Of a stretch of 64,000 nt of DNA, positions 1-64,000 are shown one piece after another; position 1 is the stretch's first letter, and every line of letters begins with the position of its first letter. The stretch comes from Chloroflexota bacterium (GTDB taxonomy: Bacteria > Chloroflexota > Anaerolineae > Promineifilales > Promineifilaceae). Location: NCBI GenBank assembly GCA_022616275.1, contig JAKEFB010000121.1, positions 1 through 64,000 on the forward strand, in the 5' to 3' direction. The notes under the pieces were generated by a model. It made no database searches and was not told where the DNA came from. It saw only the letters and a list, made by a program, of their open reading frames with translations. Made by a program: the position numbers and the translations under genes.

Positions 1-107
1 ACGCGGATGTCCAGGGCTAAACGATTCTGGCTCAACCCCAGTGGTTTCAGGAATTCTTCTAACAGTACCTCTCCTGGATGTATAGGATTTAGCTTCTCGT
101 TTGTCAT
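1..107 (-). CDS. higA: HigA-family antitoxin, N-terminal part (runs off window)
   Basis: The minus-strand ATG at 107 opens [20 protein letters not shown] followed by [15 protein letters not shown], the typical start of a HigA/VapI antitoxin: an 'HPGE' motif, then the first helices of a Cro/CI-type helix-turn-helix. HigA neutralises the HigB RNase and represses the shared promoter. About 35 residues are inside the window and the rest lies beyond base 1. The gene follows the HigB remnant with a 12-nt gap, the normal higBA order. Whether the antitoxin is complete cannot be judged here. Confidence 0.8.
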
Positions 108-119
108 TCTGTCATTCCC

Positions 120-215
120 TCAATGGTAATCAACGATTTCCACTTCATAAATGTCACCGTCCTGCCATTCAAAGCAAATAGGAAGTGTATAACGCGGCAC
201 GTTAAACGTCAAGAG
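120..215 (-). pseudogene. C-terminal remnant of HigB-like toxin
   Basis: The minus-strand frame that ends at the TGA at 120-122 reads PICFEWQDGDIYEVEIVDYH, which matches the C-terminal signature of RelE/HigB mRNA interferases (ICFxWxDGDxYxVEIxDYH). It sits directly upstream of the HigA-like antitoxin. An in-frame stop (216-218) lies only 31 codons upstream, whereas intact HigB proteins have about 90 residues, so the catalytic core is gone. I infer a decayed toxin with the antitoxin left behind. Confidence 0.75.
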
Positions 216-249
216 TTAAGGCGCTCACCACCTACCCCGGGCGCGCTGA

Positions 250-474
250 ACGGTAGCCAGCATCGGGGCGCTGTTGCTGGCGCTGTGGGCCGCCCTGATC
301 GTCATTCTCCCCCAGCGCCTGGACGTAGACAGCGCCTGGCCGCGGCAACAAAAAGCCGCCTTGGCCAGCCTGCTGCGCCGCAAGGCCCTGGCCTTGAATG
401 CGGCCGCGCTGCTGTTTGCCATTGGCCTTAGCGCCCTGGGGTTCGCCCTTGTTGTGGCTTTGCTATCTGCCTGA
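250..474 (+). pseudogene. Hydrophobic fragment, probable end of a membrane protein
   Basis: An open frame from just after an in-frame stop at 247 encodes two hydrophobic segments (ALLLALWAALIVIL and LNAAALLFAIGLSALGFALV) separated by a basic stretch. There is no ATG; only TTG or CTG could start it and no ribosome-binding site is visible. I do not recognise the family. It looks like the truncated 3' end of a membrane-protein gene, but a small membrane protein cannot be excluded. Confidence 0.25.
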
Positions 475-495
475 GCCCAGTCAATGGAATTGATC

Positions 496-583
496 GGGAT
501 TCTTCGCTCCGAAGACTCCGCTCAGAATGACGCATTCGAGATTGAATTCGTAAAGAAGATTCCCCACTTTATGAACCATGCCC
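496..583 (+). repeat. Dispersed hairpin repeat, copy 1
   Basis: It starts GGGATTCTTCGCTCCGAAGA; the core CTTCG-CTC-CGAAG forms a hairpin. The copy continues as CTCCGCTCAGAATGACGCA and ends near TTTATGAACCATGCCC. Nearly the same 87-88 bp recur at 7681-7768 and 9037-9123, and the first 36 bp at 14483-14518. Confidence 0.8.
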
Positions 584-599
584 GTGTTCCTTGGGCGCG

Positions 600-853
600 T
601 TCCCCGACCCAGATTATACTTTGGCCAATTGAGCCGTTTCTCATTTCGTGGAGTCCACCGATAGCTGTAGAGCTGGTCCTGGAAACAAGCGAAGACGGGC
701 AAATCATTCCCCTGCTGGATGGCCGGCCGCTGGCCGATCCTACCCCTCTGGCAAGCCTGCCGGGGCTGGAAGTCTTGCAGGCCAACCCCTTTACCAGGGC
801 CAGGCCCTCTACCGCGCCCTGGGCGGCGATGCCCTGCGGGGTAGGGAACAGGA
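600..853 (+). other. Degenerate coding-like stretch, possibly from a CHAT-type protein
   Basis: The plus strand reads PIAVELVLETSEDGQIIPLL, then DGRPLADPTPLASLPGLEVL in one frame, and continues as LYQGQALYRALGGDALRG in another. That pattern (beta strands, then 'yG..Ly.aL') resembles the region before a CHAT protease-like domain, here broken by a frameshift and cut at both ends. Only weak pattern recognition supports this; it may be ordinary noncoding debris. Confidence 0.2.
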
Positions 854-1423
854 TCAAGTCCGGGCGATGAGGCACGTTCCCCTGTCGCCCGTATGGACGC
901 TGACGTCCTCGAAGCCGGCATTGATGAGGTGGTCCCCAAACCTGTCGGCGGAGGCGTAGGAGAAACGACTGATGGCGACACCAATGCGACCGCCCCGGCG
1001 CAACGTGCGCCTTACTTCCCTAAGCCCGGCCACAGGGTCAGGCCACAGGTGGAGGGAGTTGATCGTAAAGGCCACATCGAAAGTGGCATCATCGAATGGG
1101 AGATTGGCAGCGTCGCCCAGGTGGAGTTCGACGTGGCCCGCTTCGATCCCCTGGCGGTTGCGGTCACGAGCCATGCCGAGCATCGTCGCGGATGGATCGA
1201 GACCCACAACCTGCCCCTCTCGGACCAGCGCGGCCGCCAGCGCCAGGCCGAGCCCAGGTCCAGAACCGACCTCCAGGACTGAGTCGGAAGGACCAACCTC
1301 CAGAAGAGTTAGCACCCAGGCAGGCAGGACGCGGTCCAAGGCCATCAGCCGGCCGCCAAGGCGGCCGACCACTCCCTGAGGTAAACAGAACGCTTGCTCC
1401 ATCAGGCGCTTTTTTAACTCCAT
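854..1423 (-). CDS. Class I SAM-dependent methyltransferase
   Basis: The 189-residue protein has the Rossmann methyltransferase signature: motif I LEVGSGPGLG near residue 50, the acidic end of strand 2 in VVGLDPS, the motif II/III region HLGDAANLPFDDATFDVAF, and motif IV-like HLWPDPVAGLREVRRTLRRG. This fits the UbiE/Methyltransf_11 type; the substrate is unknown. The ATG at 1423 is preferred over that at 1429 because TAAGGAG sits 6 nt before it. It lies 30 bp downstream of the membrane-protein gene on the same strand, so the two probably form one transcript, divergent from a TetR regulator. Confidence 0.85.
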   Translation of the reverse strand: MELKKRLMEQAFCLPQGVVGRLGGRLMALDRVLPAWVLTLLEVGPSDSVLEVGSGPGLGLALAAALVREGQVVGLDPSATMLGMARDRNRQGIEAGHVELHLGDAANLPFDDATFDVAFTINSLHLWPDPVAGLREVRRTLRRGGRIGVAISRFSYASADRFGDHLINAGFEDVSVHTGDRGTCLIART

Positions 1424-1453
1424 CGTCATCTCCTTAGCTCCAACAGCAGTGTA

Positions 1454-2860
1454 TCATCCAGGCGGCAGTGTAAACGAGACCGGCGGTGTGGCTGTCGTCA
1501 CGAAGAAAATAATAAAGGCCAGGAAGAGAATGATCAGTATCGTTGTCGCGCTGGCCACGCCCAGCGACGCCAGCGGCCGGCGTGACCCGGAAGTGTCTGT
1601 TTCCACCTGTTTATTCCGTTCGGCGAAATAATCGCCGAGGGTCGCGCCGAGCCAGCTCATCCCCAGGCTGCCCACCAGCACCATGACCAGAGCGACAGGC
1701 AGATTGGTGAGAGGGGCGAGGGGATAAAACTGCCGGAAAATCGTCAGCAGCATGATCCCCATCCCGACTGCGGCCGCCCCTCCCGCACCAAGCCACGCTC
1801 CCCGGCGGTAGGCGTACCACAGGTCAATCAAGACCAGCGACGGCAGCGCCAGCACCCAGGCGTTCACCAGCATCATGTTTTCCGCTTTGAACAACTGGAT
1901 GAGCGCGACACGCAGCGCCAGCGCCAACAGGCCGGTGAGCGTCGCCGCCCCAAACACACGCAGTGTGTGGTTGGCCATCACGCCGATCAGCGCAGCACCG
2001 CTGGCAATCATCAGTGGCAGCAGCCACTCAGGCCGTGCCAGGACCAAGCCAGCAGTACCATCCCATTCGGTGGTGAAAAACTGGTTCCAGCTCAAGGACG
2101 AGGCGGCAAACATCACCAGCGGCAGCGCATCTGATAACCTCAGTTGGCGGGGTGTGCCCCATTCGCGGCGGGGCTGGGTTGTCATGTGGATGGCGGCGGC
2201 CAGCAGCAGGATCGAATCAAAGCTCACGAAGAGCAGTAAATGGGGGACGCTCCACGCAGTCAGGTCTTCGCCGTAAATCGCGTGCCAGAGGGGGTCTGTC
2301 GGCAGCACGTAGAGCAGAAATGCGCCGACCAGAATCAGCAGCCCCACCACCGGATTGGCCCGGAAGCGCTGTGGCAACGTTCCAGGCCCGCGGTGGGTGA
2401 TGAGGTATAGTCCAGCGAAGGCCAGCGCCGCCGTCACCGCCATGCCGAAGTACATCAGCAGATGCGGCCGCCAGAAGAAATCCTCGCCAAAGGGAATGCC
2501 GTACTGGCGGTGCCAGATTTCATCCCAGAACGCGCCGACGGTCATGCCAAGCTGCCCCACGCCCAGCAGCAGCGCCAGCGCCTGGCGGTAGCTGGCCTTG
2601 ATGGGCTGCTCCCGGACGGCCTGCCCGGCGGGCAGCGGCCTGAGCAGGAGATGCCATACGACCAAACCGAAAGCCGCCAGCATGATGACCAGAACAGCAA
2701 CCCCAATCCAGAAGAGCAGAGCGCGTTCACCCGTCGGCACACCGCTCCACGTACTGAAGACGATGAACAAGACCAGAGCTGCCGCACCTAGCAGTCCCAT
2801 GCGGAGACGTGCCCAGCCCCCTATTTTGAGGGTGCTCCGGGTCATTTGTTGTTCGCTCAT
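1454..2860 (-). CDS. Polytopic membrane protein of unknown function
   Basis: This protein of about 468 residues has roughly 11-12 hydrophobic segments from LLGAAALVLFIVFS near the N-terminus to TTILIILFLAFIIFFV at the C-terminus. Conserved-looking polar patches between helices (WDEIWHRQYGIPFGEDFFWR, DPLWHAIYGED, HMTTQPRREW) are rich in His, Trp and acidic residues. I do not recognise the family. The ATG at 2860 (MSEQQMTRS) is preferred because GAAGGA lies 6-11 nt upstream; a longer start at 2914 has no comparable signal. It is transcribed divergently from the TetR gene and is therefore a likely target of that repressor. Confidence 0.75.
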   Translation of the reverse strand: MSEQQMTRSTLKIGGWARLRMGLLGAAALVLFIVFSTWSGVPTGERALLFWIGVAVLVIMLAAFGLVVWHLLLRPLPAGQAVREQPIKASYRQALALLLGVGQLGMTVGAFWDEIWHRQYGIPFGEDFFWRPHLLMYFGMAVTAALAFAGLYLITHRGPGTLPQRFRANPVVGLLILVGAFLLYVLPTDPLWHAIYGEDLTAWSVPHLLLFVSFDSILLLAAAIHMTTQPRREWGTPRQLRLSDALPLVMFAASSLSWNQFFTTEWDGTAGLVLARPEWLLPLMIASGAALIGVMANHTLRVFGAATLTGLLALALRVALIQLFKAENMMLVNAWVLALPSLVLIDLWYAYRRGAWLGAGGAAAVGMGIMLLTIFRQFYPLAPLTNLPVALVMVLVGSLGMSWLGATLGDYFAERNKQVETDTSGSRRPLASLGVASATTILIILFLAFIIFFVTTATPPVSFTLPPG

Positions 2861-2937
2861 CCTTGTATCCTTCTCTATTTTTGGAACCCTTACGCCATAG
2901 CCTGTGAGTCCCATCAGGTTGCTTTGGTGAATTGAAC

Positions 2938-3020
2938 TGTTGTAAAATAAGCAACACTCTGCTATTTATCTCTTAGATGTGGCACAGAAAGCGTAGCATG
3001 ACGTTGAATCAGCCGTCAAC
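2938..3020. promoter_or_regulatory. Candidate TetR-type operators in the divergent spacer
   Basis: Two short inverted repeats share GTTG/CAAC arms: TGTTG-N9-CAACA at 2938-2956 and GTTGA-N8-TCAAC at 3003-3020. Both lie between the divergent membrane-protein and TetR genes, where an autoregulatory operator would be expected. The arms are only 5 bp. Confidence 0.3.
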
Positions 3021-3066
3021 CATCAAAGGTCCGTGAGGTGTTGAATAGGCAACAGGAGATGAAGAA

Positions 3067-3678
3067 GTGACGAAGAACTCGGAGGACTTACGGGTACGTC
3101 GCACCCGCGCGCTGCTGCAAAAGGCGCTCATTGAATTGACCATCGAGAAGGGATTTACCGATGTCACGGTGCGCGACATCACCGAACGAGCGATGGTCAA
3201 TCGGTCCACCTTTTACCACCATTACCAGGACAAGTATGCTCTCCTGAGCCAGTATATTGACGAGGTGATTGCCTTGATCCAGGCTCAGGAAGATGATCCT
3301 TCGCAAGTAAACGATCCCGATCAACCTTCAGCCGGTCTGGTTCGCATTCTCCAGCACGTGCAGGCGAACGCCGATTTTTACCGCGTGCTGCTGGGCAAGA
3401 AGGGCGATCCGGCATTCTGTGCGCAGAGCTTCCGCCGGTTTATCGAGCAGCAGTTCCGTCACATGCGGCCCGACCAGGAAGTGCAGGCAGACCACAGCAA
3501 ACCACCGATTGATCTGAGTGTCAGCTACATATTGCACGCTGGCATTGGCGCAATTCTGTGGTGGTTAGAAAATGACCAGCCTTGCTCGCCTGAACAGTTT
3601 GCGGTCTGGCTCAACCAGTTCAGCATGGCAGATATGAGCGTTTCTTTGGGGCTGGAAAGTCCTAATCTATCGCTTTAG
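3067..3678 (+). CDS. TetR/AcrR family transcriptional regulator
   Basis: The 203-residue protein has an N-terminal TetR helix-turn-helix (RRTRALLQKALIELTIEKGF, then VTVRDITERAMVNRSTFYHHYQDKYAL, residues about 10-60), followed by a helical ligand/dimerisation domain ending in a region like TetR_C_7. The start is a GTG at 3067 preceded by CAGGAGATGAA. Its 3' end overlaps the convergent kinase-like gene by 17 bp. The divergent operon for a membrane protein and a methyltransferase is the natural regulon; the inducer is unknown. Confidence 0.9.
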   Translation: MTKNSEDLRVRRTRALLQKALIELTIEKGFTDVTVRDITERAMVNRSTFYHHYQDKYALLSQYIDEVIALIQAQEDDPSQVNDPDQPSAGLVRILQHVQANADFYRVLLGKKGDPAFCAQSFRRFIEQQFRHMRPDQEVQADHSKPPIDLSVSYILHAGIGAILWWLENDQPCSPEQFAVWLNQFSMADMSVSLGLESPNLSL

Positions 3679-4381
3679 GGGCACGGTAGCCTTTTTCAAC
3701 GCGTTGGATCAGGAACCGGTCGCGCAAGAAGAGCGTGTAGCGCACGGCAAAGTAAATAGTTTTGTAGAGCCAGCTTCGTTGTATCGGGTCATAATCTACC
3801 AGCACGATGCGGCTATCAGGTAAACGCATCAGGTTGTGCGAACGGAGCAAACTGCGCCAGATGAGGAAACTCCATACCCGTACGGGGAACAGATGGGGGG
3901 CGTTCCTCTGTCGGCGTTGTTTTTTACTGTGACTGGCCCGCCCATACAGATCGGGCATCCGGCCAAACAGGTGGTAATGCCGCGCCGAACAACGGATTAT
4001 CTGGCGTAGCTGTTCTGCTATCAGGATGCGTTGAGGCTGAGTCAGCGACGAATAGTCCACCTTAAACAACTCTTCTCCTTGCGGGAGAAAGGGTTGGATA
4101 ACGACAGGATGAACTCTGCCATTCTCGTCGCCGGAGAGGATGACATAGTTGGGAATGGTGTGATGGGCACCGAGGCAAGAGTGGACTTCGTTTGCGGCCG
4201 CAGCCAACATTTTTGCTTCTTCTAAGGCCTCAGCCAGCGTTCCCCCTGGTGTATCCTTTACTTTGACTACATAGCGTGCGTCATCGGTCAGGTAAACCTC
4301 AGTCTCATTTCCCCCAGCGATCCGTTCCAGGTGCAAATCTCGGTCTAGAGGGGCAAAGAGGTGGCTTTGGTGTAAGGACAT
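3662..4381 (-). CDS. Kinase-fold-like protein of unknown function
   Basis: The protein of about 239 residues starts MSLHQSHLFAPLDRDLHLER. The segment GGNETEVYLTDDARYVVKVK resembles the glycine-rich strand and VAVK lysine of the protein-kinase/aminoglycoside-phosphotransferase fold, and a late VLVDYDPIQ could be the metal-binding Asp. A canonical HxD catalytic loop is not evident, so it may be catalytically degenerate. The C-terminus is basic and aromatic (FAVRYTLFLRDRFLIQRV). A TTG at 4408 would add nine residues. It converges on the TetR gene. Confidence 0.5.
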   Translation of the reverse strand: MSLHQSHLFAPLDRDLHLERIAGGNETEVYLTDDARYVVKVKDTPGGTLAEALEEAKMLAAAANEVHSCLGAHHTIPNYVILSGDENGRVHPVVIQPFLPQGEELFKVDYSSLTQPQRILIAEQLRQIIRCSARHYHLFGRMPDLYGRASHSKKQRRQRNAPHLFPVRVWSFLIWRSLLRSHNLMRLPDSRIVLVDYDPIQRSWLYKTIYFAVRYTLFLRDRFLIQRVEKGYRAPKAID

Positions 4382-4501
4382 GGCTTGAAACGTGTTGCGG
4401 GGCAGCAATACAAAACTGTAATGATAAGTTTCGTTGACAAAATCCGGTAACTATGTTACTCCGTAATTAAGGAATTATAGAATAAAGGATTGCCGTTGAC
4501 G

Positions 4502-4795
4502 ATGGATATGACAACTGCAACCCCAAATCGCCGTGCGTTGAACCTGTTCGCCGCGCTCGGTCTGGCTTCCGTAATTGTGGCTACCGAATATCTAACGCGA
4601 CACTTCGTGATCTGCTGGCTGCCGGTGCTGGGCAAACTGCGTGTCAACGATATGCTGGTGTCAGGGATCGGATACCTCGTGCTCGTCTGGCTGACTGTCC
4701 CGCCCGAAAGGCGTACCCTCTATTTACCTCTTATCTGGCCGGTTGCCTCGCCCCTACTGTGCGGCACAGGGGTCAGGCAACCGGAGCAATGTTGA
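4502..4795 (+). CDS. Small membrane protein, C-terminus replaced by REP sequence
   Basis: The protein of about 97 residues has three hydrophobic stretches (LNLFAALGLASVIVATEYL, MLVSGIGYLVLVWL, YLPLIWPVASPLL). ATG 4502 is preferred over TTG 4490; AAAGGA lies upstream. The last 20 or so codons fall inside the palindromic REP sequence that begins at 4741, so the reading frame appears to have been cut by the repeat and now ends at a chance stop. Function unknown; probably a truncated gene. Confidence 0.45.
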   Translation: MDMTTATPNRRALNLFAALGLASVIVATEYLTRHFVICWLPVLGKLRVNDMLVSGIGYLVLVWLTVPPERRTLYLPLIWPVASPLLCGTGVRQPEQC

Positions 4796-4842
4796 CTGTA
4801 ACAGGTCAGGCTTCTCGCCCGGTTGCCTGACCCCTACGATAG
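4741..4842. repeat. REP-type palindromic repeat, left of the RAYT gene
   Basis: Inverted words GGTTGCCT...AGGCAACC and GGTTGCCTGACCCCTA form hairpins. The 72-bp segment 4769-4840 is repeated with only a few differences at 5534-5605, on the far side of the transposase gene. Confidence 0.85.
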
Positions 4843-4862
4843 GGTAATAATTGAGCCAGGCC

Positions 4863-5450
4863 ATGACCTCCAATTACGATCCCCACAAACACCACCGTCG
4901 CTCAATTCGCCTGCCAGGCTGGGACTACAGGGCGCCGGGCGTTTATTTCATCACCATTTGCACCTACCAACGAGAAAACCTCTTTGCCGACTCACGCTTA
5001 CACCAGATTGTCGAAACAGCCTGGCAAACGATTCCTCACCAGCCCCATGCCCACCGTCTGAATTTAGATGAGTGGATAGTGATGCCTAACCATTTGCATG
5101 GTCTGTTGGTTATCCACGCCGGGGAACAGGAAACGGCCGCTGGCGACGTGCTTCCTGTATTTCCGCCCATTGCAGCAGCCAAACAATCGGCCGGTCGCGC
5201 GCCGCGCCTGGAGCCAGGCTCTATTGGAGCGGTTATTGGCAATTTCAAATACCGTGTGGCGCGGCGGATTAACTGCTTACGCGATACCCCAGGAGGCAAG
5301 ATATGGCAGCGGGGCTATTATGAGCGGATCGTTCGCAACGAACGGGAGCTACAAGCCATTCGCCAGTATATCCTTGATAATCCAACACGTTGGGTTCAAG
5401 ACCGAGACAACCTGGACACATTATTGGCGCGCATGCAACAACGACTGTAG
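4863..5450 (+). CDS. REP-associated tyrosine transposase (RAYT, Y1 family)
   Basis: The 195-residue protein belongs to the IS200-like Y1 transposase superfamily. It has RAPGVYFITICTYQRENLF near the start, the HUH metal-binding motif in MPNHLHGLLVI (residues about 74-84), and the segment IWQRGYYERIVRNERELQAI carrying the likely nucleophilic Tyr. Such enzymes nick and rejoin single-stranded REP hairpins. Start ATG 4863 is chosen over TTG 4851. The gene is bracketed by two copies of the same palindromic repeat, the classic RAYT arrangement, and the stop codon lies at the edge of the downstream palindrome. Confidence 0.9.
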   Translation: MTSNYDPHKHHRRSIRLPGWDYRAPGVYFITICTYQRENLFADSRLHQIVETAWQTIPHQPHAHRLNLDEWIVMPNHLHGLLVIHAGEQETAAGDVLPVFPPIAAAKQSAGRAPRLEPGSIGAVIGNFKYRVARRINCLRDTPGGKIWQRGYYERIVRNERELQAIRQYILDNPTRWVQDRDNLDTLLARMQQRL

Positions 5451-5605
5451 GGGCGAGGCAATCGGGCTCATTACGGCTGTTTACCTTTTACCTAATTCCG
5501 ATTGCCTCGCCCCTTCTACGACCGTGCCATACGGGGGTCAGGCAACCAGAACAATGCTGACTGTAACAGGTCAGGCTTCTCGCCTGGTTGCCTGACCCCT
5601 ACAAT
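5450..5605. repeat. REP-type palindromes, right of the RAYT gene
   Basis: Perfect 16-bp arms GGGGCGAGGCAATCGG (5450-5465) and CCGATTGCCTCGCCCC (5498-5513) are followed by the second copy of the 72-bp unit (5534-5605). The first arm includes the last base of the RAYT stop codon; the 72-bp unit supplies the stop codon of the convergent lipoprotein gene. Confidence 0.85.
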
Positions 5606-6297
5606 GACCCTGGGGCCAGGGGGAAGCCGAGGCCGCCCTGGCAGGTGGCGCCGGGTTCGGGGGTTTGGGGGCCTTGCTGGTAGCGGCTGACAAATTCGGC
5701 AATGCGGGGGTCATCTACCGAGCCGGTCTCGAACTGCAAGCCCCAGGCGGTCAGCACGACGGGGCTGCGCAGGCCGGGGAAGGGGCTCATGACCACGTAG
5801 GGCTCGTTCTCCACCAGCGCCCGCAGTTGCTGCACTTCCGCTTCGGGCAGCTCCGGCTGGTAGGCCAGCCAGACCGCCCCGTGCTCCAGCGAATGCAAAA
5901 CGTTCTTGGCCTCCACCGGCCGGTCGTAGACGCCACAATTTTGCCAGATGCTGGCGTGGACGCCCCCCGGCGGCGGCAGGCCGGTCTCCGGGTACTCGAC
6001 GTCGTCGTCGTGAAACACCGGCAGGTCCTCGAAGCGTTGCAGGGCCTCGGCCAGCGTGGGTGGGCTGGTCGGTTCAACGGCGGCCGTCGGCGGCAGCGCT
6101 TCCGTTGGCGGGGCAGCCTCGGTTGGGGTGGTGGTCGGCGCGGCCGGCGAGGCCTCTGTCACCGGGGAAGCCAGCGGCGGCGCAGTCGCCGGCTCGACGC
6201 CCGGCTCACCTTGCAAGGCGCGCGTCACCGTCTGGCAGGCCAGGCTCAAGCCCAGCAATAAGAGAAGAAAAGGAAGAAAAGGGCATGTTGTTTTCAT
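5599..6297 (-). CDS. DUF3105 lipoprotein
   Basis: The 232-residue protein has a lipoprotein signal (LLLLLGLSLACQ, Cys near 21), then a Pro/Thr/Ala-rich linker, then a C-terminal DUF3105 domain recognisable from NCGVYDRPVEAKNVLHSLEH, GAVWLAYQPELP and SPFPGLRSPVVLTAWG. It should be anchored on the outer face of the cytoplasmic membrane. The family has no settled function, though its conserved Cys and His residues suggest metal or redox chemistry. The stop codon lies inside the RAYT repeat, so the insertion lies at its very 3' end. Confidence 0.85.
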   Translation of the reverse strand: MKTTCPFLPFLLLLLGLSLACQTVTRALQGEPGVEPATAPPLASPVTEASPAAPTTTPTEAAPPTEALPPTAAVEPTSPPTLAEALQRFEDLPVFHDDDVEYPETGLPPPGGVHASIWQNCGVYDRPVEAKNVLHSLEHGAVWLAYQPELPEAEVQQLRALVENEPYVVMSPFPGLRSPVVLTAWGLQFETGSVDDPRIAEFVSRYQQGPQTPEPGATCQGGLGFPLAPGSL

Positions 6298-6340
6298 GGA
6301 CTTCTATCTTACCCCTGAACCGGCCGACGGGCCAAAATTA

Positions 6341-6398
6341 GACGACAGACGACGGACGATGGACGACGGGTGTCGTCTGTCGTCTGTCGTCCGTCGTC
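6341..6398. repeat. 7-bp tandem repeat array with inverted arms (GACGACN)
   Basis: GACGACA-GACGACG-GACGATG-GACGACG is followed after 2 nt by its inverse, GTCGTCT-GTCGTCT-GTCGTCC-GTCGTC. The array can fold into a long hairpin and fills the divergent spacer between the lipoprotein and aminotransferase genes. Confidence 0.85.
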
Positions 6399-6428
6399 AG
6401 TCCTTAAGGTTTGTGTTAGCATAAGGTT

Positions 6429-7589
6429 ATGGATTCCTTAAAAGAACTCTTTCTGCTCGACCCCAGCGTTGTTTTTCTCAACCACGGCTCTTTTGGGGCT
6501 ATGCCCCGGCCGGTCCTTGAAGCTTACCAGGAGTGGCAGCGGCGGCTGGAGCGGCAGCCGGTCCAGTTCGTGGCCGTCGAGCTGGGCGGCCACCTGCAGG
6601 CGGCCCGCCAGGCGTTGGGCGATTACTTAAACGTGGCCGGGGACGATCTGGCCTACGTGCCCAACCCCACCTTTGGCGTCAACGTCGTGGCCCGCTCCCT
6701 CTCCCTGGGACCGGGTGACGAAGTCCTGGGTACCAACCACGAGTATGGCGCCTGTGGCAACACCTGGCGCTTTCTCAGCCAGAAAAGGGGCTTCACGTAT
6801 ATCCAGCAACCCATTCCCCTGCCCGTCACCTCACCCGAGGAAATCGTCGAGCAGTTCTGGCAGGGCGTCACGCCGCGCACCAAAGTCATTTTTCTCAGCC
6901 ACATCACCTCGGCCACTGCCCTGCGCCTGCCGGCCGAGGCTATTTGCGCCCGCGCGCGGGCGGCCGGCATCCTGACGCTGGTAGACGGGGCCCACGCGCC
7001 GGGCCAGATAGCGCTTGACCTGGCCGCCGTGGGGGCCGACTTTTACGTTGGCGCGGCCCACAAGTGGCTGTGCAGCCCCAAAGGATCCGCTTTTCTCTAC
7101 ACCCGGCCGGAACGGCAAGCCCTCATCGAACCGCTGGTCGTCGGCTGGGGGTGGGGGGAAAACCACACGCTGCAATTCGGCAGCGACTACCTCGACTACC
7201 TGCAGTGGCTGGGGACGATAGACCCGGCGGCTTACCTCTCGGTCCCGGCGGCGATCCACTTCCAGGCCGAGCATGACTGGCCGGCCGTCCGCCAACGGTG
7301 CCACGAACTGGTCCGCCAGGCCCTCCACCGCATCTGCGACCTGACCGGCCTGGCGCCCCTCTACCCCGACGCCGGCTTTTACCACCAGATGGCCATTGCC
7401 CCCCTGGCCAAAATAGAGGATCTCCCCGCTTTCAAAGCCCGCCTCTACCAGGAATACCGCATCGAAATCCCCTGCATCGCCTGGGAAGATCACCAATTCA
7501 TCCGGGTCTGCATCCAGGCCTACAATAGTCAGTCCGACGTAGATACCCTCCTCACCGCCCTGGAGACATTGCTGAATAAACGCGAATGA
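6429..7589 (+). CDS. PLP-dependent class V aminotransferase (isopenicillin-N epimerase-like)
   Basis: The 386-residue protein opens with FLNHGSFGAMPRPVLEAY, the hallmark of the isopenicillin-N epimerase/cysteine-desulfurase-like branch. The cofactor-binding Asp lies in VDGAHAPGQ (about D186) and the Schiff-base Lys in VGAAHKWLCSPKG (about K212). Family members act as epimerases, desulfurases or lyases on amino acids; the substrate cannot be predicted. AAGG lies just before the ATG. It stands alone, with the dispersed hairpin repeat downstream. Confidence 0.9.
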   Translation: MDSLKELFLLDPSVVFLNHGSFGAMPRPVLEAYQEWQRRLERQPVQFVAVELGGHLQAARQALGDYLNVAGDDLAYVPNPTFGVNVVARSLSLGPGDEVLGTNHEYGACGNTWRFLSQKRGFTYIQQPIPLPVTSPEEIVEQFWQGVTPRTKVIFLSHITSATALRLPAEAICARARAAGILTLVDGAHAPGQIALDLAAVGADFYVGAAHKWLCSPKGSAFLYTRPERQALIEPLVVGWGWGENHTLQFGSDYLDYLQWLGTIDPAAYLSVPAAIHFQAEHDWPAVRQRCHELVRQALHRICDLTGLAPLYPDAGFYHQMAIAPLAKIEDLPAFKARLYQEYRIEIPCIAWEDHQFIRVCIQAYNSQSDVDTLLTALETLLNKRE

Positions 7590-7680
7590 CGCGAATGGTT
7601 TTGGTTTACTTATTCAGGCGTGGTCCATTTCATCCGAAAAGAGCTTGACAATTTCAGGTCGTGCTGAATAGCAGGTTTCA

Positions 7681-7768
7681 GGGATTCTTCGCTCCGAAGA
7701 CTCCGCTCAGAATGACGCATTCGAGATTGAATTCGTAAAGAAGATTCTCCACTTTATGAACCGCGCCC
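7681..7768 (+). repeat. Dispersed hairpin repeat, copy 2
   Basis: Nearly identical to copy 1 (GGGATTCTTCGCTCCGAAGA to TTTATGAACC). It ends one base before the stop codon of the minus-strand permease gene. Confidence 0.85.
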
Positions 7769-8971
7769 TTATTCATAACGAAAACGCCACACTCCCACTA
7801 AGAAGAACACCACCGCAAAGCCCACCAGCATCCCCGCCTCCGGCAAGACGTCGGCCAGCCCCCGGCCGCGCAGGACGAGGTCGGTCAGGCCCTGCATGGC
7901 CCAGGTCGTGGGCAGGGCGTACACGGCCGTCCGGGCCGCCTCCGGGAATAGCTCAAGCGGAAACCAACAGCCGCCCAGCAGGGCCAGGGCCATCCCGGCC
8001 ATAACGCTGATACTCGAGGCCTGGCTCTCCGTCTTGACAAAAGTCCCCAACATCGTTCCCAATGCCACTGAGGCCAGGCCAAAGGCCACCAACATCAAGA
8101 GGAGCGCGGCCGGCGACTGCCCCCAGTTGACGCCCATCACCACCGTGCCAAAACCAACCAGCAGGGCCATCTGGACCAGGCCCAGCCCCAGTTGGCCGGT
8201 GATCGTTCCCAGCAGGAAAGTGGCCTTGGGAGTCGGCGTGATGACCAGGCGGCGCAGCGTGCCCTGGGTCCGTTCAAAAGCCAGGAGGCCGGAGGTGGCC
8301 AGGAAGGGAATAAAGACCCAGGTGATGAGCTGGCCGGCCGATTGGTGGGCAGCCAGGTCAAAGCTGTTGGCCTGGACAGTCGCCTGGTCCGGTTGGGTCA
8401 CGGCCACCAGCGCGGGCGCTTCCGCCAGTTGCTGGCGGGCCATTTCCAGGCTGCGATTGAAATAAGCCTCTCGCTCCCCGGCCGAGGCAAAAGGCCGCAC
8501 CCGCTCGGCCTCTCTGACGCTGTTGTGGGCCGCCTCCAGGGCCGCGCTGGCGCGGCCAATCGCCGCCAGGACTGCCTGCCCGGCCGCCTGGGCGTCGCCG
8601 TTATTCGGCAACTGCTGCAACTCGACGGCCACGCCCCGGCCGCCCAGCAGCGTCGCCTCAAAGCCGGCCGGGATAATCAGCAGCGCCGGCGCCGCCTCGT
8701 TGGCCAGCTCCGCCTCAGCTTCCGCCCGCGCCAGCCGCCGGACCTCGATAGCCTCCGCCTCCTCTAGCGCCGCCACCACTCCGGCCGAGAGGGCGCTATG
8801 GTCTTCGTCCACCACCAGCACCGGGATAGCGCTCGGTCCATCGGCCACGCCGCTCGTGCCCAGCAGGTAAGTGAAGACCACCGGCAAGACAAAGAAAAAC
8901 AGAATCTCGGACCGGCCGGAAAACCGGATTAAGGCATCCTTCCAGGCAATTGTGGCGATTTTAGTAAACAT
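7769..8971 (-). CDS. ABC-2 type transporter permease
   Basis: The 400-residue protein has the ABC2_membrane_3 layout: an N-terminal helix (ILFFFVLPVVFTYLLG), a large extracytoplasmic domain of about 190 residues, then five C-terminal helices (ITWVFIPFLATSGLLAFE, MALLVGFGTVVMGV, LLLMLVAFGLASVALGTMLG, ISVMAGMALALLGGCW and the last VGFAVVFFLVGVW). The ERTQGTLRRLVITPT loop is typical of drug or Na+ exporters. It is the last gene of the kinase/regulator/exporter module; GAGGT precedes the ATG. Copies of the dispersed repeat lie on both sides of it. Confidence 0.88.
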   Translation of the reverse strand: MFTKIATIAWKDALIRFSGRSEILFFFVLPVVFTYLLGTSGVADGPSAIPVLVVDEDHSALSAGVVAALEEAEAIEVRRLARAEAEAELANEAAPALLIIPAGFEATLLGGRGVAVELQQLPNNGDAQAAGQAVLAAIGRASAALEAAHNSVREAERVRPFASAGEREAYFNRSLEMARQQLAEAPALVAVTQPDQATVQANSFDLAAHQSAGQLITWVFIPFLATSGLLAFERTQGTLRRLVITPTPKATFLLGTITGQLGLGLVQMALLVGFGTVVMGVNWGQSPAALLLMLVAFGLASVALGTMLGTFVKTESQASSISVMAGMALALLGGCWFPLELFPEAARTAVYALPTTWAMQGLTDLVLRGRGLADVLPEAGMLVGFAVVFFLVGVWRFRYE

Positions 8972-9036
8972 ACGTGAAGACCTCTACGAAAAAGACCTGA
9001 CGACGGACGAAGAAATATGTTATCAGCCGTCCAAGT

Positions 9037-9123
9037 GGGATTCTTCGCTCCGAAGACTCCGCTCAGAATGACCCAAGCGAGATTGAATTCGTAAAGAAGA
9101 TTCCCCGCTTTAGGAACCATGCC
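9037..9123 (+). repeat. Dispersed hairpin repeat, copy 3
   Basis: Same sequence as copies 1 and 2 with a few changes (CCCAAGCGAG for GCATTCGAG; CCGCTTTAGGAACC). It lies in the spacer between the two permease genes. Confidence 0.85.
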
Positions 9124-9149
9124 AACAATTCTGAAAAATTGTTCTCCCT

Positions 9150-10412
9150 TTATACCAGCAGCGCGGCTTTCCGCTGGCGGAAGGCCAGGACGGCCAGGGC
9201 AAAGAGGGCGGCCGCCATGACCAGCAAGGCCGCCACAGGCGTGAGAATGTCGGCCAGGACGCCGCCGGCGGCCAGGGTGTTGAAGCCCTCGACCGCCCAG
9301 GCGTTGGGCGTGATCCGGCTCGCGACGCGCACGGCGCTAGAGAAATTGGCCAGCGAAATAAACGTGCCGCCCATGATGCCGAAGATGAGCATCAGCGCCG
9401 TCCCCAGGCTGGAGATCTGCCCGGCCGATTTGGCCAGCGCCGCCAGCAGAATGCCCCAACCGGTCGCCGCCGCGGCCACGGCCGCCACCAGGACGATCAC
9501 GCCCAGCGCATCGCCCCAGCGCAGGTTGAACATCAGGCTGGTGGCCACAATCAGGATGATCACCTGGGTAAAACCGGTCAGAAAAACGCCCAGCACCTTG
9601 CCCCCCAGGACCTGGGCCAGGCTGGTCGGCGTCGTCAGCAGGCGCGACAATGTCCGGGCGTTGCGTTCGTCGAGGATGCTCCGGCCGCCAATCGTCACCG
9701 TGTACATCAGAAAAAAGACGGCCATACCCGTGGCAAAAAAGGCCAGTGGGTTAAACGTCTCTTCCTCGTCCACGGTGGCGCTGCTGCGGTGCAGGGCAAT
9801 GAGCGCCTGGCCGCCGCCGTCCTCGCCCATCATTCGCTCGACCATGGCCTGGCTGGCCGTCGGGGCCTCCTGGGGCGAGATCAGGCCATCCATGATCAGT
9901 TGGGTGATGGCCACCTGGCCGCTCACCTGGCCGGCCCGCACCTGGCTGGCAAAGCTATTGACGATAGCCTGGACGACGCCGGCGCTCAACGGCCGGGCCG
10001 GGTTGGCGTAGACCTCAATGGCCACTGCCTGGCCGGCCGCGCCGCCGTCTCGGCCGGGGATCACGCCGGCGGAGAAGCCGGCCGGAATGAGCACGGCCGC
10101 GGCCACCTCGTCGTCGTCTACCTGCTGGCGGGCCGCGGCAAAGCTCCCGGCTGTGGTTGGCTCGACCAGTTCGGCCAGCTCCGGTGAGGCAAAAGCCTGG
10201 GCCAGCGCCTGGCCCAATTGCCCTTCGTCTTCGTTCACGACCACGACCGGGATGTCGGCCAGCCCGCTGCTATCGTCCTGCGAAAAACTGCCGGTGACAA
10301 AGCCCATGCCCAGCGTCAGCACGAGAGGCGCGGCCAGCATCATAATCAACGCCGCCCGGTCGCGAAAGGTGACAATTAAATCTTTCCAGCCAATCGTTAA
10401 CACTTTTTTCAT
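9150..10412 (-). CDS. ABC-2 type transporter permease
   Basis: The 420-residue permease has the same architecture as its downstream neighbour: MKKVLTIGWKDLIVTFRDRA and a first helix, a large external loop containing VVVVNEDEGQLGQALAQAF, then five helices after the cytosolic ERNARTLSRLLTTPTS loop. With the next permease and the ATPase it would form a heteromeric exporter. The two permeases align in order but differ widely, so the duplication is old. A 7-bp repeat array separates it from the ATPase gene. Confidence 0.88.
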   Translation of the reverse strand: MKKVLTIGWKDLIVTFRDRAALIMMLAAPLVLTLGMGFVTGSFSQDDSSGLADIPVVVVNEDEGQLGQALAQAFASPELAELVEPTTAGSFAAARQQVDDDEVAAAVLIPAGFSAGVIPGRDGGAAGQAVAIEVYANPARPLSAGVVQAIVNSFASQVRAGQVSGQVAITQLIMDGLISPQEAPTASQAMVERMMGEDGGGQALIALHRSSATVDEEETFNPLAFFATGMAVFFLMYTVTIGGRSILDERNARTLSRLLTTPTSLAQVLGGKVLGVFLTGFTQVIILIVATSLMFNLRWGDALGVIVLVAAVAAAATGWGILLAALAKSAGQISSLGTALMLIFGIMGGTFISLANFSSAVRVASRITPNAWAVEGFNTLAAGGVLADILTPVAALLVMAAALFALAVLAFRQRKAALLV

Positions 10413-10420
10413 CGGTTACA

Positions 10421-10513
10421 CCGTTTATTCACGTGTCATGTATCATGTGTCACGTGTCATGTGGGTTCTACCTCACTTGATACTTGACACCTGACACGTG
10501 GCACTTGACACTT
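10421..10513. repeat. 7-bp tandem repeat array (GTGTCAN) with inverse copies
   Basis: GTGTCAT-GTATCAT-GTGTCAC-GTGTCAT on the left is answered by TGATACT-TGACACC-TGACACG and TGACAC on the right. It fills the ATPase/permease spacer inside the operon, ending at the ATPase stop codon. Confidence 0.85.
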
Positions 10514-11461
10514 TTAGTCGCGTAGGGCCCGGCCGGTCAGGTGGAGGAAGACGGCTTCCAGGTTGGGCTCTTCGATGTCCACCGAGCGGATGCGCAGACC
10601 GGCGTCGTTGGCCCGGCCGATGACGGCCGGCAGCGCCTCGGCGGCCGCGCCGACGGTCAGCACTACTTCGCCGTCGGCCCCGGCCGAATTGGATACGCCC
10701 GATAGACCCTGGAACAGGGCGGCCGCGTCTATGGCGTTGTAGTCGTCGCCCAGGTGCAGGCGCAGCGTTTCCTGCTCGCCGACCATTTGGGTCAATTCCC
10801 TTTGCGTTCCCAGGGCAATCAGCCGGCCGTGGTCAATAATGCCCACCCGGTCGGACAGCTCTTCGGCTTCTTCCATGTAATGGGTGGTGTACAGCACGGT
10901 CATGCCCTGGGCCCTCAGCTCTTTGACCGTATCCAGGATACGCCGCCGGCTTTGCGGGTCAATGCCCACCGTCGGTTCGTCCATGAACAGCAGTTGCGGC
11001 TTGTGCAGCAGCCCCACGCCAATATTAATGCGGCGCTTCATCCCGCCCGAGTAGGTGGATACCCGCTCGTCGGCCCGGTCGCTCAAGTTGACCTGCTCCA
11101 GCAGCTCGTCCACCCGCCTGACCAGTTCCTTGCCGCCCATGCCGTACATCCGGCCCCAGAAGACCAGGTTCTGCCGGCCGGTCAGGGTGTCATAGAGGGC
11201 AATTTCCTGGGGCACCACGCCGATGAGCTGCTTCACGGCCAGGGCATCCTTGGGGATGGCCAGGTCGTTAATCGTGGCCGTCCCGGCCGTCGGCGGCAGC
11301 AGGCAGCTCAACATCGAGATCGTCGTCGTCTTGCCCGCCCCGTTCGGCCCCAGCAGGCTAAAAATCTCGCCGCGCAGGACCGTGAAAGAAATCCCCTGCA
11401 CCGCCGCCAAATCACCGTATGACTTTTTCAGGTCCTTAGTCACCAGAATCGGTTCAGCCAT
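10514..11461 (-). CDS. ABC transporter ATP-binding protein (DrrA-type exporter)
   Basis: The 315-residue protein carries Walker A GPNGAGKTT (residues 38-46), signature TYSGGMKRR, Walker B LLFMDEP followed by TVGIDPQSRR, and H-loop YTTHYMEEAEEL. After the nucleotide-binding domain there is the C-terminal extension common in drug exporters of the DrrA/CcmA class. ATG 11461 is chosen because AAGGAG lies about 9 nt upstream; the ORF extends further to 11497 without support. It follows the LiaI-like gene and precedes two permeases. Confidence 0.93.
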   Translation of the reverse strand: MAEPILVTKDLKKSYGDLAAVQGISFTVLRGEIFSLLGPNGAGKTTTISMLSCLLPPTAGTATINDLAIPKDALAVKQLIGVVPQEIALYDTLTGRQNLVFWGRMYGMGGKELVRRVDELLEQVNLSDRADERVSTYSGGMKRRINIGVGLLHKPQLLFMDEPTVGIDPQSRRRILDTVKELRAQGMTVLYTTHYMEEAEELSDRVGIIDHGRLIALGTQRELTQMVGEQETLRLHLGDDYNAIDAAALFQGLSGVSNSAGADGEVVLTVGAAAEALPAVIGRANDAGLRIRSVDIEEPNLEAVFLHLTGRALRD

Positions 11462-11479
11462 CGAGAAAACTCCTTTTTC

Positions 11480-11513
11480 CGGTTCCCAATTACTCAATTA
11501 CCCAATTACTTCT
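11480..11513. repeat. 8-bp tandem repeat (CCCAATTA)
   Basis: CCCAATTA-CTCAATTA-CCCAATTA in the short spacer before the ATPase gene; it overlaps the 3' end of the upstream membrane-protein gene. Confidence 0.7.
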
Positions 11514-12016
11514 TTCCGCCTCAGCGCCTTCAGTAAAATGTAAACGCCCAGGACAATCAGCCCCAGCGGCCACAACCGGCCGGCCCAGGCCAGGGCCTCC
11601 AGGAAAAGGCCGCCGAAGAAGAGGGCCACGCCGACGAAGGCCATAATCGTGCCGGGGATGAGCGGCCACCAGTGGGTGTGGCGGGTGAAAACGGCCGTCA
11701 ACACCGTAATCGAAAACCAGCCCAGGGCAAAGGCCAGCAGAATCACGCCGGCCTGGTCCTCTCCACTCAGGTCCTGCAGCCCGCCGTTGGCCAGGTAAAC
11801 GCCCCAGCCCAGGCCGCTGAGAATACCGCCGGGGATGATCAAGCCCTCGTTGCGGTTGAGAATGCCGGCCGCCAGGAAAATCCCACCCAGCGCCGGCAGG
11901 AACAGTAGCCCTAAATTGCCAATTGCCGACAGGTCCACGACCTGGCTCAACAAAGCCACCAGGCCAATGGCAATCAAAATCAGACCACCGGTCAAATCGC
12001 CTTTTTTCTTTTCCAT
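11498..12016 (-). CDS. Small LiaI/DUF5668-like membrane protein
   Basis: The 172-residue protein has about five hydrophobic helices (GGLILIAIGLVALLSQV, GLLFLPALGGIFLAAGIL, AGVILLAFALGWFSITV, LIPGTIMAFVGVALFFGG, LWPLGLIVLGVYILL) between short basic ends, as in the transmembrane part of LiaI/LiaF-type envelope stress proteins. ATG 12016 follows GGAGG with 8 nt spacing; the GTG at 12025 is inside that signal. It is the first gene after the two-component pair and the promoter region, and probably acts in sensing or assembly for the exporter. The family assignment is by pattern only. Confidence 0.7.
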   Translation of the reverse strand: MEKKKGDLTGGLILIAIGLVALLSQVVDLSAIGNLGLLFLPALGGIFLAAGILNRNEGLIIPGGILSGLGWGVYLANGGLQDLSGEDQAGVILLAFALGWFSITVLTAVFTRHTHWWPLIPGTIMAFVGVALFFGGLFLEALAWAGRLWPLGLIVLGVYILLKALRRKEVIG

Positions 12017-12029
12017 GATCGTCACCTCC

Positions 12030-12185
12030 GAAAATGTGGTTATGTGGTTGTGTGGTTATGTGGTTGTGTCAGGTGTTTCCGTGTCAAGTGTCAGGTAACC
12101 GTGTCACGTGTTTCCGTGTCAAGTATCACGTAGCTTCAACTCACATGACACTTGATACATGACACTTGATACTTCCTCACCTGCC
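12030..12185. repeat. Two adjoining short tandem repeat arrays (TGTGGTTN; GTGTCAN with inverses)
   Basis: TGTGGTTA-TGTGGTTG-TGTGGTTA-TGTGGTTG (8-bp unit, about 12036-12068) runs into CAGGTGT-TTCCGTGTCAAGTGTCAGG type units, then the inverse words TGACACT-TGATACA-TGACACT-TGATACT. It lies in what would be the 5' leader of the LiaI-like/exporter operon. Confidence 0.85.
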
Positions 12186-12205
12186 ACCTTTAATACTCTG
12201 TTCCT

Positions 12206-12211
12206 ATCATA
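12206..12211 (-). promoter_or_regulatory. Candidate -10 box of the exporter operon
   Basis: The minus strand reads TATGAT; 17 bp upstream there is only ATCCGG and no -35 consensus, as expected of an activator-dependent promoter. Binding-site candidates lie further upstream at 12266-12338. Confidence 0.35.
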
Positions 12212-12265
12212 GAGGATTTTGCGCTCCCCCGGATGTGTCAGAAGTCACGTCGCAGGTCATAGTTC

Positions 12266-12338
12266 GTCATATGACCGGTCATGAAGAGAATTGCATCGAA
12301 TGACGCAAAAGCTTTGCGTGACGCAAAAGCTTTTGCGT
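12266..12338. promoter_or_regulatory. Cluster of palindromes, candidate response-regulator operators
   Basis: GTCATATGAC (12266-12275) overlaps ATGACCGGTCAT (12271-12282), both perfect palindromes. Next come ACGCAAAAGCTTTGCGT (12303-12319, one base off symmetry) and the perfect 18-bp ACGCAAAAGCTTTTGCGT (12321-12338). They sit between the regulator gene and the operon it probably controls. Confidence 0.5.
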
Positions 12339-12392
12339 TCACGCGAATTAGCGCCAATTATTTGCCGCTGTCCACGTTTTCGGCCGGCGTTA

Positions 12393-12427
12393 AAATCCAA
12401 AATCTAAAATCTAAAATCCAAAATCTA
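12393..12427. repeat. 7-bp tandem repeat array (CNAAAAT)
   Basis: AATCCAAAATCTAAAATCTA and following CCAAAAT units abut and overlap the last bases of the response-regulator gene. Confidence 0.8.
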
Positions 12428-13075
12428 TACCAGCCCTAACTCCCTCGCCCGCAGCGCGGCCTGGGTGCGGTCGCGGACGCCCAGCTTGCCCAGGATGTTG
12501 GTCAGGTGGTTCTTGACCGTCCCCTCGGTGATAAAGAGTTGGTCGGCAATCTCCTTATTGCTGGCCCCTGTGGCTACCAGGCGCAAAATTTCCAGCTCCC
12601 GCTCGGAGAGCGGCTCAACCAGGGGCTGCGGCCGGACGGCCGGGGCCTGGTTCGACAACCGGGCAAACTCGGCCACCACCCTGGCCGCCACCGACGGCTG
12701 GAGAAACGATTCCCCCCGCGCTGTGGCCTGGATAGCCTCGACCAACTTCTCCGAAGAAACGTCCTTCAGCAGGTAACCGGCCGCCCCTGCCCGCAGCCCG
12801 TCAAAAATATAGTCGTCGTCGTCAAAGGTGGTCAGCACAATCACCTGGCTGGCCGGCTGCTCCTGCCGCAGCCGGCGTGTCGCCGCCACCCCGTCCAGCA
12901 CCGGCATGCGCAGGTCCATCAGCACCACGTCAGGCTTCAGCTCGGCCGCCAAGGCCAGCGCCTCCTCGCCATTCCCCGCCTCCCCCACCACCTCCAGTTC
13001 CGGCCAGACCGACAACAACGTCCGCAACCCCTCCCGGAACAGCGCCTGGTCGTCTACGAGCAAGATCCGAATCAT
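12425..13075 (-). CDS. NarL/FixJ-family response regulator
   Basis: The 216-residue protein has a receiver domain (residues 1-118: acidic D8/D9, phospho-acceptor D54 in VVLMDLRMP, Thr in VLTTFDDD, Lys in YLLKD) and a LuxR-type helix-turn-helix (LSERELEILRLVATGASNKE to TVKNHLTNILGKLGV). It pairs with the histidine kinase 97 bp upstream and most likely activates the downstream LiaI-like/ABC exporter genes, in the manner of LiaSR, DesKR or VraSR systems. Confidence 0.95.
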   Translation of the reverse strand: MIRILLVDDQALFREGLRTLLSVWPELEVVGEAGNGEEALALAAELKPDVVLMDLRMPVLDGVAATRRLRQEQPASQVIVLTTFDDDDYIFDGLRAGAAGYLLKDVSSEKLVEAIQATARGESFLQPSVAARVVAEFARLSNQAPAVRPQPLVEPLSERELEILRLVATGASNKEIADQLFITEGTVKNHLTNILGKLGVRDRTQAALRARELGLV

Positions 13076-13171
13076 TATCTCCTCTTAAAATAGGCGGGGA
13101 TTGAGGTTAGGTAAAACCTAACCCTGGGATTAGGGGATTGATAAAAAAGGATGTCTGTTACCATCGTATTT

Positions 13172-14365
13172 TTATCCAGGTACGACCACCATTAGCCGAA
13201 AGCCCCGGCCTGGCCCGCTGTCTGTGTCCACCCGGCCGCCCAGCAACTCTACCCGCTCCCGCACGCCTAGCAGGCCGAAGCCGCCGTTCAGGCCGGCGGC
13301 TGAGCCGACGCCGTTGTCCTGGACGACCAGCCGCACCCCGGCCGGGTCGTCATAGTCCAGCGTCAGGTCCACCCGCGAGGCGCGGGCGTGCTTGCGAACG
13401 TTGGTCAGCCCCTCCTGGACGGCCCGGTAGAGAGTGAGTTCGGCGTTGGCCTCCAGCCGGCGCGGCCGGCCGCGCACGTCCAGCTCGGCCACCAGCCCGG
13501 CGGTGCGCGTCTCGGCGACCAGGGCGGCAATTGCTTCGGGCAGCGGCCGGTCGCCCAGCGGCGACTCACGCAGCGCGGCCACGGAGTGACGCACGGCGGC
13601 CAGCCCTTCCTGGGCCAGGGTCTGGGCCTTATGCAGGGCCTCCAGCGCCCGCTCGGGGTTCGTGCTTTGCAGCAGCCGCGCGGCTTCCAGTTGGACGTTA
13701 ATCACCGTCAGGTAATGGCCCAGGTTGTCGTGGATTTCGCGGGCCAGGCGGTTGCGCTCCTTGCTGGTGGCCAGCTCTTCAGCCTGGGTGGCATACTCGG
13801 CCAGTTGGCGGTTGGCCGCCTCCAGCTCGGCCGTCAACTGCTCCGCCCGCTGCCGCGCCTCCCCTTCGTTCATTAAAAGCCGGACAAAAATGGCCACAAA
13901 CAAAATAGCCGGAGCAAAGCTGAAGCCGACCGACAGGGCCGCTCCCGGTCCATAACGGACCCACACCGGCCCAGCCATGCTGGCCAGCACGGCCAAATAG
14001 ACCGGCCAGCGCCACAGCGGGCTCAGGTGGGCCACGGCCGTGCCCACCAGCGGCATCGAAATCAGCCAGATGCCGGCCGGGTTGCGAAATATGGCCTGGA
14101 TGGCGGCGGCCAGGGCCAGTTGGACCATAAAGTAGCCCGCCACTCGCCAGGTGGGTGAACTGCTATTAAGGCGCGGCTCCCAGAACAGGCTCAGGCACAG
14201 GTACAGCACTCCCAACCCGACAACAGCGGCGACCTCCAGCGGCGAATAGAGAAAGACCGGATCGGACAGGGCCTCGCCAAAGGCCACGGCGTAGCCGATG
14301 AAGATTGAGACCAGGGTAACAACCAGGTCCTGCCGCTCACTCATCCAGGCTCTCACTTTATTCAC
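13172..14365 (-). CDS. HisKA_3 sensor histidine kinase (NarX/DesK type)
   Basis: The 397-residue protein has an N-terminal sensor of about six membrane helices (VTLVSIFIGYAVAFGEAL through FSFAPAILFVAIFVRLL), a coiled coil (EARQRAEQLTAELEAANRQL), the HisKA_3 dimerisation box RNRLAREIHDNLGHYLT with the phospho-accepting His, and an HATPase domain (NVRKHARAS N-box, VQDNGVG G1, GFGLLGVRERV). A GTG at 14365 is used; an ATG at 14344 is possible. A mostly intramembrane sensor suggests detection of a membrane stress or lipophilic compound. Confidence 0.92.
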   Translation of the reverse strand: MNKVRAWMSERQDLVVTLVSIFIGYAVAFGEALSDPVFLYSPLEVAAVVGLGVLYLCLSLFWEPRLNSSSPTWRVAGYFMVQLALAAAIQAIFRNPAGIWLISMPLVGTAVAHLSPLWRWPVYLAVLASMAGPVWVRYGPGAALSVGFSFAPAILFVAIFVRLLMNEGEARQRAEQLTAELEAANRQLAEYATQAEELATSKERNRLAREIHDNLGHYLTVINVQLEAARLLQSTNPERALEALHKAQTLAQEGLAAVRHSVAALRESPLGDRPLPEAIAALVAETRTAGLVAELDVRGRPRRLEANAELTLYRAVQEGLTNVRKHARASRVDLTLDYDDPAGVRLVVQDNGVGSAAGLNGGFGLLGVRERVELLGGRVDTDSGPGRGFRLMVVVPG

Positions 14366-14385
14366 CTGCCTGTCCTCACCAATTA

Positions 14386-14415
14386 CATAACCACATATTC
14401 ACACAACCACATTGT
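14386..14415. repeat. Short repeat tract, inverse of the TGTGGTTN array
   Basis: ATAACCACATATTCACACAA followed by CCACATTG upstream of the kinase gene carries the same word, in the opposite orientation, as the array at 12036-12068. Confidence 0.55.
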
Positions 14416-14482
14416 AACCGCCGCCCGAAAGTCGTCAATTAGACTACTCAGAAACTGAGTGTTCTCATTGATGGAAGTCGTC

Positions 14483-14518
14483 GGGATGCTTCGCTCCGAA
14501 GAGTCCGCTCAGCATGAC
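14483..14518 (+). repeat. Dispersed hairpin repeat, partial copy 4
   Basis: GGGATGCTTCGCTCCGAAGA, then GTCCGCTCAGCATGAC: the first 36 bp of the repeat with a compensated hairpin core; the right part is missing. Confidence 0.8.
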
Positions 14519-14641
14519 GGATGCGGTGTTTCTTTGCTCATGGAACGGCGCCCGCGCCGTGGGGACTCTCAGCAGATCCAAAACCTGCTTTGCTTTAATC
14601 CGGATTTGTCAATCCGGGCTGAGCAAAATCGCCGAAAGGCG

Positions 14642-16960
14642 TCAATCAGGTAGGGGGATCAATTCGTCCCCCGCCAGCAGGTACGCTCGCCGGCCAGGGT
14701 AGAGGGCCAGCAGGCGGGCGTTTTCCTCCTCTCCCCGGTCACGAGCATAAATAATGGGACCGTCCAGCCAGGGCGTATTGCCGCTGAACAGGCTGCCGTA
14801 CTCCCACCAGTCTCCCCTCTCGGCCGCCACAAAGACGACGGCCGGCTCTTCCACCTGTTGCCGCACTACCGCCAACGGCCGGCCGGTCAAAAAATTAAAA
14901 CCGGGCAGCCCGGCCATGTATGCGGGCAGGTAAGAGACCAGGTTGCCGGCGATAAAGGCCAGCAACAGCAGCCAGACCGCTGCCCGGCCGGCCTGCCCCC
15001 CCAACCGCCGGCCGGTCGCCTCCACCCCTCGCGCCGTCAGCAGTAAAAAAGCCGGCAGGGCCGCGTAAAAGTAACGCGGGCCGTACATAATCCCGTCGGC
15101 CCAGTAAAAGACGTACAACCCCACCAGTGTCCCGGCCGTTAGCAACAAGGCCCAATCGGCCAGCTTCGGCCGGCCGACCAGGAATAGCAGCCAGATAAAA
15201 GCCAGCGTCAACGGCGGCAGCCAGCCAAAGAGGTGCCGGGCCAGCTCCTGCCAGTTCTGGCCAGCGTTGTACAACCCCCGCTCCAGCGTATGGCCGCGTG
15301 GCGGCTGGTTTGGATCGCGGTACCACTCAATCGCCAGTTGTTCGTCGAAGGTTACCAGCCGGAACAGATTTTGTCCCTCGCCAATGTCCTGGCCCAGCCC
15401 CAGCCGGTCGTAAGACCAGTAGAGCAGGCGCGGGTCCTGGAACGGATCGCCGGTGACCGCCCACTGGTAGCCCCACAACAGCAGCAGGCAAGAGATGGCC
15501 GCCGCAGCCAGGCGACCGGCCAGCCCGATCAGCCGCGCCCGTTGGCTGGCGTCGCCGGCCCGCCAGGCCCCCCAGGCTGTTACCGCCGCGAAGGGCAGCC
15601 CGGCGACAACCGAAAGCTGCCGGGTGAGAAAAACCATCCCCAGGCTAACCCCGGCCAGAACGGCCCACCGCCCCCGGCCGGTGCGCAGCCCCCGGAGCCA
15701 GCTCACCATGAATAGCGTCACCCAAAACAGTTCGGCGGCGTGGGCCATCAGGCTGCCGGAAAGCACCAGGAAAAAGGGCGAGACCAGGGCCAGCAGAGCG
15801 GCCAGCCGGCCGGTTGCCAGGCCACCAGGCTGGCCATACAGCCCCCGGCTGAGCTGGTAAAGCAGCGGGATCGTCAGCGCCGCCAGCCAGGGACTCACCA
15901 GCCACGGCCCGCCCGGCCAGACGCCCACGGCCAGCAGCAGGGGAAAGCCGGGCGGGTACTTGCCAAACCAGCGGCCGTCCCGGACCAGCAAAAACTCCTG
16001 CTCGAAAAAGGCCGGCAGTGGCGGCGCGGCCGCCCACAACCGCCCCCGGGCCAGCGTCTGGGCCTGGAAGAGGTAAGTGATGTCGTCCTGGACGTGAGGA
16101 ATGCGCTCCAATAGCTCGCCGGCGATGTACCCGGCCGCCAGAAAAACGAGCAGGATAAGCGCGATGAGGATGCCAGAGGTGTGTAGCGGCCGGCTTCGTT
16201 GTAACAGCTTTAGCCGTTCAATCCGGGTTCGTCGTAACGGTTTTAGCCGTTTCACAAACCGGCTCAACCCCCAGGCCACGGCCAATACCAGCAGCGCGCC
16301 CTGGTGGCCCAACAACACCTGCCGCAGTAGCGCCTGGCTTTGGGCCAGCAGCGGCTTGGGCAGCGGCATGCCCACCAGCGGCTCCACCGGCCGGCCTTCT
16401 TCCCAGCGCCACCAGATGCCCTGCCTGGCCTGGGGCACGGCGATAAAAACCCAGCCCCGCCGGCCATCCGGCTCCAACAGGAGGATGCCGGCGTTCTCTT
16501 CCAGGCGGCGCAGCCTGGCCTCGACGATGAAGGAGCCCTGTTCCGCCTCTCGCCGCTGCAAAACAGCCCGCTCCGTCGTCGCCCGCAATTCGCCGGCCGC
16601 CACCCGCCAGCCGCCTTCGTTAGCCTGCCAGCCGGCCAGTCCCTCCCGTCCAAACGCGGCCGTCCATCGTTCCTCGCCGGCCGGGTCGCGCACCGCTATC
16701 CACTTCCAGGCAGAGCCGGGCGCCAACCACCGCCAGACGTTCTCGATTCCCAGGGAGCTTCCGGCCGGGCGGGCCTGGTGATAAAGCCCGACGACGCCCC
16801 CATTGGCCAGGCCCGGACAGGGAATGGTGACGTACCGGCCGGGTACCCTGGCCGTGCAGCTTTCGCCTTTGACCTCCACCGCCAGCGTGACCTCTTCCGC
16901 CAGCGTCCAGCCAAAGAGGAGCAACAAGACCAGGTTCAGGAGCCAGAACGTACGCACCAT
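14642..16960 (-). CDS. GT39/ArnT-like membrane glycosyltransferase with large periplasmic N-domain
   Basis: The 772-residue protein has an N-terminal helix, then a soluble domain (residues about 25-215) that looks like a beta-sandwich carbohydrate-binding module (GLAGWQANEGGWRVAAGELR; RREAEQGSFIVEARLR). About 11 membrane helices follow. The first loop after a helix carries IPHVQDDITYLFQAQTLARG, the acidic D-D motif of dolichyl/undecaprenyl-phosphate sugar transferases, with DGRWFGKYPPGFPLLLAVG also typical. It probably transfers a sugar from a polyprenyl phosphate outside the membrane. It stands alone. Confidence 0.8.
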   Translation of the reverse strand: MVRTFWLLNLVLLLLFGWTLAEEVTLAVEVKGESCTARVPGRYVTIPCPGLANGGVVGLYHQARPAGSSLGIENVWRWLAPGSAWKWIAVRDPAGEERWTAAFGREGLAGWQANEGGWRVAAGELRATTERAVLQRREAEQGSFIVEARLRRLEENAGILLLEPDGRRGWVFIAVPQARQGIWWRWEEGRPVEPLVGMPLPKPLLAQSQALLRQVLLGHQGALLVLAVAWGLSRFVKRLKPLRRTRIERLKLLQRSRPLHTSGILIALILLVFLAAGYIAGELLERIPHVQDDITYLFQAQTLARGRLWAAAPPLPAFFEQEFLLVRDGRWFGKYPPGFPLLLAVGVWPGGPWLVSPWLAALTIPLLYQLSRGLYGQPGGLATGRLAALLALVSPFFLVLSGSLMAHAAELFWVTLFMVSWLRGLRTGRGRWAVLAGVSLGMVFLTRQLSVVAGLPFAAVTAWGAWRAGDASQRARLIGLAGRLAAAAISCLLLLWGYQWAVTGDPFQDPRLLYWSYDRLGLGQDIGEGQNLFRLVTFDEQLAIEWYRDPNQPPRGHTLERGLYNAGQNWQELARHLFGWLPPLTLAFIWLLFLVGRPKLADWALLLTAGTLVGLYVFYWADGIMYGPRYFYAALPAFLLLTARGVEATGRRLGGQAGRAAVWLLLLAFIAGNLVSYLPAYMAGLPGFNFLTGRPLAVVRQQVEEPAVVFVAAERGDWWEYGSLFSGNTPWLDGPIIYARDRGEEENARLLALYPGRRAYLLAGDELIPLPD

Positions 16961-17025
16961 GTCGCTACTCTAGCTGTGGCCGGTCTGTGACGGAGCCACC
17001 CTCTGAAGCGCCCACTACGAACCAT

Positions 17026-17065
17026 AAAAAAAGCCCCCGCCTACAACCAGGTAGACCGGGGCTTT
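17026..17065 (-). terminator. Rho-independent terminator after the 64-residue gene
   Basis: Read on the minus strand, AAAGCCCCGGTCTAC is followed by a 6-nt loop and GTAGGCGGGGGCTTT, then a run of T. It lies 68 bp beyond the stop of the minus-strand gene ending at 17133. Confidence 0.85.
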
Positions 17066-17132
17066 CAGTACACCTATTAATAAGGGCGACGGCCCGGCCG
17101 GTGACCGGCTGCCTGGCCCCTTACAACAGGTC

Positions 17133-17327
17133 TTAGCCTTTCTTCAGCACAGGCAGACCGTTGCGGCTTTCGGCCACCTTGTAGCCGGCCGGCACGGCGT
17201 TAATAGCGCCAGGCTTTACTTCCTTGGCGAAGAAGTAAATGGTCTGCTGCCCACCGTTTTTGAGGGTGGTCTCGCGCGAATGGAGGTAATAGGTATTGCC
17301 TTTTGAGTTGGTATAAGAGTAAGCCAT
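17133..17327 (-). CDS. Small conserved-looking soluble protein (64 aa)
   Basis: It starts MAYSYTNSKGNTYYLHSRET and ends AGYKVAESRNGLPVLKKG. The composition suggests a compact beta-rich domain with basic and aromatic residues. I recall similar short 'YTNSKGxTYYLH' proteins in Chloroflexi and Cyanobacteria but no function. A strong AAGGAAGG precedes the ATG and a good terminator follows, so it is a genuine single-gene unit with high expression potential. Confidence 0.75.
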   Translation of the reverse strand: MAYSYTNSKGNTYYLHSRETTLKNGGQQTIYFFAKEVKPGAINAVPAGYKVAESRNGLPVLKKG

Positions 17328-17486
17328 CTTTTTTCCTTCCTTTTTTCAGTTGAAGTTTTTTGTTATTTATTGCTGTGTCACAGTAGGCGACATGCCTGCC
17401 TTCACCAGCAATAGTCTATGATGTTAAAGCAAGATACTCGAGTTGGCAAGCATTTACTCTAGAAAAGGCCAAATTTCCCCCTTTAC

Positions 17487-17562
17487 TCAGGTGATTGGCG
17501 CTTTTTCAGAGAACCATTGGCCTAAATAGCCCCCGGAAGCGCCAGTCACCTCCAGACCTGAG
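17487..17562. repeat. Long inverted repeat with AGGTGA-TGGCGCTT arms
   Basis: AGGTGATTGGCGCTT (17489-17503) pairs with AAGCGCCAGTCACCT (17537-17551), with outer CTCAGG/CCTGAG. The same arms occur as a tight hairpin at 40376-40408. It lies upstream of the ECF sigma gene. Confidence 0.7.
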
Positions 17563-17633
17563 CAGTTACTTTTAGTTACTTTTTGACCCACCTGTGTATC
17601 ATACTCTTAGAAGAAATTAAATCGGGGCAGGAA

Positions 17634-18200
17634 ATGCAATCACAATTGTTCCAGCGCGCCGAGAATGGCGACAGCCAGGCCCAGGGCGAGTTGTTCCGGC
17701 AACATTACCCGGCCAGCTACCGCCTGGCCTACAGCCTGTTGAGCCACCGGGAAGACGCCGAAGAAGTCGCCCAGGACGCGCTGGCCTACGCCCTGACTAA
17801 CCTGGCTCGTTTTGACCCGGCGCGTGGCGCCTTCACCACCTGGCTCTACACCATCACCGTCAGCCGCTGCCGCAATAAGCGCCGCCGCCGCCAACTGGCC
17901 GAAGTGCCGCTCTTTAACTGGCTGGCCGGTGAGACCAGACCGGCCGGCGCGCCGTCCAATCCCCAGGAGCAGATGCTGGAACAGTTGGAAGCGCAAGCCG
18001 CCGTCCACCTCGCCATCCGGCAGTTGCCGGCCAGGCAGCAAGAAGCCGTTATCCTGCGCTACTTTCACGACCTGAACTACGGCGAAATCGGGCAGATCGT
18101 CGGCTGTTCGGCCAGCACTGCCCAATCGCGAGTGTGGTTGGGGCAGAAGCGACTCTATCGGCTCCTGGCCAACGCGCTGGGTGAGGGGGTCTGGAGATAA
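17634..18200 (+). CDS. ECF sigma-70 factor
   Basis: The 188-residue protein has region 2 (LFRQHYPASYRLAYSLLSHR, EDAEEVAQDALAYAL, TWLYTITVSRCRNKRRRRQL) and region 4 (RQLPARQQEAVILRYFHDLN, YGEIGQIVGCSASTAQSRVW). ECF factors direct RNA polymerase to stress promoters and are held inactive by a membrane anti-sigma factor, here the next gene. ATG 17634 (MQSQLFQRAENG) is preferred to the TTG at 17583. The stop codon is part of a palindrome that may control translation of the anti-sigma gene. Confidence 0.93.
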   Translation: MQSQLFQRAENGDSQAQGELFRQHYPASYRLAYSLLSHREDAEEVAQDALAYALTNLARFDPARGAFTTWLYTITVSRCRNKRRRRQLAEVPLFNWLAGETRPAGAPSNPQEQMLEQLEAQAAVHLAIRQLPARQQEAVILRYFHDLNYGEIGQIVGCSASTAQSRVWLGQKRLYRLLANALGEGVWR

Positions 18201-18236
18201 ACGGATGTTAACCGGTTTATCTCCAGATCTGGAGAT
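18190..18236 (+). promoter_or_regulatory. Mutually exclusive RNA hairpins at the sigma/anti-sigma junction
   Basis: A 13-nt arm TCTGGAGATAAAC (18190-18202, containing the sigma stop codon) pairs with GTTTATCTCCAGA (18215-18227). The same middle arm also forms a perfect 18-bp palindrome, ATCTCCAGATCTGGAGAT (18219-18236), with the anti-sigma ribosome-binding site GGAG (18231-18234). The two foldings compete. Confidence 0.6.
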
Positions 18237-18240
18237 GAGA

Positions 18241-20055
18241 ATGAGCAAGCACATTAACGCCCAATTAGGGCTGGCTTACCTGGAGGATCGGCTGGACGCA
18301 GCGCGGCGGGCCAAGCTGGAACGCCACCTGGCCGACTGCCCGGCCTGCCAGGCCGAGCTGCGCCAACACCAGGCGATGCATGGGCTGCTGCAATCGGCCG
18401 GCCAGGCCCTTCAGCTCCAACCGGAAACTGCGCCTTCCTGGCCGGCCGTACGCGGCCGTTACCAGAAACAGGAGCGCGCCTTTCGAGCTGGTCTCCGGCT
18501 GGCTGCGGCCGCTCTGGTAGCCCTGGTGGCGGTGGCCGCTGTCCTGTTGGCTACTCGCAGGCCGGCGGTAGTCGAGCCGGCCGCTTCCCCGGTCCCACCA
18601 ACCGCCGAGGTCTCGCCCGCGCCCGGTGTAACGCCAACTTACATCCCTGTTGAAACCGCTACCCGTCTACCTTCAACCTTCCTCCCTACGGCGACCGGCC
18701 GGCCAGGTGGAAACCCATCGGCGGCCACGGCCGCCGCGCCGGCCGCCACCACAGCGCCTCGGCGCGGCGGTGCAATCCTGGCCCTCTTCGTCAGCGTCCA
18801 GGGGCAGTTAGCTTTTATTCAGGACCGGACACTACTGGTAGAAACGGCGGCCGGCTTCGGCCAGTTCGCCGAAGTGGCCCTCTACCTTTACCCAACCATC
18901 ACCGGCGCGGATACGCCGGTGGCCAACGACCCGGTCGCCTGGTCGCCGGACGGCAACCAACTGGCCTTTTTCTACGCCCGGTCGGCCGAGCCCGGTGCGC
19001 CTTACCAGCTTGGTATCTGGGATAGCCGCACCGGCCGGCTCAGCAACCTGGCCCAACTGGCCAACCGGGCTTTGCCGGCTGTGCCGTTCACCAGCTATCA
19101 CTGGTCGCCGGATAGCACCCGGCTGCTGCTGACGACCTCTGACCGGCTGGACCCGGAGCGGCCCTGGACGTCGGGCATCTGGGCAGTTAACCTGACCAAC
19201 GGCGAGCTGACTCTGGTGGTAGAGGCCAATGGGCTGGCCGGCGTCACCTGGCTTGGCAACGAGACGTTTTTGATGGAATTGCGTTGTGGCCTGAACTGCG
19301 CCACCCTCATTGCCTACAACGAGCAGCGGTGGCAACAATGGAAGCTTTATGAAGAGGACGACGAGACGCTAGGCGCGGCCGCTTATTACAGCCTGTACCC
19401 GGACCAGGGCCTGCTGGTAAATCCCAATATTTGGGGCCCGGCGCGGACGTTAGATTTAGTTGACATCATTACCGGCGAAGTGACGCCGGTCTGGACACTG
19501 CCATCCGGCGCCCGGTTTGCCGGGTTAAAGCCACACCTCTCGCCAGATGGCCGCACCGTCGCCTTTAACACCATCACCGGGACGGATCCGGAGGTGCGGG
19601 CCGTGCAGGTCATTGGCCTGGATGGGCAGGATTACGGCCGGCGGGAAAATAGCCAGGTGCTTGATTGGCGGCCGGGCGGCGGGCCGGTCGTCGTCCAGAG
19701 CCTAGCCGGCGGCCAGAACCAGCTCATTTACTGGCCAGTGGCCGGCACGGCCGCAGCGCGAGTCTTTGTCCGGCCGCGCGACTTCACCTTCCTGGATGGG
19801 AAGTGGAGCCCGGATGGGCAATGGTTTGTCTACAATGCCCTGGACAGCTCCATTGGCGCCAGCTACCTTTACCTCTGGCAGCCGGAAAGCGGCAACGTGC
19901 CCTTCCTCATCCATTCCGCCGCCAGCCAGGAGGCGTTTACCAACTTCACCTGGCTGCCAGACGGACAGGCTCTCGTCTTCACCCTCGGCGCCAGCCAGCT
20001 CCTGCGCTATGACCTGGCTACAGGCGCACTCCAGCTCCTCGCCGCAGCAGAGTAA
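18241..20055 (+). CDS. Anti-sigma factor with zinc-finger head and extracellular beta-propeller
   Basis: In this 604-residue protein, residues 1-50 form a zf-HC2-type anti-sigma domain (AKLERHLADCPACQAELRQH, HxxxCxxC). One membrane helix follows at about 85-110 (LAAAALVALVAVAAVLLAT), then a Pro/Thr/Ala-rich linker. Beyond it lies a WD40/TolB-like propeller of about 430 residues with repeated WSPDGNQLAFFY, WSPDSTRLLLTT and LSPDGRTVAFNT blades. ATG 18241 follows GGAG by 6 nt; GTG 18181 overlaps the sigma gene. It should bind the ECF factor inside and sense something outside; release probably needs proteolysis. Confidence 0.88.
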   Translation: MSKHINAQLGLAYLEDRLDAARRAKLERHLADCPACQAELRQHQAMHGLLQSAGQALQLQPETAPSWPAVRGRYQKQERAFRAGLRLAAAALVALVAVAAVLLATRRPAVVEPAASPVPPTAEVSPAPGVTPTYIPVETATRLPSTFLPTATGRPGGNPSAATAAAPAATTAPRRGGAILALFVSVQGQLAFIQDRTLLVETAAGFGQFAEVALYLYPTITGADTPVANDPVAWSPDGNQLAFFYARSAEPGAPYQLGIWDSRTGRLSNLAQLANRALPAVPFTSYHWSPDSTRLLLTTSDRLDPERPWTSGIWAVNLTNGELTLVVEANGLAGVTWLGNETFLMELRCGLNCATLIAYNEQRWQQWKLYEEDDETLGAAAYYSLYPDQGLLVNPNIWGPARTLDLVDIITGEVTPVWTLPSGARFAGLKPHLSPDGRTVAFNTITGTDPEVRAVQVIGLDGQDYGRRENSQVLDWRPGGGPVVVQSLAGGQNQLIYWPVAGTAAARVFVRPRDFTFLDGKWSPDGQWFVYNALDSSIGASYLYLWQPESGNVPFLIHSAASQEAFTNFTWLPDGQALVFTLGASQLLRYDLATGALQLLAAAE

Positions 20056-20087
20056 GGGTGTGAAGGTGTAGGGGTGTAAGGGTGTCA
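20054..20087. repeat. 8-bp tandem repeat array (AGGGTGTN)
   Basis: AAGGGTGT-GAAGGTGT-AGGGGTGT-AAGGGTGT directly after the anti-sigma stop codon and just before the proS promoter. Confidence 0.75.
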
Positions 20088-20089
20088 TC

Positions 20090-20118
20090 TTGTCGCCCCC
20101 TCACCTTGTCGCTATACT
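20090..20118 (+). promoter_or_regulatory. proS promoter, leaderless configuration
   Basis: TTGTCG (20090-20095), 17-bp spacer, TATACT (20113-20118). The proS ATG begins 10 nt after the -10 box, so the transcript would start at or next to the start codon; no ribosome-binding site is present. Confidence 0.6.
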
Positions 20119-20127
20119 CCCCGGATC

Positions 20128-21864
20128 ATGCGGATGTCCAGAGCGTTTGGCAAGACGGTGCGCGAAGCCCCGGCCGAAGCCGAGCTAATCAGCCACCAGC
20201 TCCTGATTCGCGGCAACTTCGTCCGGCCGTTGGCGTCAGGGATTTACACCTTTATGCCCCTGGGCCATCGCGTGCTGCGCAAAATCTGGGCCATTATGGC
20301 CGAGGAAATGGAGGCCATTGGCGGCCAGGAGATGTGGATGCCCAACCTGCACCCGGCCGCCATCTACCAGGCTACCGGCCGCTGGCCTGGTACCTTTGGC
20401 CCGATCCTCATGCGCCTCAAAGGGCAGGGTAACCGTGACTACGCCATCTCGCCCACGCACGAGGAGGTGATCACCGATCTGGCCCTGCGCGAGGTAGAAA
20501 GCTATCGTGACCTGCCCCAGTTCGTCTACCATATCTCCAAGAAGTTCCGCGACGAGCCCCGGGCGCGCGGCGGCCTGGTCCGGCTGCGCGAATTTATCAT
20601 GAAAGACGCCTACAGCCTGGATAGGAGCGAAGAGGCCCTGGACGACTTTTACCCCGCCATTCTCCAGGCTTACCGCAATATCTTCGCGCGCTGCGGCGTC
20701 CAGGTAGTCCAGATCAACGCCGACGTGGGGGCGATGGGCGGCAAATCATCCCACGAATTTACCGTCCCCCACCCGCAAGGGGAAGATATCTTTATTGCCT
20801 GCCGGAATTGCGATTACGCCGCTAACGTCGAGGCGGCCGAATTTATCCGCGAGGGCGACCTGCCGGCCGTCCTGGCCCCTTTGGTCAGGGTTGCCACTCC
20901 CAACTGCAAGACCATTGCCGACGTAGCCGCCTACGTCGGCGTGCCGGTAAGCCAGACGGTGAAGGCGGTCTTCTACTGGTGGACCCCGGCCGGGAAAAAG
21001 GAGGCCGACGGCCGCTTTGTCTTTGGCCTGGTGAGGGGCGACCTGGAAATTAACGAGGTCAAGCTGGTCAACGCCGTGGGGAATGGGGAACTGCGGCCGG
21101 CGACAACGGAGGAAATCACGGCCGGTGGGACTGTACCCGGCTACGCCTCGGCCGTGGGGCTGCCAGTGGCCCGCTCGTTCGACGAAGAGGGGGTCTACGT
21201 CGTGGCCGACATCTCTATCCAGGCCGGCGGCAACTTTGTCGTCGGCGCGAACGAAGAAGGCACCCACTTTACCGGGGCCAATTATCCCCGCGACTTTGCC
21301 GTCAGCCGCCTGGCCGACATTGCCCAGGCCGACACCGGCCACCAATGCCCGGTGTGCGGCGGCCGGATTGAAGCGCGCCGGGCGATTGAAGTGGGCCACT
21401 GCTTCAAGCTGGGTATCCGCTACAGCGCCCCCACCAACGCCACCTACCTGGACGAGAACAACAAACCCCAGCTCATTTACATGGGCTCTTATGGCATTGG
21501 CCTGGACCGCCTGATGGCCGTTGTTGTCGAGTTGCACCACGACAGCGACGGTGTTATCTGGCCGGCCAGCGTGGCTCCGTATGACATTCACCTGATGCAC
21601 GTCGGCAGGGGAGACGAGGCCCGCGACACGGCCGAAAAGTTATACAAAGAGTTGCAAAAGGCCGGCCATGCGGTGTATTATGATGATCGGGACGTCAGCG
21701 CCGGGGTCAAGTTTAAAGACGCCGACCTGATTGGTATTCCCCGGCGTGTGGCTGTCAGCGCGCGCGGCCTGGCCGAGGGTTGTGTGGAAGTGAAGCGCCG
21801 CGATCGGCCGGAACAAAACCTGGTGCCGATTGATAATCTGTTGCAGTACCTGAAAAACGAATAG
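20128..21864 (+). CDS. proS: Prolyl-tRNA synthetase, bacterial class II with editing domain
   Basis: The 578-residue enzyme charges tRNA-Pro. Class II motif 1 is LASGIYTFMPLGHRVLRKIW; motif 2 contains FRDEPRARGGLVRLREFIMKD. An insertion of about 170 residues (roughly 230-400, from IACRNCDYAANVEAAEF) is the Ala-tRNA-Pro editing domain of bacterial-type ProRS. Motif 3 is MGSYGIGLDRLMA, and an HGTP anticodon-binding domain closes the protein (SVAPYDIHLMHVG). The length matches the bacterial type. A second ATG is two codons downstream. The promoter suggests leaderless initiation. Confidence 0.97.
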   Translation: MRMSRAFGKTVREAPAEAELISHQLLIRGNFVRPLASGIYTFMPLGHRVLRKIWAIMAEEMEAIGGQEMWMPNLHPAAIYQATGRWPGTFGPILMRLKGQGNRDYAISPTHEEVITDLALREVESYRDLPQFVYHISKKFRDEPRARGGLVRLREFIMKDAYSLDRSEEALDDFYPAILQAYRNIFARCGVQVVQINADVGAMGGKSSHEFTVPHPQGEDIFIACRNCDYAANVEAAEFIREGDLPAVLAPLVRVATPNCKTIADVAAYVGVPVSQTVKAVFYWWTPAGKKEADGRFVFGLVRGDLEINEVKLVNAVGNGELRPATTEEITAGGTVPGYASAVGLPVARSFDEEGVYVVADISIQAGGNFVVGANEEGTHFTGANYPRDFAVSRLADIAQADTGHQCPVCGGRIEARRAIEVGHCFKLGIRYSAPTNATYLDENNKPQLIYMGSYGIGLDRLMAVVVELHHDSDGVIWPASVAPYDIHLMHVGRGDEARDTAEKLYKELQKAGHAVYYDDRDVSAGVKFKDADLIGIPRRVAVSARGLAEGCVEVKRRDRPEQNLVPIDNLLQYLKNE

Positions 21865-21991
21865 CGCTACCCCTGGCCGCCGCAACGGCCGTTTCCGCCA
21901 GCCAGGCGCGCCCCGGCCGGTAATAGTACTCTTGTTGCCTTTTCCTGGGTGCAGATACATGGTAAGCTGCCATATAAGGATGAGCTAATCC

Positions 21992-22990
21992 ATGAGTATG
22001 TTGAAAGAAATTGTGCTGGTTGTCGAGGATGAGACCTTTTTGCGCCAGGGGTTATATGATACCTTGCAGCAGGAAGGCTTTACCGTCTTTACGGCCGTTC
22101 ACGGCCGGGACGCTTTGGCGCAAATGGAGCAGGTTCACCCAGATTTAATCCTGTCTGACATTTCCATGCCCGAGATGGACGGTATCACCCTGCTGCGGAC
22201 TGTTCGGGCCAGGCCGGAATGGACGGCTATTCCCTTTGTCTTTCTGACGGCGCGTGGCGAGCGACACGACGTGACGGCCGGCCGGGACATGGGCGCTGAG
22301 GATTACCTGGTCAAGCCTGTTTTACCGGAAGAACTGGTGACCGCCATTCGCTCGCGGTTGGCCCGCGCCCGCCAGTTACAACTCATTCAGCTACGCCAGG
22401 CCTATGAGGCCAGTCTGACCATGCTGGCCAACGCCATCGAAGTTCGCGATCATTATACCCGGGGCCACGTCGAGCGGGTTACCGCCTACGCTGAGGTCCT
22501 GGCCCGCTACATGGGGCTGGACGGCACACAACAAGAGCAGGTCCGCTGGGGCGCTATCCTGCACGACATTGGCAAGATTCACGTCCGTGAGAGTGTTCTG
22601 CGTAAAAGCGGCCCCCTGACCGACGAAGAGTGGGCGGAGATCCGCCGCCATCCGCTGACGGGCGAGGAAATGATTAAAGGCATTCATTATCTGGCCCTGG
22701 CCGCCCCCACCATCCGCCACCATCACGAACGATGGGACGGCCGCGGTTACCCCGACGCCCTTCATGGCGAGACCATTCCCCTGGTGGCCCGCATCGTAGC
22801 CGTAGCCGATACCTTCGACGCCATGACCACCGACCGCTCTTACCGGCCGGCCCACTCCCTGGTTACCGCCTATCAAACCATTACCCAGGAGGCCGGGATG
22901 TCGTACGACCCGGCCGTCGTCGCCGCCTTTCGCCAGGCCTGGGAAGAGGGAGAATTGCAGTCGTTGGCCCAGCCAGGGGGAGCCGCCTGA
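21992..22990 (+). CDS. Response regulator with HD-GYP phosphodiesterase output
   Basis: In this 332-residue protein the receiver domain comprises residues 5-125 (acidic E12/D13, phospho-acceptor D56 in LILSDISMP, Lys in YLVKP). The HD-GYP domain comprises residues about 150-320, with HVERVTAYAEVLARYMG, catalytic HDIGKIH, RRHPLTGEEM, HHERWDGRGYP and ADTFDAMTTDR. These domains hydrolyse cyclic di-GMP. It probably lowers c-di-GMP when phosphorylated by the kinase encoded next, whose start codon overlaps its stop (TGATG). Confidence 0.93.
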   Translation: MSMLKEIVLVVEDETFLRQGLYDTLQQEGFTVFTAVHGRDALAQMEQVHPDLILSDISMPEMDGITLLRTVRARPEWTAIPFVFLTARGERHDVTAGRDMGAEDYLVKPVLPEELVTAIRSRLARARQLQLIQLRQAYEASLTMLANAIEVRDHYTRGHVERVTAYAEVLARYMGLDGTQQEQVRWGAILHDIGKIHVRESVLRKSGPLTDEEWAEIRRHPLTGEEMIKGIHYLALAAPTIRHHHERWDGRGYPDALHGETIPLVARIVAVADTFDAMTTDRSYRPAHSLVTAYQTITQEAGMSYDPAVVAAFRQAWEEGELQSLAQPGGAA

Positions 22991-23964
22991 TGCCGAACCC
23001 GTTGCATGTCCTGGTTGTTGAAGACGGCCCGGCCGGCGCCGGAGAGGTATTGATCGCCTTGCGCCAGGCCGGCTTTGAGCCCCACTACGAGCAACTTTCG
23101 GGCGACCTGGCCGCCCGGCTCGGCAACGGGCCCCGGCCAGACCTGGTTGTCCTGGCCGCCGGCCGGCCGGTCGCCTCAGAGATGGAGCTGGCCGAGCTGC
23201 GTGATCGCCTTCAGGACCTGGACCGCCTGAAGGCCAAGTTTATGGCCGACATTTCCCACGAGTTGCGCACACCCGTTTCTAACCTGAGCCTCTATCTGCA
23301 CCTGCTGGAAAACGGGCCGGCCGAGAAGCGGGAACGATACATGGCCGTGCTCAAAGAGCAAATTACCCGGCTGGTCACCCTGCTGGACGACACTTTATTC
23401 CTCTCCCGGCTGGAACCCGACGAACTGGAAGTGACCTTTGAGCGGGTTGATTTAAACGAACTCGTGGAAACCCTCCTACCCGCCTATCGCGAGCAGGCCA
23501 AATTAGCCGATCTGGCTCTCGCCTTTCGCCCGGGCCAGGCGCTGCCGCCGGTGCGCGGGCAAGCCAGCCAATTGGGACAGGTAGTGGCCCAGCTGCTGGA
23601 AAATGCCATCAGCTATACGCCCGCCGGCCGGGTGGAAATCCAGACGTACCTGGGCCGGCCGGGCGAAGTCTGCCTGGAAGTGGCCGACACCGGCGACGGC
23701 ATCGCCCCCGAGGATATGCCTTACCTCTTCGAGCGCTTTTACCGCGGCCGAAACGCCGGCCAGGGCCGTATTCCAGGCACGGGCCTGGGCCTGACGGTCG
23801 TCCAGGCCATCGTCAACGCCCACGGCGGCCGGATTCAGATCCAGAGCCAGGCCGGGTCCGGCTCCTCTTTCCAGGTCTCCCTACCCGCCTGGCCCGAGCA
23901 CGAAGACGCGCCCGATATGCCTCAAGTCGTGCCTGACACGGGGCAGCAAGTCTCCATTTATTGA
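22990..23964 (+). CDS. Histidine kinase with N-terminal degenerate receiver
   Basis: In this 324-residue protein, residues 1-60 read like a receiver start (LHVLVVEDGPAGAGEVLIAL) but the strand that should bear the phosphorylatable Asp reads PDLVVLAAGRP, so it is a pseudo-receiver. A short coiled coil leads to HisKA (FMADISHELRTPVSNLSLYL, His acceptor) and HATPase (QLLENAISYTP, VADTGDGIAPEDMPYLFERF, GTGLGLTVV). No membrane segment is visible, so it is cytosolic. It is translationally coupled to the HD-GYP regulator, its likely partner. Confidence 0.93.
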   Translation: MPNPLHVLVVEDGPAGAGEVLIALRQAGFEPHYEQLSGDLAARLGNGPRPDLVVLAAGRPVASEMELAELRDRLQDLDRLKAKFMADISHELRTPVSNLSLYLHLLENGPAEKRERYMAVLKEQITRLVTLLDDTLFLSRLEPDELEVTFERVDLNELVETLLPAYREQAKLADLALAFRPGQALPPVRGQASQLGQVVAQLLENAISYTPAGRVEIQTYLGRPGEVCLEVADTGDGIAPEDMPYLFERFYRGRNAGQGRIPGTGLGLTVVQAIVNAHGGRIQIQSQAGSGSSFQVSLPAWPEHEDAPDMPQVVPDTGQQVSIY

Positions 23965-24008
23965 AGCTATTTTGCTCCGTGCCAGGCACGGCCAGTTCCA
24001 AAAACCCC

Positions 24009-24037
24009 TTGATCTGCTCAGACAAATATGCTAAGCT
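24009..24037 (+). promoter_or_regulatory. Candidate promoter of the leuS leader
   Basis: TTGATC (24009-24014), 17-bp spacer, TAAGCT (24032-24037), 6 nt before the leader-peptide ATG: again a leaderless arrangement. The -10 box is weak. Confidence 0.4.
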
Positions 24038-24043
24038 GTAACT

Positions 24044-24139
24044 ATGAATAACACGGATCACACCTGGACCCTATTCCTAGCTCTTCTAAACAGCCGGCAA
24101 GGCATCCTTTTGGGCTGCGTGAGGGCGCCAGGTGACTGA
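24044..24139 (+). CDS. Leucine-rich leader peptide upstream of leuS
   Basis: A 31-codon open frame reads MNNTDHTWTLFLALLNSRQG followed by ILLGCVRAPGD. Codons 10, 12, 14 and 15 are CTA, CTA, CTT, CTA, and 22-23 are CTT, TTG; CTA is a codon hardly used in the neighbouring genes, which favour CTG. The stop codon lies in the loop of a hairpin (24125-24150, GCGC/AGGT arms). An intrinsic terminator follows 25 nt later, still ahead of leuS. This is the layout of a ribosome-mediated attenuator that senses Leu-tRNA supply. No homologous leader is known to me for this group. Confidence 0.65.
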   Translation: MNNTDHTWTLFLALLNSRQGILLGCVRAPGD

Positions 24140-24154
24140 TTAACCTGCGCGAGA

Positions 24155-24208
24155 CCGTTTATTAAACGGCCACGGGTGTTCTCCAGCCCGTGGCCGTTTT
24201 TTGTTTTT
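24155..24208 (+). terminator. Attenuator terminator with overlapping antiterminator before leuS
   Basis: AAACGGCCACGGG (24164-24176), a 10-nt loop, CCCGTGGCCGTTT (24187-24199) and two T runs form a strong intrinsic terminator 67 bp before the leuS start. CCGTTT at 24155-24160 can pair instead with AAACGG at 24164-24169, the base of the terminator stem, and so could act as an antiterminator. Confidence 0.75.
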
Positions 24209-24215
24209 AAGGCAA

Positions 24216-24259
24216 GGATCAAGTGTCAAGGATCAAGTAGGGTAAGCCACGTGACACTT
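24216..24259. repeat. Short 7-bp-type repeat tract (GGATCAAGTGTCA)
   Basis: GGATCAAGTGTCAAGGATCAAG and the inverse word GTGACACTT lie between the attenuator and the leuS ribosome-binding site. Confidence 0.55.
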
Positions 24260-24274
24260 TCATTAGGAGGAATA

Positions 24275-26740
24275 ATGATCAACAAATACGACTTTAAGGC
24301 TCTGGAAGAGAAATGGCGACCGGTCTGGAAGGCCATGGAGCTGTACCGGACCGGCGACAACCCGGAGAAGCCCAAATACTACATCCTGGACTTCTTCCCC
24401 TATCCGTCTGGCGACGGCCTGTCGGTGGGGCACTGCCGCAACTACGTGCCGACCTGTGTCTCTGCCCGCTTCAAGCGGATGCAGGGCTATAACGTCTTGC
24501 ACCCCATGGGCTGGGACGCCTTCGGGCTGCCGGCCGAAAATTACGCCATCCAGCACGGCGTCCACCCCCGCATCACCACCGACCGGCAGGTGCGCAATTA
24601 CCGCCGCCAGTGCGAACTGGTTGAATGCTCCTATGACTGGGCGCGGGAAATCAACTCCACCGACCCGGCGTATTACCGCTGGACACAGTGGTTCTTCCTG
24701 CTGCTGCATAAACACGGCCTGGCCTACCGGGCCATGGGCAGCCAGTGGTGGTGCCCCAAAGACCAGACCATCCTGGCCAACGAGCAGGTGGAGCGCGGCC
24801 GCTGCTGGCGCTGTGGTTCCCTGGTCACTCGCAAAGACCTGGAACAGTGGTACTTTAAAATCACCGACTACGCCGACCGGCTGCTGGCCGACCTGGACAC
24901 CGTCGAGTGGCCGGAATCAATCAAGATGATGCAGCGCAACTGGATCGGCCGCAGCGAAGGGTACGAAGTGACTTTTACGGCCGGCGAGCAGGCCATCCCC
25001 GTCTTTACCACCCGGCTGGACACGCTGTTTGGGGCCACCTTCCTGGTCCTGGCCCCGGAGCATCCCCTGGTCCAGACCCTGACCACGGCCGGACAACAAG
25101 CTGAAGTGGGCGCTAGCGTCGAAGCCGCCCGGCGTATGGCCGACGTTGACCGGCTGGCTGCCGGCCGCGACGAAGCCGGCACGATCAGCGGCGTTTTCAC
25201 CGGGGCCACCGCTACCCACCCTCTGACCGGACAGCCACTCCCTATCTGGGTGGCCGATTACATCCTGACCGGTTACGGGACCGGAGCCGTCATGGGCGTG
25301 CCCGGCCACGACAGCCGCGACTTCGCCCTGGCCCGCCGATACAATCTGCCGGTCATCCGCGTCGTCCGCCCGGCCGGCTCAACTGACGAAACGCCGGAAT
25401 GCTTCACCGAGCCGGGCGTCCTGGTCAATTCCGGCCCCTACACCGGCCTGACCTCGGCCGCCGCCAGCGAACGGATGGCGGCCGACCTGGCCGGCCGGGG
25501 GCTGGTCCGGCCGCAGGTCATGACGAAAATGCGGGACTGGCTGATTTCCCGCCAGCGCTACTGGGGCGCGCCTATCCCGATGATCCATTGCCCGGCCTGC
25601 GGCATCGTCCCCGTGCCCGAGGAGGAACTGCCGGTGCTGCTGCCGGACGTGACCAGCTTTGCCCCGTCCGGCGACGGCCGCTCGCCGCTGGCCATGGTGG
25701 AAGAGTGGGTCAACGTCACCTGCCCTCAGTGCGGCGGCCCAGCCCGGCGCGAGACGGACACCATGGACGGCTTTGCCTGCTCGTCGTGGTACTTCCTGCG
25801 CTTTGCCAGCCCCCACGAGGACAGCCACCCCTTTGACCCGGCGGCTGTGGCCTACTGGCTGCCGGTAGACACTTACGTCGGTGGGGCCGAACACGCCGTC
25901 ATGCACCTGCTGTACGCCCGTTTCTGGACCAAGGTCATGTACGACGCCGGGCTGATCTCCTTTGTCGAGCCGTTTAGCCAACTGCGCAACCAGGGCGTGC
26001 TGCACGCCGCCGACGGCCGGCGCATGTCCAAATCCAGGGGCAACGTCGTCACTCCGGACGAAGTCATCGCCGAGCATGGCACGGACGCGCTGAGGAGTTA
26101 CATCCTGTTTATCGGCCCCTTTGAAGGGGACACGACCTGGGACGGCGCCAACATTAAGGGCGTGGACCGCTTCCTGGAGCGCTACTGGACCCTGGCCCAC
26201 GACATCGCGGCCTGGGAACAGGCTGGCAGGCCAGCCAACGGCGAGGTGGACGACGCCTTCCGCCGCCGGCTGCACCAGGTCATCCGGCGCGTCACCGGCG
26301 ACTTCGAGCAATTCAAATTCAATACCGCCGTCGCCGCCCTGATGGAATACCTGAATGAGCTGTACGACCGCCGCCAACAGCCCATCACTCCGGCCGCCTG
26401 GCGCGAAGCCCTGGAAACCTTTACCCGGCTGCTGTGTCCCATTGCCCCGTTCATCACCGAAGAAATCTGGCAGGAGGTCCTGGGCCACCAGGGGCAATCC
26501 GTTCACCAGCAGCCCTGGCCCATCTACGACGAAGCCCTGGCTACGGCCGGCGAGATGACCATCATGGTCCAGGTCAACGGCCGGCTGCGCGACCGCATCA
26601 CGGTCCCGGCCGGCATCACCGACGAGGCCCTGCAACAAGCCGCTCTGGCCCGCCCCAACATCCAGCGCCACGTTAACGGCCAGACGATCCAAAAAGTGGT
26701 CGTCGTGCCGGGGCAGGTGGTGAATATTGTGGTATCGTAG
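24275..26740 (+). CDS. leuS: Leucyl-tRNA synthetase
   Basis: The 821-residue class I enzyme has the HIGH-type signature in FFPYPSGDGLSVGHCRNYVP, a zinc-ribbon-like insertion (WCPKDQTILANEQVERGRCW with CGS), a CP1 editing domain (TFLVLAPEHPLV, VMGVPGHDSRDFALARRY) and KMSKS as RRMSKSRGNV. The anticodon-binding and C-terminal domains end in VVVVPGQVVNIVVS. AGGAGG lies 4 nt before ATG 24275; the longer frame from 24176 runs through the terminator and is not real. It appears to be controlled by the leucine leader-peptide attenuator immediately upstream. Confidence 0.97.
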   Translation: MINKYDFKALEEKWRPVWKAMELYRTGDNPEKPKYYILDFFPYPSGDGLSVGHCRNYVPTCVSARFKRMQGYNVLHPMGWDAFGLPAENYAIQHGVHPRITTDRQVRNYRRQCELVECSYDWAREINSTDPAYYRWTQWFFLLLHKHGLAYRAMGSQWWCPKDQTILANEQVERGRCWRCGSLVTRKDLEQWYFKITDYADRLLADLDTVEWPESIKMMQRNWIGRSEGYEVTFTAGEQAIPVFTTRLDTLFGATFLVLAPEHPLVQTLTTAGQQAEVGASVEAARRMADVDRLAAGRDEAGTISGVFTGATATHPLTGQPLPIWVADYILTGYGTGAVMGVPGHDSRDFALARRYNLPVIRVVRPAGSTDETPECFTEPGVLVNSGPYTGLTSAAASERMAADLAGRGLVRPQVMTKMRDWLISRQRYWGAPIPMIHCPACGIVPVPEEELPVLLPDVTSFAPSGDGRSPLAMVEEWVNVTCPQCGGPARRETDTMDGFACSSWYFLRFASPHEDSHPFDPAAVAYWLPVDTYVGGAEHAVMHLLYARFWTKVMYDAGLISFVEPFSQLRNQGVLHAADGRRMSKSRGNVVTPDEVIAEHGTDALRSYILFIGPFEGDTTWDGANIKGVDRFLERYWTLAHDIAAWEQAGRPANGEVDDAFRRRLHQVIRRVTGDFEQFKFNTAVAALMEYLNELYDRRQQPITPAAWREALETFTRLLCPIAPFITEEIWQEVLGHQGQSVHQQPWPIYDEALATAGEMTIMVQVNGRLRDRITVPAGITDEALQQAALARPNIQRHVNGQTIQKVVVVPGQVVNIVVS

Positions 26741-26749
26741 GAAGAGGTG

Positions 26750-26785
26750 GATTGGAGATTAGAGATTAGAGATTGGAGATTGGAG
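26750..26785. repeat. 7-bp tandem repeat array (GAGATTN)
   Basis: GGATTGGAGATTAGAGATTA and further GAGATTG/GAGATTA units. It lies between the leuS stop and the truncated 5' end of the kinase pseudogene. Confidence 0.85.
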
Positions 26786-27318
26786 GCCGAAACGGCCGGC
26801 CCCTGCCACGTTCTCATGGACGACCTGTCCGAGAGCCACTTCCAACGGCCGCTGCCCATCCCTCCCTCCAATCACCACTGCACCCTGATCGTCGAAAGCC
26901 TGGCCCAACTCCACGCCCGATGATGGAACCATCCCCGCCTCGGCCATGCCCTGGGCGAACGGATGACCGTCGAACGCGCCGCCGCCACCCGGTCGTCCTG
27001 ATTGACTGGCAGCTATGGGACATCCGCCTGGCGGCGATAGACCTGGCCTTCCTCATCGCCCTCCACTGGTCGCCGCCCCGACGTGCCGCGCTGGAGCAGC
27101 CCCTGCTGCGTCACTATTACGAGGCGTTGGCCCAACACGGCGTCGCTGGTTACAGTTGGGACGACCTCTGGGACGACTACCGCCGGGCCGTGATCATCAT
27201 GACCCTCATCCCCATGGGCCAATTCCGTCGCGGCAGCCCGGCCGGCGTCGTCTGGTTCGACCTCCAGGACAGCACGGCCGCCTTCCAAGAGTTAAACTGC
27301 GCCGAACTCCTTGATTGA
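26785..27318 (+). pseudogene. Remnant of an ecdysteroid-kinase/APH-like phosphotransferase
   Basis: In one frame, HVLMDDLSESHFQRPLPIPP and LIVESLAQLHAR match the hinge and following helix of EcKinase/APH-like proteins (typically LMDDLS.tHf). That frame is broken by a TGA where a Trp is expected (HAR-stop-WNHPRLGHALGE). After a frame change the protein resumes at VVLIDWQLWDIRLAAIDLAF (metal-binding Asp) and runs to the normal-looking end. The N-terminal lobe and about 100 central residues, including the catalytic loop, are missing. The 5' break coincides with a 7-bp repeat array. Confidence 0.75.
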
Positions 27319-27530
27319 CTGCCATGTAGTTATCCGGTAATCTGTACGGCAGGAGATCGTTGAAGAGAAGTATGCCGGAGCAGCTTAAAATTCTGTTTGC
27401 CCTATAATCCCCACTATTCAACCGGCAGTTAAAAACCACTACTGTCTTCAATTCAAAGACACTTGCTACTTGGAGAGCAGAGATAAACCAGGAAACGAGT
27501 GAATTTACCATCTGGACCTGCGCGATTGGC
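27319..27530 (+). other. Spacer, coding frame of the next gene open back to 27408
   Basis: No gene is visible. The frame of the following protein stays open upstream to 27408 but holds no ATG or GTG; the TTG at 27531 is the first usual start. Confidence 0.4.
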
Positions 27531-28142
27531 TTGGTCTCAGGCATTGCCGGCACGCTCCTGGTGGCTTTTATCGGCTTTCTTGCCCCGGCGGCCATTGACG
27601 GGGCAGTGGCCGTGTCTCTTTTCATTCCCGACAAGCTGGGGCTGGTGGACCACGTGGCGGCCGGCGAGATCGTGGCCGTCCGGGGCGCCGGCGACCACCA
27701 GGTTTTTCTGCCCAGGAGCGGTTCGTACCGCATCTACTCCCCCGAGGTTCTCGTTGATGACACGTCGGTGATTTTTACTTCCCACGACTCCGGTTACTTG
27801 AGCATTGCCCTCCCCATTGACAAGGAGCCATTTGCCGGACCTATCGGCGAAGACACGCCGCAATTCCTGTTTGACGTCGAAGCGGCCGGCCCCTACACCG
27901 CGACCGTCACCTCGCCACGCGATGACGTGACGATGACCATCCAGCCCTACGTGGGCAACCAAAACGCCACGGTCGCCGTTCTGGGTGGGATTGTCCAGGT
28001 CGCCACCCTCTTCTACGGCGGCCGGTTAGCCTACTACCTCCTGAACCGGAAACGAATTGACGCGGAAAAAGTGGCCCAGGGCGACAAGCGGGAGCAGATG
28101 GCCGACTTCCTGGACGAGGCCAGGCAGAAGAAAAGAAGGTAG
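27531..28142 (+). CDS. Membrane-anchored protein with beta-rich external domain, unknown
   Basis: This protein of about 203 residues has an N-terminal helix (GIAGTLLVAFIGFLAPAAI), an extracytoplasmic domain of about 120 residues rich in beta strands (HQVFLPRSGSYRIYSPEVLV, GPYTATVTSPRDDVTMTIQP), then a second helix (VAVLGGIVQVATLFYGGRL) and a basic cytosolic tail (EKVAQGDKREQMADFLDEAR). I do not recognise the family. The start is uncertain: TTG 27531 is at the edge of the first helix, so translation may begin upstream at a rare codon. The next gene follows after 8 bp, probably co-transcribed. Confidence 0.6.
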   Translation: MVSGIAGTLLVAFIGFLAPAAIDGAVAVSLFIPDKLGLVDHVAAGEIVAVRGAGDHQVFLPRSGSYRIYSPEVLVDDTSVIFTSHDSGYLSIALPIDKEPFAGPIGEDTPQFLFDVEAAGPYTATVTSPRDDVTMTIQPYVGNQNATVAVLGGIVQVATLFYGGRLAYYLLNRKRIDAEKVAQGDKREQMADFLDEARQKKRR

Positions 28143-28150
28143 GTGGAAAG

Positions 28151-29329
28151 ATGGCTGTACGGCAAAAAAGAAATCGTGGTTGCTGGTGGTTTCTCCTTGG
28201 CCTGGCGGTCGTGCTGCTGGTGGGCGGCCTGGTGTTTTACTGGCAGCTCTCCAGCCGCGTCAACTTGACCCCGGCCCTTGGTTCTGGCGCCGAAGCCGCC
28301 TTGCAACTCCCGCCAGGCTTCCAGGTCAACGTCTTCGCCGGCGGGCTGAACGGCCCCCGCTTTATCGCCTTTGGCCCGGACGGGGCGCTGTACGTGGCCG
28401 ACCGGGGCAACGACCGGATCGTGGCCCTGGTGGACGCCGACGGCGACGGTACGGCCGAAACGACCCGCGTTTTTGCCGAGGGCCTCAGCCAGCCGCATAG
28501 CCTCGTCTACCACGAGGGGGCCTGGTACGTCGGCGTCCCCTCTGGCGTCGTTCGCCTGGAGGACGCCGACGGCAACGGCGTGGCCGATGGCGGCGACACC
28601 CTGGTGAACGACTACCCCACCACCGGCTTCCACACCACCCGCACTGTCGAATTCCTGCCCGACGGCCGGATGGTCGTCGCCATTGGCTCCAGTTGCAACG
28701 TCTGCCAGGAGACTGACCTCCGCCGGGCGGCCGTTGTCGTCTATGACGGCCCGGAAGCTACCGGCGAGCGCCTCTTTGCCACCGGGCTGCGCAACGCCGT
28801 GGGCCTGGCCGTCCACCCCCAGAGCGGCGAGCTGTGGGCCACCAACAACGGCCGGGACCTCATGGGCGACGAGCTGCCGCCGGAAACGGTCTACATCGTC
28901 AGCGAGGGGGCCGACTACGGCTGGCCGCGCTGCCACAGCGGCGACGTGGTGGACCCGGAGTTCGGCGGGCCGGGCGCCTGCGACGGCGTGGCCCAGCCGG
29001 TGGCCGAGATGCAGGCCCATTCCGCCCCGCTGGGGCTGGTCTTTTACACCGGCCAGAGCTTCCCGGCCGACTATCACGGCGACCTGTTCATTGCCTTTCA
29101 TGGCTCCTGGAACCGGAGCGAGCCGACCGGCTACAAGGTCGTCCGCCTGCCACTGGATGGCAGCCAGCCAGCCGGTCCGGTGGAGGACTTCGCCACCGGC
29201 TGGCTCAACCCAAACAGCGATGAGGCCAGCGGCCGGCCGGTGGGCCTAGCCGTTGGCCCGGATGGCGCCCTCTACATTAGCGATGACAAGGGGGGATTCA
29301 TTTATCGTATCTACTACGTTGGCTCCTGA
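28151..29329 (+). CDS. Membrane-anchored glucose/sorbosone dehydrogenase-like propeller
   Basis: In this 392-residue protein an N-terminal helix (FLLGLAVVLLVGGLVFYW) anchors a six-bladed propeller of the GSDH/L-sorbosone dehydrogenase type: GFQVNVFAGGLNGPRFIAFG, YVADRGNDRIVAL, GLRNAVGLAVHPQSGELWAT, a Cys-rich loop (SSCNVCQ; PRCHSGD; GACDG), HSAPLGLVFYTG and FHGSWNRSEPTGYKVV. Relatives use PQQ to oxidise sugars in the periplasm, but many environmental members have no proven activity. It follows the membrane protein at 27531 by 8 bp. Confidence 0.85.
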   Translation: MAVRQKRNRGCWWFLLGLAVVLLVGGLVFYWQLSSRVNLTPALGSGAEAALQLPPGFQVNVFAGGLNGPRFIAFGPDGALYVADRGNDRIVALVDADGDGTAETTRVFAEGLSQPHSLVYHEGAWYVGVPSGVVRLEDADGNGVADGGDTLVNDYPTTGFHTTRTVEFLPDGRMVVAIGSSCNVCQETDLRRAAVVVYDGPEATGERLFATGLRNAVGLAVHPQSGELWATNNGRDLMGDELPPETVYIVSEGADYGWPRCHSGDVVDPEFGGPGACDGVAQPVAEMQAHSAPLGLVFYTGQSFPADYHGDLFIAFHGSWNRSEPTGYKVVRLPLDGSQPAGPVEDFATGWLNPNSDEASGRPVGLAVGPDGALYISDDKGGFIYRIYYVGS

Positions 29330-29333
29330 TGCT

Positions 29334-29933
29334 TCATGGCCTGACCAGAACGACGAAGCTCAACTCCTGCTCGTCAATCCGGCCGGTGATTTCCCAACAG
29401 CCGGCCGTGGGGACGTCCATACCAACCAGCATGAACGATTGGAGCACCTCGTGAAAGCCGTTGGTGGCGGCGGGGGCCACCAGGGGAGGGGCGTCTTCGT
29501 CCAGCCGCCGGCCGGCTACCGCCAACGCTGGTTCCGGCTCGGCCAGCCAGTTGTAACCTTCCCGCCACCAGAAGACCTTTTGCGTGTAACCGCTCTCGCT
29601 AAACGGCAGGGCGCGCCATGTGCCATCCTCTGGCAGTAACGTCCACAGTGCCTCTGTGCCATACCAGAACTCGCCGGGATACGGGGAAGTTGGAGGGTAG
29701 GGCGCTGGCGGCGTAAACGGCCGTGCTGGGGGCTGCGTTACCGGGCACTCGCCGGCCGGCGCTTTGGTGACGCCGGCCGCATCGCCGGAATTAGGCGCGA
29801 CCACCTCGGCCGCCAGGTTGGTTTGTTCTTGGGCGGCCGGTAACTGGACTGCTCCGGCGCCTATCGCCGGGCCACAGGCCACCAACAACATTGCCAGGAT
29901 AGTAAAGAGCGTAAAAAGATACAAACGTTGCAT
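29334..29933 (-). CDS. Lipoprotein of unknown function
   Basis: This protein of about 199 residues has the lipobox LAMLLVACGP (Cys near 20), a low-complexity Pro/Ala linker, then a compact domain with WYGTEALWTLLPEDGTWRAL, YTQKVFWWREGYNWLAEPEP and MLVGMDVPTAGCWEITG. I recall comparable 'WREGY...GCWEI(T)G' lipoproteins in Chloroflexi and Actinobacteria but no function. ATG 29933 follows GGAGG by 5 nt. It converges on the dehydrogenase-like gene with 4 bp between the stops. Confidence 0.75.
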   Translation of the reverse strand: MQRLYLFTLFTILAMLLVACGPAIGAGAVQLPAAQEQTNLAAEVVAPNSGDAAGVTKAPAGECPVTQPPARPFTPPAPYPPTSPYPGEFWYGTEALWTLLPEDGTWRALPFSESGYTQKVFWWREGYNWLAEPEPALAVAGRRLDEDAPPLVAPAATNGFHEVLQSFMLVGMDVPTAGCWEITGRIDEQELSFVVLVRP

Positions 29934-30026
29934 CGGAACCTCCACAGCAACTGAGAGCTTTCAGCTATCGGCCATCAGTCAGTCACTCACTGTGACCATC
30001 TAATAATACACCGCCGCTTGCTTTTC

Positions 30027-30060
30027 GGTTCCCAATCCCTTAATCCCCCAATCCCCGCAA
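30027..30060. repeat. 8-bp tandem repeat array (CCCAATCC)
   Basis: TTCCCAATCCCTTAATCCCC followed by CAATCCCC, upstream of the tRNA promoter. Confidence 0.75.
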
Positions 30061-30079
30061 AAAAGGAAACTCTGCATGT

Positions 30080-30108
30080 TTGCCCATCGCCCCGGCGCGT
30101 GGTACAAT
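30080..30108 (+). promoter_or_regulatory. tRNA-Gln promoter
   Basis: TTGCCC (30080-30085), 17-bp spacer, TACAAT (30103-30108), 12 nt before the mature tRNA. Confidence 0.65.
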
Positions 30109-30120
30109 GACAGGCGTTCT

Positions 30121-30191
30121 TGAGGGATAGTTTAACGGTAGAACAGCGGACTCTGACTCCGTCAGTCGTGGTTCGAATCCACGTCCCTCAG
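30121..30191 (+). tRNA. tRNA-Gln (anticodon CTG)
   Basis: The 71-nt cloverleaf has acceptor arms TGAGGGA/TCCCTCA and discriminator G, the D-arm AGTTTAACGGTAGAAC, the anticodon stem-loop GCGGA-CTCTGAC-TCCGT with anticodon CTG, and the T-arm GTGGTTCGAATCCAC. CCA is not encoded. Its last four bases overlap the stop codon end of the convergent SRPBCC gene. Confidence 0.96.
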
Positions 30192-30700
30192 CTTCCATGA
30201 CTCCCCTGTTGGGCCCTCTCACCAAGACCCACGACGCTGGCTTCAAACATTCTTTGCCAATTCCTGGCGGCGAACGGCTTGAGCAGGCCCATGGAGACGC
30301 CATGAAACAGTTCCGTGTTCGTTACCTGAGTCCGGTCAGGGGCCAGCGCAGCGAATTCCCAGATATGACAGGACTTGATGCCTTTGGCGTCTTTCCACCA
30401 ACTGACGCTCTCGGCGTCAACCACGGCTCCAATGGTCTCAGAGGAAACCGTTTGGCCAAGCGGGAAGCCAAGGTTCAGTACCTGTTCGAAGGTGGCCCCT
30501 ACCCTCCAACCAGGCTCACCGATCCATCGCGTCGAGAGGTGCAACGGCACAGACCACTGGGGCCATTCTTCCAGTTTTGCCCATGTATCCCATAGCAACT
30601 CGCGCGGGAGCGCAACTTCCTTTGCGGCCGATACCACGACGGTTTGCCAGGTTGGCTGCTGGATCCCGATTTTCTGAAGGGCATATTGAATGGTGTTCAT
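30188..30700 (-). CDS. SRPBCC (START-like) family protein
   Basis: The 170-residue protein has the helix-grip pattern: EVALPRELLWDTWAKLEEWP, WSVPLHLSTRWIGEPGWRVG and the long C-terminal helix GLLKPFAARNWQRMFEASV. Members bind hydrophobic ligands or act as polyketide cyclases; nothing here fixes the ligand. It is preceded by a spacer and followed by the tRNA on the opposite strand, overlapping it by 4 bp. Confidence 0.8.
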   Translation of the reverse strand: MNTIQYALQKIGIQQPTWQTVVVSAAKEVALPRELLWDTWAKLEEWPQWSVPLHLSTRWIGEPGWRVGATFEQVLNLGFPLGQTVSSETIGAVVDAESVSWWKDAKGIKSCHIWEFAALAPDRTQVTNTELFHGVSMGLLKPFAARNWQRMFEASVVGLGERAQQGSHGS

Positions 30701-30773
30701 GCCAATCTCCTTTTTATAACTCTTGGCGAAAGCTGACGTAGCGCCTGATGGGGGTGAAGCCGACGCTGCGGGC

Positions 30774-33700
30774 CTAATCCTCGCCGGCCGTTTGCGTCAC
30801 ACAGGCCCGGCCGTGCAGATATTGCAGGCACTCTTCCCCGGTCATCAAGCGCGTCACCCGCGACCAGGCCCGGTCGAACAACTCGTCAATCGGGTTTAGC
30901 TCATTAATCTGGGCGGTCCGGTCTATGCTGGCCGTTGCCAGCCGGGCGCCGTCCGGGCTAAAAGCAACCGCGCTCACACTCGAACCGTGGCCCAGCAGCG
31001 TGCGCCGCGTCTGGCCCGAGCTGGTATCCCAGACTTTGACCGTCCGGTCCACGCTCGTCGTCGCCAGGCGCGTGCCGTCAGGGCTGAAAGCCGCGCTCAA
31101 CACCGGCCCGGTGTGGCCGGAAAGTGTGCGCAACAGTTGCCCGTCCGGCAACTGCCAGACTTTGGCCGTGCCGTCCCCGCCGGCCGAGACCAGGTGTTGG
31201 CCGTCAGAACTAAAAGCCACGTCGTTGACCGGCCCTTCGTGCCCGGCCAGAGCCATTTCCAGCGTCCCGGCGGCCACGTTCCAGATAGATACCGAGCCGT
31301 CAGCCCCGGCCGTAGCCAGCAGAGCATCGTCAGGGCTAAAAACGGCCCGTTTGACCGGCCCACTCTGCTCAAAAACGGCCATTTCGCCGGCGGTATTCAC
31401 CGCCCAGATGATGGCCACCCCATTGTCGCTGGCCGTGGCCAGTAAGCTCCCGTCGCTGTTGAAGGCCACGCTGTTAACCGGCCCACTGTGGGCCAGGAAC
31501 GGCAAGCGCACTTCGCCGGTAGACAGGTCCCACAAGCGGGCGTTCCCGTCCTCGCTGGCCGTAGCCAGCAGGGTCCCATCAGGGTGGAAGGCCACGTCGT
31601 TAACGGCCGCGTTGTGCCCGGCCAGCGTATAAACAACCTCGCCTGACTCTGCTCGCCAGACCTTAGCCGTTCCGTCGCCGCTGCCTGTGGCCACAAACGT
31701 CCCTGTCACATCAAAGGCCACGCCCAGGACCGGCGCGCTGTGCCCGGAGAGAATAAACGGTTCCAGTCCCAACTCCGCGCTCCAGACCCTGGCCGTGCCG
31801 TCCTGGCCGGCCGTGGCCATGCGGCTTCCGTCCGGACTAAAGGCAATGGCATTGACGCCACCACTATGGCCGGAAAGGGTATAGAGGGCCTGGCCGGTGC
31901 TGGCCTGCCAGACACGGGCCGTGCCGTCGCCGCTGGCCGTGGCCAGCAACCGGCCGTCAGGGCTGTAGGTAGCGTCAAAGACAAAACTGGAGTGGCCAAC
32001 GAGGGTAAAGAGCAACTGGTCGGCGATAAAATCCCAAACAGTAGCCGTGCCGTTGTCGTTGGCCGTGACCAGACGCTGGCCGTCCGGGCTGAATGATAGG
32101 CCGTTTAGGGCTACTGGCTCGCGATCACTGTTAAAGGCCGGAACTGTCGAATAAAGTGGAATCCCGTTTCCCGTTTCCCAAACAATCACCCGGCCGTCCT
32201 CGCCGGCCGTGGCAAAGAAGGCGCCATCGGCGCTAAAGGTAACATCCCGCAGTGGGGCGGTATGGCGGAATAGCCGCAACAACGACTTGTTGCTGGCCGT
32301 ATTCCAGATGCGTACCGAGCCGTCGCCGTTGGCCGCCGCCAGCAGCGCCCCGTCGGGACTATAGGCCAGGGCCCGGGCAATGGACTCGTTGTCAATGACT
32401 GACAGCCGCTGGCCGGTTTGGGCATCCCAAATGATGATAAAGCTATCGTCCGCGGCCGAGGCCAGGCGCGTTCCGTCCGGGCTGAAGACGACGGAATTGA
32501 CGACTTTGCTGTGGTCGGCCAGCGTCAAGAGTTCCTGGCCCGTTTGGGCGTCCCATATCTTGACCGTGTTATCAAAACTGGCCGTCGCCAGCCGTGTCCC
32601 ATCGGGGCTGAAAGCCACGTGGTTGACCCAATCGTTGTGGCCGGAGAGCGTCAGTTGCAACTGGGAGGCCTGCACGGCCCGGTAAAGGGCGTCTTCCGCT
32701 TCGGCTGGTGTGGATTGATCTACGGAAAGCGTGACGTTAACGGCCTCCAGGGCCAACAGCAGGCTCAGTTGTGGGTCGCTACTCAACTGGTCAATGGCCG
32801 CCGCTGCCAGTTCGCGGGCAGTGGCCAGGCGCGACTGGGCCTCTGCTTCACCGGCGCTGGCTTCGGCCGTGGCCCGGGCATTCTCAGCCTCGCCGGCGCT
32901 GCTCTCGGCTTGGTCGCGCTCCTCCTCGGCAATGCGCCGTTGTTCGCGGGCGTCGGCTTCGGCCGTGGCCCGCAGGTCGGCGTCGGCCTGGGCGGCGTTA
33001 CTGGCGGCCACGGCTGTGGCCAGGCTGGACTCGGCCGTGCCCCGCAGGTTCTCGGCCACGACTTCGTTGGCCACGGCCGTCGCGGCGTTGTCCTGGGCAA
33101 TTCGACCGTTGCGAGCGGCCAGCAAGGCCGAGGCAAAGGCCACTATCAAGACAATACCTAACGACACCACCAGCCAGCTTAGCCGGCGGGCGGCCCCGGC
33201 GCTTTCTTCGGCCCGCGCTCGTTCCGTTTGGGCCAGGGCCTGGGCCTGTTTCAACTCGCGCTCCCGCCGGGCCTCCTCCTCCAACTGCTCCCGGTGAACG
33301 CCTTTGACGCTGGCGGCAATGAAGGCTGTCTCCAGCTCGTTTAAGTGGTCGTAGCTGAGGGCTTCTTCCAACAACGAGCCCCGTAACAAGGCGCTGTCGT
33401 CGAAATGATGGGCCTCCCATTGCTCCGCCATCGTCGTCAGATGGCGTCGTCGCCGGACCGCAACGCGTTCGTCTTCCAGCCAGCCAACCAGGCGTGGCCA
33501 GATGCGCACCAGCGAGGCGTGGGCGATTTCCACCTGATTATCGTCTGGCGACAGACCTTCGACCAGGCGAACGAGCCTGGCTTCGACAAGCTGGTCCAGC
33601 ACTCGTTCCACCTGGGTTTGAGGCGCGTCAATCTTGTGGAGCGCGCGGTGGGCGACGCGGTCGTGGGGAATGTCGCTGGCGTAACCCTCGCCGCCTTCGC

Positions 33701-34889
33701 CGGCGTGGACAATCGTGAGCAAGATTTTGCGGGCAATTTCCTGGTCTTCCACGGGAAGGCTGTCGTAGAAGGCGTCGGCCCAATTGGCCAGGGCCTGCCG
33801 GCCGCCCAGCCGGCGGTATGCTTCCCAGGTAATCCGGTTGCCCTGCCGTAAATCCCACAATTTGAGCAGGGCAAATTGCAACAACGGCAGCGCCGCCGGG
33901 TCGCCCAACACCTCACGGATCAATTCGTCAACCAGGCCTTCCTCGAATTTGAGACCGACGAGTTCGGCCGGTTTGACAATGGCTTCCCGCAGCTCTGCTG
34001 CCTTCATAACCGTCATGCGCACCTGGGATTGTTCGTAAAGGGCCTGGAAGGCCGGGTAGTGAACGAGGTTACTTTCCAGGTCGGTGCGCATCGTGACAAT
34101 CACCGTATGCCGGGCATCAGGGGCTTCAATCAGGTGCAAGAGGACATTGATAAAGGTGCGGCGCAACACATCGTCTTCGCAGAAAATGAACAGCTCGTCA
34201 AACTGGTCCACGACCAGAACGGCCGGCGTCTCGCCGGCCTGTCTGACCATCTCCACCAGGCGGCCCGGCTCGCGCTGAAGGTGCCTGGCCGTGTCGCTGA
34301 TCCATTGTTCCCGGCCGGAGGACAGCTTGAGCGTCCTGGCCAGGTTCACCAGGGGATTACTACCAGGGGAGAACGGCTGAAAATATTGCCACTTCTGGCT
34401 GTCTTTAACAGCGCCCGCCTGGAGTTGGGGCACAAGCCCGGCCAGGACGGCCGAAGACTTACCAATGCCGGAGGGGCCAACCACGGCCAGAAAGCGGTCG
34501 AGTTTAAGCGCGTCAACCATCTGCTGGATATTTTTGGCCCGGCCAAAGAAATAATCGTGTTCGGCCGTGCCAAAAGCATCCAGCCCCTGGTACGGGCATA
34601 AGGAATCGTCGAGTGTTGGCGCCTGGCTGGGGTCAAAGGGGACCAGCTTGGTCTGGATCACATAATGCCGGGCCTGGTGTAGCTCCCGTACCCAATAATC
34701 CAGCAGATTCTGCGCTTCCCAGCGGTCGCTACTGGCGTCAAGCAGCGCGCCGGTCGCCTGGCAGCGGGCCACCAATTGCTTGACTTCGTCCAGCAATTCG
34801 TCCGGGTAGCCGTTTGCCGGACGCCGATCAAGCAGCCCACGGTGGGCAGCCCACAGCGCCGCCAGAGAGGGAAAAGGGGCATAGTCCAT
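30774..34889 (-). CDS. nSTAND1 NTPase with 14 WD40 repeats
   Basis: In this 1371-residue protein, residues 1-80 form a helical effector-associated domain (YPDELLDEVKQLVARCQATG, QNLLDYWVRELHQA). The nSTAND1 signature CPYQGLDAFGTAEHDYFFGR follows, then P-loop VVGPSGIGKSSAVLAG and Walker B AVLVVDQFDELF. After a winged-helix region come a coiled coil, one membrane helix (VSLGIVLIVAFASALLAA, near 585) and a long Ala/Glu coiled coil. Fourteen WD40 repeats (GHxxxVNxVAFSPDGxxLATAS) make two seven-bladed propellers. ATG 34889 has AGGGGAAG upstream. Such proteins act as switches in signalling, death or antiphage responses. Confidence 0.93.
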   Translation of the reverse strand: MDYAPFPSLAALWAAHRGLLDRRPANGYPDELLDEVKQLVARCQATGALLDASSDRWEAQNLLDYWVRELHQARHYVIQTKLVPFDPSQAPTLDDSLCPYQGLDAFGTAEHDYFFGRAKNIQQMVDALKLDRFLAVVGPSGIGKSSAVLAGLVPQLQAGAVKDSQKWQYFQPFSPGSNPLVNLARTLKLSSGREQWISDTARHLQREPGRLVEMVRQAGETPAVLVVDQFDELFIFCEDDVLRRTFINVLLHLIEAPDARHTVIVTMRTDLESNLVHYPAFQALYEQSQVRMTVMKAAELREAIVKPAELVGLKFEEGLVDELIREVLGDPAALPLLQFALLKLWDLRQGNRITWEAYRRLGGRQALANWADAFYDSLPVEDQEIARKILLTIVHAGEGGEGYASDIPHDRVAHRALHKIDAPQTQVERVLDQLVEARLVRLVEGLSPDDNQVEIAHASLVRIWPRLVGWLEDERVAVRRRRHLTTMAEQWEAHHFDDSALLRGSLLEEALSYDHLNELETAFIAASVKGVHREQLEEEARRERELKQAQALAQTERARAEESAGAARRLSWLVVSLGIVLIVAFASALLAARNGRIAQDNAATAVANEVVAENLRGTAESSLATAVAASNAAQADADLRATAEADAREQRRIAEEERDQAESSAGEAENARATAEASAGEAEAQSRLATARELAAAAIDQLSSDPQLSLLLALEAVNVTLSVDQSTPAEAEDALYRAVQASQLQLTLSGHNDWVNHVAFSPDGTRLATASFDNTVKIWDAQTGQELLTLADHSKVVNSVVFSPDGTRLASAADDSFIIIWDAQTGQRLSVIDNESIARALAYSPDGALLAAANGDGSVRIWNTASNKSLLRLFRHTAPLRDVTFSADGAFFATAGEDGRVIVWETGNGIPLYSTVPAFNSDREPVALNGLSFSPDGQRLVTANDNGTATVWDFIADQLLFTLVGHSSFVFDATYSPDGRLLATASGDGTARVWQASTGQALYTLSGHSGGVNAIAFSPDGSRMATAGQDGTARVWSAELGLEPFILSGHSAPVLGVAFDVTGTFVATGSGDGTAKVWRAESGEVVYTLAGHNAAVNDVAFHPDGTLLATASEDGNARLWDLSTGEVRLPFLAHSGPVNSVAFNSDGSLLATASDNGVAIIWAVNTAGEMAVFEQSGPVKRAVFSPDDALLATAGADGSVSIWNVAAGTLEMALAGHEGPVNDVAFSSDGQHLVSAGGDGTAKVWQLPDGQLLRTLSGHTGPVLSAAFSPDGTRLATTSVDRTVKVWDTSSGQTRRTLLGHGSSVSAVAFSPDGARLATASIDRTAQINELNPIDELFDRAWSRVTRLMTGEECLQYLHGRACVTQTAGED

Positions 34890-35002
34890 TTGTAACACTT
34901 CCCCTTGAATGTTCCACCGTTGATTTTATTGGTAATGTCGCCTGGATGCAAAGCGGGTATTGTTTAGCCTGGTTTACCAGGTGTCTTTTTGGAGCCTAGT
35001 AG

Positions 35003-36811
35003 TCAACCGCCAGGTGGGTCTCCCTCAACCAACGCCGCCAGATTCTCGCGCATAACCTCCGTCTGGGGATGCTCCGGCCCCAGCACCTTCTCATAAATGG
35101 CCAGCGCCCGCTCCAGGTACGGCCGGGCCTCGGCATACTTTCCCTGTTCGCGCAGCCAGTTCCCCAGGTTGTTCAGCGCCGTGGCCGTGTGTGGGTGCTC
35201 CGGCCCCAACACCCGCTCCAGGATGGCCAGCGCCCGCTCCAGGTACGGCCGGGCCCCGGCCCGCTCTCCGCTAGAAGCCAGTAACTTTCCCAGGTGGCTG
35301 AGACTCTGGGCCGTGCGCCGGTGCTCCGGCCCCAGCGTCTTCTCGTTGATGGCCAGCGCCCGCTCGAAGTACGGCCGCGCGGCCGCGTACTCTCCCTGGG
35401 CCTGCAACAGGCTCCCCAGGTTGCTCAACACCGTCGCCGTGTGGGGGTGGTCCGGCCCCAGCGCCTTCTCCCGGATGGCCAGCGCCCGCTCCAGGTATGG
35501 CCGCGCCCCGGCGTAGTCGCCCTGCGCTTGCCATAATAGCCCTAAATTGTTCAGACTGCTGCTGGTCTCGGGGTGCTCCGGCCCCCACACCTTCTCCCGG
35601 ATGGCCAGTGCCCGCTCCAGGTACGGCCGCGCCTCGGCGTACTTTCCCTGTTCGCGCAACAGACTTCCCAGGTTGTTCAGTGTCGTCGCCGTGCGCGGGT
35701 GTTCCGGCCCCAGCGCCTTCTCCCGGATGGCCAGCGCCCGCTCCAGGTACGGCCGGGCGGCCGGGTACAGGCCGATCCCTCTCAGATAGTAACCCAACCA
35801 GGCGCACAGGTAGGCTGCCTGCTCGTCCTCTCGTCCTCCGGCTGCCTCCGTCGCTGCCCGCAAATGCGGTTCCAACGGCGACATCCCCCTTAGATACCCG
35901 GCCAGATCTATCCGCTCGGACAACGCCGCCAAAATCGCCCTCTCCACGGCCGTTTGCGCGCCCTCGTCGGCCACTGCGCCGCGCACAAACTCGGCCAGCA
36001 GCCGGTGCAGCCGGACCGCTCCGCCCTCTTCCCCCTCCACCAGCCCCAGCTCCACCAGCCGGATCAACGCATCCGTCGCCTGCAAAAGCATAGCCTGAGG
36101 CTCTCCCCCCTCACCATCCCTTTCCAGGGCGGCTAACAATAAATCTTGGGGAATTGGCTCTCCCGCTGCAAAATGCGCCGCCCGCGCCAGCAGCGCCCGC
36201 GCCAGCCGGTCCGTCTTGTCTTCTGGGTCCAGCCGCTCGTAGCTCAGGGCAAAGGTCCGGGCCACGTGCCGCTCGTGGCCGGTGTGCGAGAGCCTGCCCC
36301 CCCGGCCCTGGAGCGATGGGTGCGCCAACAACGCCCCGTTCCGCAACTGGGCCAGGTACTCGGCCGGCGATACCACCCGGCCGTATCGCGCCAGGAAACT
36401 GCCGGCCAGACTCAACGCCAGCGGAAAGTCGCCCAGCTCGGCCGCAATCGCCCCCGCCTCTTCCTCGCTTAACCCTGGCGTAAAGCGCCGTAGCAAAACC
36501 ATGCTCTCCGGCCGCTCCAGCACGTTCAGGGCCAGGCTGGCCACCCCCAGCCCCGGGTCCCACCGACCGCGCCGGCTCGTCGCCAGCACCCGACAGCCGC
36601 CCGTTGCCGGCCGCCACGCCGCCAGCAACTGCTCGTCCTCACAATTGTCAAAGACCAGCAGGCGTGGAATTGGTTCCTGCCACACCTGCCGCACCCGAGC
36701 CACCTGATCCGGCAGCTCCAGGTGCTCCAGCCCCGGCAGCCCCATCGCCCGGCCGCAATCGGCCACCTCCGCCGGCACGCTGTCGGCGTTGGCAAAACTC
36801 AGCCAGAACAC
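35003..36811 (-). pseudogene. NB-ARC/TPR STAND protein, C-terminal part of a frameshifted gene
   Basis: The frame runs from FWLSFANADSVPAEVADCGR (continuation of the NB-ARC domain) through Walker B RLLVFDNCEDE, RVLATSRRGRWDP (sensor/GxP) and LGDFPLALSLAGSFLARYG. It then has six kinesin-light-chain-type TPRs of 42 residues (ARPYLERALAIREKALGPEH, then TATTLNNLGSLLREQGKYAE), very similar even at the DNA level. The P-loop half lies in the overlapping upstream frame. One inserted G or a -1 slip at the G6 tract at 36816-36821 would join both into a protein of about 765 residues. It may be a pseudogene, an assembly error or programmed frameshifting. Confidence 0.75.
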
Positions 36812-37305
36812 CCCCCGGCAAAATAGCGGCCGTAGCGGTGGACAAATTCGGCCGCCAGTTGGGTCTTGCCCACGCCGCCCAGCCCCGACACCGTCGCCAC
36901 CTGGCCGATGGCTGCCGTCCGGCCGCCCTTCAACAGCCGGGCCAACTCCTGCAACGCCTCCCGCCGGCCGACGAAGTTGGGATTGGCCGCCAGCAATATT
37001 CGCGAGCCAGGGGGAAGGGAGGCCGGCTCAGGGATTTCGTCCTCAGGCAGCTCGGCCAGACGCGCCTCCGCTTCGGCCGGGTCAATCGCCGGCGCGGTCG
37101 GGGCGACGCTCGCATAGTGGTAATGGATTTCTTGCTTGCCGATAGCGTCCCCGGTGAGGCTAACCTGGCTCTCTGAAATCTCCCGGATGGTCGCGCCATG
37201 AATTACATCCCGGCCGGCCTCATCACCGCCAACCTTATCCCCACCAACCTTATCCCCGCTGACAACGTCGCCGCCGGGTGGAATCTCTTCGTCCGCTAAA
37301 GACAC
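36799..37305 (-). CDS. NB-ARC STAND protein, N-terminal part with P-loop
   Basis: In this 168-residue frame, residues 10-40 contain an iterated GDxVxGDKVGGDKVGGDEAG repeat, a feature of NB-ARC effector-associated N-termini. Then comes NPNFVGRREALQELARLLKG and the P-loop VSGLGGVGKTQLAAEFVHRY. It ends seven residues later at a stop caused by a frame change in GGGGGG; the other frame continues directly as VFWLSFANAD. The GTG start at 37305 follows GGGAGG. It lies 12 bp downstream of the alpha/beta hydrolase gene, so they are probably one operon. Confidence 0.8.
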   Translation of the reverse strand: MSLADEEIPPGGDVVSGDKVGGDKVGGDEAGRDVIHGATIREISESQVSLTGDAIGKQEIHYHYASVAPTAPAIDPAEAEARLAELPEDEIPEPASLPPGSRILLAANPNFVGRREALQELARLLKGGRTAAIGQVATVSGLGGVGKTQLAAEFVHRYGRYFAGGCSG

Positions 37306-37317
37306 CTTTTGCCCTCC

Positions 37318-38214
37318 CTATAAAGCGTGTGATCGGAGAAAATCAGTGATCGCCTGCAACACCGGTTCTTTGCGCTCATTGTGCAGCACGTGGCTCACTC
37401 CCTCCAGCCGCACGTGGACCGGCCGGGCCAGCAACCCTAACGCCCGCTCCACCTCGGTGTCTGTCATTAACCCCCCGGCGGCCGGGTCGGCTTGCAGCAG
37501 CAGGACCGGGCAGGGAATGGCCGGTAACACCTCCTCCATCTCGTAGCCGGCGGCCGTATGCTCAAAATCGTCCAGCAAGACCGCCAGCATATCCGGGTCG
37601 TTCTGAACCAGGTTTGTCGCCAGCCACTCAAAAACCGGCGATTCCTCCCCCAAGGCGTCGCCTAGCCGCACCGGTCCCGGCCGGCCGGCTACCCGCGTCG
37701 GCGCGTCTTTCAGCGCCTGGGCCACTTCCGCCATTGGCATAGCCCCGCCGGCCAGGTCACGCCAGAACGCCAGGCTCTCTTTCCCTGCTTGCAAAACCGC
37801 CCGCCAGGTCTCGGCCGTCAGCGGCGCATCGCCCACCACCACCGCCCGGACGTGTTCCGGGCACCGGGCGGCCACCAGCAGGGCCACAATGCCCCCCAGA
37901 GAGTGGCCGACGACAAACGCCGGCTCCGCTACCCGCTGCCGGAGAAAGGCCACCGTATCGTCCGTATAATCCTGCAAGCGGTAACGTCTTGGGATGCGCC
38001 CCGACCGGCCGTGCCCCCGGAAGTCCGGCCCATAGACGTGCCACTCTCCGGCCAGCTCAACCATAATGGAGTCGAAAGCCTGCCACCGCGCCGACCCGCC
38101 GTGCAGCAACACCAGCGGCGGCCCGGCGGCCGGCCCCTCGACGTAGTTGATCGTCACCACGCCGGTGTTGAAAAACTGTTCTTTAAGCACCATTGGAGTT
38201 AACCCAAGCTCCAT
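37318..38214 (-). CDS. Alpha/beta hydrolase
   Basis: The 298-residue protein has the oxyanion strand LVLLHGGSARW, the FRGHGRSGRI motif, nucleophile elbow VVGHSLGGIVALL (Ser), a helical cap (QAGKESLAFWRDLAGGA...), acid region LLLQADPAAGG and the catalytic His in GVSHVLHNE. This is an esterase/lipase/haloperoxidase-like soluble enzyme of unknown substrate. A second ATG at 38193 is possible. It is the first gene of a probable operon with the NB-ARC-TPR protein, so it could be an effector or accessory enzyme. Confidence 0.88.
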   Translation of the reverse strand: MELGLTPMVLKEQFFNTGVVTINYVEGPAAGPPLVLLHGGSARWQAFDSIMVELAGEWHVYGPDFRGHGRSGRIPRRYRLQDYTDDTVAFLRQRVAEPAFVVGHSLGGIVALLVAARCPEHVRAVVVGDAPLTAETWRAVLQAGKESLAFWRDLAGGAMPMAEVAQALKDAPTRVAGRPGPVRLGDALGEESPVFEWLATNLVQNDPDMLAVLLDDFEHTAAGYEMEEVLPAIPCPVLLLQADPAAGGLMTDTEVERALGLLARPVHVRLEGVSHVLHNERKEPVLQAITDFLRSHAL

Positions 38215-38315
38215 ATGGTAGCATAGGCGCGTTTGGGGACCAATACTTCAATGACACTCCCCCAATGGGGCCTTCCGGCCGGTTTATGAAGGTTAAGAAA
38301 ATCAACCGATAATAA

Positions 38316-38431
38316 GACCCCGCAGGTTGGCGCACGAAGCGTGCCCTCGGAAACCTGCGGGGTCTGGGATTACCCAAGCAAAAAGGCACGCTTCCGTTAC
38401 GGAAGCGTGCCTGATGCTCTCCCAATCCCAG
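38316..38431. repeat. Nested palindromic element
   Basis: GACCCCGCAGGTT (38316-38328) pairs with AACCTGCGGGGTC (38352-38364). TCTGGGATT (38363-38371) pairs with AATCCCAGA (38423-38431), enclosing the perfect 14-bp arms AGGCACGCTTCCGT/ACGGAAGCGTGCCT (38384-38412). The words GCACG/AAGCGTGC also occur inside the first loop. Confidence 0.8.
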
Positions 38432-38709
38432 AGGGCTTCGTGGAAGGAGAAGAGAGACAGTGCAAGCCCATCAGGTGGACGCAAGATACCTTTTAGCCAC
38501 CCTTTATGCCAGCCCCGGTTCTCCTATTTGTTACCAGGACTATAGTGCCAGGCTAGACAGTTCCAATTACCTGTTATAAACCGGCCGCCTACCTCGACAT
38601 GATAGATAGATGGCGACAAGCACCTAGATAAATCCGGGCCGGGCGGCCGCAGTCGCCCGGCCAGCACCATCAAAAACAACTTCATCCCAACCATAAGGAA
38701 GGTTTTACC
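38432..38709 (+). other. Divergent intergenic region
   Basis: No gene seen. TAGACA-N15-TATAAA (38554-38580) is a possible promoter for the exported protein at 38710. A 9-bp hairpin GGCCGGGCG/CGCCCGGCC (38637-38662) lies in the leader, and AAGGAAGG is the ribosome-binding site. Confidence 0.4.
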
Positions 38710-40362
38710 ATGAAACGCATCCTATTTGCTCTGGGGGCTACGTTAGCCCTGTTTGTCATCGCTTACTTTGCCTGGTCTACCTGGCAAAGCGGCCCGACCG
38801 TCGAGCCGGGTGTGATCAGCAACGCCCGCCCCACGGCCGGGCCGACGACAGAAATCCCGGCGACAACCGTGCCGGTGGCCACGCCGGACGCGGCAACGCT
38901 GCCGGCCGTGCCCTCCTTGGCCGGGGCCAGCGGCCTGAGCGGCGGCGTGGGCGGTGGCGGCGAGGGCACGGCCGGCTCAACGCTGGTCTTCACCAACCCG
39001 CTGTCTGGCACACAATACACCCTCAACACTACCCTGCCGGTTGAGCCGGCCAGCGCCGTCGTTTACGATGCCTCCAACCCCCAGCGCTTCACCCAGAAAG
39101 ACGCCGTTCGCCTGGCCGGCCTGTTTGGCCTGACCGGGCCGGTCTACACCGAAAAGTTCTACCAGGAACCGGGGTCCGAGTGGACACCGCCTATCGTCTA
39201 CCAGCTCTTTGACGGCAGCCGCCAACTGGCCGTCGGCGACATGTACTTCTTTTACTATGATGGCGCCGGCCTGCCCAACGGGGTTGTTGACCCGCTGCCT
39301 TTTGCCCAGTCCGGGCCGATTGCCGAAGCGTTCTTGCAGGAGCGCGGGCTGCTGGACTTCCCTTACCAGATGCTTTCCCAGAACGGCTTTGACGTCGAGT
39401 TTCGCCGCGTGGTAGACGGCCGGCCGGCCATCTTCCCGGAAATCCAGGTCTCGGTCAACGCCGCCGGGATCGTCTGGAACGTTTCCAGCAACCCGTTGCG
39501 CGCCCAGACCGCCCTGGGCAACTATCCGCTTCGTTCGGCCGGCGAAGCCTGGCAACTGCTCCAGGAGCAGGGCGCTGATTTCCAGCAGGTCTTTTTCACG
39601 ACCAGGCCTGGCCCGGACTTTGTTCTGCCCGAACCACCGGCCGGAGACGACCTGTATCGTTACTGGCAACGTGAATACCAGGACGGCCAGATAGTGACGT
39701 TGTGCTCTTATCCCATCGCCTACCTGCCCGTCAATGGCGACGCCGCGCCGCGCATCATCGTCGAGCAATACCTGTTGGCCGGCCCGGCCGACCAGTTACA
39801 GGCCCTCTCCGGCTACGCCGGCAAGCAGATCTATCTGACCGGTACGTTCCGCAGCACCGACGCCGGCAAGGTCATTGAGCTGGGCAACTGGGAACCAATG
39901 GAGAACGTGGTCGAGTACACCTTCCGTGAAGGGACGATTGCCCGCGACGCCAGCCAGACGCTGCTGGTGGTCAGTGAATCGGAATCGTACATTATTCCCG
40001 ATGCCCCGGCCGACCTGAACCATGGCGAGCAGGTCTACGTCAGCGGTTGGATTGACGCGCCCGCCGGCTCGACGACCCCCAGCCTGTTCAACTGGCAGGG
40101 TATGGGCATCCTCGTCGAAGAGCCGGAGCAGCCGGAAATCCTGCCGGTGGACAGCTTTATCCCTTACCAGATCGGCCAGGTAACGATTGACCAGGTGGAC
40201 CTCGTCTACGCCGTCATCGGCACCTACGACGAGAGCACCCAGACGACCCAATTTATCCTCTCTCCCGCCTGGCGGTTCAAGGGCACGACCGACACCAACG
40301 AACTGATTGACATCTACGTCCAGGCCATCCCCGACGAACTCATCGCCCCGCCCGCCCCATAA
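38710..40362 (+). CDS. Exported protein of unknown function, membrane-anchored
   Basis: In this 550-residue protein a signal anchor (ILFALGATLALFVIAYFAW) is followed by a Thr/Pro/Gly-rich linker and three apparent domains. The first contains LPVEPASAVVYDASNPQRFT and has a two-fold 'FQ..GEAWQLL' helix-strand pattern reminiscent of PepSY/YkwD-like propeptide regions. The last ones (QIYLTGTFRSTDAGKVIELG; EQVYVSGWIDAPAGSTTPSL) look like OB-type beta barrels. I do not recognise a family. AAGGAAGG precedes the ATG and a hairpin follows the stop. Confidence 0.75.
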   Translation: MKRILFALGATLALFVIAYFAWSTWQSGPTVEPGVISNARPTAGPTTEIPATTVPVATPDAATLPAVPSLAGASGLSGGVGGGGEGTAGSTLVFTNPLSGTQYTLNTTLPVEPASAVVYDASNPQRFTQKDAVRLAGLFGLTGPVYTEKFYQEPGSEWTPPIVYQLFDGSRQLAVGDMYFFYYDGAGLPNGVVDPLPFAQSGPIAEAFLQERGLLDFPYQMLSQNGFDVEFRRVVDGRPAIFPEIQVSVNAAGIVWNVSSNPLRAQTALGNYPLRSAGEAWQLLQEQGADFQQVFFTTRPGPDFVLPEPPAGDDLYRYWQREYQDGQIVTLCSYPIAYLPVNGDAAPRIIVEQYLLAGPADQLQALSGYAGKQIYLTGTFRSTDAGKVIELGNWEPMENVVEYTFREGTIARDASQTLLVVSESESYIIPDAPADLNHGEQVYVSGWIDAPAGSTTPSLFNWQGMGILVEEPEQPEILPVDSFIPYQIGQVTIDQVDLVYAVIGTYDESTQTTQFILSPAWRFKGTTDTNELIDIYVQAIPDELIAPPAP

Positions 40363-40375
40363 TTCAGGTAAATGA

Positions 40376-40408
40376 AGGTGACTGGCGCCTTAGAAGCGCC
40401 AGTCACCT
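40376..40408 (+). terminator. Hairpin after the exported-protein gene (AGGTGACTGGCGC)
   Basis: AGGTGACTGGCGC pairs with GCGCCAGTCACCT across a short loop, 14 bp after the stop codon. There is no T run. The same arms occur at 17489-17551, so it may be a repeat rather than a dedicated terminator. Confidence 0.5.
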
Positions 40409-40606
40409 CCGGCAGTACTACGCCGGATAGCACCCAGGACCTAAGCGGAAAAGTACCAGGCGGTCATGTCTGGTGCTCCCACAACACGATAATTGATCGG
40501 CCGTTTACTATGGAGGGTGTCTGTAACGTAGAACGATTGGGTAAATCGGTCCCCTGCACGATTTGGCAAATCGCGTTACGAGGAGCCGGAAAAGGAGAAC
40601 AGAACA

Positions 40607-41194
40607 ATGGCCCAGAATTTAAGTGGAAAGAGAGTCGCCATTCTCGTCGAGAATGGTTTCGAGCAAGAAGAACTCACCAGGCCCAGAACAGCCCTGGAAG
40701 AGGCCGGGGCCGAGACCGACATCGTCTCTCCGGTCGGCGACCAGGTCAAAAGCTGGAATCACACCGGTTGGGGTGATCAATTTACCGTAGACGTGCTGGT
40801 GAGCGACGCCGATCCCGACGACTACGATGCCCTGCTACTACCCGGCGGCGTCATGAACCCCGACAAGCTCCGCCGCAACGAAGAAGCCCTCGACTTCGTC
40901 CGTTCCTTTTTTGAGGCCGGCAAACCCGTGGCCGCCATCTGCCATGCCCCGTGGACGCTCATTGACGCCGGCGTTGTCGAAGGGCGCCGGCTTACCTCCT
41001 ACGAATCCCTCCAGACTGACCTGATGAATGCCGGCGCGGAGTGGGTCAACGAGAAGGTGGTGGTGGACAGTGGCCTGGTCACCAGCCGCAAGCCCGACGA
41101 CATCCCGGTTTTCAACCGCAAGATGATCGAGGAGTTTGCCGAAGGCCGGCACGAACCCATGGCTGCCAGCGGTGGGAGGCGACAAAGAGCCTAA
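40607..41194 (+). CDS. DJ-1/PfpI family protein (type 1 glutamine amidotransferase-like)
   Basis: The 195-residue protein has KRVAILVENGFEQEELT (catalytic Glu in GFEQ), LLLPGGVMNPD and the nucleophile elbow AAICHAPWTLI (Cys112-His113), typical of PfpI/YhbO proteases, deglycases or stress chaperones. GGAGAACAGAACA precedes the ATG. A textbook terminator follows. The preceding 195 bp (40412-40606) contain no gene that I can see. Confidence 0.93.
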   Translation: MAQNLSGKRVAILVENGFEQEELTRPRTALEEAGAETDIVSPVGDQVKSWNHTGWGDQFTVDVLVSDADPDDYDALLLPGGVMNPDKLRRNEEALDFVRSFFEAGKPVAAICHAPWTLIDAGVVEGRRLTSYESLQTDLMNAGAEWVNEKVVVDSGLVTSRKPDDIPVFNRKMIEEFAEGRHEPMAASGGRRQRA

Positions 41195-41216
41195 ACTGAC
41201 CAGGTCATCAACGATC

Positions 41217-41260
41217 CAAACCCCGCAGGTTGAGACACCTTCAGAAACCTGCGGGGTTTT
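41217..41260 (+). terminator. Rho-independent terminator of the PfpI gene
   Basis: AAACCCCGCAGGTT, a 13-nt loop, AACCTGCGGGGTTTT. The stem is nearly identical to palindromes at 38316-38364 and related to 52165-52198. Confidence 0.85.
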
Positions 41261-41312
41261 CTGGGAATTGCGGTACACTATAGGCGGCATTGTTGGTTGA
41301 TGGAGTAACGGC

Positions 41313-42161
41313 ATGACCTCCCGAGAAAAAATACTTTCCTTGTTGATCGTGATGGCTATGATCAGCTTGATCGGCCTGACCATGGCCGTCACCGGGGATC
41401 AACCGGCCGAAACCGCCCCTATTCCCATTGACGAAGCGCCGGCCGGGGAGAAGCCGACGCAGGAACCGGCCGGCCACCAGCCGCTGATGATCCGCTGGTC
41501 CAATTGGCAGCCGGAGTTTGGCCCGGCTATCGTCTACGCCCGCGAGAACGACCTGGACGGGATGCTGGCCATGGACGCGCCGGTGCAAAAGATGCTGATG
41601 GTCACTTCTTACGAGGAGACCAACCGGCTGATGGCCCGGGCGGCCGAGTTGCAAGTGGCCGGCGTGACCATCGTCGGCCTGAACACCGAGGGCGGGCCAG
41701 GCATGACCCCGCCCGACGAATTACAGAGTATCAACGACCCCAACCCTGAAACCAATCTGATTGCCCGCGTCGCCCGGCTGGCCACCGCCAACGGCTTCCA
41801 GGTTATCTGGGGACCGATCCGCAACGTGACCGACAGCACCAGCGACGCGGTCATTCGCACCATCCTCTCGGCCGGCGTTACCGGACTGGCTCTGCAGGAG
41901 CAGAAATTTATTGAAAGGCAGCCGGCCCAAGAGCGGGCTACGGCCGTCAGCCAGACGCGACAGCGCTACCTGGCCCTGGCGGCCGAAGCGGGCGTGGCCC
42001 ATTTCGGCATCCACGTCCAGATCATGCACCAACGTTGCCCTGACCTGAACAACTGCATTGAGTTTGTCCGCCTGCTGGAAGCCATGCCCGTAGACTCCAT
42101 TGCCATCTGGTCCAACGGCCCCATCCCCCTCAGTTTCGTCCGGGCCATCCGAAGGGAGTAA
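41313..42161 (+). CDS. Secreted protein, TIM-barrel-like, unknown function
   Basis: In this 282-residue protein a signal sequence (LSLLIVMAMISLIGLTMAV) and a Pro-rich linker precede a domain of about 225 residues. That domain has an alternating strand/helix pattern (GVTIVGLNTEGGPGMTPPDE, ANGFQVIWGPIRNVTDS, AGVTGLALQEQKFIE, AGVAHFGIHVQIMHQRCPDL, VDSIAIWSNGPIPLSFVRAI), like a TIM barrel acting outside the cell. I do not recognise the family. GGAG lies 7 nt before the ATG and TACACT is a plausible -10 box upstream. Confidence 0.7.
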   Translation: MTSREKILSLLIVMAMISLIGLTMAVTGDQPAETAPIPIDEAPAGEKPTQEPAGHQPLMIRWSNWQPEFGPAIVYARENDLDGMLAMDAPVQKMLMVTSYEETNRLMARAAELQVAGVTIVGLNTEGGPGMTPPDELQSINDPNPETNLIARVARLATANGFQVIWGPIRNVTDSTSDAVIRTILSAGVTGLALQEQKFIERQPAQERATAVSQTRQRYLALAAEAGVAHFGIHVQIMHQRCPDLNNCIEFVRLLEAMPVDSIAIWSNGPIPLSFVRAIRRE

Positions 42162-42194
42162 TACCGTAACGGCCAACCACAGACGCTACGACTA

Positions 42195-43409
42195 ATGACG
42201 ATGAAACTTGACAATTTCGGCCGGGACTTCCTCCGGCTCACCCTGGAGATTGAGAAACAACTCCCTGGCTACATGGACGCCTACCTTGGCCCAGAAGCAC
42301 TGAAAGCCGCCGTCGAAGCCGAAGCAGCGAAGCCCGTCGCTGCCCTGGTAAATGACCTGGCGGCCTTGCGGGAGCGCATTCCGACCGAAGACCCGCAGCG
42401 CTACGCCTACCTGCGGACGCACCTCCGAGCCGTGGGCGGCGTGTTGGAGCTGCTGGGGGACGAGCAGCCCTCCTACTCCCGTGAAGTGGAGATGCTCTTC
42501 GACGTGACACCACGGCCAGTACCGGAGGAGCGGTTCACAGCGGCTCACCGTATCCTGGACAACCATCTGCCGGGGAAAGGCGGCCTGCGGGAACGGAATC
42601 AGGCGCGGCGCCAGATGTTCGAGTTGGAGGCGGCGAAATTAATGCCGCTGTTGGAACTGGCGCGGGAGGAAACGCGCCGTAGAACTGTGGATCTCGTGGC
42701 GCTGCCGGCCGGCGAGGACATCGAGCTGCGATTGACCCGGGACCAGCACTGGAGCGCTTATAACTGGTACCTGGGAAACGGCCACTCCCTGGTGGAATTC
42801 AACACTGACATACCGGTCTTCGCCCTCGACATCCTGAATACGATGGCCCACGAAGCCTACCCTGGCCACCACACGGAGGCTGTGCTCAAGGAGCGGCGCT
42901 TTCTGATCGAGGCAGGGTACGGCGAGGTGGCCAGTTTCTTGCTGCTGTCGCCGGCGGCCGTGATCGCCGAAGGGATCGCCACCACGGCGCTGGAAGTGAT
43001 TTTTCCCGGCGCGGAGGCATACGAGTGGAACGAGCAGGTGTTGCTGCCGGCAATCGGTAAGGCAGGGGTAGAGAGCGCCGCCCAGATGAAAGCTATCGAG
43101 GATGCGGAGCGGGATTTGCGCTACGTCGCCACGAACGCCGCTTACTACTACCACACCGGCCGCTTCAGCCAGGAGGAGGCGATAGAGTACCTGGAGAGCT
43201 ATGAACTCTCTAGCCGCCAGCGTGCGGAGCAAGGATTTAACTTCTTTACGCAGCCACCCTATCGGGCCTACACCTTTACCTACACCACCGGCTACGATCT
43301 GATCACCGCAGCCTCCGGCGAGGATAAGCGGACCTTGTTCCGGCGTTTGCTGACGGAGCTATGGACGCCATCGGCGCTGGCAGAGCTGGCGGACAATCAT
43401 TCGTCATAG
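42195..43409 (+). CDS. DUF885-family protein (putative metallopeptidase-like)
   Basis: This 404-residue, mostly helical protein carries the DUF885 hallmark MAHEAYPGHHTEAVLKE (HExxPGHH), a zinc-binding motif, plus YNWYLGNGHSLVEFNTDIPV and the downstream E in AVIAEGIATTALE. It appears shorter than the typical DUF885 proteins I recall. Enzymatic activity is unproven for most members. The start at 42195 or at the ATG two codons later has no clear ribosome-binding site. It converges with the PucC-like gene, the stops being one base apart. Confidence 0.85.
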   Translation: MTMKLDNFGRDFLRLTLEIEKQLPGYMDAYLGPEALKAAVEAEAAKPVAALVNDLAALRERIPTEDPQRYAYLRTHLRAVGGVLELLGDEQPSYSREVEMLFDVTPRPVPEERFTAAHRILDNHLPGKGGLRERNQARRQMFELEAAKLMPLLELAREETRRRTVDLVALPAGEDIELRLTRDQHWSAYNWYLGNGHSLVEFNTDIPVFALDILNTMAHEAYPGHHTEAVLKERRFLIEAGYGEVASFLLLSPAAVIAEGIATTALEVIFPGAEAYEWNEQVLLPAIGKAGVESAAQMKAIEDAERDLRYVATNAAYYYHTGRFSQEEAIEYLESYELSSRQRAEQGFNFFTQPPYRAYTFTYTTGYDLITAASGEDKRTLFRRLLTELWTPSALAELADNHSS

Positions 43410-43410
43410 A

Positions 43411-44844
43411 TCAGACGAGGTCCAGACCTCCCGCCGCCGGCTCCTCTCCCGCCAGCCGGCCGGTGTCGCGGGCGAAGCTCAAAATGTCGGCCTGGGAGAG
43501 GAGCAGGGCGGCGGCGACCAACCCCACCGCTTCTAAGACAAAGATTGCTCCATAAGCCAGGCCGGCCGAGCCGGTGAGGGCCAGCAACTGGTCCCGCGCC
43601 AGGCCGCCCAGGGCAATGCCCGCCCCTCGCGAGACGAGGATGCAGACCGACCACAGGCCCAGATAGGCGCCAGCCTCCTGGTCGGTGGTCATGACGGCCA
43701 TCAGGCTGAGCGCGCCGAAAGTATAGAGGCCAAAGCCGGCGCCAAAAATGACCAGTCCCAGTTGGACGAGGCGCAACTGAGCGCCCAGCGCAGCCAGAGC
43801 CAGCGTGATCATGCCGGCGGCCATAATGCCCAGCCCGATTTTGGCCAGGCGCGGCTGCTGTTCCGGCCGGCGCCGGCGCCAGACGACCGCCCCCAGGATC
43901 AAGACGAGGACCGTCATTCCTTGCCAATAGGCGTTCATGCGCGTCGTCTCGCTCTGCGGCAGCGCCAGCGCCTCGGCCCCGAAAGGTTCCAGGATCGCTT
44001 CTTGAGCCCAGGCGGCCACTGTGCCCACGGCCAGGAAGGCGAAGAAGCGGCGCGTGCGCCGGTCGGCCACTATTTTCTGGAAGGTGGCCTTAAAGTCAGG
44101 GGAGTGGGCCTGGGCCAATCCGCGACCAGACACTCCCGCCTTTTTCTCCACGCCGACGACAGCAAAGAACCAGAAAAAGCCACCGACGCCAACTGTCAGG
44201 AGGACCAATCGCCAGAAGGCCGCCAGAGTGTAGTTTTCCAGTAGCCGGCCAAAGCCAACGGCCACGAAAGGGAAAAAGGTGATCAGCGCCGTCTCGGCCA
44301 TGCTGATAGCTAACCCCTGCTTTTCCTTGGGGGCGCTGTCGCGGACCAGGCTTAAAAAGGGCGCACCGGACAGCAAGGTGCCGATCCCGTAGAGCAGGAA
44401 GAAAGCGACGGCCAGCGCCCAGCCCACGACGTCGGCCGTATTGGAGGACAGCCGGGCCAGGCTGAAACCCAACAGCGGCAGGGCCGCCAGGTACATTGAG
44501 CGCCCAATCCAGATGTAGGGTGTGCGGTGCAGGCCGCCAATCGGCCGCGTGTCTGAACGGGCGCCGGCCCACAAGGCCAGGGGAGAGAGCAGATAGCGCA
44601 GCGCCGTCAGCAGGCCAACGATGGTGGCCGAAACACCCAGGTCGGAGATGACGATCCGGTTCCAGACGCTGCCAACCAGGATGTCGCCCATGGCCGAGCC
44701 AATTTGAAATGTGCTCAGCCGTAGGGTTTGCCAGACGTTAAACCGGGTTGCGCCGCTCTGCCCGGCCGCCTCCTGAGTGGATACAGCGGCGGGGCTTTCG
44801 CCGGCCATTATCGTTGCTACAGTGGTAGGTTGTAAATCATTCAT
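43411..44844 (-). CDS. PucC/BCH2-type major facilitator protein
   Basis: The 477-residue protein has 12 predicted helices. FNVWQTLRLSTFQIGSAMGD, GTVWNRI-type text (SVWNRIVISDLGVSATIVGL) and GARSDTRPIGGLHRTPYIWI match the PUCC family (LhaA/PucC/Bch2), which in phototrophs assists light-harvesting complex assembly or pigment transport. No pigment or reaction-centre genes are in the window, so its role here is open. Downstream on the same strand there is nothing; upstream lie a 7-TM protein, a small membrane protein and a MerR-like regulator. Confidence 0.85.
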   Translation of the reverse strand: MNDLQPTTVATIMAGESPAAVSTQEAAGQSGATRFNVWQTLRLSTFQIGSAMGDILVGSVWNRIVISDLGVSATIVGLLTALRYLLSPLALWAGARSDTRPIGGLHRTPYIWIGRSMYLAALPLLGFSLARLSSNTADVVGWALAVAFFLLYGIGTLLSGAPFLSLVRDSAPKEKQGLAISMAETALITFFPFVAVGFGRLLENYTLAAFWRLVLLTVGVGGFFWFFAVVGVEKKAGVSGRGLAQAHSPDFKATFQKIVADRRTRRFFAFLAVGTVAAWAQEAILEPFGAEALALPQSETTRMNAYWQGMTVLVLILGAVVWRRRRPEQQPRLAKIGLGIMAAGMITLALAALGAQLRLVQLGLVIFGAGFGLYTFGALSLMAVMTTDQEAGAYLGLWSVCILVSRGAGIALGGLARDQLLALTGSAGLAYGAIFVLEAVGLVAAALLLSQADILSFARDTGRLAGEEPAAGGLDLV

Positions 44845-44889
44845 CGTCGTTGTGTCTCTTAAGCTATTTCCGGCGCCAAGCTCTGCTCC

Positions 44890-45624
44890 CTAATCCACCG
44901 CATGCACCGCCGGCGCGACCCGCTCCTCCGTCTCCGGCCGGGCGGCAACGAGGAAGCCGGCAAACATGAGAACGGCTGCCACCAGTTCGCCCAGGTACAG
45001 GAGCGAGCCGTAACCCAGCCGGGTGAGCGTGCTGGCCGAAGCGATAGACAGCGCCCCAGCGGCAATCAAGACGTTACCCACGACCCGGTTGGGCAAAATC
45101 CGCTTGCGCCAGAACAAATAGGCTGACCATAATGCCCCGCCGACCAGGGTAATCAGCCCGTAAACGTTAAAGAACGGCGTGGTCCAGCGGACTGTTGCAC
45201 CTTCCTTCACTGACGGCATAATCTCTTGATACTGCTCGCTAATGACTTTGCCGGTGGTGAACTGCGTCTCGTCCAGCCGGGGCATCACTTGCAGCATCAA
45301 GACCAGGGCCACCAGGCTGCCCACGATGAGGACCACGGTGAGCCAGTGAACCCACCTCTTGCGAAAGAGCAGGTATACGGTCCCGTGGCCAATCCAGCCG
45401 GCGTTAAGCACTGCGCCAAAGTAGTACCAGGCAAAGAAAACCCACCGGTTCCAGGCCAGGGCCAGGTAAGCCTCGGCAAAGCTACCTATCCCGAACATGG
45501 CCAGCCCCAGCCCCCAGAACAAGAAATAAAGCTTCCGCCGGACCAGGAAACGCTGCAGGACAAAGACGGTAAAAGCCCCCATAATGAGGGTGGAGGCGAA
45601 AGGTAACAGATGGTTAAGAGACAC
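44890..45624 (-). CDS. Seven-helix membrane protein of unknown function
   Basis: This protein of about 244 residues has seven hydrophobic helices: LPFASTLIMGAFTVFVLQRF, KLYFLFWGLGLAMFGIGSFA, WVFFAWYYFGAVLNAGWIG, WLTVVLIVGSLVALVLML, FNVYGLITLVGGALWSAYLF, VVGNVLIAAGALSIASASTL and YLGELVAAVLMFAGFLV. The GTG at 45624 is preferred because AGGAGATT lies upstream; the ATG at 45657 falls in a repeat array. It probably shares a transcript with the PucC-like gene (45 bp gap). Family not recognised. Confidence 0.65.
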   Translation of the reverse strand: MSLNHLLPFASTLIMGAFTVFVLQRFLVRRKLYFLFWGLGLAMFGIGSFAEAYLALAWNRWVFFAWYYFGAVLNAGWIGHGTVYLLFRKRWVHWLTVVLIVGSLVALVLMLQVMPRLDETQFTTGKVISEQYQEIMPSVKEGATVRWTTPFFNVYGLITLVGGALWSAYLFWRKRILPNRVVGNVLIAAGALSIASASTLTRLGYGSLLYLGELVAAVLMFAGFLVAARPETEERVAPAVHAVD

Positions 45625-45639
45625 GACGAAATCTCCTGT

Positions 45640-45732
45640 TTCAGTGTCATGTGTCATGTGTGATGTGTCACGTGTCAGGTGTCACGTGTCACCTGGCCTA
45701 CTTCACTTAACACCTGACACCTGACACTTTTA
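45640..45732. repeat. 7-bp tandem repeat array (GTGTCAN) with inverse copies
   Basis: GTGTCAT-GTGTCAT-GTGTGAT-GTGTCAC-GTGTCAG-GTGTCAC-GTGTCAC, a short spacer, then TTAACACCTGACACCTGACAC. It is the clearest member of the array family and the same word as at 10421-10513. Confidence 0.9.
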
Positions 45733-45912
45733 GTTGAACGGTACCACTCCCAGCAAAATCCCCAGGGCGGAAAGGATGAGCAGGGCCATAAGAATGGCCA
45801 GCCCAGCCAGGAGGAAGGGGATCACTTTTTCGTAAAAGAGCGAACCGGCCGGCATGCGGTGTGACACCCGGCGGCGGGTGGGCTTGCGCTGGTCAGTGGC
45901 TACTTTTTTCAC
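45730..45912 (-). CDS. Small single-helix membrane protein (60 aa)
   Basis: MKKVATDQRKPTRRRVSHRM is followed by one long helix (FLLAGLAILMALLILSALGI). The basic N-terminus would stay in the cytosol. The GTG at 45912 lies inside the end of the upstream regulator gene (20-bp overlap), with GAGG 9 nt before it, implying translational coupling. Function unknown. Confidence 0.6.
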   Translation of the reverse strand: MKKVATDQRKPTRRRVSHRMPAGSLFYEKVIPFLLAGLAILMALLILSALGILLGVVPFN

Positions 45913-46519
45913 AAGAATGGGCCTCGATTAGCGCCAATAGCACTTCATTAGTAAACAGGGTTATCTGGCGGCGGATTTTGCCCCAGTCGGTCGGCCCGTG
46001 CGTGCCGGCCGCTTCAGTCATGTCGTAGGTAGTCTGGAACAAAAACTCGCTAAAAAACAGAAAGGCCTGGACCGTTTCAGCCAGGCTCAGGCCGCTCTCG
46101 CGCCCCATCCGCTCATACTCGCGGCCGATTTCTCGTCCCTCGGCTAGCACTGTCTCATCTTTGCCATCGCGGGACAGGTAGCGCATGACCAGGTTCAGCA
46201 GCCGGCGGCCTGTCTCCTGGTGGTTGCGCCGGACGGCCGGGTCCAGGTGTTGGTGCCAGCTCTCGTGGCTGGCCTCGCCCTCGGCCAGCACCAGCCGCGC
46301 CCGGCCCAAGGTAGTCTGGACAATAACCTGCGCCCCGGCTGAGTGAACGCGGACATCGGCCGCCAACCAGGCGTCCAGGTCTTCGCGGCGGAAACGGCGG
46401 TGGCCGCCGGGGGTCCGCTGGGAAGGGATTTCGCCGCTGTCGGCCCAGGTGCGCAGCGTCGCCGGATGTACCCCCAACGCCTGCGCCGCCTCACCCAGGT
46501 TCAACCAATCGGTAGTCAC
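45893..46519 (-). CDS. MerR-type HTH protein with helical C-terminal sensor-like domain
   Basis: In this 208-residue protein, residues 1-55 form a MerR/excisionase-type winged helix (LNLGEAAQALGVHPATLRTW, GEIPSQRTPGGHRRFRRED). Residues about 85-205 form an all-helical domain (AVRRNHQETGRRLLNLVMRY, SLAETVQAFLFFSEFLFQTT) similar to RsbR-type N-terminal or globin-like sensors. It probably regulates the following genes, including the 7-TM and PucC-like genes. GTG start at 46519. Confidence 0.8.
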   Translation of the reverse strand: MTTDWLNLGEAAQALGVHPATLRTWADSGEIPSQRTPGGHRRFRREDLDAWLAADVRVHSAGAQVIVQTTLGRARLVLAEGEASHESWHQHLDPAVRRNHQETGRRLLNLVMRYLSRDGKDETVLAEGREIGREYERMGRESGLSLAETVQAFLFFSEFLFQTTYDMTEAAGTHGPTDWGKIRRQITLFTNEVLLALIEAHSCEKSSH

Positions 46520-46593
46520 TCTTCTGCCTCAGCCATCAAAACTTATGGAAATATATAGAAAGCGGGAAAGTAAGTCAAGAATTTTGTAGCTTT

Positions 46594-46633
46594 GGTGATG
46601 GATGATGGACTATAAACCATCATCCATCGCCAA
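46594..46633. repeat. GATGGAT inverted repeat
   Basis: GATGGATGATGG, an 8-nt loop and CCATCATCCATC form a hairpin overlapping the 3' end of the DUF2332 gene; the word is again a 7-mer. No T run follows. Confidence 0.65.
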
Positions 46634-47453
46634 AAGAACCCAACTCCGTCTCCAGCTCGGCCGCCTGGCCGTGCGGGTGGACCCAGCCCAGCGACCAGTG
46701 TCGGCGCTCCCTGCCCTGCCAGCGGTCGGCCGTCCAGGTACACCAGCCCATCTCCGGCGGCTGCCGGCCGTCGCGGGGCGGCTCCCACTGTAGCCATAGC
46801 ACCGGCCGGGGCTGGGTAGCAGCCCAGTCGCCAATGTGCTTGCCCAGCGCCAGGCCCTTGTCGTCCAGGTAGGTGGTCATGTAGGTGTTGTAAATGACGA
46901 CGGGATGGGGTGGTTCGGCTGGAATCTGGCGTAGGAAATCAGGCAGCTCGCCCGGCAGATTGGCCGGGAACAGGCATACCGGCGCGTTGCTGTGCTGCGC
47001 CCGGTGGAAGGCGGCCGGCCAGCCTGTGGCCAGCAGCGGCAACAGCCAGCACAGCCCCCGGCCGGTCTCATTGGTCTGCACCCTGGCTGCACCGATGAAG
47101 GCGGCCAGCTCTTCCCGGTTGGCCAGGATCGCCTGTCGCAGCGTCGCGGCAAAGCCGGGATCGTCAGGCGACTGGTAGTGGCCGGCCGTCGAGTAGTAAG
47201 CGGCCAGCCCGGCGGCCGAACTTTTGCCGGCCAACACAGCCCGGTGCAGCCCGGCCGCCAGGAGCAGGGTCACGTCCAGGGTGTGGCGCTGGCGGCCGGC
47301 GTGCAGCAGCCACTGGACCAGCGGGTCGTTGGCGGCGCCAGGCGCGTCGAGCCAGCCAGCCACGACGCCAAAAAGGCGCTCATACAGCGGCGAGTAGCCG
47401 GCGGCGAAGGCTTGCTGTTCGCGGAATTTATGGGCGAGTCTGGCCTGATCCAT
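46620..47453 (-). CDS. DUF2332-family protein
   Basis: The 277-residue protein starts MDQARLAHKFREQQAFAAGY and has YERLFGVVAGWLDAPGAAND, QTNETGRGLCWLLPLLATGW and HPVVIYNTYMTTYLDDKGLA, all typical of DUF2332 proteins, which are usually somewhat longer and uncharacterised. Its start codon overlaps the end of the GAF kinase gene by 26 bp, so it may be translated by coupling. The Cys and Trp-rich C-terminal half may be catalytic, but no mechanism is known. Confidence 0.75.
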   Translation of the reverse strand: MDQARLAHKFREQQAFAAGYSPLYERLFGVVAGWLDAPGAANDPLVQWLLHAGRQRHTLDVTLLLAAGLHRAVLAGKSSAAGLAAYYSTAGHYQSPDDPGFAATLRQAILANREELAAFIGAARVQTNETGRGLCWLLPLLATGWPAAFHRAQHSNAPVCLFPANLPGELPDFLRQIPAEPPHPVVIYNTYMTTYLDDKGLALGKHIGDWAATQPRPVLWLQWEPPRDGRQPPEMGWCTWTADRWQGRERRHWSLGWVHPHGQAAELETELGSFGDG

Positions 47454-49371
47454 CGGCGGGCGGCAGCGTCAGGTGGAAGGCCGTCCCCTTTTTCCACTCG
47501 CTTTCTACGGTAATCGTGCCCCCCAGCCCCTCGACGTAATCCCTGGTCCAGAAGAGGCCAAAGCCCATGCCCTGTCCCTTCTTGGAAGACCAGCCCATTT
47601 CGAAAATTTTGTTGAGGTTCTCCGGCTTAATGCCAATGCCATTGTCGCGAAAGGTCACCTCGATAGCGCCGTTCGCGCCCAGCCGGCTTTCAATCCAGAT
47701 GTCGGAGCCTTTTTCGTGCTCCAGCAGCGCCTCGACGCCGTTCTTGATGATGACGCGGAAGGCTTCGATTAACATATCCGGCAAGGTCAATATCAGGGGC
47801 AGGTTGTCGGCCAGGGCGCGGTGCAGCCGCAGCCCGTCACGGGCTTCAAACGACTCCTCGGGCAGCTCGAACTTGACTTCCGGCAGCAGCTCGCGGACAG
47901 CCCAGATGAGGCAGTTGTTGACGTTGGTTGGCACGTCGGGCTTTTGTTCCCACGGCTTGTGCAGGTTGTCCAGGATGTCGGCCGCTTCGTTTAGCCGGCC
48001 CAGCACCTCGTCACTGGAGTCGAGGACGCGCTGGCGGCGATCCAGCGGCAGGTGGGCGGTCATCTGGACCAGCCCCAGGAAGGTGCGGAAGGCGCTGATA
48101 TTGTTGCGCAGACCGTGGACAGAAGCGGCGGCGCTGAAGGCCATACGGGCAAACATCTGGGCAATCTGCCGCCGCTCCTCGGCCTTGCGGTAGAGGCGGG
48201 CGTTACGAATCCCGACGGCCGCCTGCTGGCCAAACGAGGTGAGGATGACAATTTCACGAGGTAAAAACTGGGGCTTGCGGGTGGCCACAAACAGGTTACC
48301 GACGACTTCGTCGTCCAGGAAGAACGGCACAGCCAGCACCTGCTTGATACCGGTCAGCCGCTGGGCCAGGGCCGAGAGCGGCCGGTTCACAATGGGCCGG
48401 AAGAGGTCGTACAGTTGGTTGGAGACCAGGAACTTGACCGGGCGGCCGTTGTTGCCCGTCACCGCCCGCACGCTGAGGTTGTCCTTGTACCGGCCCTCGT
48501 CCAGGTAAACGACCGAGCGCGGGCTGATGGGGCTGATGCCCAGCCGGGTTTCCAGGTAGTGGAGGAGTTCGGTCCCAAAGTCCACGGCAAAGGCCCGCAC
48601 CGGCAGGGCGTTGCCCCGTTCCAGCGTGGCGACCATGGCGCCCACATAGCCCAACTTCTGGACCACGGCGTCTACCACCGTTTGCAAGACCTGGACCTCG
48701 TCGGTAATGCTGGCCTGCAGCGCCAGGATGACCCGCTCCAGGGCCTGGGTCTCGGCCAGATGGCGCTGGCTCTGGATGGCATTGGCCGCCTGGTGGCCGA
48801 AGGCGATGAGAAAGTCCGTGTCCCGCCGGGAAAATTCGACCTGGCTGGCGGCAAAGAGATTGCCTACTACTTCGCCGTCGAGCAAGAAGGGCACGGCCGC
48901 CACCTGGCGGATGCCGGTCAGGCGCTGGGCCAGGTCAGACAGTTTTTTGCTGACAACCGGCCGGAACAGGTCGTAGAGGTTATCTGAGATGAGGTAATAA
49001 TCCCTCTTTGGCGCGCCGTTTTGCTGGACCAGTTTCACGGCCCGAACGCTGAGATTGTCCCGGTGCTTGCCTTCGTCCAGGTAGACGACGGACTTGGGGC
49101 CGACGAGGCCGACGCCCAGTTGTTTTTCCAACTGGCCCAGCAGTTCGGGGGCAAAACTAACTGAATAAGCGCGGGTTGGCAGGGCATTGCCCGGTTCCAG
49201 CGTGGCCAGGATGGCCCCCACGCAGCCCAGCCGTTCGACGACGTCGTCTACGATTTGTTGTAGCGTCCGTTGCAGCTCGGGGGCCAGGGGTGGAAACTCT
49301 GCGTTATTATCCGCAAAGTTGGTTTGGAGCACATCCTGTTGGCGCTTTGAAGTCGCTGGCAAATGGGCCAT
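47428..49371 (-). CDS. Tandem-GAF histidine kinase
   Basis: This protein of about 647 residues has no membrane helix. Two GAF domains (residues about 30-190 and 215-390) are close duplicates of each other: both contain SVVYLDEGxxxDNLSVRAV, LYDLFRPxV and LAQRLTGIxQV, then AVPFxLDxEVVGNLF. The dimerisation box is unusual (AASVHGLRNNISAFRTFLGL), and the HATPase domain has VIIKNGVEALLEHE, FRDNGIGIKPENLNKIFEMG and KKGQGMGFGLFW. ATG 49371 has AGGGAAAG upstream. It senses a small molecule, redox state or light in the cytosol; the partner regulator is not adjacent. Confidence 0.88.
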   Translation of the reverse strand: MAHLPATSKRQQDVLQTNFADNNAEFPPLAPELQRTLQQIVDDVVERLGCVGAILATLEPGNALPTRAYSVSFAPELLGQLEKQLGVGLVGPKSVVYLDEGKHRDNLSVRAVKLVQQNGAPKRDYYLISDNLYDLFRPVVSKKLSDLAQRLTGIRQVAAVPFLLDGEVVGNLFAASQVEFSRRDTDFLIAFGHQAANAIQSQRHLAETQALERVILALQASITDEVQVLQTVVDAVVQKLGYVGAMVATLERGNALPVRAFAVDFGTELLHYLETRLGISPISPRSVVYLDEGRYKDNLSVRAVTGNNGRPVKFLVSNQLYDLFRPIVNRPLSALAQRLTGIKQVLAVPFFLDDEVVGNLFVATRKPQFLPREIVILTSFGQQAAVGIRNARLYRKAEERRQIAQMFARMAFSAAASVHGLRNNISAFRTFLGLVQMTAHLPLDRRQRVLDSSDEVLGRLNEAADILDNLHKPWEQKPDVPTNVNNCLIWAVRELLPEVKFELPEESFEARDGLRLHRALADNLPLILTLPDMLIEAFRVIIKNGVEALLEHEKGSDIWIESRLGANGAIEVTFRDNGIGIKPENLNKIFEMGWSSKKGQGMGFGLFWTRDYVEGLGGTITVESEWKKGTAFHLTLPPADGSGQTRP

Positions 49372-49466
49372 TTCTTTCCCTACAAAGTGGCAAAGAGACC
49401 GGTGCCGCAAATAGTGGGCGCATTATATCTGACCAACCGCAATAGCAGCAAGGCACGTCTTTGCTC

Positions 49467-50612
49467 TTATTGCGGTTTTTGCAGGATGTGGGTGACGACG
49501 GTAGCGCCGCTGCCGCCGATGTTCTGGGCCATGGCTAGGTGAACCCCTTCCACCTGGGCCGGGCCGGCCTGCTGGCGCAGTTGCAGCGTGGTCTCCACCA
49601 ACTGGTAGAGGCCGGTCGCTCCCACCGGGTGGCCCCGGGCCTTCAGGCCGCCCATGGTGCTGATGGGAATGCGGCCGGTGGGCAAAATCTGGCCTTCCTG
49701 GGCCAGGCGCACCCCCTGGCCAGGCCCGGCAAAACCGCACGCTTCCAGGGAGAGGGCGGCCATGATGCTGAAGGCGTCGTGGGCCTCGAACAGGTCTACG
49801 TCCTCCGGGCCGATGCCGGCCTGGTCGTAGGCCTGGCGGGCTGATTTTTCGGCCGCGCTCAGCCACAGCGGATCGATCCGGTCGTGGATGGCCAGCGTAT
49901 CGGTGGCCGAAGCGGAGCCGATAACACGGACAGCCTGGGGCGCTTTGGCCGCCGGGACCAACAGGAGGGCAGCAGCCCCGTCGCCAATGGGCGAGGCGTC
50001 GAACAGGTTAATCGGGTCGGCCACCGGCCGGCCGGTCTCATAGTCCTGTTGGCTAATGGCCTTACGGAAGAGGGCGTTGGGGTTTTTAGCTCCGTTGGCG
50101 TGGGCGTTGAGGGCAAAGGGAGCGAAGTCGCCGTGCTGGTAACCGTATTCGTGCATGTAGCGCCGCATAATTAGCGCGTTCAGGCTGACGAAGCTGATTC
50201 CGTGAATGACTTCGTAATCGGCGTCGGCGGCGCCAGTGAGGGCGGCCGTGATCTCTTCGCCGGACTTTTCCATCATCTTTTCCACGCCAATGACCAGCAC
50301 CATTTCCAGTTCACCGCTGGCCACGGCCAGCAGGCCCTGGCGCATGGCCGACCCGGCCGAGCCGCAGGCCGCCTCCATTTTAACAGCCTCGACTCCTCGC
50401 TGGCCCAGGTGGTCGGCCACCAGCGCGCCCAGGTGGCGCTGCTGGTTGAGCGTGCCGCTGGTCATGTTGCCCACGTAAATGGCGTCCACTTTGGCCAGAC
50501 CGGCATCTTGCAGGGCAGCCCGGCCGGCGTCCACCGCCAGGTCTCGCAGCGACAACTCCCAATGTTCGCGAACAGGGGTCTGTCCAACTCCTAAGATAGC
50601 AACTTCTTGCAT
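49467..50612 (-). CDS. Thiolase-family acyltransferase
   Basis: The 381-residue protein starts MQEVAILGVGQTPVREHWEL and has the nucleophilic Cys in MEAACGSAGSAM (Cys83), DLFEAHDAFSIMAALSLEAC, the His in ARGHPVGATGLYQ, and IGGSGATVVTHIL in place of the usual CGGGxG. This matches the SCP-x/acetyl-CoA acetyltransferase branch; relatives often work with a DUF35 OB-fold partner, which is not here. A role in acyl-CoA breakdown or condensation is likely. Confidence 0.9.
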   Translation of the reverse strand: MQEVAILGVGQTPVREHWELSLRDLAVDAGRAALQDAGLAKVDAIYVGNMTSGTLNQQRHLGALVADHLGQRGVEAVKMEAACGSAGSAMRQGLLAVASGELEMVLVIGVEKMMEKSGEEITAALTGAADADYEVIHGISFVSLNALIMRRYMHEYGYQHGDFAPFALNAHANGAKNPNALFRKAISQQDYETGRPVADPINLFDASPIGDGAAALLLVPAAKAPQAVRVIGSASATDTLAIHDRIDPLWLSAAEKSARQAYDQAGIGPEDVDLFEAHDAFSIMAALSLEACGFAGPGQGVRLAQEGQILPTGRIPISTMGGLKARGHPVGATGLYQLVETTLQLRQQAGPAQVEGVHLAMAQNIGGSGATVVTHILQKPQ

Positions 50613-50627
50613 CGAAAAATCTCCTAA

Positions 50628-50660
50628 ATAGCTGTCAGCTATAAGCTATAAGCTTTTTCA
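50628..50660. repeat. 7-bp repeat tract (AGCTATA)
   Basis: GTCAGCTATAAGCTATAAGC upstream of the thiolase gene. Confidence 0.55.
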
Positions 50661-50705
50661 TTCCTTCGTAGTGGGCGGGCGGTAGCCTTGCCCATGTGAA
50701 CTCCT

Positions 50706-50746
50706 AAAAAAAAGAAGTCGGATTTCTACCAGAAAATCCGACTTCT
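50706..50746 (-). terminator. Rho-independent terminator after ilvE
   Basis: On the minus strand AGAAGTCGGATTT, an 8-nt loop, AAATCCGACTTCT and a T8 run. It lies 110 bp beyond the ilvE stop. Confidence 0.9.
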
Positions 50747-50857
50747 GATTCTAGCTGGCTTTATACGCCAGAAACTATCAATTTCAGGCGCGGCACTGCC
50801 AAAAAGTGCAGAAGCCGCCCCGCTCGGGCCGGGCTCCGACCGGGCCCGCCGCGACTT

Positions 50858-51949
50858 TTAACGGCCGCCGGCGCCGTTGGCCTCAATCAGGTACGTCCAG
50901 TTAAAGCGGTCTTTGATCCGGCCGTATTGGATGTCGGTCAGCTCCTGGTAGAGGTGGCGGGAGACCGGGCCGACTTCAAAGTTGTTGACCGGGTACTCCT
51001 TGTCGCGGTAGCCGAATTTGCCCACCGGGGCAATGACGGCGGCCGTGCCGCAGCCAAAGGCCTCGGTAATCTTGCCGGACTCCACGTCGGCCAGCATCTG
51101 GTACACGTCAATCATTTCTTCGCTGACGGTGTAGCCCAGGTCGCGGGCCAGGGTAATGACCGAGTCGCGGGTGACGCCGGGCAGGATGCTGCCGGTGAGT
51201 GGCGGGGTGACGACGTGTTTGCCGTCGTAGACAAAGCAGATGTTCATCGCGCCCACTTCCTCAATATAGCGGCCTTCGGCGGCGTCCAGCCACAAGACCT
51301 GGGAGTAGCCCCTGGCCCTGGCCTGCTCGCCGACCAGGAGGCTGGCGGCATAGTTGCCGCCGGTCTTGGCCGCACCGGTGCCGCCCTTGGCGGCCCGGCG
51401 GTAGTTGTGCTCGATGTAGACCGAAACGGGGCTAAAGCCTTCTTTGAAGTAGGCGCCCACCGGCGACAGAATCACGAAGTGCAAGTATTCCCGGCTGGAG
51501 TGAACGCCCAGGGCGACCTCGGTAGCCAGCATCACCGGCCGGATGTAGAGCGACGTTCCCGGCCGGCTGGGCACCCACTCATGGTCCAGGCTAATTAATT
51601 GAATAATAGCTGCCAGGTGCTCCTCCTCGTCCACGACGGGCATGGCCATGCGCCGGGCCGAGGCGTTGAAGCGCTTCATATTTTCCCAGGTGCGGAAAAT
51701 ATTGATGTGGCCGTCCGGCCGGCGGTAGGCCTTGGTCCCCTCGAAAATTTCCTGGGCATAATGGAATACAACTGTGGCCGGGTCCAGGCAAATGGGCCGG
51801 TAAGGGCCGATGGTTGCCTCGTGCCAGCCCCTTTCTGGCGTATACTTTTGGGTAAACATTCGGTTGGTCATGTGGCGGCCGAACCCCAGGTTAACGTTGG
51901 GAATTTCCTTAAGCTCCCCCTCCTCTAGGGGTAAAATTTTAATATCCAC
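50858..51949 (-). CDS. ilvE: Branched-chain amino acid aminotransferase
   Basis: The 363-residue fold-type IV PLP enzyme catalyses the last step of Leu, Ile and Val synthesis. VVFHYAQEIFEGTKAYRRPD, NMKRFNASARRMAMP, SLYIRPVMLATEVALGV and KGGTGAAKTGGNYAASLLVG (catalytic Lys in KTGGNYA) are diagnostic of class II IlvE/BCAT. YIEEVGAMNICFVY and EAFGCGTAAVIAPVG also fit. The GTG at 51949 follows AAAGGAG by 6 nt and replaces a longer unsupported start at 52000. A palindromic element lies in its 5' leader. Confidence 0.96.
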   Translation of the reverse strand: MDIKILPLEEGELKEIPNVNLGFGRHMTNRMFTQKYTPERGWHEATIGPYRPICLDPATVVFHYAQEIFEGTKAYRRPDGHINIFRTWENMKRFNASARRMAMPVVDEEEHLAAIIQLISLDHEWVPSRPGTSLYIRPVMLATEVALGVHSSREYLHFVILSPVGAYFKEGFSPVSVYIEHNYRRAAKGGTGAAKTGGNYAASLLVGEQARARGYSQVLWLDAAEGRYIEEVGAMNICFVYDGKHVVTPPLTGSILPGVTRDSVITLARDLGYTVSEEMIDVYQMLADVESGKITEAFGCGTAAVIAPVGKFGYRDKEYPVNNFEVGPVSRHLYQELTDIQYGRIKDRFNWTYLIEANGAGGR

Positions 51950-51972
51950 TGTCTCTCCTTTGTCAACGTAAG

Positions 51973-52038
51973 AGCGAGGCAGGCAGTTTGTCGCTCGCAC
52001 CCTGAAGGCAGGCGACCTTTCCTTCGGCCTGCCTCGCC
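51973..52038. repeat. Inverted repeat in the ilvE leader
   Basis: GCGAGGCAGGC (51973-51983) pairs with GCCTGCCTCGC (52028-52038), with an inner AAGGCAGGCGACC. The GCGAGGCA word is shared with the RAYT-linked palindrome at 5450-5513, so it may be a related REP. Confidence 0.6.
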
Positions 52039-52127
52039 CCCACTATTTCTTTGGTAAACGATCCCTTTGCACCCTCCCGACAAAACTGACCTTACGCTTA
52101 CAGGATAGCCCTAATTGGGCTGTTTCG

Positions 52128-52150
52128 CAAGTGTACAAGTGTACTTTTTT
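52128..52150. repeat. 8-bp direct repeat AAGTGTAC
   Basis: AAGTGTAC-AAGTGTAC followed by a T run, upstream of ilvE; possibly a regulator binding site. Confidence 0.35.
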
Positions 52151-52164
52151 TACCGGCTCAGGCC

Positions 52165-52198
52165 AAACTTCGCAGGTTTCCGAAGCCTGCGAAGTTTT
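52165..52198. terminator. Terminator-like hairpin between DUF4260 and ilvE genes
   Basis: AAACTTCGCAGG, a 9-nt loop, CCTGCGAAGTTTT: symmetrical, with A and T ends that suit either strand. It lies about 50 bp beyond the DUF4260 stop. Confidence 0.7.
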
Positions 52199-52245
52199 CC
52201 CCCGGCTATAGTTGGTCGCTGACCGAGCCACACTTATTAGACCTG

Positions 52246-52596
52246 TTACCGGCCGATCAATCCCAGGTGGGTATGCTGGAAGGAGTCAGGATATTTCAGC
52301 CCGTAGCCCAGCACCCGGTCAAAGCTGCTGTGCCCCAGGATGATCAGCCCGGCCAGTTGTAGGGGCAGGCCGGCCAGCCAGGCTCCTAGCAGGTAGAGGG
52401 CCACGGCCAGGCCCCGGTGGTGGAGCAGGTTGTAGACAACCGCTCCTGCTCGAGGGCCAGCCAGGTAGCCGGCAATGCCCAGGTCCGGGGCGAAAAACAG
52501 CAGGGCGTACCACCACCAGGCATACTCCAACGCCTGGAACAGGTAAATGGATAAGAACAGGAAAAAGAGTTCTTCGACTTTGAGAATAGTTTTCAT
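52246..52596 (-). CDS. DUF4260 membrane protein
   Basis: The 116-residue protein starts MKTILKVEELFFLFLSIYLF, has WWYALLFFAPDLGIAGYLAG and ends SFDRVLGYGLKYPDSFQHTH, the DUF4260 pattern. Four short helices place it in the membrane; function unknown. It follows the MaoC-like gene by 7 bp and is probably co-transcribed. Confidence 0.85.
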   Translation of the reverse strand: MKTILKVEELFFLFLSIYLFQALEYAWWWYALLFFAPDLGIAGYLAGPRAGAVVYNLLHHRGLAVALYLLGAWLAGLPLQLAGLIILGHSSFDRVLGYGLKYPDSFQHTHLGLIGR

Positions 52597-52603
52597 AACT
52601 GCT

Positions 52604-53008
52604 TCAACCTACGATAAAGGTATAGCACCACGCTTCTCCCTCTAGCACCGTCTCCCCCGTTTGCCGGGTGATGCGGATCTGTATTTGGGTTACCGGCTTG
52701 GTGAGGTGGACGCTGAGGATTTCGGCTTCGGCCGTAATCGTGTCGCCGATGTAAACCGGCGCGGTGAACTTCCAGTTCTGGCTGAGAAAGACCGTGCCTG
52801 GGCCGGGCAAGTCCATTGCCACCAGGGCATGCAGCAGGCCGGTGGTCAGGCCGCCCTGGACGACCAACCGGCCGAACTTCGTCTGGGCAGCAAAAGCTTC
52901 GTCGAAGTGGAGAGGGTTGTAATCGCCGGTCAACTCGGCAAACGTTTGCACGTGTTGGGGGGTCAGAGTCAGGCTGCGGGTGGCCTTCTGGCCGACAGTT
53001 ACGTTCAT
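52604..53008 (-). CDS. MaoC-like (R)-specific enoyl-CoA hydratase
   Basis: The 134-residue single hot-dog domain has the catalytic motif AELTGDYNPLHFDEAFA (Asp29, His34), followed by VVQGGLTTGLLHALVAMDLP. It hydrates trans-2-enoyl-CoA to (R)-3-hydroxyacyl-CoA in fatty-acid or PHA metabolism. AAGGAAGG precedes the ATG. Transcribed with DUF4260, divergent from dinB. Confidence 0.9.
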   Translation of the reverse strand: MNVTVGQKATRSLTLTPQHVQTFAELTGDYNPLHFDEAFAAQTKFGRLVVQGGLTTGLLHALVAMDLPGPGTVFLSQNWKFTAPVYIGDTITAEAEILSVHLTKPVTQIQIRITRQTGETVLEGEAWCYTFIVG

Positions 53009-53083
53009 AGCTGTCCTTCCTTACGGCGACATTGTCCCACAAAAACGGTAAAACCAAAACTATAGATCATGTTTACAATAGAG

Positions 53084-53089
53084 TACAAT
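53084..53089 (+). promoter_or_regulatory. Candidate -10 box of dinB (leaderless)
   Basis: TACAAT lies 7 nt before the dinB ATG; no ribosome-binding site is visible. The -35 box is not obvious. Confidence 0.45.
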
Positions 53090-53096
53090 ATAGACC

Positions 53097-54155
53097 ATGA
53101 TAGCCTGGCCGCGCGCTGTCCTCCACCTGGACATGGACGCCTTCTTCGCCAACGTCCACCTCCTGGAGCACCCGGAGGACGTGGGCATTCCTGTGGCGGT
53201 GGGCGGCCGGCCGGAGCACCGGGGAGTGGTCGCCTCGGCCAGTTACGAGGCCCGCAAGTTCGGCGTCCGCTCGGCCATGCCCATGGCCACGGCCGTGCGC
53301 CTTTGTCCCCGGCTCAAAATTGTAGACCACAACTGGCCGCGCATTCGCGACTGCTCTCGCCAGGTTATGGCTGTCCTGGCTGGCTATGGCCCGGTGGAGC
53401 AGATGAGCGTGGACGAGGCTTACGTAGACCTGGGTGGTGAGCCAGAGCCGGAGCGGCTGGCGGCGGCCGTCCGCCAGCAGGTTAAGGCAGAAGCAAAGCT
53501 ACCGGCCTCCGTGGGGCTGGCGACGAGCAAACTGGTGGCCAAGGTGGCCTCCGACCACGACAAGCCGGAGGGGCTAACCATCGTCCGGCCGGGCGAGGAG
53601 GCGGCTTTCCTGGCTCCGCTGCCAGTACAGGTCATTTGGGGCATTGGGCCGCGCACGGCCGAGCGGCTGGCCCGGCTGGGGATTGAGCGGTGCGGCCAAC
53701 TGGCCACGGCCAAAGTGGAGCTGCTGCGTGCCCACTTCGGCCGCCAGGCGGACGAGCTGCAACAGCGAGCCCAGGGGATTGACGCGCGTGAGGTCAAGAG
53801 TGATTGGGGGTTGCCCAAGAGTATCAGCCAGGAATGGACCTTCAGCCAGGATGTGAATGACCCGGAGCGGTTAAAGGGCCAACTGCGGGAAATGGCCGCC
53901 AGGGTGGCCGATTCCTTGCAAGTACACAACCTGGTGGCTCACACGGTGCGGGTCAAGTTTCGCTGGGATGACTTCACGACCTTTACCCGGCAGAAAAGCG
54001 TCGAGGTTGGCGTAGACCAGGCCGACCAACTCTACCGCCTGGCCCTGGCCATCTGGGAAGAACAGTGGCCGCCCGGACAAAAAATGCGCCTCCTGGGGGT
54101 GGCGGCCGCCAGCCTGAAGGTGGTGGAAGCGAGGCAAATAGGATTTGGGTTTTGA
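53097..54155 (+). CDS. dinB: DNA polymerase IV (Y-family)
   Basis: The 352-residue translesion polymerase has AVLHLDMDAFFANVHLLEHP (catalytic Asp pair), VVASASYEARKFGVRSAMPM, the second carboxylate motif EQMSVDEAYVDLG, helix-hairpin-helix VIWGIGPRTAERLARLGIER, and a little-finger domain ending LLGVAAASLKV. The length matches DinB, although the C-terminal clamp-binding peptide is not obvious. It would bypass damaged bases; an SOS box cannot be identified since the local LexA consensus is unknown. Confidence 0.95.
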   Translation: MIAWPRAVLHLDMDAFFANVHLLEHPEDVGIPVAVGGRPEHRGVVASASYEARKFGVRSAMPMATAVRLCPRLKIVDHNWPRIRDCSRQVMAVLAGYGPVEQMSVDEAYVDLGGEPEPERLAAAVRQQVKAEAKLPASVGLATSKLVAKVASDHDKPEGLTIVRPGEEAAFLAPLPVQVIWGIGPRTAERLARLGIERCGQLATAKVELLRAHFGRQADELQQRAQGIDAREVKSDWGLPKSISQEWTFSQDVNDPERLKGQLREMAARVADSLQVHNLVAHTVRVKFRWDDFTTFTRQKSVEVGVDQADQLYRLALAIWEEQWPPGQKMRLLGVAAASLKVVEARQIGFGF

Positions 54156-54156
54156 G

Positions 54157-54200
54157 TAGCAGTGTGACTGTCACTTCAAAAGTGACAGTCACACTGCTGC
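54157..54200. terminator. Bidirectional hairpin between convergent genes
   Basis: AGCAGTGTGACTGTCACTT and AAGTGACAGTCACACTGCT form a 19-bp stem with a 3-nt loop. It contains the stop codon of the URO-D-like gene and begins right after the dinB stop. No T run. Confidence 0.75.
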
Positions 54201-55178
54201 TTCCACAAATTCTCTCATGGCCCGCAGGTTGCGCAGGGGGGTGTTGGTCATGGCCACGCAGCCGACGCCGAGAACGAAGCGCCGGCCACTGGTCTGCCGT
54301 GCGGCGTCGCGAGCCTCCTCCAGCGCCGCATCCGGCGCTTCCTGGTACAGCGACCAACGGGAGACGCCGCCACTCACCGCCCCGGCTATCTGTTGCAGGC
54401 CCTCCTCCAGGTTAAGGCCACTCTCCCGGTCGTGCCAGTTGACGATCTCCACCGGGTAATCGGCCAACCGATCAAAGAAGATCTGCTGGCCGTGGATGTG
54501 AAGCATGTTTAGCCACAGGTCGCTGGCTGCAGCCAGGATTTCCTCATCGTAGGGCCGGCCGAACTGCTCGTATTCGGCCGGGCTGAGCAGCGGATAACTG
54601 GCGTGCTGGATAGCGTAGTAGATGCCGCTCATGTCCGTCTCTTTGGCCGCCTCGATAAAGTCAACGGTGCTGCGGGTGATGATTTCCAACCCGTGGCGGA
54701 AGGCTTGCGGCTGGCGGCGCATATGGCTGAGCATTATTTCCTCGCCGGCCAGGTTTTTGGCCTGGGCCAGGGGAGAGAAGATCGTGGCTATAAAGGGAAT
54801 GTCGTCGCCAAAGGCCTGGCCCAGCAACTGCAAGGCCTCAATTTGGGTCGCCAGCATCCCCCGGCGCGGGTCCAGAACAGGCAGATGCCCCCAATCGTCC
54901 GGCTCGGAGATAGCCCGTTCAATGTAAGTGCGGGTGCCTTCCAGCGAGCCTTCCCAGAGATCTTTCACTCCCCAGTCTACCAGGCAATAGCTGCTGGCCG
55001 GGGAGACCTTGACCAGATCCCAATCATAATCCCGCTGCCATTGGATGTGGGCCGCGGCCAGCGCGGCCGCATCCTGGTCATCGCCGGGGAAGTGTCGCCA
55101 CAAGGCTACCGGCAACCGGTCCACCGCCTCGCCGGCAATAGCCGCTTCCAGTCGTTTGCGCTTGCTCCAACCGTTCAT
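54189..55178 (-). CDS. Uroporphyrinogen decarboxylase-like protein
   Basis: The 329-residue protein starts MNGWSKRKRLEAAIAGEAVD, then RLPVALWRHF, the URO-D superfamily opening. The TIM-barrel pattern continues with KVSPASSYCLVDWGVKDLWE, GIYYAIQHASYPLLSPAEYE, LHIHGQQIFFDRLADYPVEI and VLGVGCVAMTNTPLRNLRAM. True HemE lacks this sequence of motifs; this looks like the broader URO-D family that includes methyltransferase-type (MtaA/CmuA-like) members. ATG 55178 has AAGGAG upstream; that signal overlaps the end of the preceding gene, with which it forms an operon. Confidence 0.8.
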   Translation of the reverse strand: MNGWSKRKRLEAAIAGEAVDRLPVALWRHFPGDDQDAAALAAAHIQWQRDYDWDLVKVSPASSYCLVDWGVKDLWEGSLEGTRTYIERAISEPDDWGHLPVLDPRRGMLATQIEALQLLGQAFGDDIPFIATIFSPLAQAKNLAGEEIMLSHMRRQPQAFRHGLEIITRSTVDFIEAAKETDMSGIYYAIQHASYPLLSPAEYEQFGRPYDEEILAAASDLWLNMLHIHGQQIFFDRLADYPVEIVNWHDRESGLNLEEGLQQIAGAVSGGVSRWSLYQEAPDAALEEARDAARQTSGRRFVLGVGCVAMTNTPLRNLRAMREFVEAAV

Positions 55179-55194
55179 GGTAATGCTCCTTATA

Positions 55195-56454
55195 TCACGG
55201 CCGGTACAATTCCGGGTTGGCCGGCACGCGCGTGGAAGGCGGGGGCACGGCGAAGTAGTTGCCAAGGGCGTAATTGAGGACGGGCACGATCAACCGCTGG
55301 GCCTGGTTATGGATCTCGCCGAAGTTGCCACCCAGATACCAGATGGCCGCTCCTTTGACCTCGGGGTAGGGGGCGTAGAGGCCGGCCGCCCAGGCAACGT
55401 CGTCCATAGCTCGTTCTGGCGGAGGCACGGTCTGGTATTCCCAGCCCCACTCGGTGATCAGCACCGTCGGCCGGGGAATGTTGTACTGGTCACAGACCTG
55501 GAACAACTGCAGGAAGCGGCCGAGCTTGTACGGATACTGGTCGGCAATATTGCCGGCCATGAAGCTGTACTCGTGCAGGGCAATGGCCAGGCGGTCGGGG
55601 TTGGCCGCGGCCAGTCGTAAAAATTCCAGCATTGGCGGCGACTGCCAGTCGGCCACCTCCGGTTCGCCCGACGACCAGCCAAAAGCCGCCCAGCGGAAGC
55701 CATCGGCCAGGGCCAGCCGGGCCGTTTCCAGGGCAAAGCGGGCCAGCCACACAGACTGGTTCTTGTCTACCTCGTTGACCGTCTCAATCCAAACCAGGCT
55801 GGGGTCCAACTCTGGCGGCCAGGCGGCCCTGTGCCGTTCCCAATGCTGGCGGGCGGCCTCGGCCGCGGGCAGGCTGTAATCCGGCGTGTCGTAGTCGTTA
55901 CCGCTGCGCCGGTAAACCAGAACGTGGGGCACGCTACTGGCCCGGGCGATTTCCTGGGCCTCCAGCAGGGGTCCGGCGTCGTCCGCGCTCTTCAAAAAGA
56001 ACGGTACGCCGGCCATATCCAGGCGGCGCATCCACTCGCCCAGCCCGTGGCGGTTGCCGCCTACGCCCACGTGAAAGCCAATTTTGACGAAGGCCAGCTC
56101 CTGGCCCTGAGCCCGCAACTGGGCGCGCACGGCGGCAAAGTCAATGGTCGGGGTAGGCGTGGGGGAGGGGGTACTGGTGTGGGTGGGGGTAGGTGTGGCC
56201 GTTGGCGCCGGCCCGGCGCCAACAACCGGTAGAAAGGCCTGGGCGGCCGGGCTGGCGGCCGTGGCCGGCACGGCTGCTGGTATGGGTGTGGCTATGGCCA
56301 ATGACCCGGCCGCGGTAGTGACAGTAACCAGGGCTGGATAACCACCGGCCGGGGGGTTGGGCGTGCCGGCGGCCGTCGCCGGGTAAGGTGAAGGCAACGG
56401 CGGTGGCGGCAGGGTGGGCGTCGGGGTGGCTTCCGTTTGCCGGCAGGCGGCCAC
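55195..56454 (-). CDS. Lipoprotein with GH-A-like TIM barrel; start unresolved
   Basis: After a Thr/Pro-rich linker comes a TIM-barrel domain of about 290 residues with LVWIETVNEVDKNQSVWLAR (candidate acid/base Glu after Asn) and RPTVLITEWGWEYQ (candidate nucleophile), as in clan GH-A glycosidases. Upstream of 56454 the same frame encodes LAVIILLLATVAACRQ, a lipoprotein signal that must belong to the protein, but it contains no ATG, GTG or TTG before a stop. Translation may start at CTG 56505, at ATC 56547 (GGAGG 7 nt upstream), or at GTG 56569 with a one-base frameshift. The gene may therefore be damaged. Confidence 0.65.
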   Translation of the reverse strand: MAACRQTEATPTPTLPPPPLPSPYPATAAGTPNPPAGGYPALVTVTTAAGSLAIATPIPAAVPATAASPAAQAFLPVVGAGPAPTATPTPTHTSTPSPTPTPTIDFAAVRAQLRAQGQELAFVKIGFHVGVGGNRHGLGEWMRRLDMAGVPFFLKSADDAGPLLEAQEIARASSVPHVLVYRRSGNDYDTPDYSLPAAEAARQHWERHRAAWPPELDPSLVWIETVNEVDKNQSVWLARFALETARLALADGFRWAAFGWSSGEPEVADWQSPPMLEFLRLAAANPDRLAIALHEYSFMAGNIADQYPYKLGRFLQLFQVCDQYNIPRPTVLITEWGWEYQTVPPPERAMDDVAWAAGLYAPYPEVKGAAIWYLGGNFGEIHNQAQRLIVPVLNYALGNYFAVPPPSTRVPANPELYRP

Positions 56455-56641
56455 TGTGGCCAGTAATAGAATGATGACGGCCAGCCAGCCGGCGCGCTCT
56501 AACAGGTGAACAACAGGATGGGACGGACAGGGCTGTATGCGTCTGATTAGGAAACCTCCGCCTGATCACTTAAACCTCTCGAAGGTTGGCGATTGCGCTG
56601 GGCGGCCCGGCGACCATCGCTTGAACTCCGAGAGGGGGCTG

Positions 56642-58333
56642 TCAATCGTCGTCGTCATCGTCCGATTGTGCCACAGGAATGGTGACAAGGCAGATTTCCT
56701 CATTTCTCCTACAGGTTTCAATCCGCTCCCCGTTGTAGTAGACCCTGAAATCCCGGCCCCAGAAAATTTCGCCGGGTCCACGCGTCAGGCGATCACCCAC
56801 CTGCTGGCAGGAGACGGCCGGCGGGCGAGGGTTCCCCTGCTCTTTCCAAACGGTCACACACTCTCCGGCCGACAGCCATTCTTCGTCCCACTCCTCCCCT
56901 TCCAACTCATCTTCCTCCTGACCCAGGCCCAGCCGCTCCAGAGGAAAGTCCAGGGAGGACACGTTGACCACAAACAGGCTATCCTCATCGTTTTTCACCA
57001 GTTGTAATTCGTAAACTAACGGACCACTGGTTAGGGTCTCAGTAGCGGGTGGAGGTGTCCGGGTCGGCGCAGCCGTTGCCGCCGCCGGCCGGGTGGCGGC
57101 CAGCGTTGGCGTTGGTTCGCCTGCGGTCTCCGTGTTACCGGTTGCCTGGGCGGTAGGGGTGTCGCCATTACCGGCCAGGAGACCATTTACCGCCCACAAG
57201 CCGCCGGCCGCCAGCGCACACAGGAGCAGCGTGGCCGCTCCCAGGGCCAGCAACAGGAGCGCCGGCCGGCTGCGCCGCAGTGGTGGCGCAGGCGTCTCGG
57301 CCCGGACCAGGCGAGGCGGCGGTCGGTGGCTCGTCGGTGGCTCGTCCACCGGCCCGGCCGCCGGCTGGATCACTGCCTCGGCCGGCGTCTCCACGGCCAC
57401 CGGGATGGGCGGCAGCGGATTGGCCCTGATTTCCTCGACGACTCGTTCCGGGATGGAAAGGCGCGAAGGTAGGACCAGCAGAGAAGCCTGGGTGGCCGGG
57501 GCGCGCAGCGCCTGTTTCAGGGCCTCAGCCAGGGCGGCCCCGGTGGCGTAGCGCGCTTCCGGCTTCTTGTCCAGCGCCCGCAGCAGGACCGCTTCCAGCT
57601 CCGGGCTGAGATCCGGCCGGAGCTGGCGTGGCGGCGGTGGCGGCTCGCTCATATGCTTCATGGCTATGTCTAGCGAGTCCTCGCTGTCAAAAGGCAGCTC
57701 GCCGACGAACATCTCGTAGAGGATAACGCCCAGCGAATAGAGGTCACTTTCCGGCCGGGCCCCGGCCGAGGAGATAGCCTGCTCCGGGGCAATGTACTGC
57801 GGCGTGCCAAAGACCTCGCCCTGCGTGCCCAGCTCGGTCACCAGCGCCAGGCCAAAATCGGTCAGGATGGCCCGCCCCTGGCGGTTAAGCATGATATTGG
57901 AGGGCTTGATGTCCCGGTGAATGACGCCGACGTTGTGGGCGTAGTCCAGGGCCAGGCCAATTTCGCGAATAATCCGGCTGGCCTCCTCTGGCTCCATCCA
58001 CTCGCCATCTTGCCGGTAAGAGTCCAGGACGCCGGCCAGGTTGGCGCCTTCGACGTACTCCATGGCCATGTAGAGGACGCCGCGCGCCTCCCCGTAACGA
58101 TACAGGCGGACGATATTGGGGTGTTCGAGCTGGGCAATAGCCTGGGCCTCGCGCTCAAAACGGTGCTTGTATTCCGGGTTAGCCCGGAAGGCTGTGTCAA
58201 TGACCTTAATGGCGGCGTAACGTTTGAGCCGAACGTCCAGGCCGCGATAGACACGGGCCATCCCGCCCCGGCCGAGCAACGCCTCCAGCCGGTATTCGTC
58301 TAGTTGTTGGCCTAATAAACTGTCACTGCTCAT
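56642..58333 (-). CDS. PknB-like Ser/Thr protein kinase with external domain
   Basis: In this 563-residue protein the kinase domain comprises residues 12-275: GRGGMARVYRG, Lys43 in AAIKVID, HRDIKPSN (Asp141), DFG at 159-161 and APEQ. A Pro-rich linker, one membrane helix (LLLLALGAATLLLCALAAGG, about 355-375) and a Thr/Pro-rich stalk lead to an external domain (ETLTSGPLVYELQLVKNDED, SLFVVNVSSLDFPLERLG) and a polyaspartate tail. Its ATG overlaps the stop of the next kinase upstream by 4 bp (ATGA), so the two are translationally coupled. Confidence 0.93.
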   Translation of the reverse strand: MSSDSLLGQQLDEYRLEALLGRGGMARVYRGLDVRLKRYAAIKVIDTAFRANPEYKHRFEREAQAIAQLEHPNIVRLYRYGEARGVLYMAMEYVEGANLAGVLDSYRQDGEWMEPEEASRIIREIGLALDYAHNVGVIHRDIKPSNIMLNRQGRAILTDFGLALVTELGTQGEVFGTPQYIAPEQAISSAGARPESDLYSLGVILYEMFVGELPFDSEDSLDIAMKHMSEPPPPPRQLRPDLSPELEAVLLRALDKKPEARYATGAALAEALKQALRAPATQASLLVLPSRLSIPERVVEEIRANPLPPIPVAVETPAEAVIQPAAGPVDEPPTSHRPPPRLVRAETPAPPLRRSRPALLLLALGAATLLLCALAAGGLWAVNGLLAGNGDTPTAQATGNTETAGEPTPTLAATRPAAATAAPTRTPPPATETLTSGPLVYELQLVKNDEDSLFVVNVSSLDFPLERLGLGQEEDELEGEEWDEEWLSAGECVTVWKEQGNPRPPAVSCQQVGDRLTRGPGEIFWGRDFRVYYNGERIETCRRNEEICLVTIPVAQSDDDDDD

Positions 58334-60192
58334 CGCGGCAAATACACATCGCAGACGCCACTGCCCACCGGGCAGCGGCCGACCTCCTGGTTGTTATAAA
58401 GAACGCGAAACTCGGTCACGCCATCGCGGGGAATCCAGAAAATCATCTCGTCGTCGGCCGAGGGTGTGACGGTGGCGTTGTAGCTGTGGCAATCGGCCGG
58501 CCGTAAATAACCTGGCGAGCGGTTGATCTCAATCCGGTCACAGCGGCCGCTCTCCAGGAAAAAGTAAAATTGAGACCACCGGTCGCCATTAAAGCGAAAA
58601 CCGGTGGGCTGGCCGTCCGAGTTGAGCGCTTCAAAGGCCAGGGGCTTGACGCCCAACCGCTGGCTATCTAAGTTGAGGACGTAAAAGCTATAGGGGTCGT
58701 AAAAGAGGCGGACCCGGTAGCCACCCGGGTACAGCACAGTAGCGGTAGGCTGGCCGCCCGGCGGCGCCGTAGGCGAAGGAGGGAGCGCCGTATCCGTGGC
58801 CGGCGAGGTGGCGATAACCGTAGCCGGTTCCGTTGCGGCCGGCGGCGAGGTCGAGGAGGCCGGTGGCGAGGTGGGGCCGGAAGCCACCGGTAGGGTGGGC
58901 GCTGCGGTAGTCGCCGGTTGGTTGCTCCCGGCCGTCGCTGCTGGCGTAGGTGTTTCCCGGCTACCGGCCAGCACCTCCACGATCCTGGTCCCAGCCGCTG
59001 GCGTCCCCAGCCCGGCGGCCTGGACTTCGTCGCCCCGGCCGCGCGCGGCCAAAACCAGCAACAGGGCAACCGCCACAGCCAGGACCAACAGCAGCGCGCC
59101 ACCACCCAGTAGCGCCACCCAGGGTAGTGTCTTGCGCCGGGGCGCGTCCGGCCGGGGAGGGGTAGAGACGGCCAGCGGCGCTGGCGCCGGCCTGGAGGCG
59201 GCCAGCACCGGTGCTGGCGCTGGCATCCGGGTCGCCAGGGGCGGAGTTTCCTGGGCAGCGGCGTGGCGGCCGACCCGTTCCTGGATCGAAGTTGGCGACA
59301 AGGCCATCGGATCCTCGACGCCGGCCGGCAATGGCAAACTCATCTTGGGCGCAGTGGCCGGCTGCCGCAGGGCTTCGGCCAGGGCGTCTAATAAGGCCCG
59401 GCCGCTCTGGTACCGCTCTTCGGCTTTTTTGGCCAGCGCCTTGAGCAAGACTGCCTCAGTAGCCTCGTTCAGCCGGGGGTTAAGGGTGCGCGGTGGCGGC
59501 GGCGGCTGGGTCAAGTGCTGCAAGGCCAGGCTGGTGGGTGAAGGGTCGTCAAAAGGCGTCACGCCGGTTAGCATCTCGTAGAGAATGACGCCCAACGAGT
59601 ACAGGTCAGATTGGGGTACGGCGTCCGAGGAGCGGCGGGCCTGTTCAGGGGCGACGTAATGGGCGCTGCCGAAGGTCTCGCCGATAGAGCCCTGTTGCAC
59701 GTCCAAGGCGAGGCCAAAGTCCATGAGAGCTACCCGGCCGTCGTTGGCGACCATGACGTTGGACGGCTTTACGTCGCGGTGAATGACGCCGTTCTGGTGG
59801 GCGTAATCCAGCGCTTCGGCAATGGCCCGGCCGGTGCGCAGCACGTCTTGCTGAGGCATCAACTCGCCGTCGTCGGTGTACTGGGCCATCAGCCGGCCCA
59901 GGTCCAACCCATCCACGTATTCCATGACGAAGTAAAAGAGGCCCTCTTCTTCGTCGGCGTAGTAGACCTGGACGATGTGCTCGTGTCGCCAGCGGGCTAC
60001 CGTCCGGGCTTCCTGGAGGAAGCGGCGGGCGTAGGTGGGGTTGTCCCGGTGGCGGGTGTCAATGACTTTGATGGCCACCGGCCGGTGCAATACCAGGTCG
60101 CGGCCAAAGTAGACCAGGGCCATGCCGCCCCGGCCGAGCAACCGCTCGATACGGAAATTGGCGAGTTGGCGACCGATGAGTGGATCGTTCAT
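58330..60192 (-). CDS. PknB-like Ser/Thr protein kinase with external domain
   Basis: The 620-residue protein has the same plan as its downstream neighbour: kinase domain (Lys42 in VAIKVID, HRDVKPSN with Asp140, DFG at 158-160, APEQARR), linker, membrane helix (LLGGGALLLVLAVAVALLLV) and Pro/Thr-rich stalk. The external domain contains YRVRLFYDPYSFYVLNLDSQ and WIPRDGVTEFRVLYNN, related in plan to the other kinase ('FyVlNlds..l...pL.F'). The kinases probably arose by duplication and may phosphorylate each other or form heterodimers. Confidence 0.93.
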   Translation of the reverse strand: MNDPLIGRQLANFRIERLLGRGGMALVYFGRDLVLHRPVAIKVIDTRHRDNPTYARRFLQEARTVARWRHEHIVQVYYADEEEGLFYFVMEYVDGLDLGRLMAQYTDDGELMPQQDVLRTGRAIAEALDYAHQNGVIHRDVKPSNVMVANDGRVALMDFGLALDVQQGSIGETFGSAHYVAPEQARRSSDAVPQSDLYSLGVILYEMLTGVTPFDDPSPTSLALQHLTQPPPPPRTLNPRLNEATEAVLLKALAKKAEERYQSGRALLDALAEALRQPATAPKMSLPLPAGVEDPMALSPTSIQERVGRHAAAQETPPLATRMPAPAPVLAASRPAPAPLAVSTPPRPDAPRRKTLPWVALLGGGALLLVLAVAVALLLVLAARGRGDEVQAAGLGTPAAGTRIVEVLAGSRETPTPAATAGSNQPATTAAPTLPVASGPTSPPASSTSPPAATEPATVIATSPATDTALPPSPTAPPGGQPTATVLYPGGYRVRLFYDPYSFYVLNLDSQRLGVKPLAFEALNSDGQPTGFRFNGDRWSQFYFFLESGRCDRIEINRSPGYLRPADCHSYNATVTPSADDEMIFWIPRDGVTEFRVLYNNQEVGRCPVGSGVCDVYLPR

Positions 60193-60199
60193 AGGGAAG

Positions 60200-60266
60200 T
60201 AATGAGTGATGAGATTAGAGATTGGAGATTAGAGATTAATCTCCAATCTCTAATCTCCAATCTTTA
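60200..60266. repeat. 7-bp tandem repeat array (GAGATTN) with inverse copies
   Basis: GAGATTA-GAGATTG-GAGATTA-GAGATTA is followed immediately by its inverse AATCTCC-AATCTCT-AATCTCC-AATC. Same word as 26750-26785 and 61386-61440. Confidence 0.9.
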
Positions 60267-60270
60267 AAAC

Positions 60271-61374
60271 CTATCCTACCTGTATCAACTCCCTGGGAAA
60301 TTGGGTTAAACAACGATAGCCTTCCTTGGTGATGACGACGTCGTCTTCAATGCGCACGCCGCCCCGGCCGGGCAGGTAAACGCCCGGCTCGACGGTGAAA
60401 ACGGCCCCGACGCCCAGCGGCGAAGTGCTACCGGCCACCAGGGAGGGGAATTCGTGGACTTCCAACCCCAGCCCGTGGCCGGTGCGGTGGATAAAGTGGG
60501 GGCCGTAGCCGGCTTCCTCGATCACGTTACGCGCCGCCTGATCAATCGTCTCGCCGTTGACCCCCGGCCGGACGGCTAATTTGCCGGCCACGTTGGCCTG
60601 CCGGACCACCTCGTGGATGTGGCGGAATTCCTCTTCCACCTGGCCCACGGCAAAGGTCCGGGTGATGTCCGAAGGATAATCGTTCACCGTTGCCCCCCAA
60701 TCTATGATCAGCAGGTCGCCATGCTGGATCGGCCGGTCGGTGGGCACAGCGTGGGGCAAAGCAGCGTTTGAGCCGGAGGCAACGATAGGACCAAAAGGCA
60801 GCGCCTCGCTGCCGGCGGTGTATAACTCCTGGACTAGCATCCCGGCGATTTCCTTCTCTGTCTGGCCGGTCTTGATGCGGGGCAGGAGCTGTTCAATGGC
60901 CGTTTCCGCCACCGTGGCGGCTTCGGCCATGGCCGCCAGTTCAGTTTCATCCTTACTCAGACGCAGGGCGGCCATGACCGGTTCCACGTGGGCGGTATTC
61001 AGTCCCGGCGCGTAACGGTGCAATAGCTCTATTTCCAGCACGCGCATGTAGAGCGCCTCGACACCCAACAGGTAGTCAGATAGTTCCAGGTGGGCGCAGG
61101 CCTGCTGGAAGGCCCCGGTGTAGCCCTCCTGGTCGCTCCAGGCAAAAATGCGGTCCTGGGCAATACCGGCCGCCTCGGCCTTGCCGGCTTCCAGGAGGGG
61201 AATGATGACGGCCGGGTCGTCGTCGGCCGGCAAAAAGAGGACCAACGGCCGCTCGCTCAGGTGGGCGTGAATACCGCTCAGGTAGAGCATATTCGGCCCC
61301 GGCACCAGGGCCACGCCGTCCAGGCCGTGAGCCAGAATTTCGTCTGTCAACCGCTGCAATCGTCGCTGGTTCAT
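60271..61374 (-). CDS. M24-family Xaa-Pro aminopeptidase
   Basis: The 367-residue protein has an N-terminal creatinase-like domain (residues 1-130) and a pita-bread catalytic domain. Its five metal ligands are visible in LLIIDWGATVNDYPSDITRT (two Asp), HRTGHGLGLEVHEF (His), FTVEPGVYLPGRGGVRIEDD (two Glu). It would remove an N-terminal residue before Pro in the cytosol. GGGAGGAGG precedes the ATG. It lies between two arrays of the GAGATTN repeat. Confidence 0.93.
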   Translation of the reverse strand: MNQRRLQRLTDEILAHGLDGVALVPGPNMLYLSGIHAHLSERPLVLFLPADDDPAVIIPLLEAGKAEAAGIAQDRIFAWSDQEGYTGAFQQACAHLELSDYLLGVEALYMRVLEIELLHRYAPGLNTAHVEPVMAALRLSKDETELAAMAEAATVAETAIEQLLPRIKTGQTEKEIAGMLVQELYTAGSEALPFGPIVASGSNAALPHAVPTDRPIQHGDLLIIDWGATVNDYPSDITRTFAVGQVEEEFRHIHEVVRQANVAGKLAVRPGVNGETIDQAARNVIEEAGYGPHFIHRTGHGLGLEVHEFPSLVAGSTSPLGVGAVFTVEPGVYLPGRGGVRIEDDVVITKEGYRCLTQFPRELIQVG

Positions 61375-61385
61375 ACTCTCCTCCT

Positions 61386-61440
61386 CCCTGAATAGGAGAT
61401 TAGAGATTGGAGATTAGAGATTGATCAATCTGCAACCTCT
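61386..61440. repeat. 7-bp tandem repeat array (GAGATTN)
   Basis: GAGATTA-GAGATTG-GAGATTA-GAGATTG, then inverse-type words (CAACCTCTAATCC) running into the end of the carrier-protein gene. Confidence 0.8.
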
Positions 61441-61978
61441 AATCCTTCGGACTTGAGTCCTTCAGGACGAAGTCTCCAATCTCCACCAACTGAACACCCA
61501 GTTGGACTGCCTCGCCCACCGCGCAATGAACGGCCGTGACGCGGCCGGCGGTGGGGGCGTTAATGGGCAGGACCATTTTCATGGATTCCAGGAGAATGAG
61601 CTTGTCGCCGGCCGCGACCTGGTCCCCAACCTGGACCAGGATTTCGGAAACGACGGCTGGAATGGTGGCCGATAGGGAACCGGCATCTCCGGCCGGATGG
61701 GCCGCCGACCCCTCCCGGACCCGCTCGTAGGTGAGGTTGCGGCCGTTGACCCACAACTGGCGCTTGTCGCCCTGGGCGTGGCCGGCGGCGCGAACGCGCT
61801 TGCGGCGCACAAAGCCGTCCGGCCCCGGTTCCTCCACTTCCAGGACAAAGTGGGGACCGTTGGTGTGAATGACCAGGACTTCGGCGGTGAGGCCGTCGTA
61901 ACTTACTCGCAGGCGATCGCCCTGGCGAATGGCCTCAATTTCCTTTTCCTGCCCGTCAACGTTAACTTTGAACTTCAT
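61439..61978 (-). CDS. Biotin/lipoyl carrier domain protein (acyl-CoA carboxylase BCCP-like)
   Basis: In this 179-residue protein, residues 1-100 form a beta-rich adaptor domain (MKFKVNVDGQEKEIEAIRQG; FVLEVEEPGPDGFVRRKRVR). Residues 108-172 are a biotinyl domain with VVSEILVQVGDQVAAGDKLI and the modification site LESMKMVLPI. This resembles the C-terminal part of propionyl- or 3-methylcrotonyl-CoA carboxylase biotin subunits, occurring here as a stand-alone protein with no carboxylase gene nearby. No ribosome-binding site; TATAAG lies 6 nt before the ATG, so leaderless initiation is possible. Confidence 0.88.
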   Translation of the reverse strand: MKFKVNVDGQEKEIEAIRQGDRLRVSYDGLTAEVLVIHTNGPHFVLEVEEPGPDGFVRRKRVRAAGHAQGDKRQLWVNGRNLTYERVREGSAAHPAGDAGSLSATIPAVVSEILVQVGDQVAAGDKLILLESMKMVLPINAPTAGRVTAVHCAVGEAVQLGVQLVEIGDFVLKDSSPKD

Positions 61979-61989
61979 AGCTTATAAGT

Positions 61990-62092
61990 ACAATCAGTCT
62001 GCGAGTTTGCGAGTCTGCGAGTTTGCAAGTTTGCGAGTTTGCAAGTTCCTTGCTCACCTGCCACTTGCCTACTTGCCACCTTCCACCTTACC
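61990..62092. repeat. Two 8-bp tandem repeat arrays (TGCGAGTT; ACTTGCCN)
   Basis: TGCGAGTT-TGCGAGTC-TGCGAGTT-TGCAAGTT-TGCGAGTT-TGCAAGTT, then CACTTGCC-TACTTGCC-ACCTTCC of opposite sense. They fill the entire spacer between the carrier and NfeD genes. Confidence 0.9.
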
Positions 62093-62093
62093 T

Positions 62094-63446
62094 CTAGCTC
62101 TCGTTCTCAACTCTCTTCACCCGCAGGGTGAAGCCGTCCAGGCTTTTGACCACCACCTTTTCCCCTTTGGCCACAGGCTCGTCGGCCGTGGCCCGCCACA
62201 GCTCGCCGTTGACCAGGACCATGCCACTATAGGGCTTGGAAGCGCTATCCCCTGCTTCCAGGGGAGACCGCACCTGCCCGATCAGGCCGATCATCCTTTC
62301 GGCCCCGGTGATCGGCGGCCGCTGCCGGGCCCGCAGGGCCATCGTCACCAGGAAAACGAAGAAGCCGGCTGTCGCCAAGCTAATGGCTACAGCGGCGGGA
62401 ATGGAAATCCGGGCAAATTCCGGCGTGCCCGGCGAGTTAAAGAGGATCAGCAGGCCGGCCAGCATGGTGACTGTGCCCACGGCGGCCAGCGCCCCGTGGG
62501 TGGCTGCCTTGACCTCCAGCAGGAAAAGGACGAAGGCTGCACCAATGAAGGCCAGCCCCAGCCAGTTGACCGGCAGCACGCCCAGGCCGTAGAGACCCAG
62601 GCCCAGGCAGACCGCACCAATAAAACCAGCTACCCAGCCGCCAGGGCTGGAAATCTCGATCAGTATCGCCTGGACGCCAATCGTTAGCAGGATACCAATC
62701 ACTACGGAGTCAACCAGGCCGTGTAGGATACGTTCAACCGGGCTCATCGGCAGTCTTTGTTGCTCGGTTCCGGCCGTTTGCAGCCTTATCGTGTCACCAG
62801 CTACTTCTACAGCCAGGCCGTCCACCTGGCGTAGTAAATCGGACACATCGCTAGCCACGACGTCAATGAGTCCAACTTCGAGAGCTTCTGTAGCCGTAAC
62901 CGCTCTAGCGTCTTCGATCATGGCCTCGGCCAGCGCGACAGCTTCTTCGCCCCGGTGGGACACCAGGCTGCGCATGGTCGCTTTCAAGTCTTCGACGGCT
63001 TTGCGATACGCCGTCTCGCCAATATCCACGCCTCCTTCGCCAACCGGGGAGGCAGCGCCTATGATTGTCCCTGGAGCCATACCGGCGGCGTGGGCGGCCA
63101 CGGTAAGGACGCTGCCGGCCGAAGCCGCCTGCGCTCCTTCGGGGGCCACGTAGATGATCACCGGAACCCGGGCCGCTTGAAAAACTTTAACAATAGACAG
63201 GGTAAAGTCTACTCTACCACCAGGCGTATCCAGGACAATAACCACGGCCGCGGCTCCCTCGGCTTCGGCCGCGGCAATGCCTCGCTCAAAATAGCTGGCC
63301 ATAGCCGGCGTCACCGGCCCTTCGGCCTCCAGCACCAACACCTGGTTGCTTTGCGCCCTGGCCAGGTTGGCCCCAATAAGCAGGACCACAAGCCACAGGA
63401 GCGGCCAGCCAAACCGGTAGATGGCACCAGTCACTCGTCGCTTCAT
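62094..63446 (-). CDS. NfeD1b-type membrane serine protease (ClpP class)
   Basis: The 450-residue protein has a signal sequence (FGWPLLWLVVLLIGANLARA), then a ClpP-class protease domain with VVIVLDTPGGRVDFTLSIVK, the likely nucleophile region GAQAASAGSVLTVAAHAAGM and a Lys further on. Four or five helices follow (VVIGILLTIGVQAILIEI and others), and a C-terminal OB-fold NfeD domain (LIGQVRSPLEAGD; GMVLVNGELWRATADEP). Such proteases cleave stomatin-like proteins. ATG 63446 overlaps the kinase stop (ATGA); the longer frame to 63683 is antisense-like and unsupported. Confidence 0.9.
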   Translation of the reverse strand: MKRRVTGAIYRFGWPLLWLVVLLIGANLARAQSNQVLVLEAEGPVTPAMASYFERGIAAAEAEGAAAVVIVLDTPGGRVDFTLSIVKVFQAARVPVIIYVAPEGAQAASAGSVLTVAAHAAGMAPGTIIGAASPVGEGGVDIGETAYRKAVEDLKATMRSLVSHRGEEAVALAEAMIEDARAVTATEALEVGLIDVVASDVSDLLRQVDGLAVEVAGDTIRLQTAGTEQQRLPMSPVERILHGLVDSVVIGILLTIGVQAILIEISSPGGWVAGFIGAVCLGLGLYGLGVLPVNWLGLAFIGAAFVLFLLEVKAATHGALAAVGTVTMLAGLLILFNSPGTPEFARISIPAAVAISLATAGFFVFLVTMALRARQRPPITGAERMIGLIGQVRSPLEAGDSASKPYSGMVLVNGELWRATADEPVAKGEKVVVKSLDGFTLRVKRVENES

Positions 63447-64000
63447 GTGCCGTTCTGGGAGCGCGTTTGCAGCGGCAGAGCCACGTAAAACTGGCTGCCC
63501 AGCCCGTACTCGCTCCTGGCCCAAATCCGGCCCTGGTTCAGTTCCACCAGCTCTCTGGCGATGGCCAGCCCCAGGCCCATGCCCTCGTAATGGCGGCGCA
63601 TGTGGGGTTCCACCTGGTAAAAGCGGTGGAAGATGCGATCGAGCTGGTTTTCGGCAATGCCGATGCCGGTATCCGATACGCACAGCCAGGCTTCGCTGCC
63701 GCGCCGTTCTATAGTAATGTCAATCCGGCCGCCTTCCGGCGTGAATTTAACGGCGTTATTAATCAGATTGCTGATTACCACCTGGATCATTCCTCGATCT
63801 ACCAGGACCGGCAAGGAGGTTTCGGGCAGATTGACGCGGATGGTGTGTTGTTTGGCCAGGGCTGTTTCGTCGCGTTCAGCCACCATGCCCCGGACCAGTT
63901 CAGCCAGGTCCACGAAACCCTGCTCCAGTGAGGCTTTGCCGGCGTCCACGTACTGCAGGTTAAGCATATCCTGGATCAGGCTGCGCAGCCGGATGGCCGC
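63443..64000 (-). CDS. Sensor histidine kinase, C-terminal part (runs off window)
   Basis: The visible 185 residues cover the end of HisKA (AAIRLRSLIQDMLNLQ) and a full HATPase domain: N-box VVISNLINNAVKFTPEGG, G1 VSDTGIGIAENQLDRIFHRF, G2 GMGLGLAIARELV. The sensor part lies beyond base 64000. It is translationally coupled to the NfeD-type protease gene, which may place that protease under the same control. Confidence 0.92.
   Translation of the reverse strand, partial: AAIRLRSLIQDMLNLQYVDAGKASLEQGFVDLAELVRGMVAERDETALAKQHTIRVNLPETSLPVLVDRGMIQVVISNLINNAVKFTPEGGRIDITIERRGSEAWLCVSDTGIGIAENQLDRIFHRFYQVEPHMRRHYEGMGLGLAIARELVELNQGRIWARSEYGLGSQFYVALPLQTRSQNGT

Follow-up and report, generated by a model that had tools for sequence, protein, structure and literature searches.

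The leader that precedes the leucyl-tRNA synthetase gene (leuS) in the window (the whole 64,000-nucleotide stretch of DNA analysed here) very probably senses Leu-tRNA by ribosome-mediated attenuation of transcription. An earlier note had proposed that ribosome stalling on rare Leu codons controls this gene, and attenuation is now supported because the same plan recurs in the family and in the class, the codons of leader and leuS are opposite, the geometry is fixed and the antiterminator covaries in distant relatives. Transcription start, stalling, antitermination and induction at the window leuS are steps that we infer. The elements of the locus, all on the forward strand, are as follows.

24009 to 24014 (+): candidate -35 element, TTGATC (the TTGAnn pattern recurs among the leaders)
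24029 to 24037 (+): candidate extended -10 element, TGC-TAAGCT (TAAGCT at 24032 to 24037), predicted from sequence
24044 to 24139 (+): leader peptide ORF of 31 codons, MNNTDHTWTLFLALLNSRQGILLGCVRAPGD (sequence and translation)
24061 to 24067 (+): CACCTGG, complement of CCAGGTG at 24128 to 24134
24071 to 24088 (+): regulatory codons CTA TTC CTA GCT CTT CTA (LFLALL), predicted stall site
24107 to 24112 (+): two more leader Leu codons, CTT TTG
24118 to 24139 (+): predicted 5' strand of the antiterminator (last leader codons and stop), pairing with 24166 to 24185
24129 to 24147 (+): hairpin CAGGT-loop-ACCTG whose loop holds the leader stop codon (minimum-energy fold)
24155 to 24169 (+): CCGTTT-ATT-AAACGG hairpin, CCGTTTATTAAACGG, overlapping the terminator base
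24164 to 24199 (+): intrinsic terminator hairpin (separate terminator scan and fold)
24197 to 24208 (+): T-rich tract of the terminator (sequence)
24221 to 24259 (+): 8-bp inverted repeat, AAGTGTCA/TGACACTT, between the terminator and the Shine-Dalgarno, the latter not included
24265 to 24270 (+): leuS Shine-Dalgarno, AGGAGG
24275 to 26740 (+): leuS, a-type leucyl-tRNA synthetase of 821 aa, with its ATG at 24275

In the mechanism that we propose, transcription would begin at 24044 or slightly upstream, and a ribosome would enter the leader ORF at once. With Leu-tRNA plentiful (above all the readers of CTA and CTT) the ribosome would reach the stop at 24137 and cover 24118-24139, the terminator would form at 24164-24199 and transcription would end near 24205. 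With Leu-tRNA short the ribosome would stall at 24071-24088, leaving 24118-24139 free to pair with the emerging 5' arm and loop of the terminator (24166-24185), and the RNA polymerase would proceed into leuS. A shortage of loaded leucine tRNA would in this way result in more LeuRS being made, and since the Leu codons of leuS are nearly all CTG (59 of 61), the gene may be translated while the tRNAs for rare codons are short.

The window leuS encodes the editing and anticodon-binding domains, and the gene upstream, histidine-kinase-like as judged by eye, ends at 23964. Translation of the leader confirmed the six Leu codons previously described (CTA, CTA, CTT, CTA, CTT and TTG), four of them within LFLALL and three of the six being CTA. 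The small ORF thus concentrates codons for the very amino acid that the downstream enzyme loads. Other parts of the earlier description hold as well: a separate scan recovered the strong terminator (24164-24208), the stop codon lies in the loop of the CAGGT/ACCTG hairpin, and the AGGAGG of leuS could be located. The fold of 24038-24212 has a z of -3.66 against shuffles. The predicted promoter has 17 nt between its -35 and -10 elements, and the leader ATG is found 6 nt past the -10, which would put the transcription start at or beside this ATG, a position compatible with the leaderless leader-peptide mRNA suggested before. A TTGAnn 17-18 nt upstream of an extended -10 (TGnTAnnnT) appears in 13 of the 19 leaders listed (34 leaders in all). 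The output of a general promoter scan of the window did not include the candidate at 24009-24037.

The avoidance of CTA by the surrounding genes, also claimed earlier, was borne out by the counts: CTA accounts for three of the six Leu codons of the leader, but for 10 of 299 across six long window ORFs (two of which overlap, and with leuS among them; Fisher p 0.001). Among 864 short ORFs of 12-45 aa from both strands of the window, only seven have at least four Leu in six codons; a terminator-like hairpin follows two of these seven, namely the window leader and an ORF at 51821-51928 that starts with GTG. The same density was reached by 20 of the 34 leaders, and at least three Leu in six codons by 32 of 34 (versus 78/864 in the window short ORFs), while the remaining two, G054 and G026, have at most two; the mean Leu share is 0.20 in the leaders and 0.07 in the short ORFs. 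The contrast with the downstream gene is marked. In 32 leaders (195 Leu codons) TTA appears 66 times, CTT 50 and CTG 18, versus 9, 14 and 1218 among the 1486 Leu codons of their leuS genes (where sequence was available), and the CTG share of the leader is below that of its own leuS in 34 of 34 cases. The predominance of TTA counts against an attenuator, given the theory for E. coli, by which UUA and UUG are predicted to be poor regulatory Leu codons (PMC1183508).

The comparison of upstream regions proposed in the earlier note found the leader ORF, its Leu codons and the terminator together before 25 of the 26 family a-type leuS with enough upstream sequence (29 loci, three of which are truncated at a contig end); in G054, one of the 25, the Leu cluster is weak. 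The remaining locus has neither ORF nor terminator; a terminator kept without the ORF, which would have spoken against the proposal, was not seen at any of the 26. Outside the family, leader ORF and terminator precede 8 of the 9 a-type leuS from other families of the class (tree rows), and altogether equivalents of the window leader ORF were identified before 33 other leuS genes; G056 has no leader of the window type and G090 none at all. Leader stop and terminator arm are 23-40 nt apart in 31 of 32 leaders and 53 nt apart in one. The nearest five matches of one contig scan, at 52-55% identity, were named relatives that lie outside the class but belong to the same LeuRS clade: two Riflebacteria and one contig each of Cryosericum, Armatimonadetes and Fermentibacteraceae. 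Inspection by eye of the 500 nt upstream of their leuS showed no leader of this kind. A DNA search of 53 family genomes with the window leader region returned only itself and one 41-base match (in G056); no relative's leader was matched, indicating that the plan recurs and the sequence does not. Along these lines, the leader peptides show little conservation beyond the Leu run, and their substitutions carry a weak coding signal; counts by codon position were too noisy to serve as a coding test.

The antiterminator is best seen in the relatives. In the window the mutually exclusive geometry fits, yet by itself the duplex between 24118-24139 and 24166-24185 (-20.4 kcal/mol) has a shuffle p of 0.26 and the sequestration test a p of 0.12. 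The alternative CCGTTT/AAACGG pairing pointed out earlier is present and does overlap the terminator base, but is not favoured as the antiterminator, for which the longer duplex is better supported. When the transcript was cut before the 3' arm of the terminator, the CCGTTT hairpin formed without a ribosome and with one at TTG23 or at the stop, and was replaced by the longer antiterminator with a ribosome at CTT22 or on Leu codons 10-15. Full-length folds gave the terminator a probability of at least 0.97 for every ribosome position tried, so that antitermination would have to be kinetic. CACCTGG at 24061-24067 is a possible competitor of the antiterminator while the leader carries no ribosome.

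The antiterminator duplex reached p <=0.05 in 10 of 31 other leaders. Over 32 leaders, the mean pairing of the terminator 5' arm to upstream RNA was 0.77 with a ribosome on the Leu codons and 0.20 with the ribosome at the stop; shuffles gave 0.63. The combined p of this test was 8e-4, and 0.0009-0.0012 with one leader per genus (19 genera). In nine class-level relatives, 86.4% of the cells of the antiterminator helix are paired versus 78.8% in shuffles, and covariation is 0.327 versus 0.195, values that none of 500 shuffles reached in either case. Slid versions of the helix attained at most 59.3% pairing, and one pair was seen as UA, GC, AU and CG. At least as many pairs changed on both sides were seen in 82 of the 500 shuffles, and at least as many pair types in 35 of them. 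The antiterminator thus covaries in nine distant relatives, and the pairing predicted in the window is compatible with the same plan.

A simpler explanation would be that the hairpin merely terminates the upstream gene and that the small ORF is a chance frame. Intrinsic terminators behind genes are common, and the window antiterminator alone is no better than shuffles; however, the hairpin lies 200 nt beyond the stop of the upstream gene, behind the promoter-like site of the type described above, and an ORF with Leu codons opposite to those of leuS stands before the same gene across family and class, which makes this explanation very improbable. We give equally little credence to a signal other than Leu-tRNA (the peptide itself or general translation), with the Leu codons incidental, given that the gene is leuS, that the Leu share in the leaders exceeds that in short ORFs and that beyond the Leu cluster the leader peptides have not kept their sequence. 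Leader peptides can, on the other hand, work through nascent-chain stalling. In the ilvB leader of S. coelicolor, as described in PMC1262725, changes in candidate regulatory codons were without effect.

The leader might finally control the translation of leuS by pairing with its Shine-Dalgarno, as may be the case in several related genera with an additional leader ORF; at 12 of 13 such loci the Leu codons of this second ORF pair, in folds, with the Shine-Dalgarno or the start of leuS. No such second-leader pairing was found in the window, where the best upstream pairing of the leuS Shine-Dalgarno does not exceed shuffles (p 0.27) and falls outside the leader ORF, and where a strong terminator sits between leader and leuS; control of this kind is extremely unlikely here. 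A Shine-Dalgarno-sequestering or LEU-type element was likewise not found in the window. Transcription attenuation by Leu-tRNA remains by far our preferred reading.

The earlier note had also set the leader against T-box control for the lineage as a whole. This stands for the window leuS: no T-box (RF00230) was matched in the window, nor before its leuS, with Rfam and T-box sequence. It does not stand for the lineage, as every one of the 53 family genomes has T-boxes, in 51 of them above the Rfam cut-off. A second leuS is present in 23 of the 53 and belongs to a clade (b-type) with T-boxes in 14 of 18 rows, the split from the a-type being supported at 100/99 on the tree; in this genome, the operon of the second leuS is preceded by a T-box recognizable by motifs and below the Rfam cut-off. 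Strict rules fail on both sides. Four of the 18 b-type rows lack the motif (G015 with only 380 nt upstream), and the restriction of the leader to a-type leuS is weakened by G273: its leuS has its closest BLAST matches among the T-box-clade rows, yet upstream of it are a Leu-rich ORF, a hairpin resembling a terminator and an antiterminator of 8 bp.

Taken jointly, these observations allow a broader reading about which we are evenly divided. The class would run two leuS genes on two tRNA sensors, a T-box reading uncharged tRNA-Leu and a leader reading the slow decoding of rare Leu codons, together with a tandem device in several genera. There, a second leader would come after the attenuator, and its Leu codons (CTC, TTA, TTG) would themselves be the anti-Shine-Dalgarno of leuS, so that one stalled ribosome would save the transcript and another would free the leuS start. 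Since Leu codons can complement a Shine-Dalgarno, sensor and switch strand would share nucleotides. If true, this would add a bacterial class to the map of leader-peptide control, and would present a synthetase gene pair divided between the two classic tRNA-sensing strategies in one cell. It would also provide natural examples of one signal being read at the level of transcription, of translation or of the two in succession. The rare codons of the leaders against the CTG of leuS provide a natural case for theories of attenuator-sensitive codons.

Among known systems, the T-box riboswitch (RF00230) ties the expression of synthetase genes to the state of the cognate tRNA; it works without a leader peptide and is found here before b-type leuS and not before the window leuS. 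The leader of the enterobacterial leu operon (RF00512) governs biosynthesis, not a synthetase. Its model has no match in the window at cut-off, and none in 23900-24350 up to E 10. The window leader resembles it in its proposed design, ribosome-mediated attenuation on Leu codons, and in having three CUA codons, as does the Salmonella leu leader (PMC1183508). The earlier note knew Leu leaders from leu biosynthesis operons; for the leuS genes of Streptomyces avermitilis and S. coelicolor, however, classical attenuators had already been predicted (Seliverstov et al. 2005, PMC1262725). These share with the window the gene, the leader ORF, a predicted antiterminator and the terminator, a likeness by description and in Actinobacteria. 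The window copy alone is one more case of this kind, and the new part is the arrangement in this lineage, resting on the relatives, in which the leader device marks one of two leuS clades and the other mostly has T-boxes.

The same source describes the LEU element of actinobacterial leuA, where a small ORF contributes a run of Leu codons that pair with the leuA Shine-Dalgarno, with a predicted pseudoknot (PMC1262725). Its logic is that of the second leader ORFs of the related genera; it differs in that the gene is leuA and not leuS, that no attenuator upstream forms part of its description there and that no such pairing was found in the window. A parallel to the division of paralogues exists in bacilli, where hisS copies are under either a T-box or a His leader peptide (Naville and Gautheret 2010, PMC2965389), in that case for histidine and in Firmicutes, while here the synthetase paralogues that would be divided between T-box and leader-peptide control are those for leucine.

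All parts of the arrangement described in the earlier note (the Leu-rich leader ORF, the terminator, the Shine-Dalgarno sequence and leuS) were found again in the window as described. We consider that observation right, and the proposed mechanism, attenuation of leuS by ribosome stalling on rare Leu codons of a leader peptide, right in essence.

24044-24139, leader ORF
24164-24208, intrinsic terminator
24221-24259, 8-bp inverted repeat separating the terminator from the leuS Shine-Dalgarno sequence
from 24275, leuS
51821-51928, Leu-cluster ORF (GTG start) with a terminator-like hairpin behind it; the window showed no other case besides the leader ORF, and this one is probably due to chance

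The leuS product is a leucyl-tRNA synthetase (LeuRS) with editing and anticodon-binding domains. The only Rfam match at curated cut-offs in the whole window was one tRNA, and no bacterial amino-acid control element appeared over 23900-24350 down to E 10. The leader mRNA may be leaderless, since the sequence upstream contains a promoter-like site (TTGATC and TGC-TAAGCT, 17 nt apart) whose end lies 6 nt from the leader ATG. Among the 19 leader rows scanned for promoters, G058, G062 and G001 resemble the window (predicted 5' UTR of 1-2 nt), and others have predicted 5' UTRs of up to 40 nt.

Against 53 genomes of the family, a query with the N-terminal portion of LeuRS from the window gave matches in 46. 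Sorted by score and counted by hand, these belong to two kinds, the a-type of the window (at least 70% identity) and a b-type (about 50%), mostly with a T-box. The a-type is found in 28 genomes and the b-type in 41; 23 have both, 5 the a-type only and 18 the b-type only. The source genome (G000) carries both, and in G024, a 3-contig assembly among the 23, they lie on the same contig. A tree of 60 LeuRS split the rows at 100/99 into clades of 18 and 42. In the smaller one, calls based on a sequence motif within 1500 nt upstream gave a T-box in 14 rows and none in 4. In the larger one, 33 rows carry a leader label, four of them assigned by hand for a second leader ORF (G054, G042, G056 and one G004 copy), and nine have no label: G364, later shown to have a leader, G020 (without upstream sequence), G090 and six named contigs outside the class, five of which were inspected upstream by eye. 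With Rfam, only G024 reached the T-box cut-off among 12 b-type or related sources; T-box matches at E <=0.001 occur in 53/53 family genomes, 51 of which exceed the cut-off.

What recurs among the relatives is the plan of the leader. We examined 29 a-type family loci (28 from the family search plus the second G004 copy), three of them truncated where the contig stops (G020, G042 and one G004 copy). A Leu-codon leader ORF followed by an intrinsic terminator is present at 25 of the other 26; the exception, G056, has neither of them, just the second element treated further down. When the class was searched, 51 of its 397 genomes matched with E <=1e-76. They add nine a-type tree rows outside the family, eight of which have a leader (G413, G316, G030, G026, G183, G223, G300 and G364), with none in G090. 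Three more genomes were assigned to the a-type by BLAST: a leader is present in G218 and visible by eye in G352, and in G186 inspection by eye showed just one Leu-rich ORF, of very short length. At the DNA level the window leader matched no leader of any relative; an RLxGLLLG-like motif was seen again in several genera. At least four Leu per six codons were found in 20/34 leaders versus 7/864 short window ORFs, and at least three in 32/34 versus 78/864.

The 195 Leu codons of 32 leaders are TTA 66, CTT 50, TTG 32, CTC 26, CTG 18 and CTA 3, all three CTA belonging to the window leader. In leuS of the same genomes, for the sequence at hand, the 1486 Leu codons are CTG 1218, TTG 147, CTC 54, CTA 44, CTT 14 and TTA 9. 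The window leuS uses CTG for 59/61 and no TTA, CTT or CTA, compared with CTG at 131/238 in five other long window ORFs (Fisher p 2e-11), a bias that may partly be due to high expression. Five tRNA-Leu genes (CAA, TAA, TAG, CAG, GAG) are among the 44 tRNA matches of G000, which also include a tRNA-SeC match (L232) and a weak one called tRNA-Pyl, with a CUA anticodon (L260, G000:C182:8775-8846).

In nine class-level relatives, aligned by hand and including no family member, the codons at the leader end are complementary to, and predicted to pair with, the terminator's 5' arm and loop. This antiterminator helix surpassed shuffles in cells paired and in covariation (each reached by 0/500) and was also better than slid versions; one pair occurs in four forms. 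Weaker contrasts came from double-sided changed pairs (matched by 82/500 shuffles) and pair types (35/500). Over 32 leaders, upstream pairing of the 5' arm was 0.77 when the ribosome was placed on the first Leu pair and 0.20 when it was placed at the stop, against 0.63 in shuffles (combined p 8e-4; 0.0009 or 0.0012 with one leader per genus, 19 genera). The window leader taken alone gave p 0.12 for 5'-arm pairing and 0.26 for the antiterminator duplex. In folds of complete transcripts the terminator always wins, so that in this model control has to be exerted during transcription.

A second small ORF precedes leuS at 13 loci (genera g23 and g5, G053, G016 and G047), always 3' of the first unit where the available sequence contains one. 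When folded from its start to that of leuS, its run of Leu codons pairs with the leuS Shine-Dalgarno sequence or start codon in 12/13, remaining unpaired with either in G041. Compared with shuffled upstream sequence, Shine-Dalgarno pairing was significant (p <=0.023) at 8/28 loci, seven of them among the 13, of which six were not significant; the remaining one is the truncated G004 copy, with the same Leu codons. In the window it was not significant (p 0.27). When each of five genera was represented by one genome, the native pairings took rank 1, 2 or 4 among 120 permutations for all 20 choices of representatives. From these ranks, which cover few genera, the Leu codons and the Shine-Dalgarno sequence seem to have changed in concert.

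Other arrangements were seen before leuS. L269 (G273:C174:13400-16400), whose leuS is closest to the T-box clade, shows no T-box in the stretch seen; it has a Leu-rich ORF (VKLLSVSLALALLALTNERW...), a terminator-like hairpin and an 8-bp antiterminator, perhaps a sensor swap. In family f29 (L210, L217, L218; G343, G143, G277), leuS genes with Lys-rich N-terminal extensions share an upstream stretch, which can encode SCLLARxGLQ in G343 and G143 and has no terminator evident by eye; this may be a Leu leader of a third kind. In family f51 (L204, L212, L203), inspection by eye showed a further common stretch with GGAGGTGAT 3' of the attenuator and an inverted repeat just upstream of leuS.

Among 24 leuS loci examined, 17 contain a complete tRNA-Ala(GGC) gene within the T-box leader, downstream of the stem I motif and upstream of the T-box sequence:

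L195:748-1060, upstream of the second leuS operon (G000, contig C11)
L045, L033, L026, L035, L012, L016, L019, L202, other loci
L205, L206, L209, L214, L015, L017, L022, L021, remaining loci

A tRNA-Ala(CGC) gene lies upstream of the internal one in 16 of the 17. The tRNA-Ala(GGC) is 5' of stem I in five loci (L037, L040, L025, L220, L221), and no stem I motif was found in L014 and L020. If this tRNA is processed, the riboswitch would be cut. Among the 44 tRNA matches of G000 (L226-L268), the single tRNA-Ala(GGC) is the one within the T-box leader; the assembly is 98% complete, and a further copy may be missing from it. A search by titles found no publication on a tRNA gene inside a T-box leader.

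Among known systems, PMC1183508 reports three CUA codons in the Salmonella leu leader, replacement of which by CUG lowers sensitivity, and a prediction that UUA and UUG are poor regulatory codons in E. coli; the TTA-rich leaders of the relatives do not fit that prediction unless tRNA pools differ. For leuS, titles and abstract starts, a weak basis that leaves most subscription literature uncovered, gave no publication on leader control outside Actinobacteria. Passages of PMC3766115 and PMC7778990 do not mention leuS. PMC2494555 lists six T-boxes in two Chloroflexi genomes; the genes given in the passage are ileS and trp genes, and leuS is not among them. The second element of the relatives is similar to the LEU element found before leuA in Actinobacteria, for which PMC1262725 cites evidence that Leu codon changes leave regulation unaffected and suggests a binding protein instead; this calls for caution about the stalling model here. 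The same paper predicts classical attenuators upstream of leuS in two Streptomyces, and PMC2965389 describes hisS paralogues of bacilli with a T-box or a His leader. The window copy alone is a further case of an already known kind of attenuator; the proposed pair of leuS genes on two sensors, together with the putative tandem Leu device of the relatives, makes the system of this lineage a new form of it.
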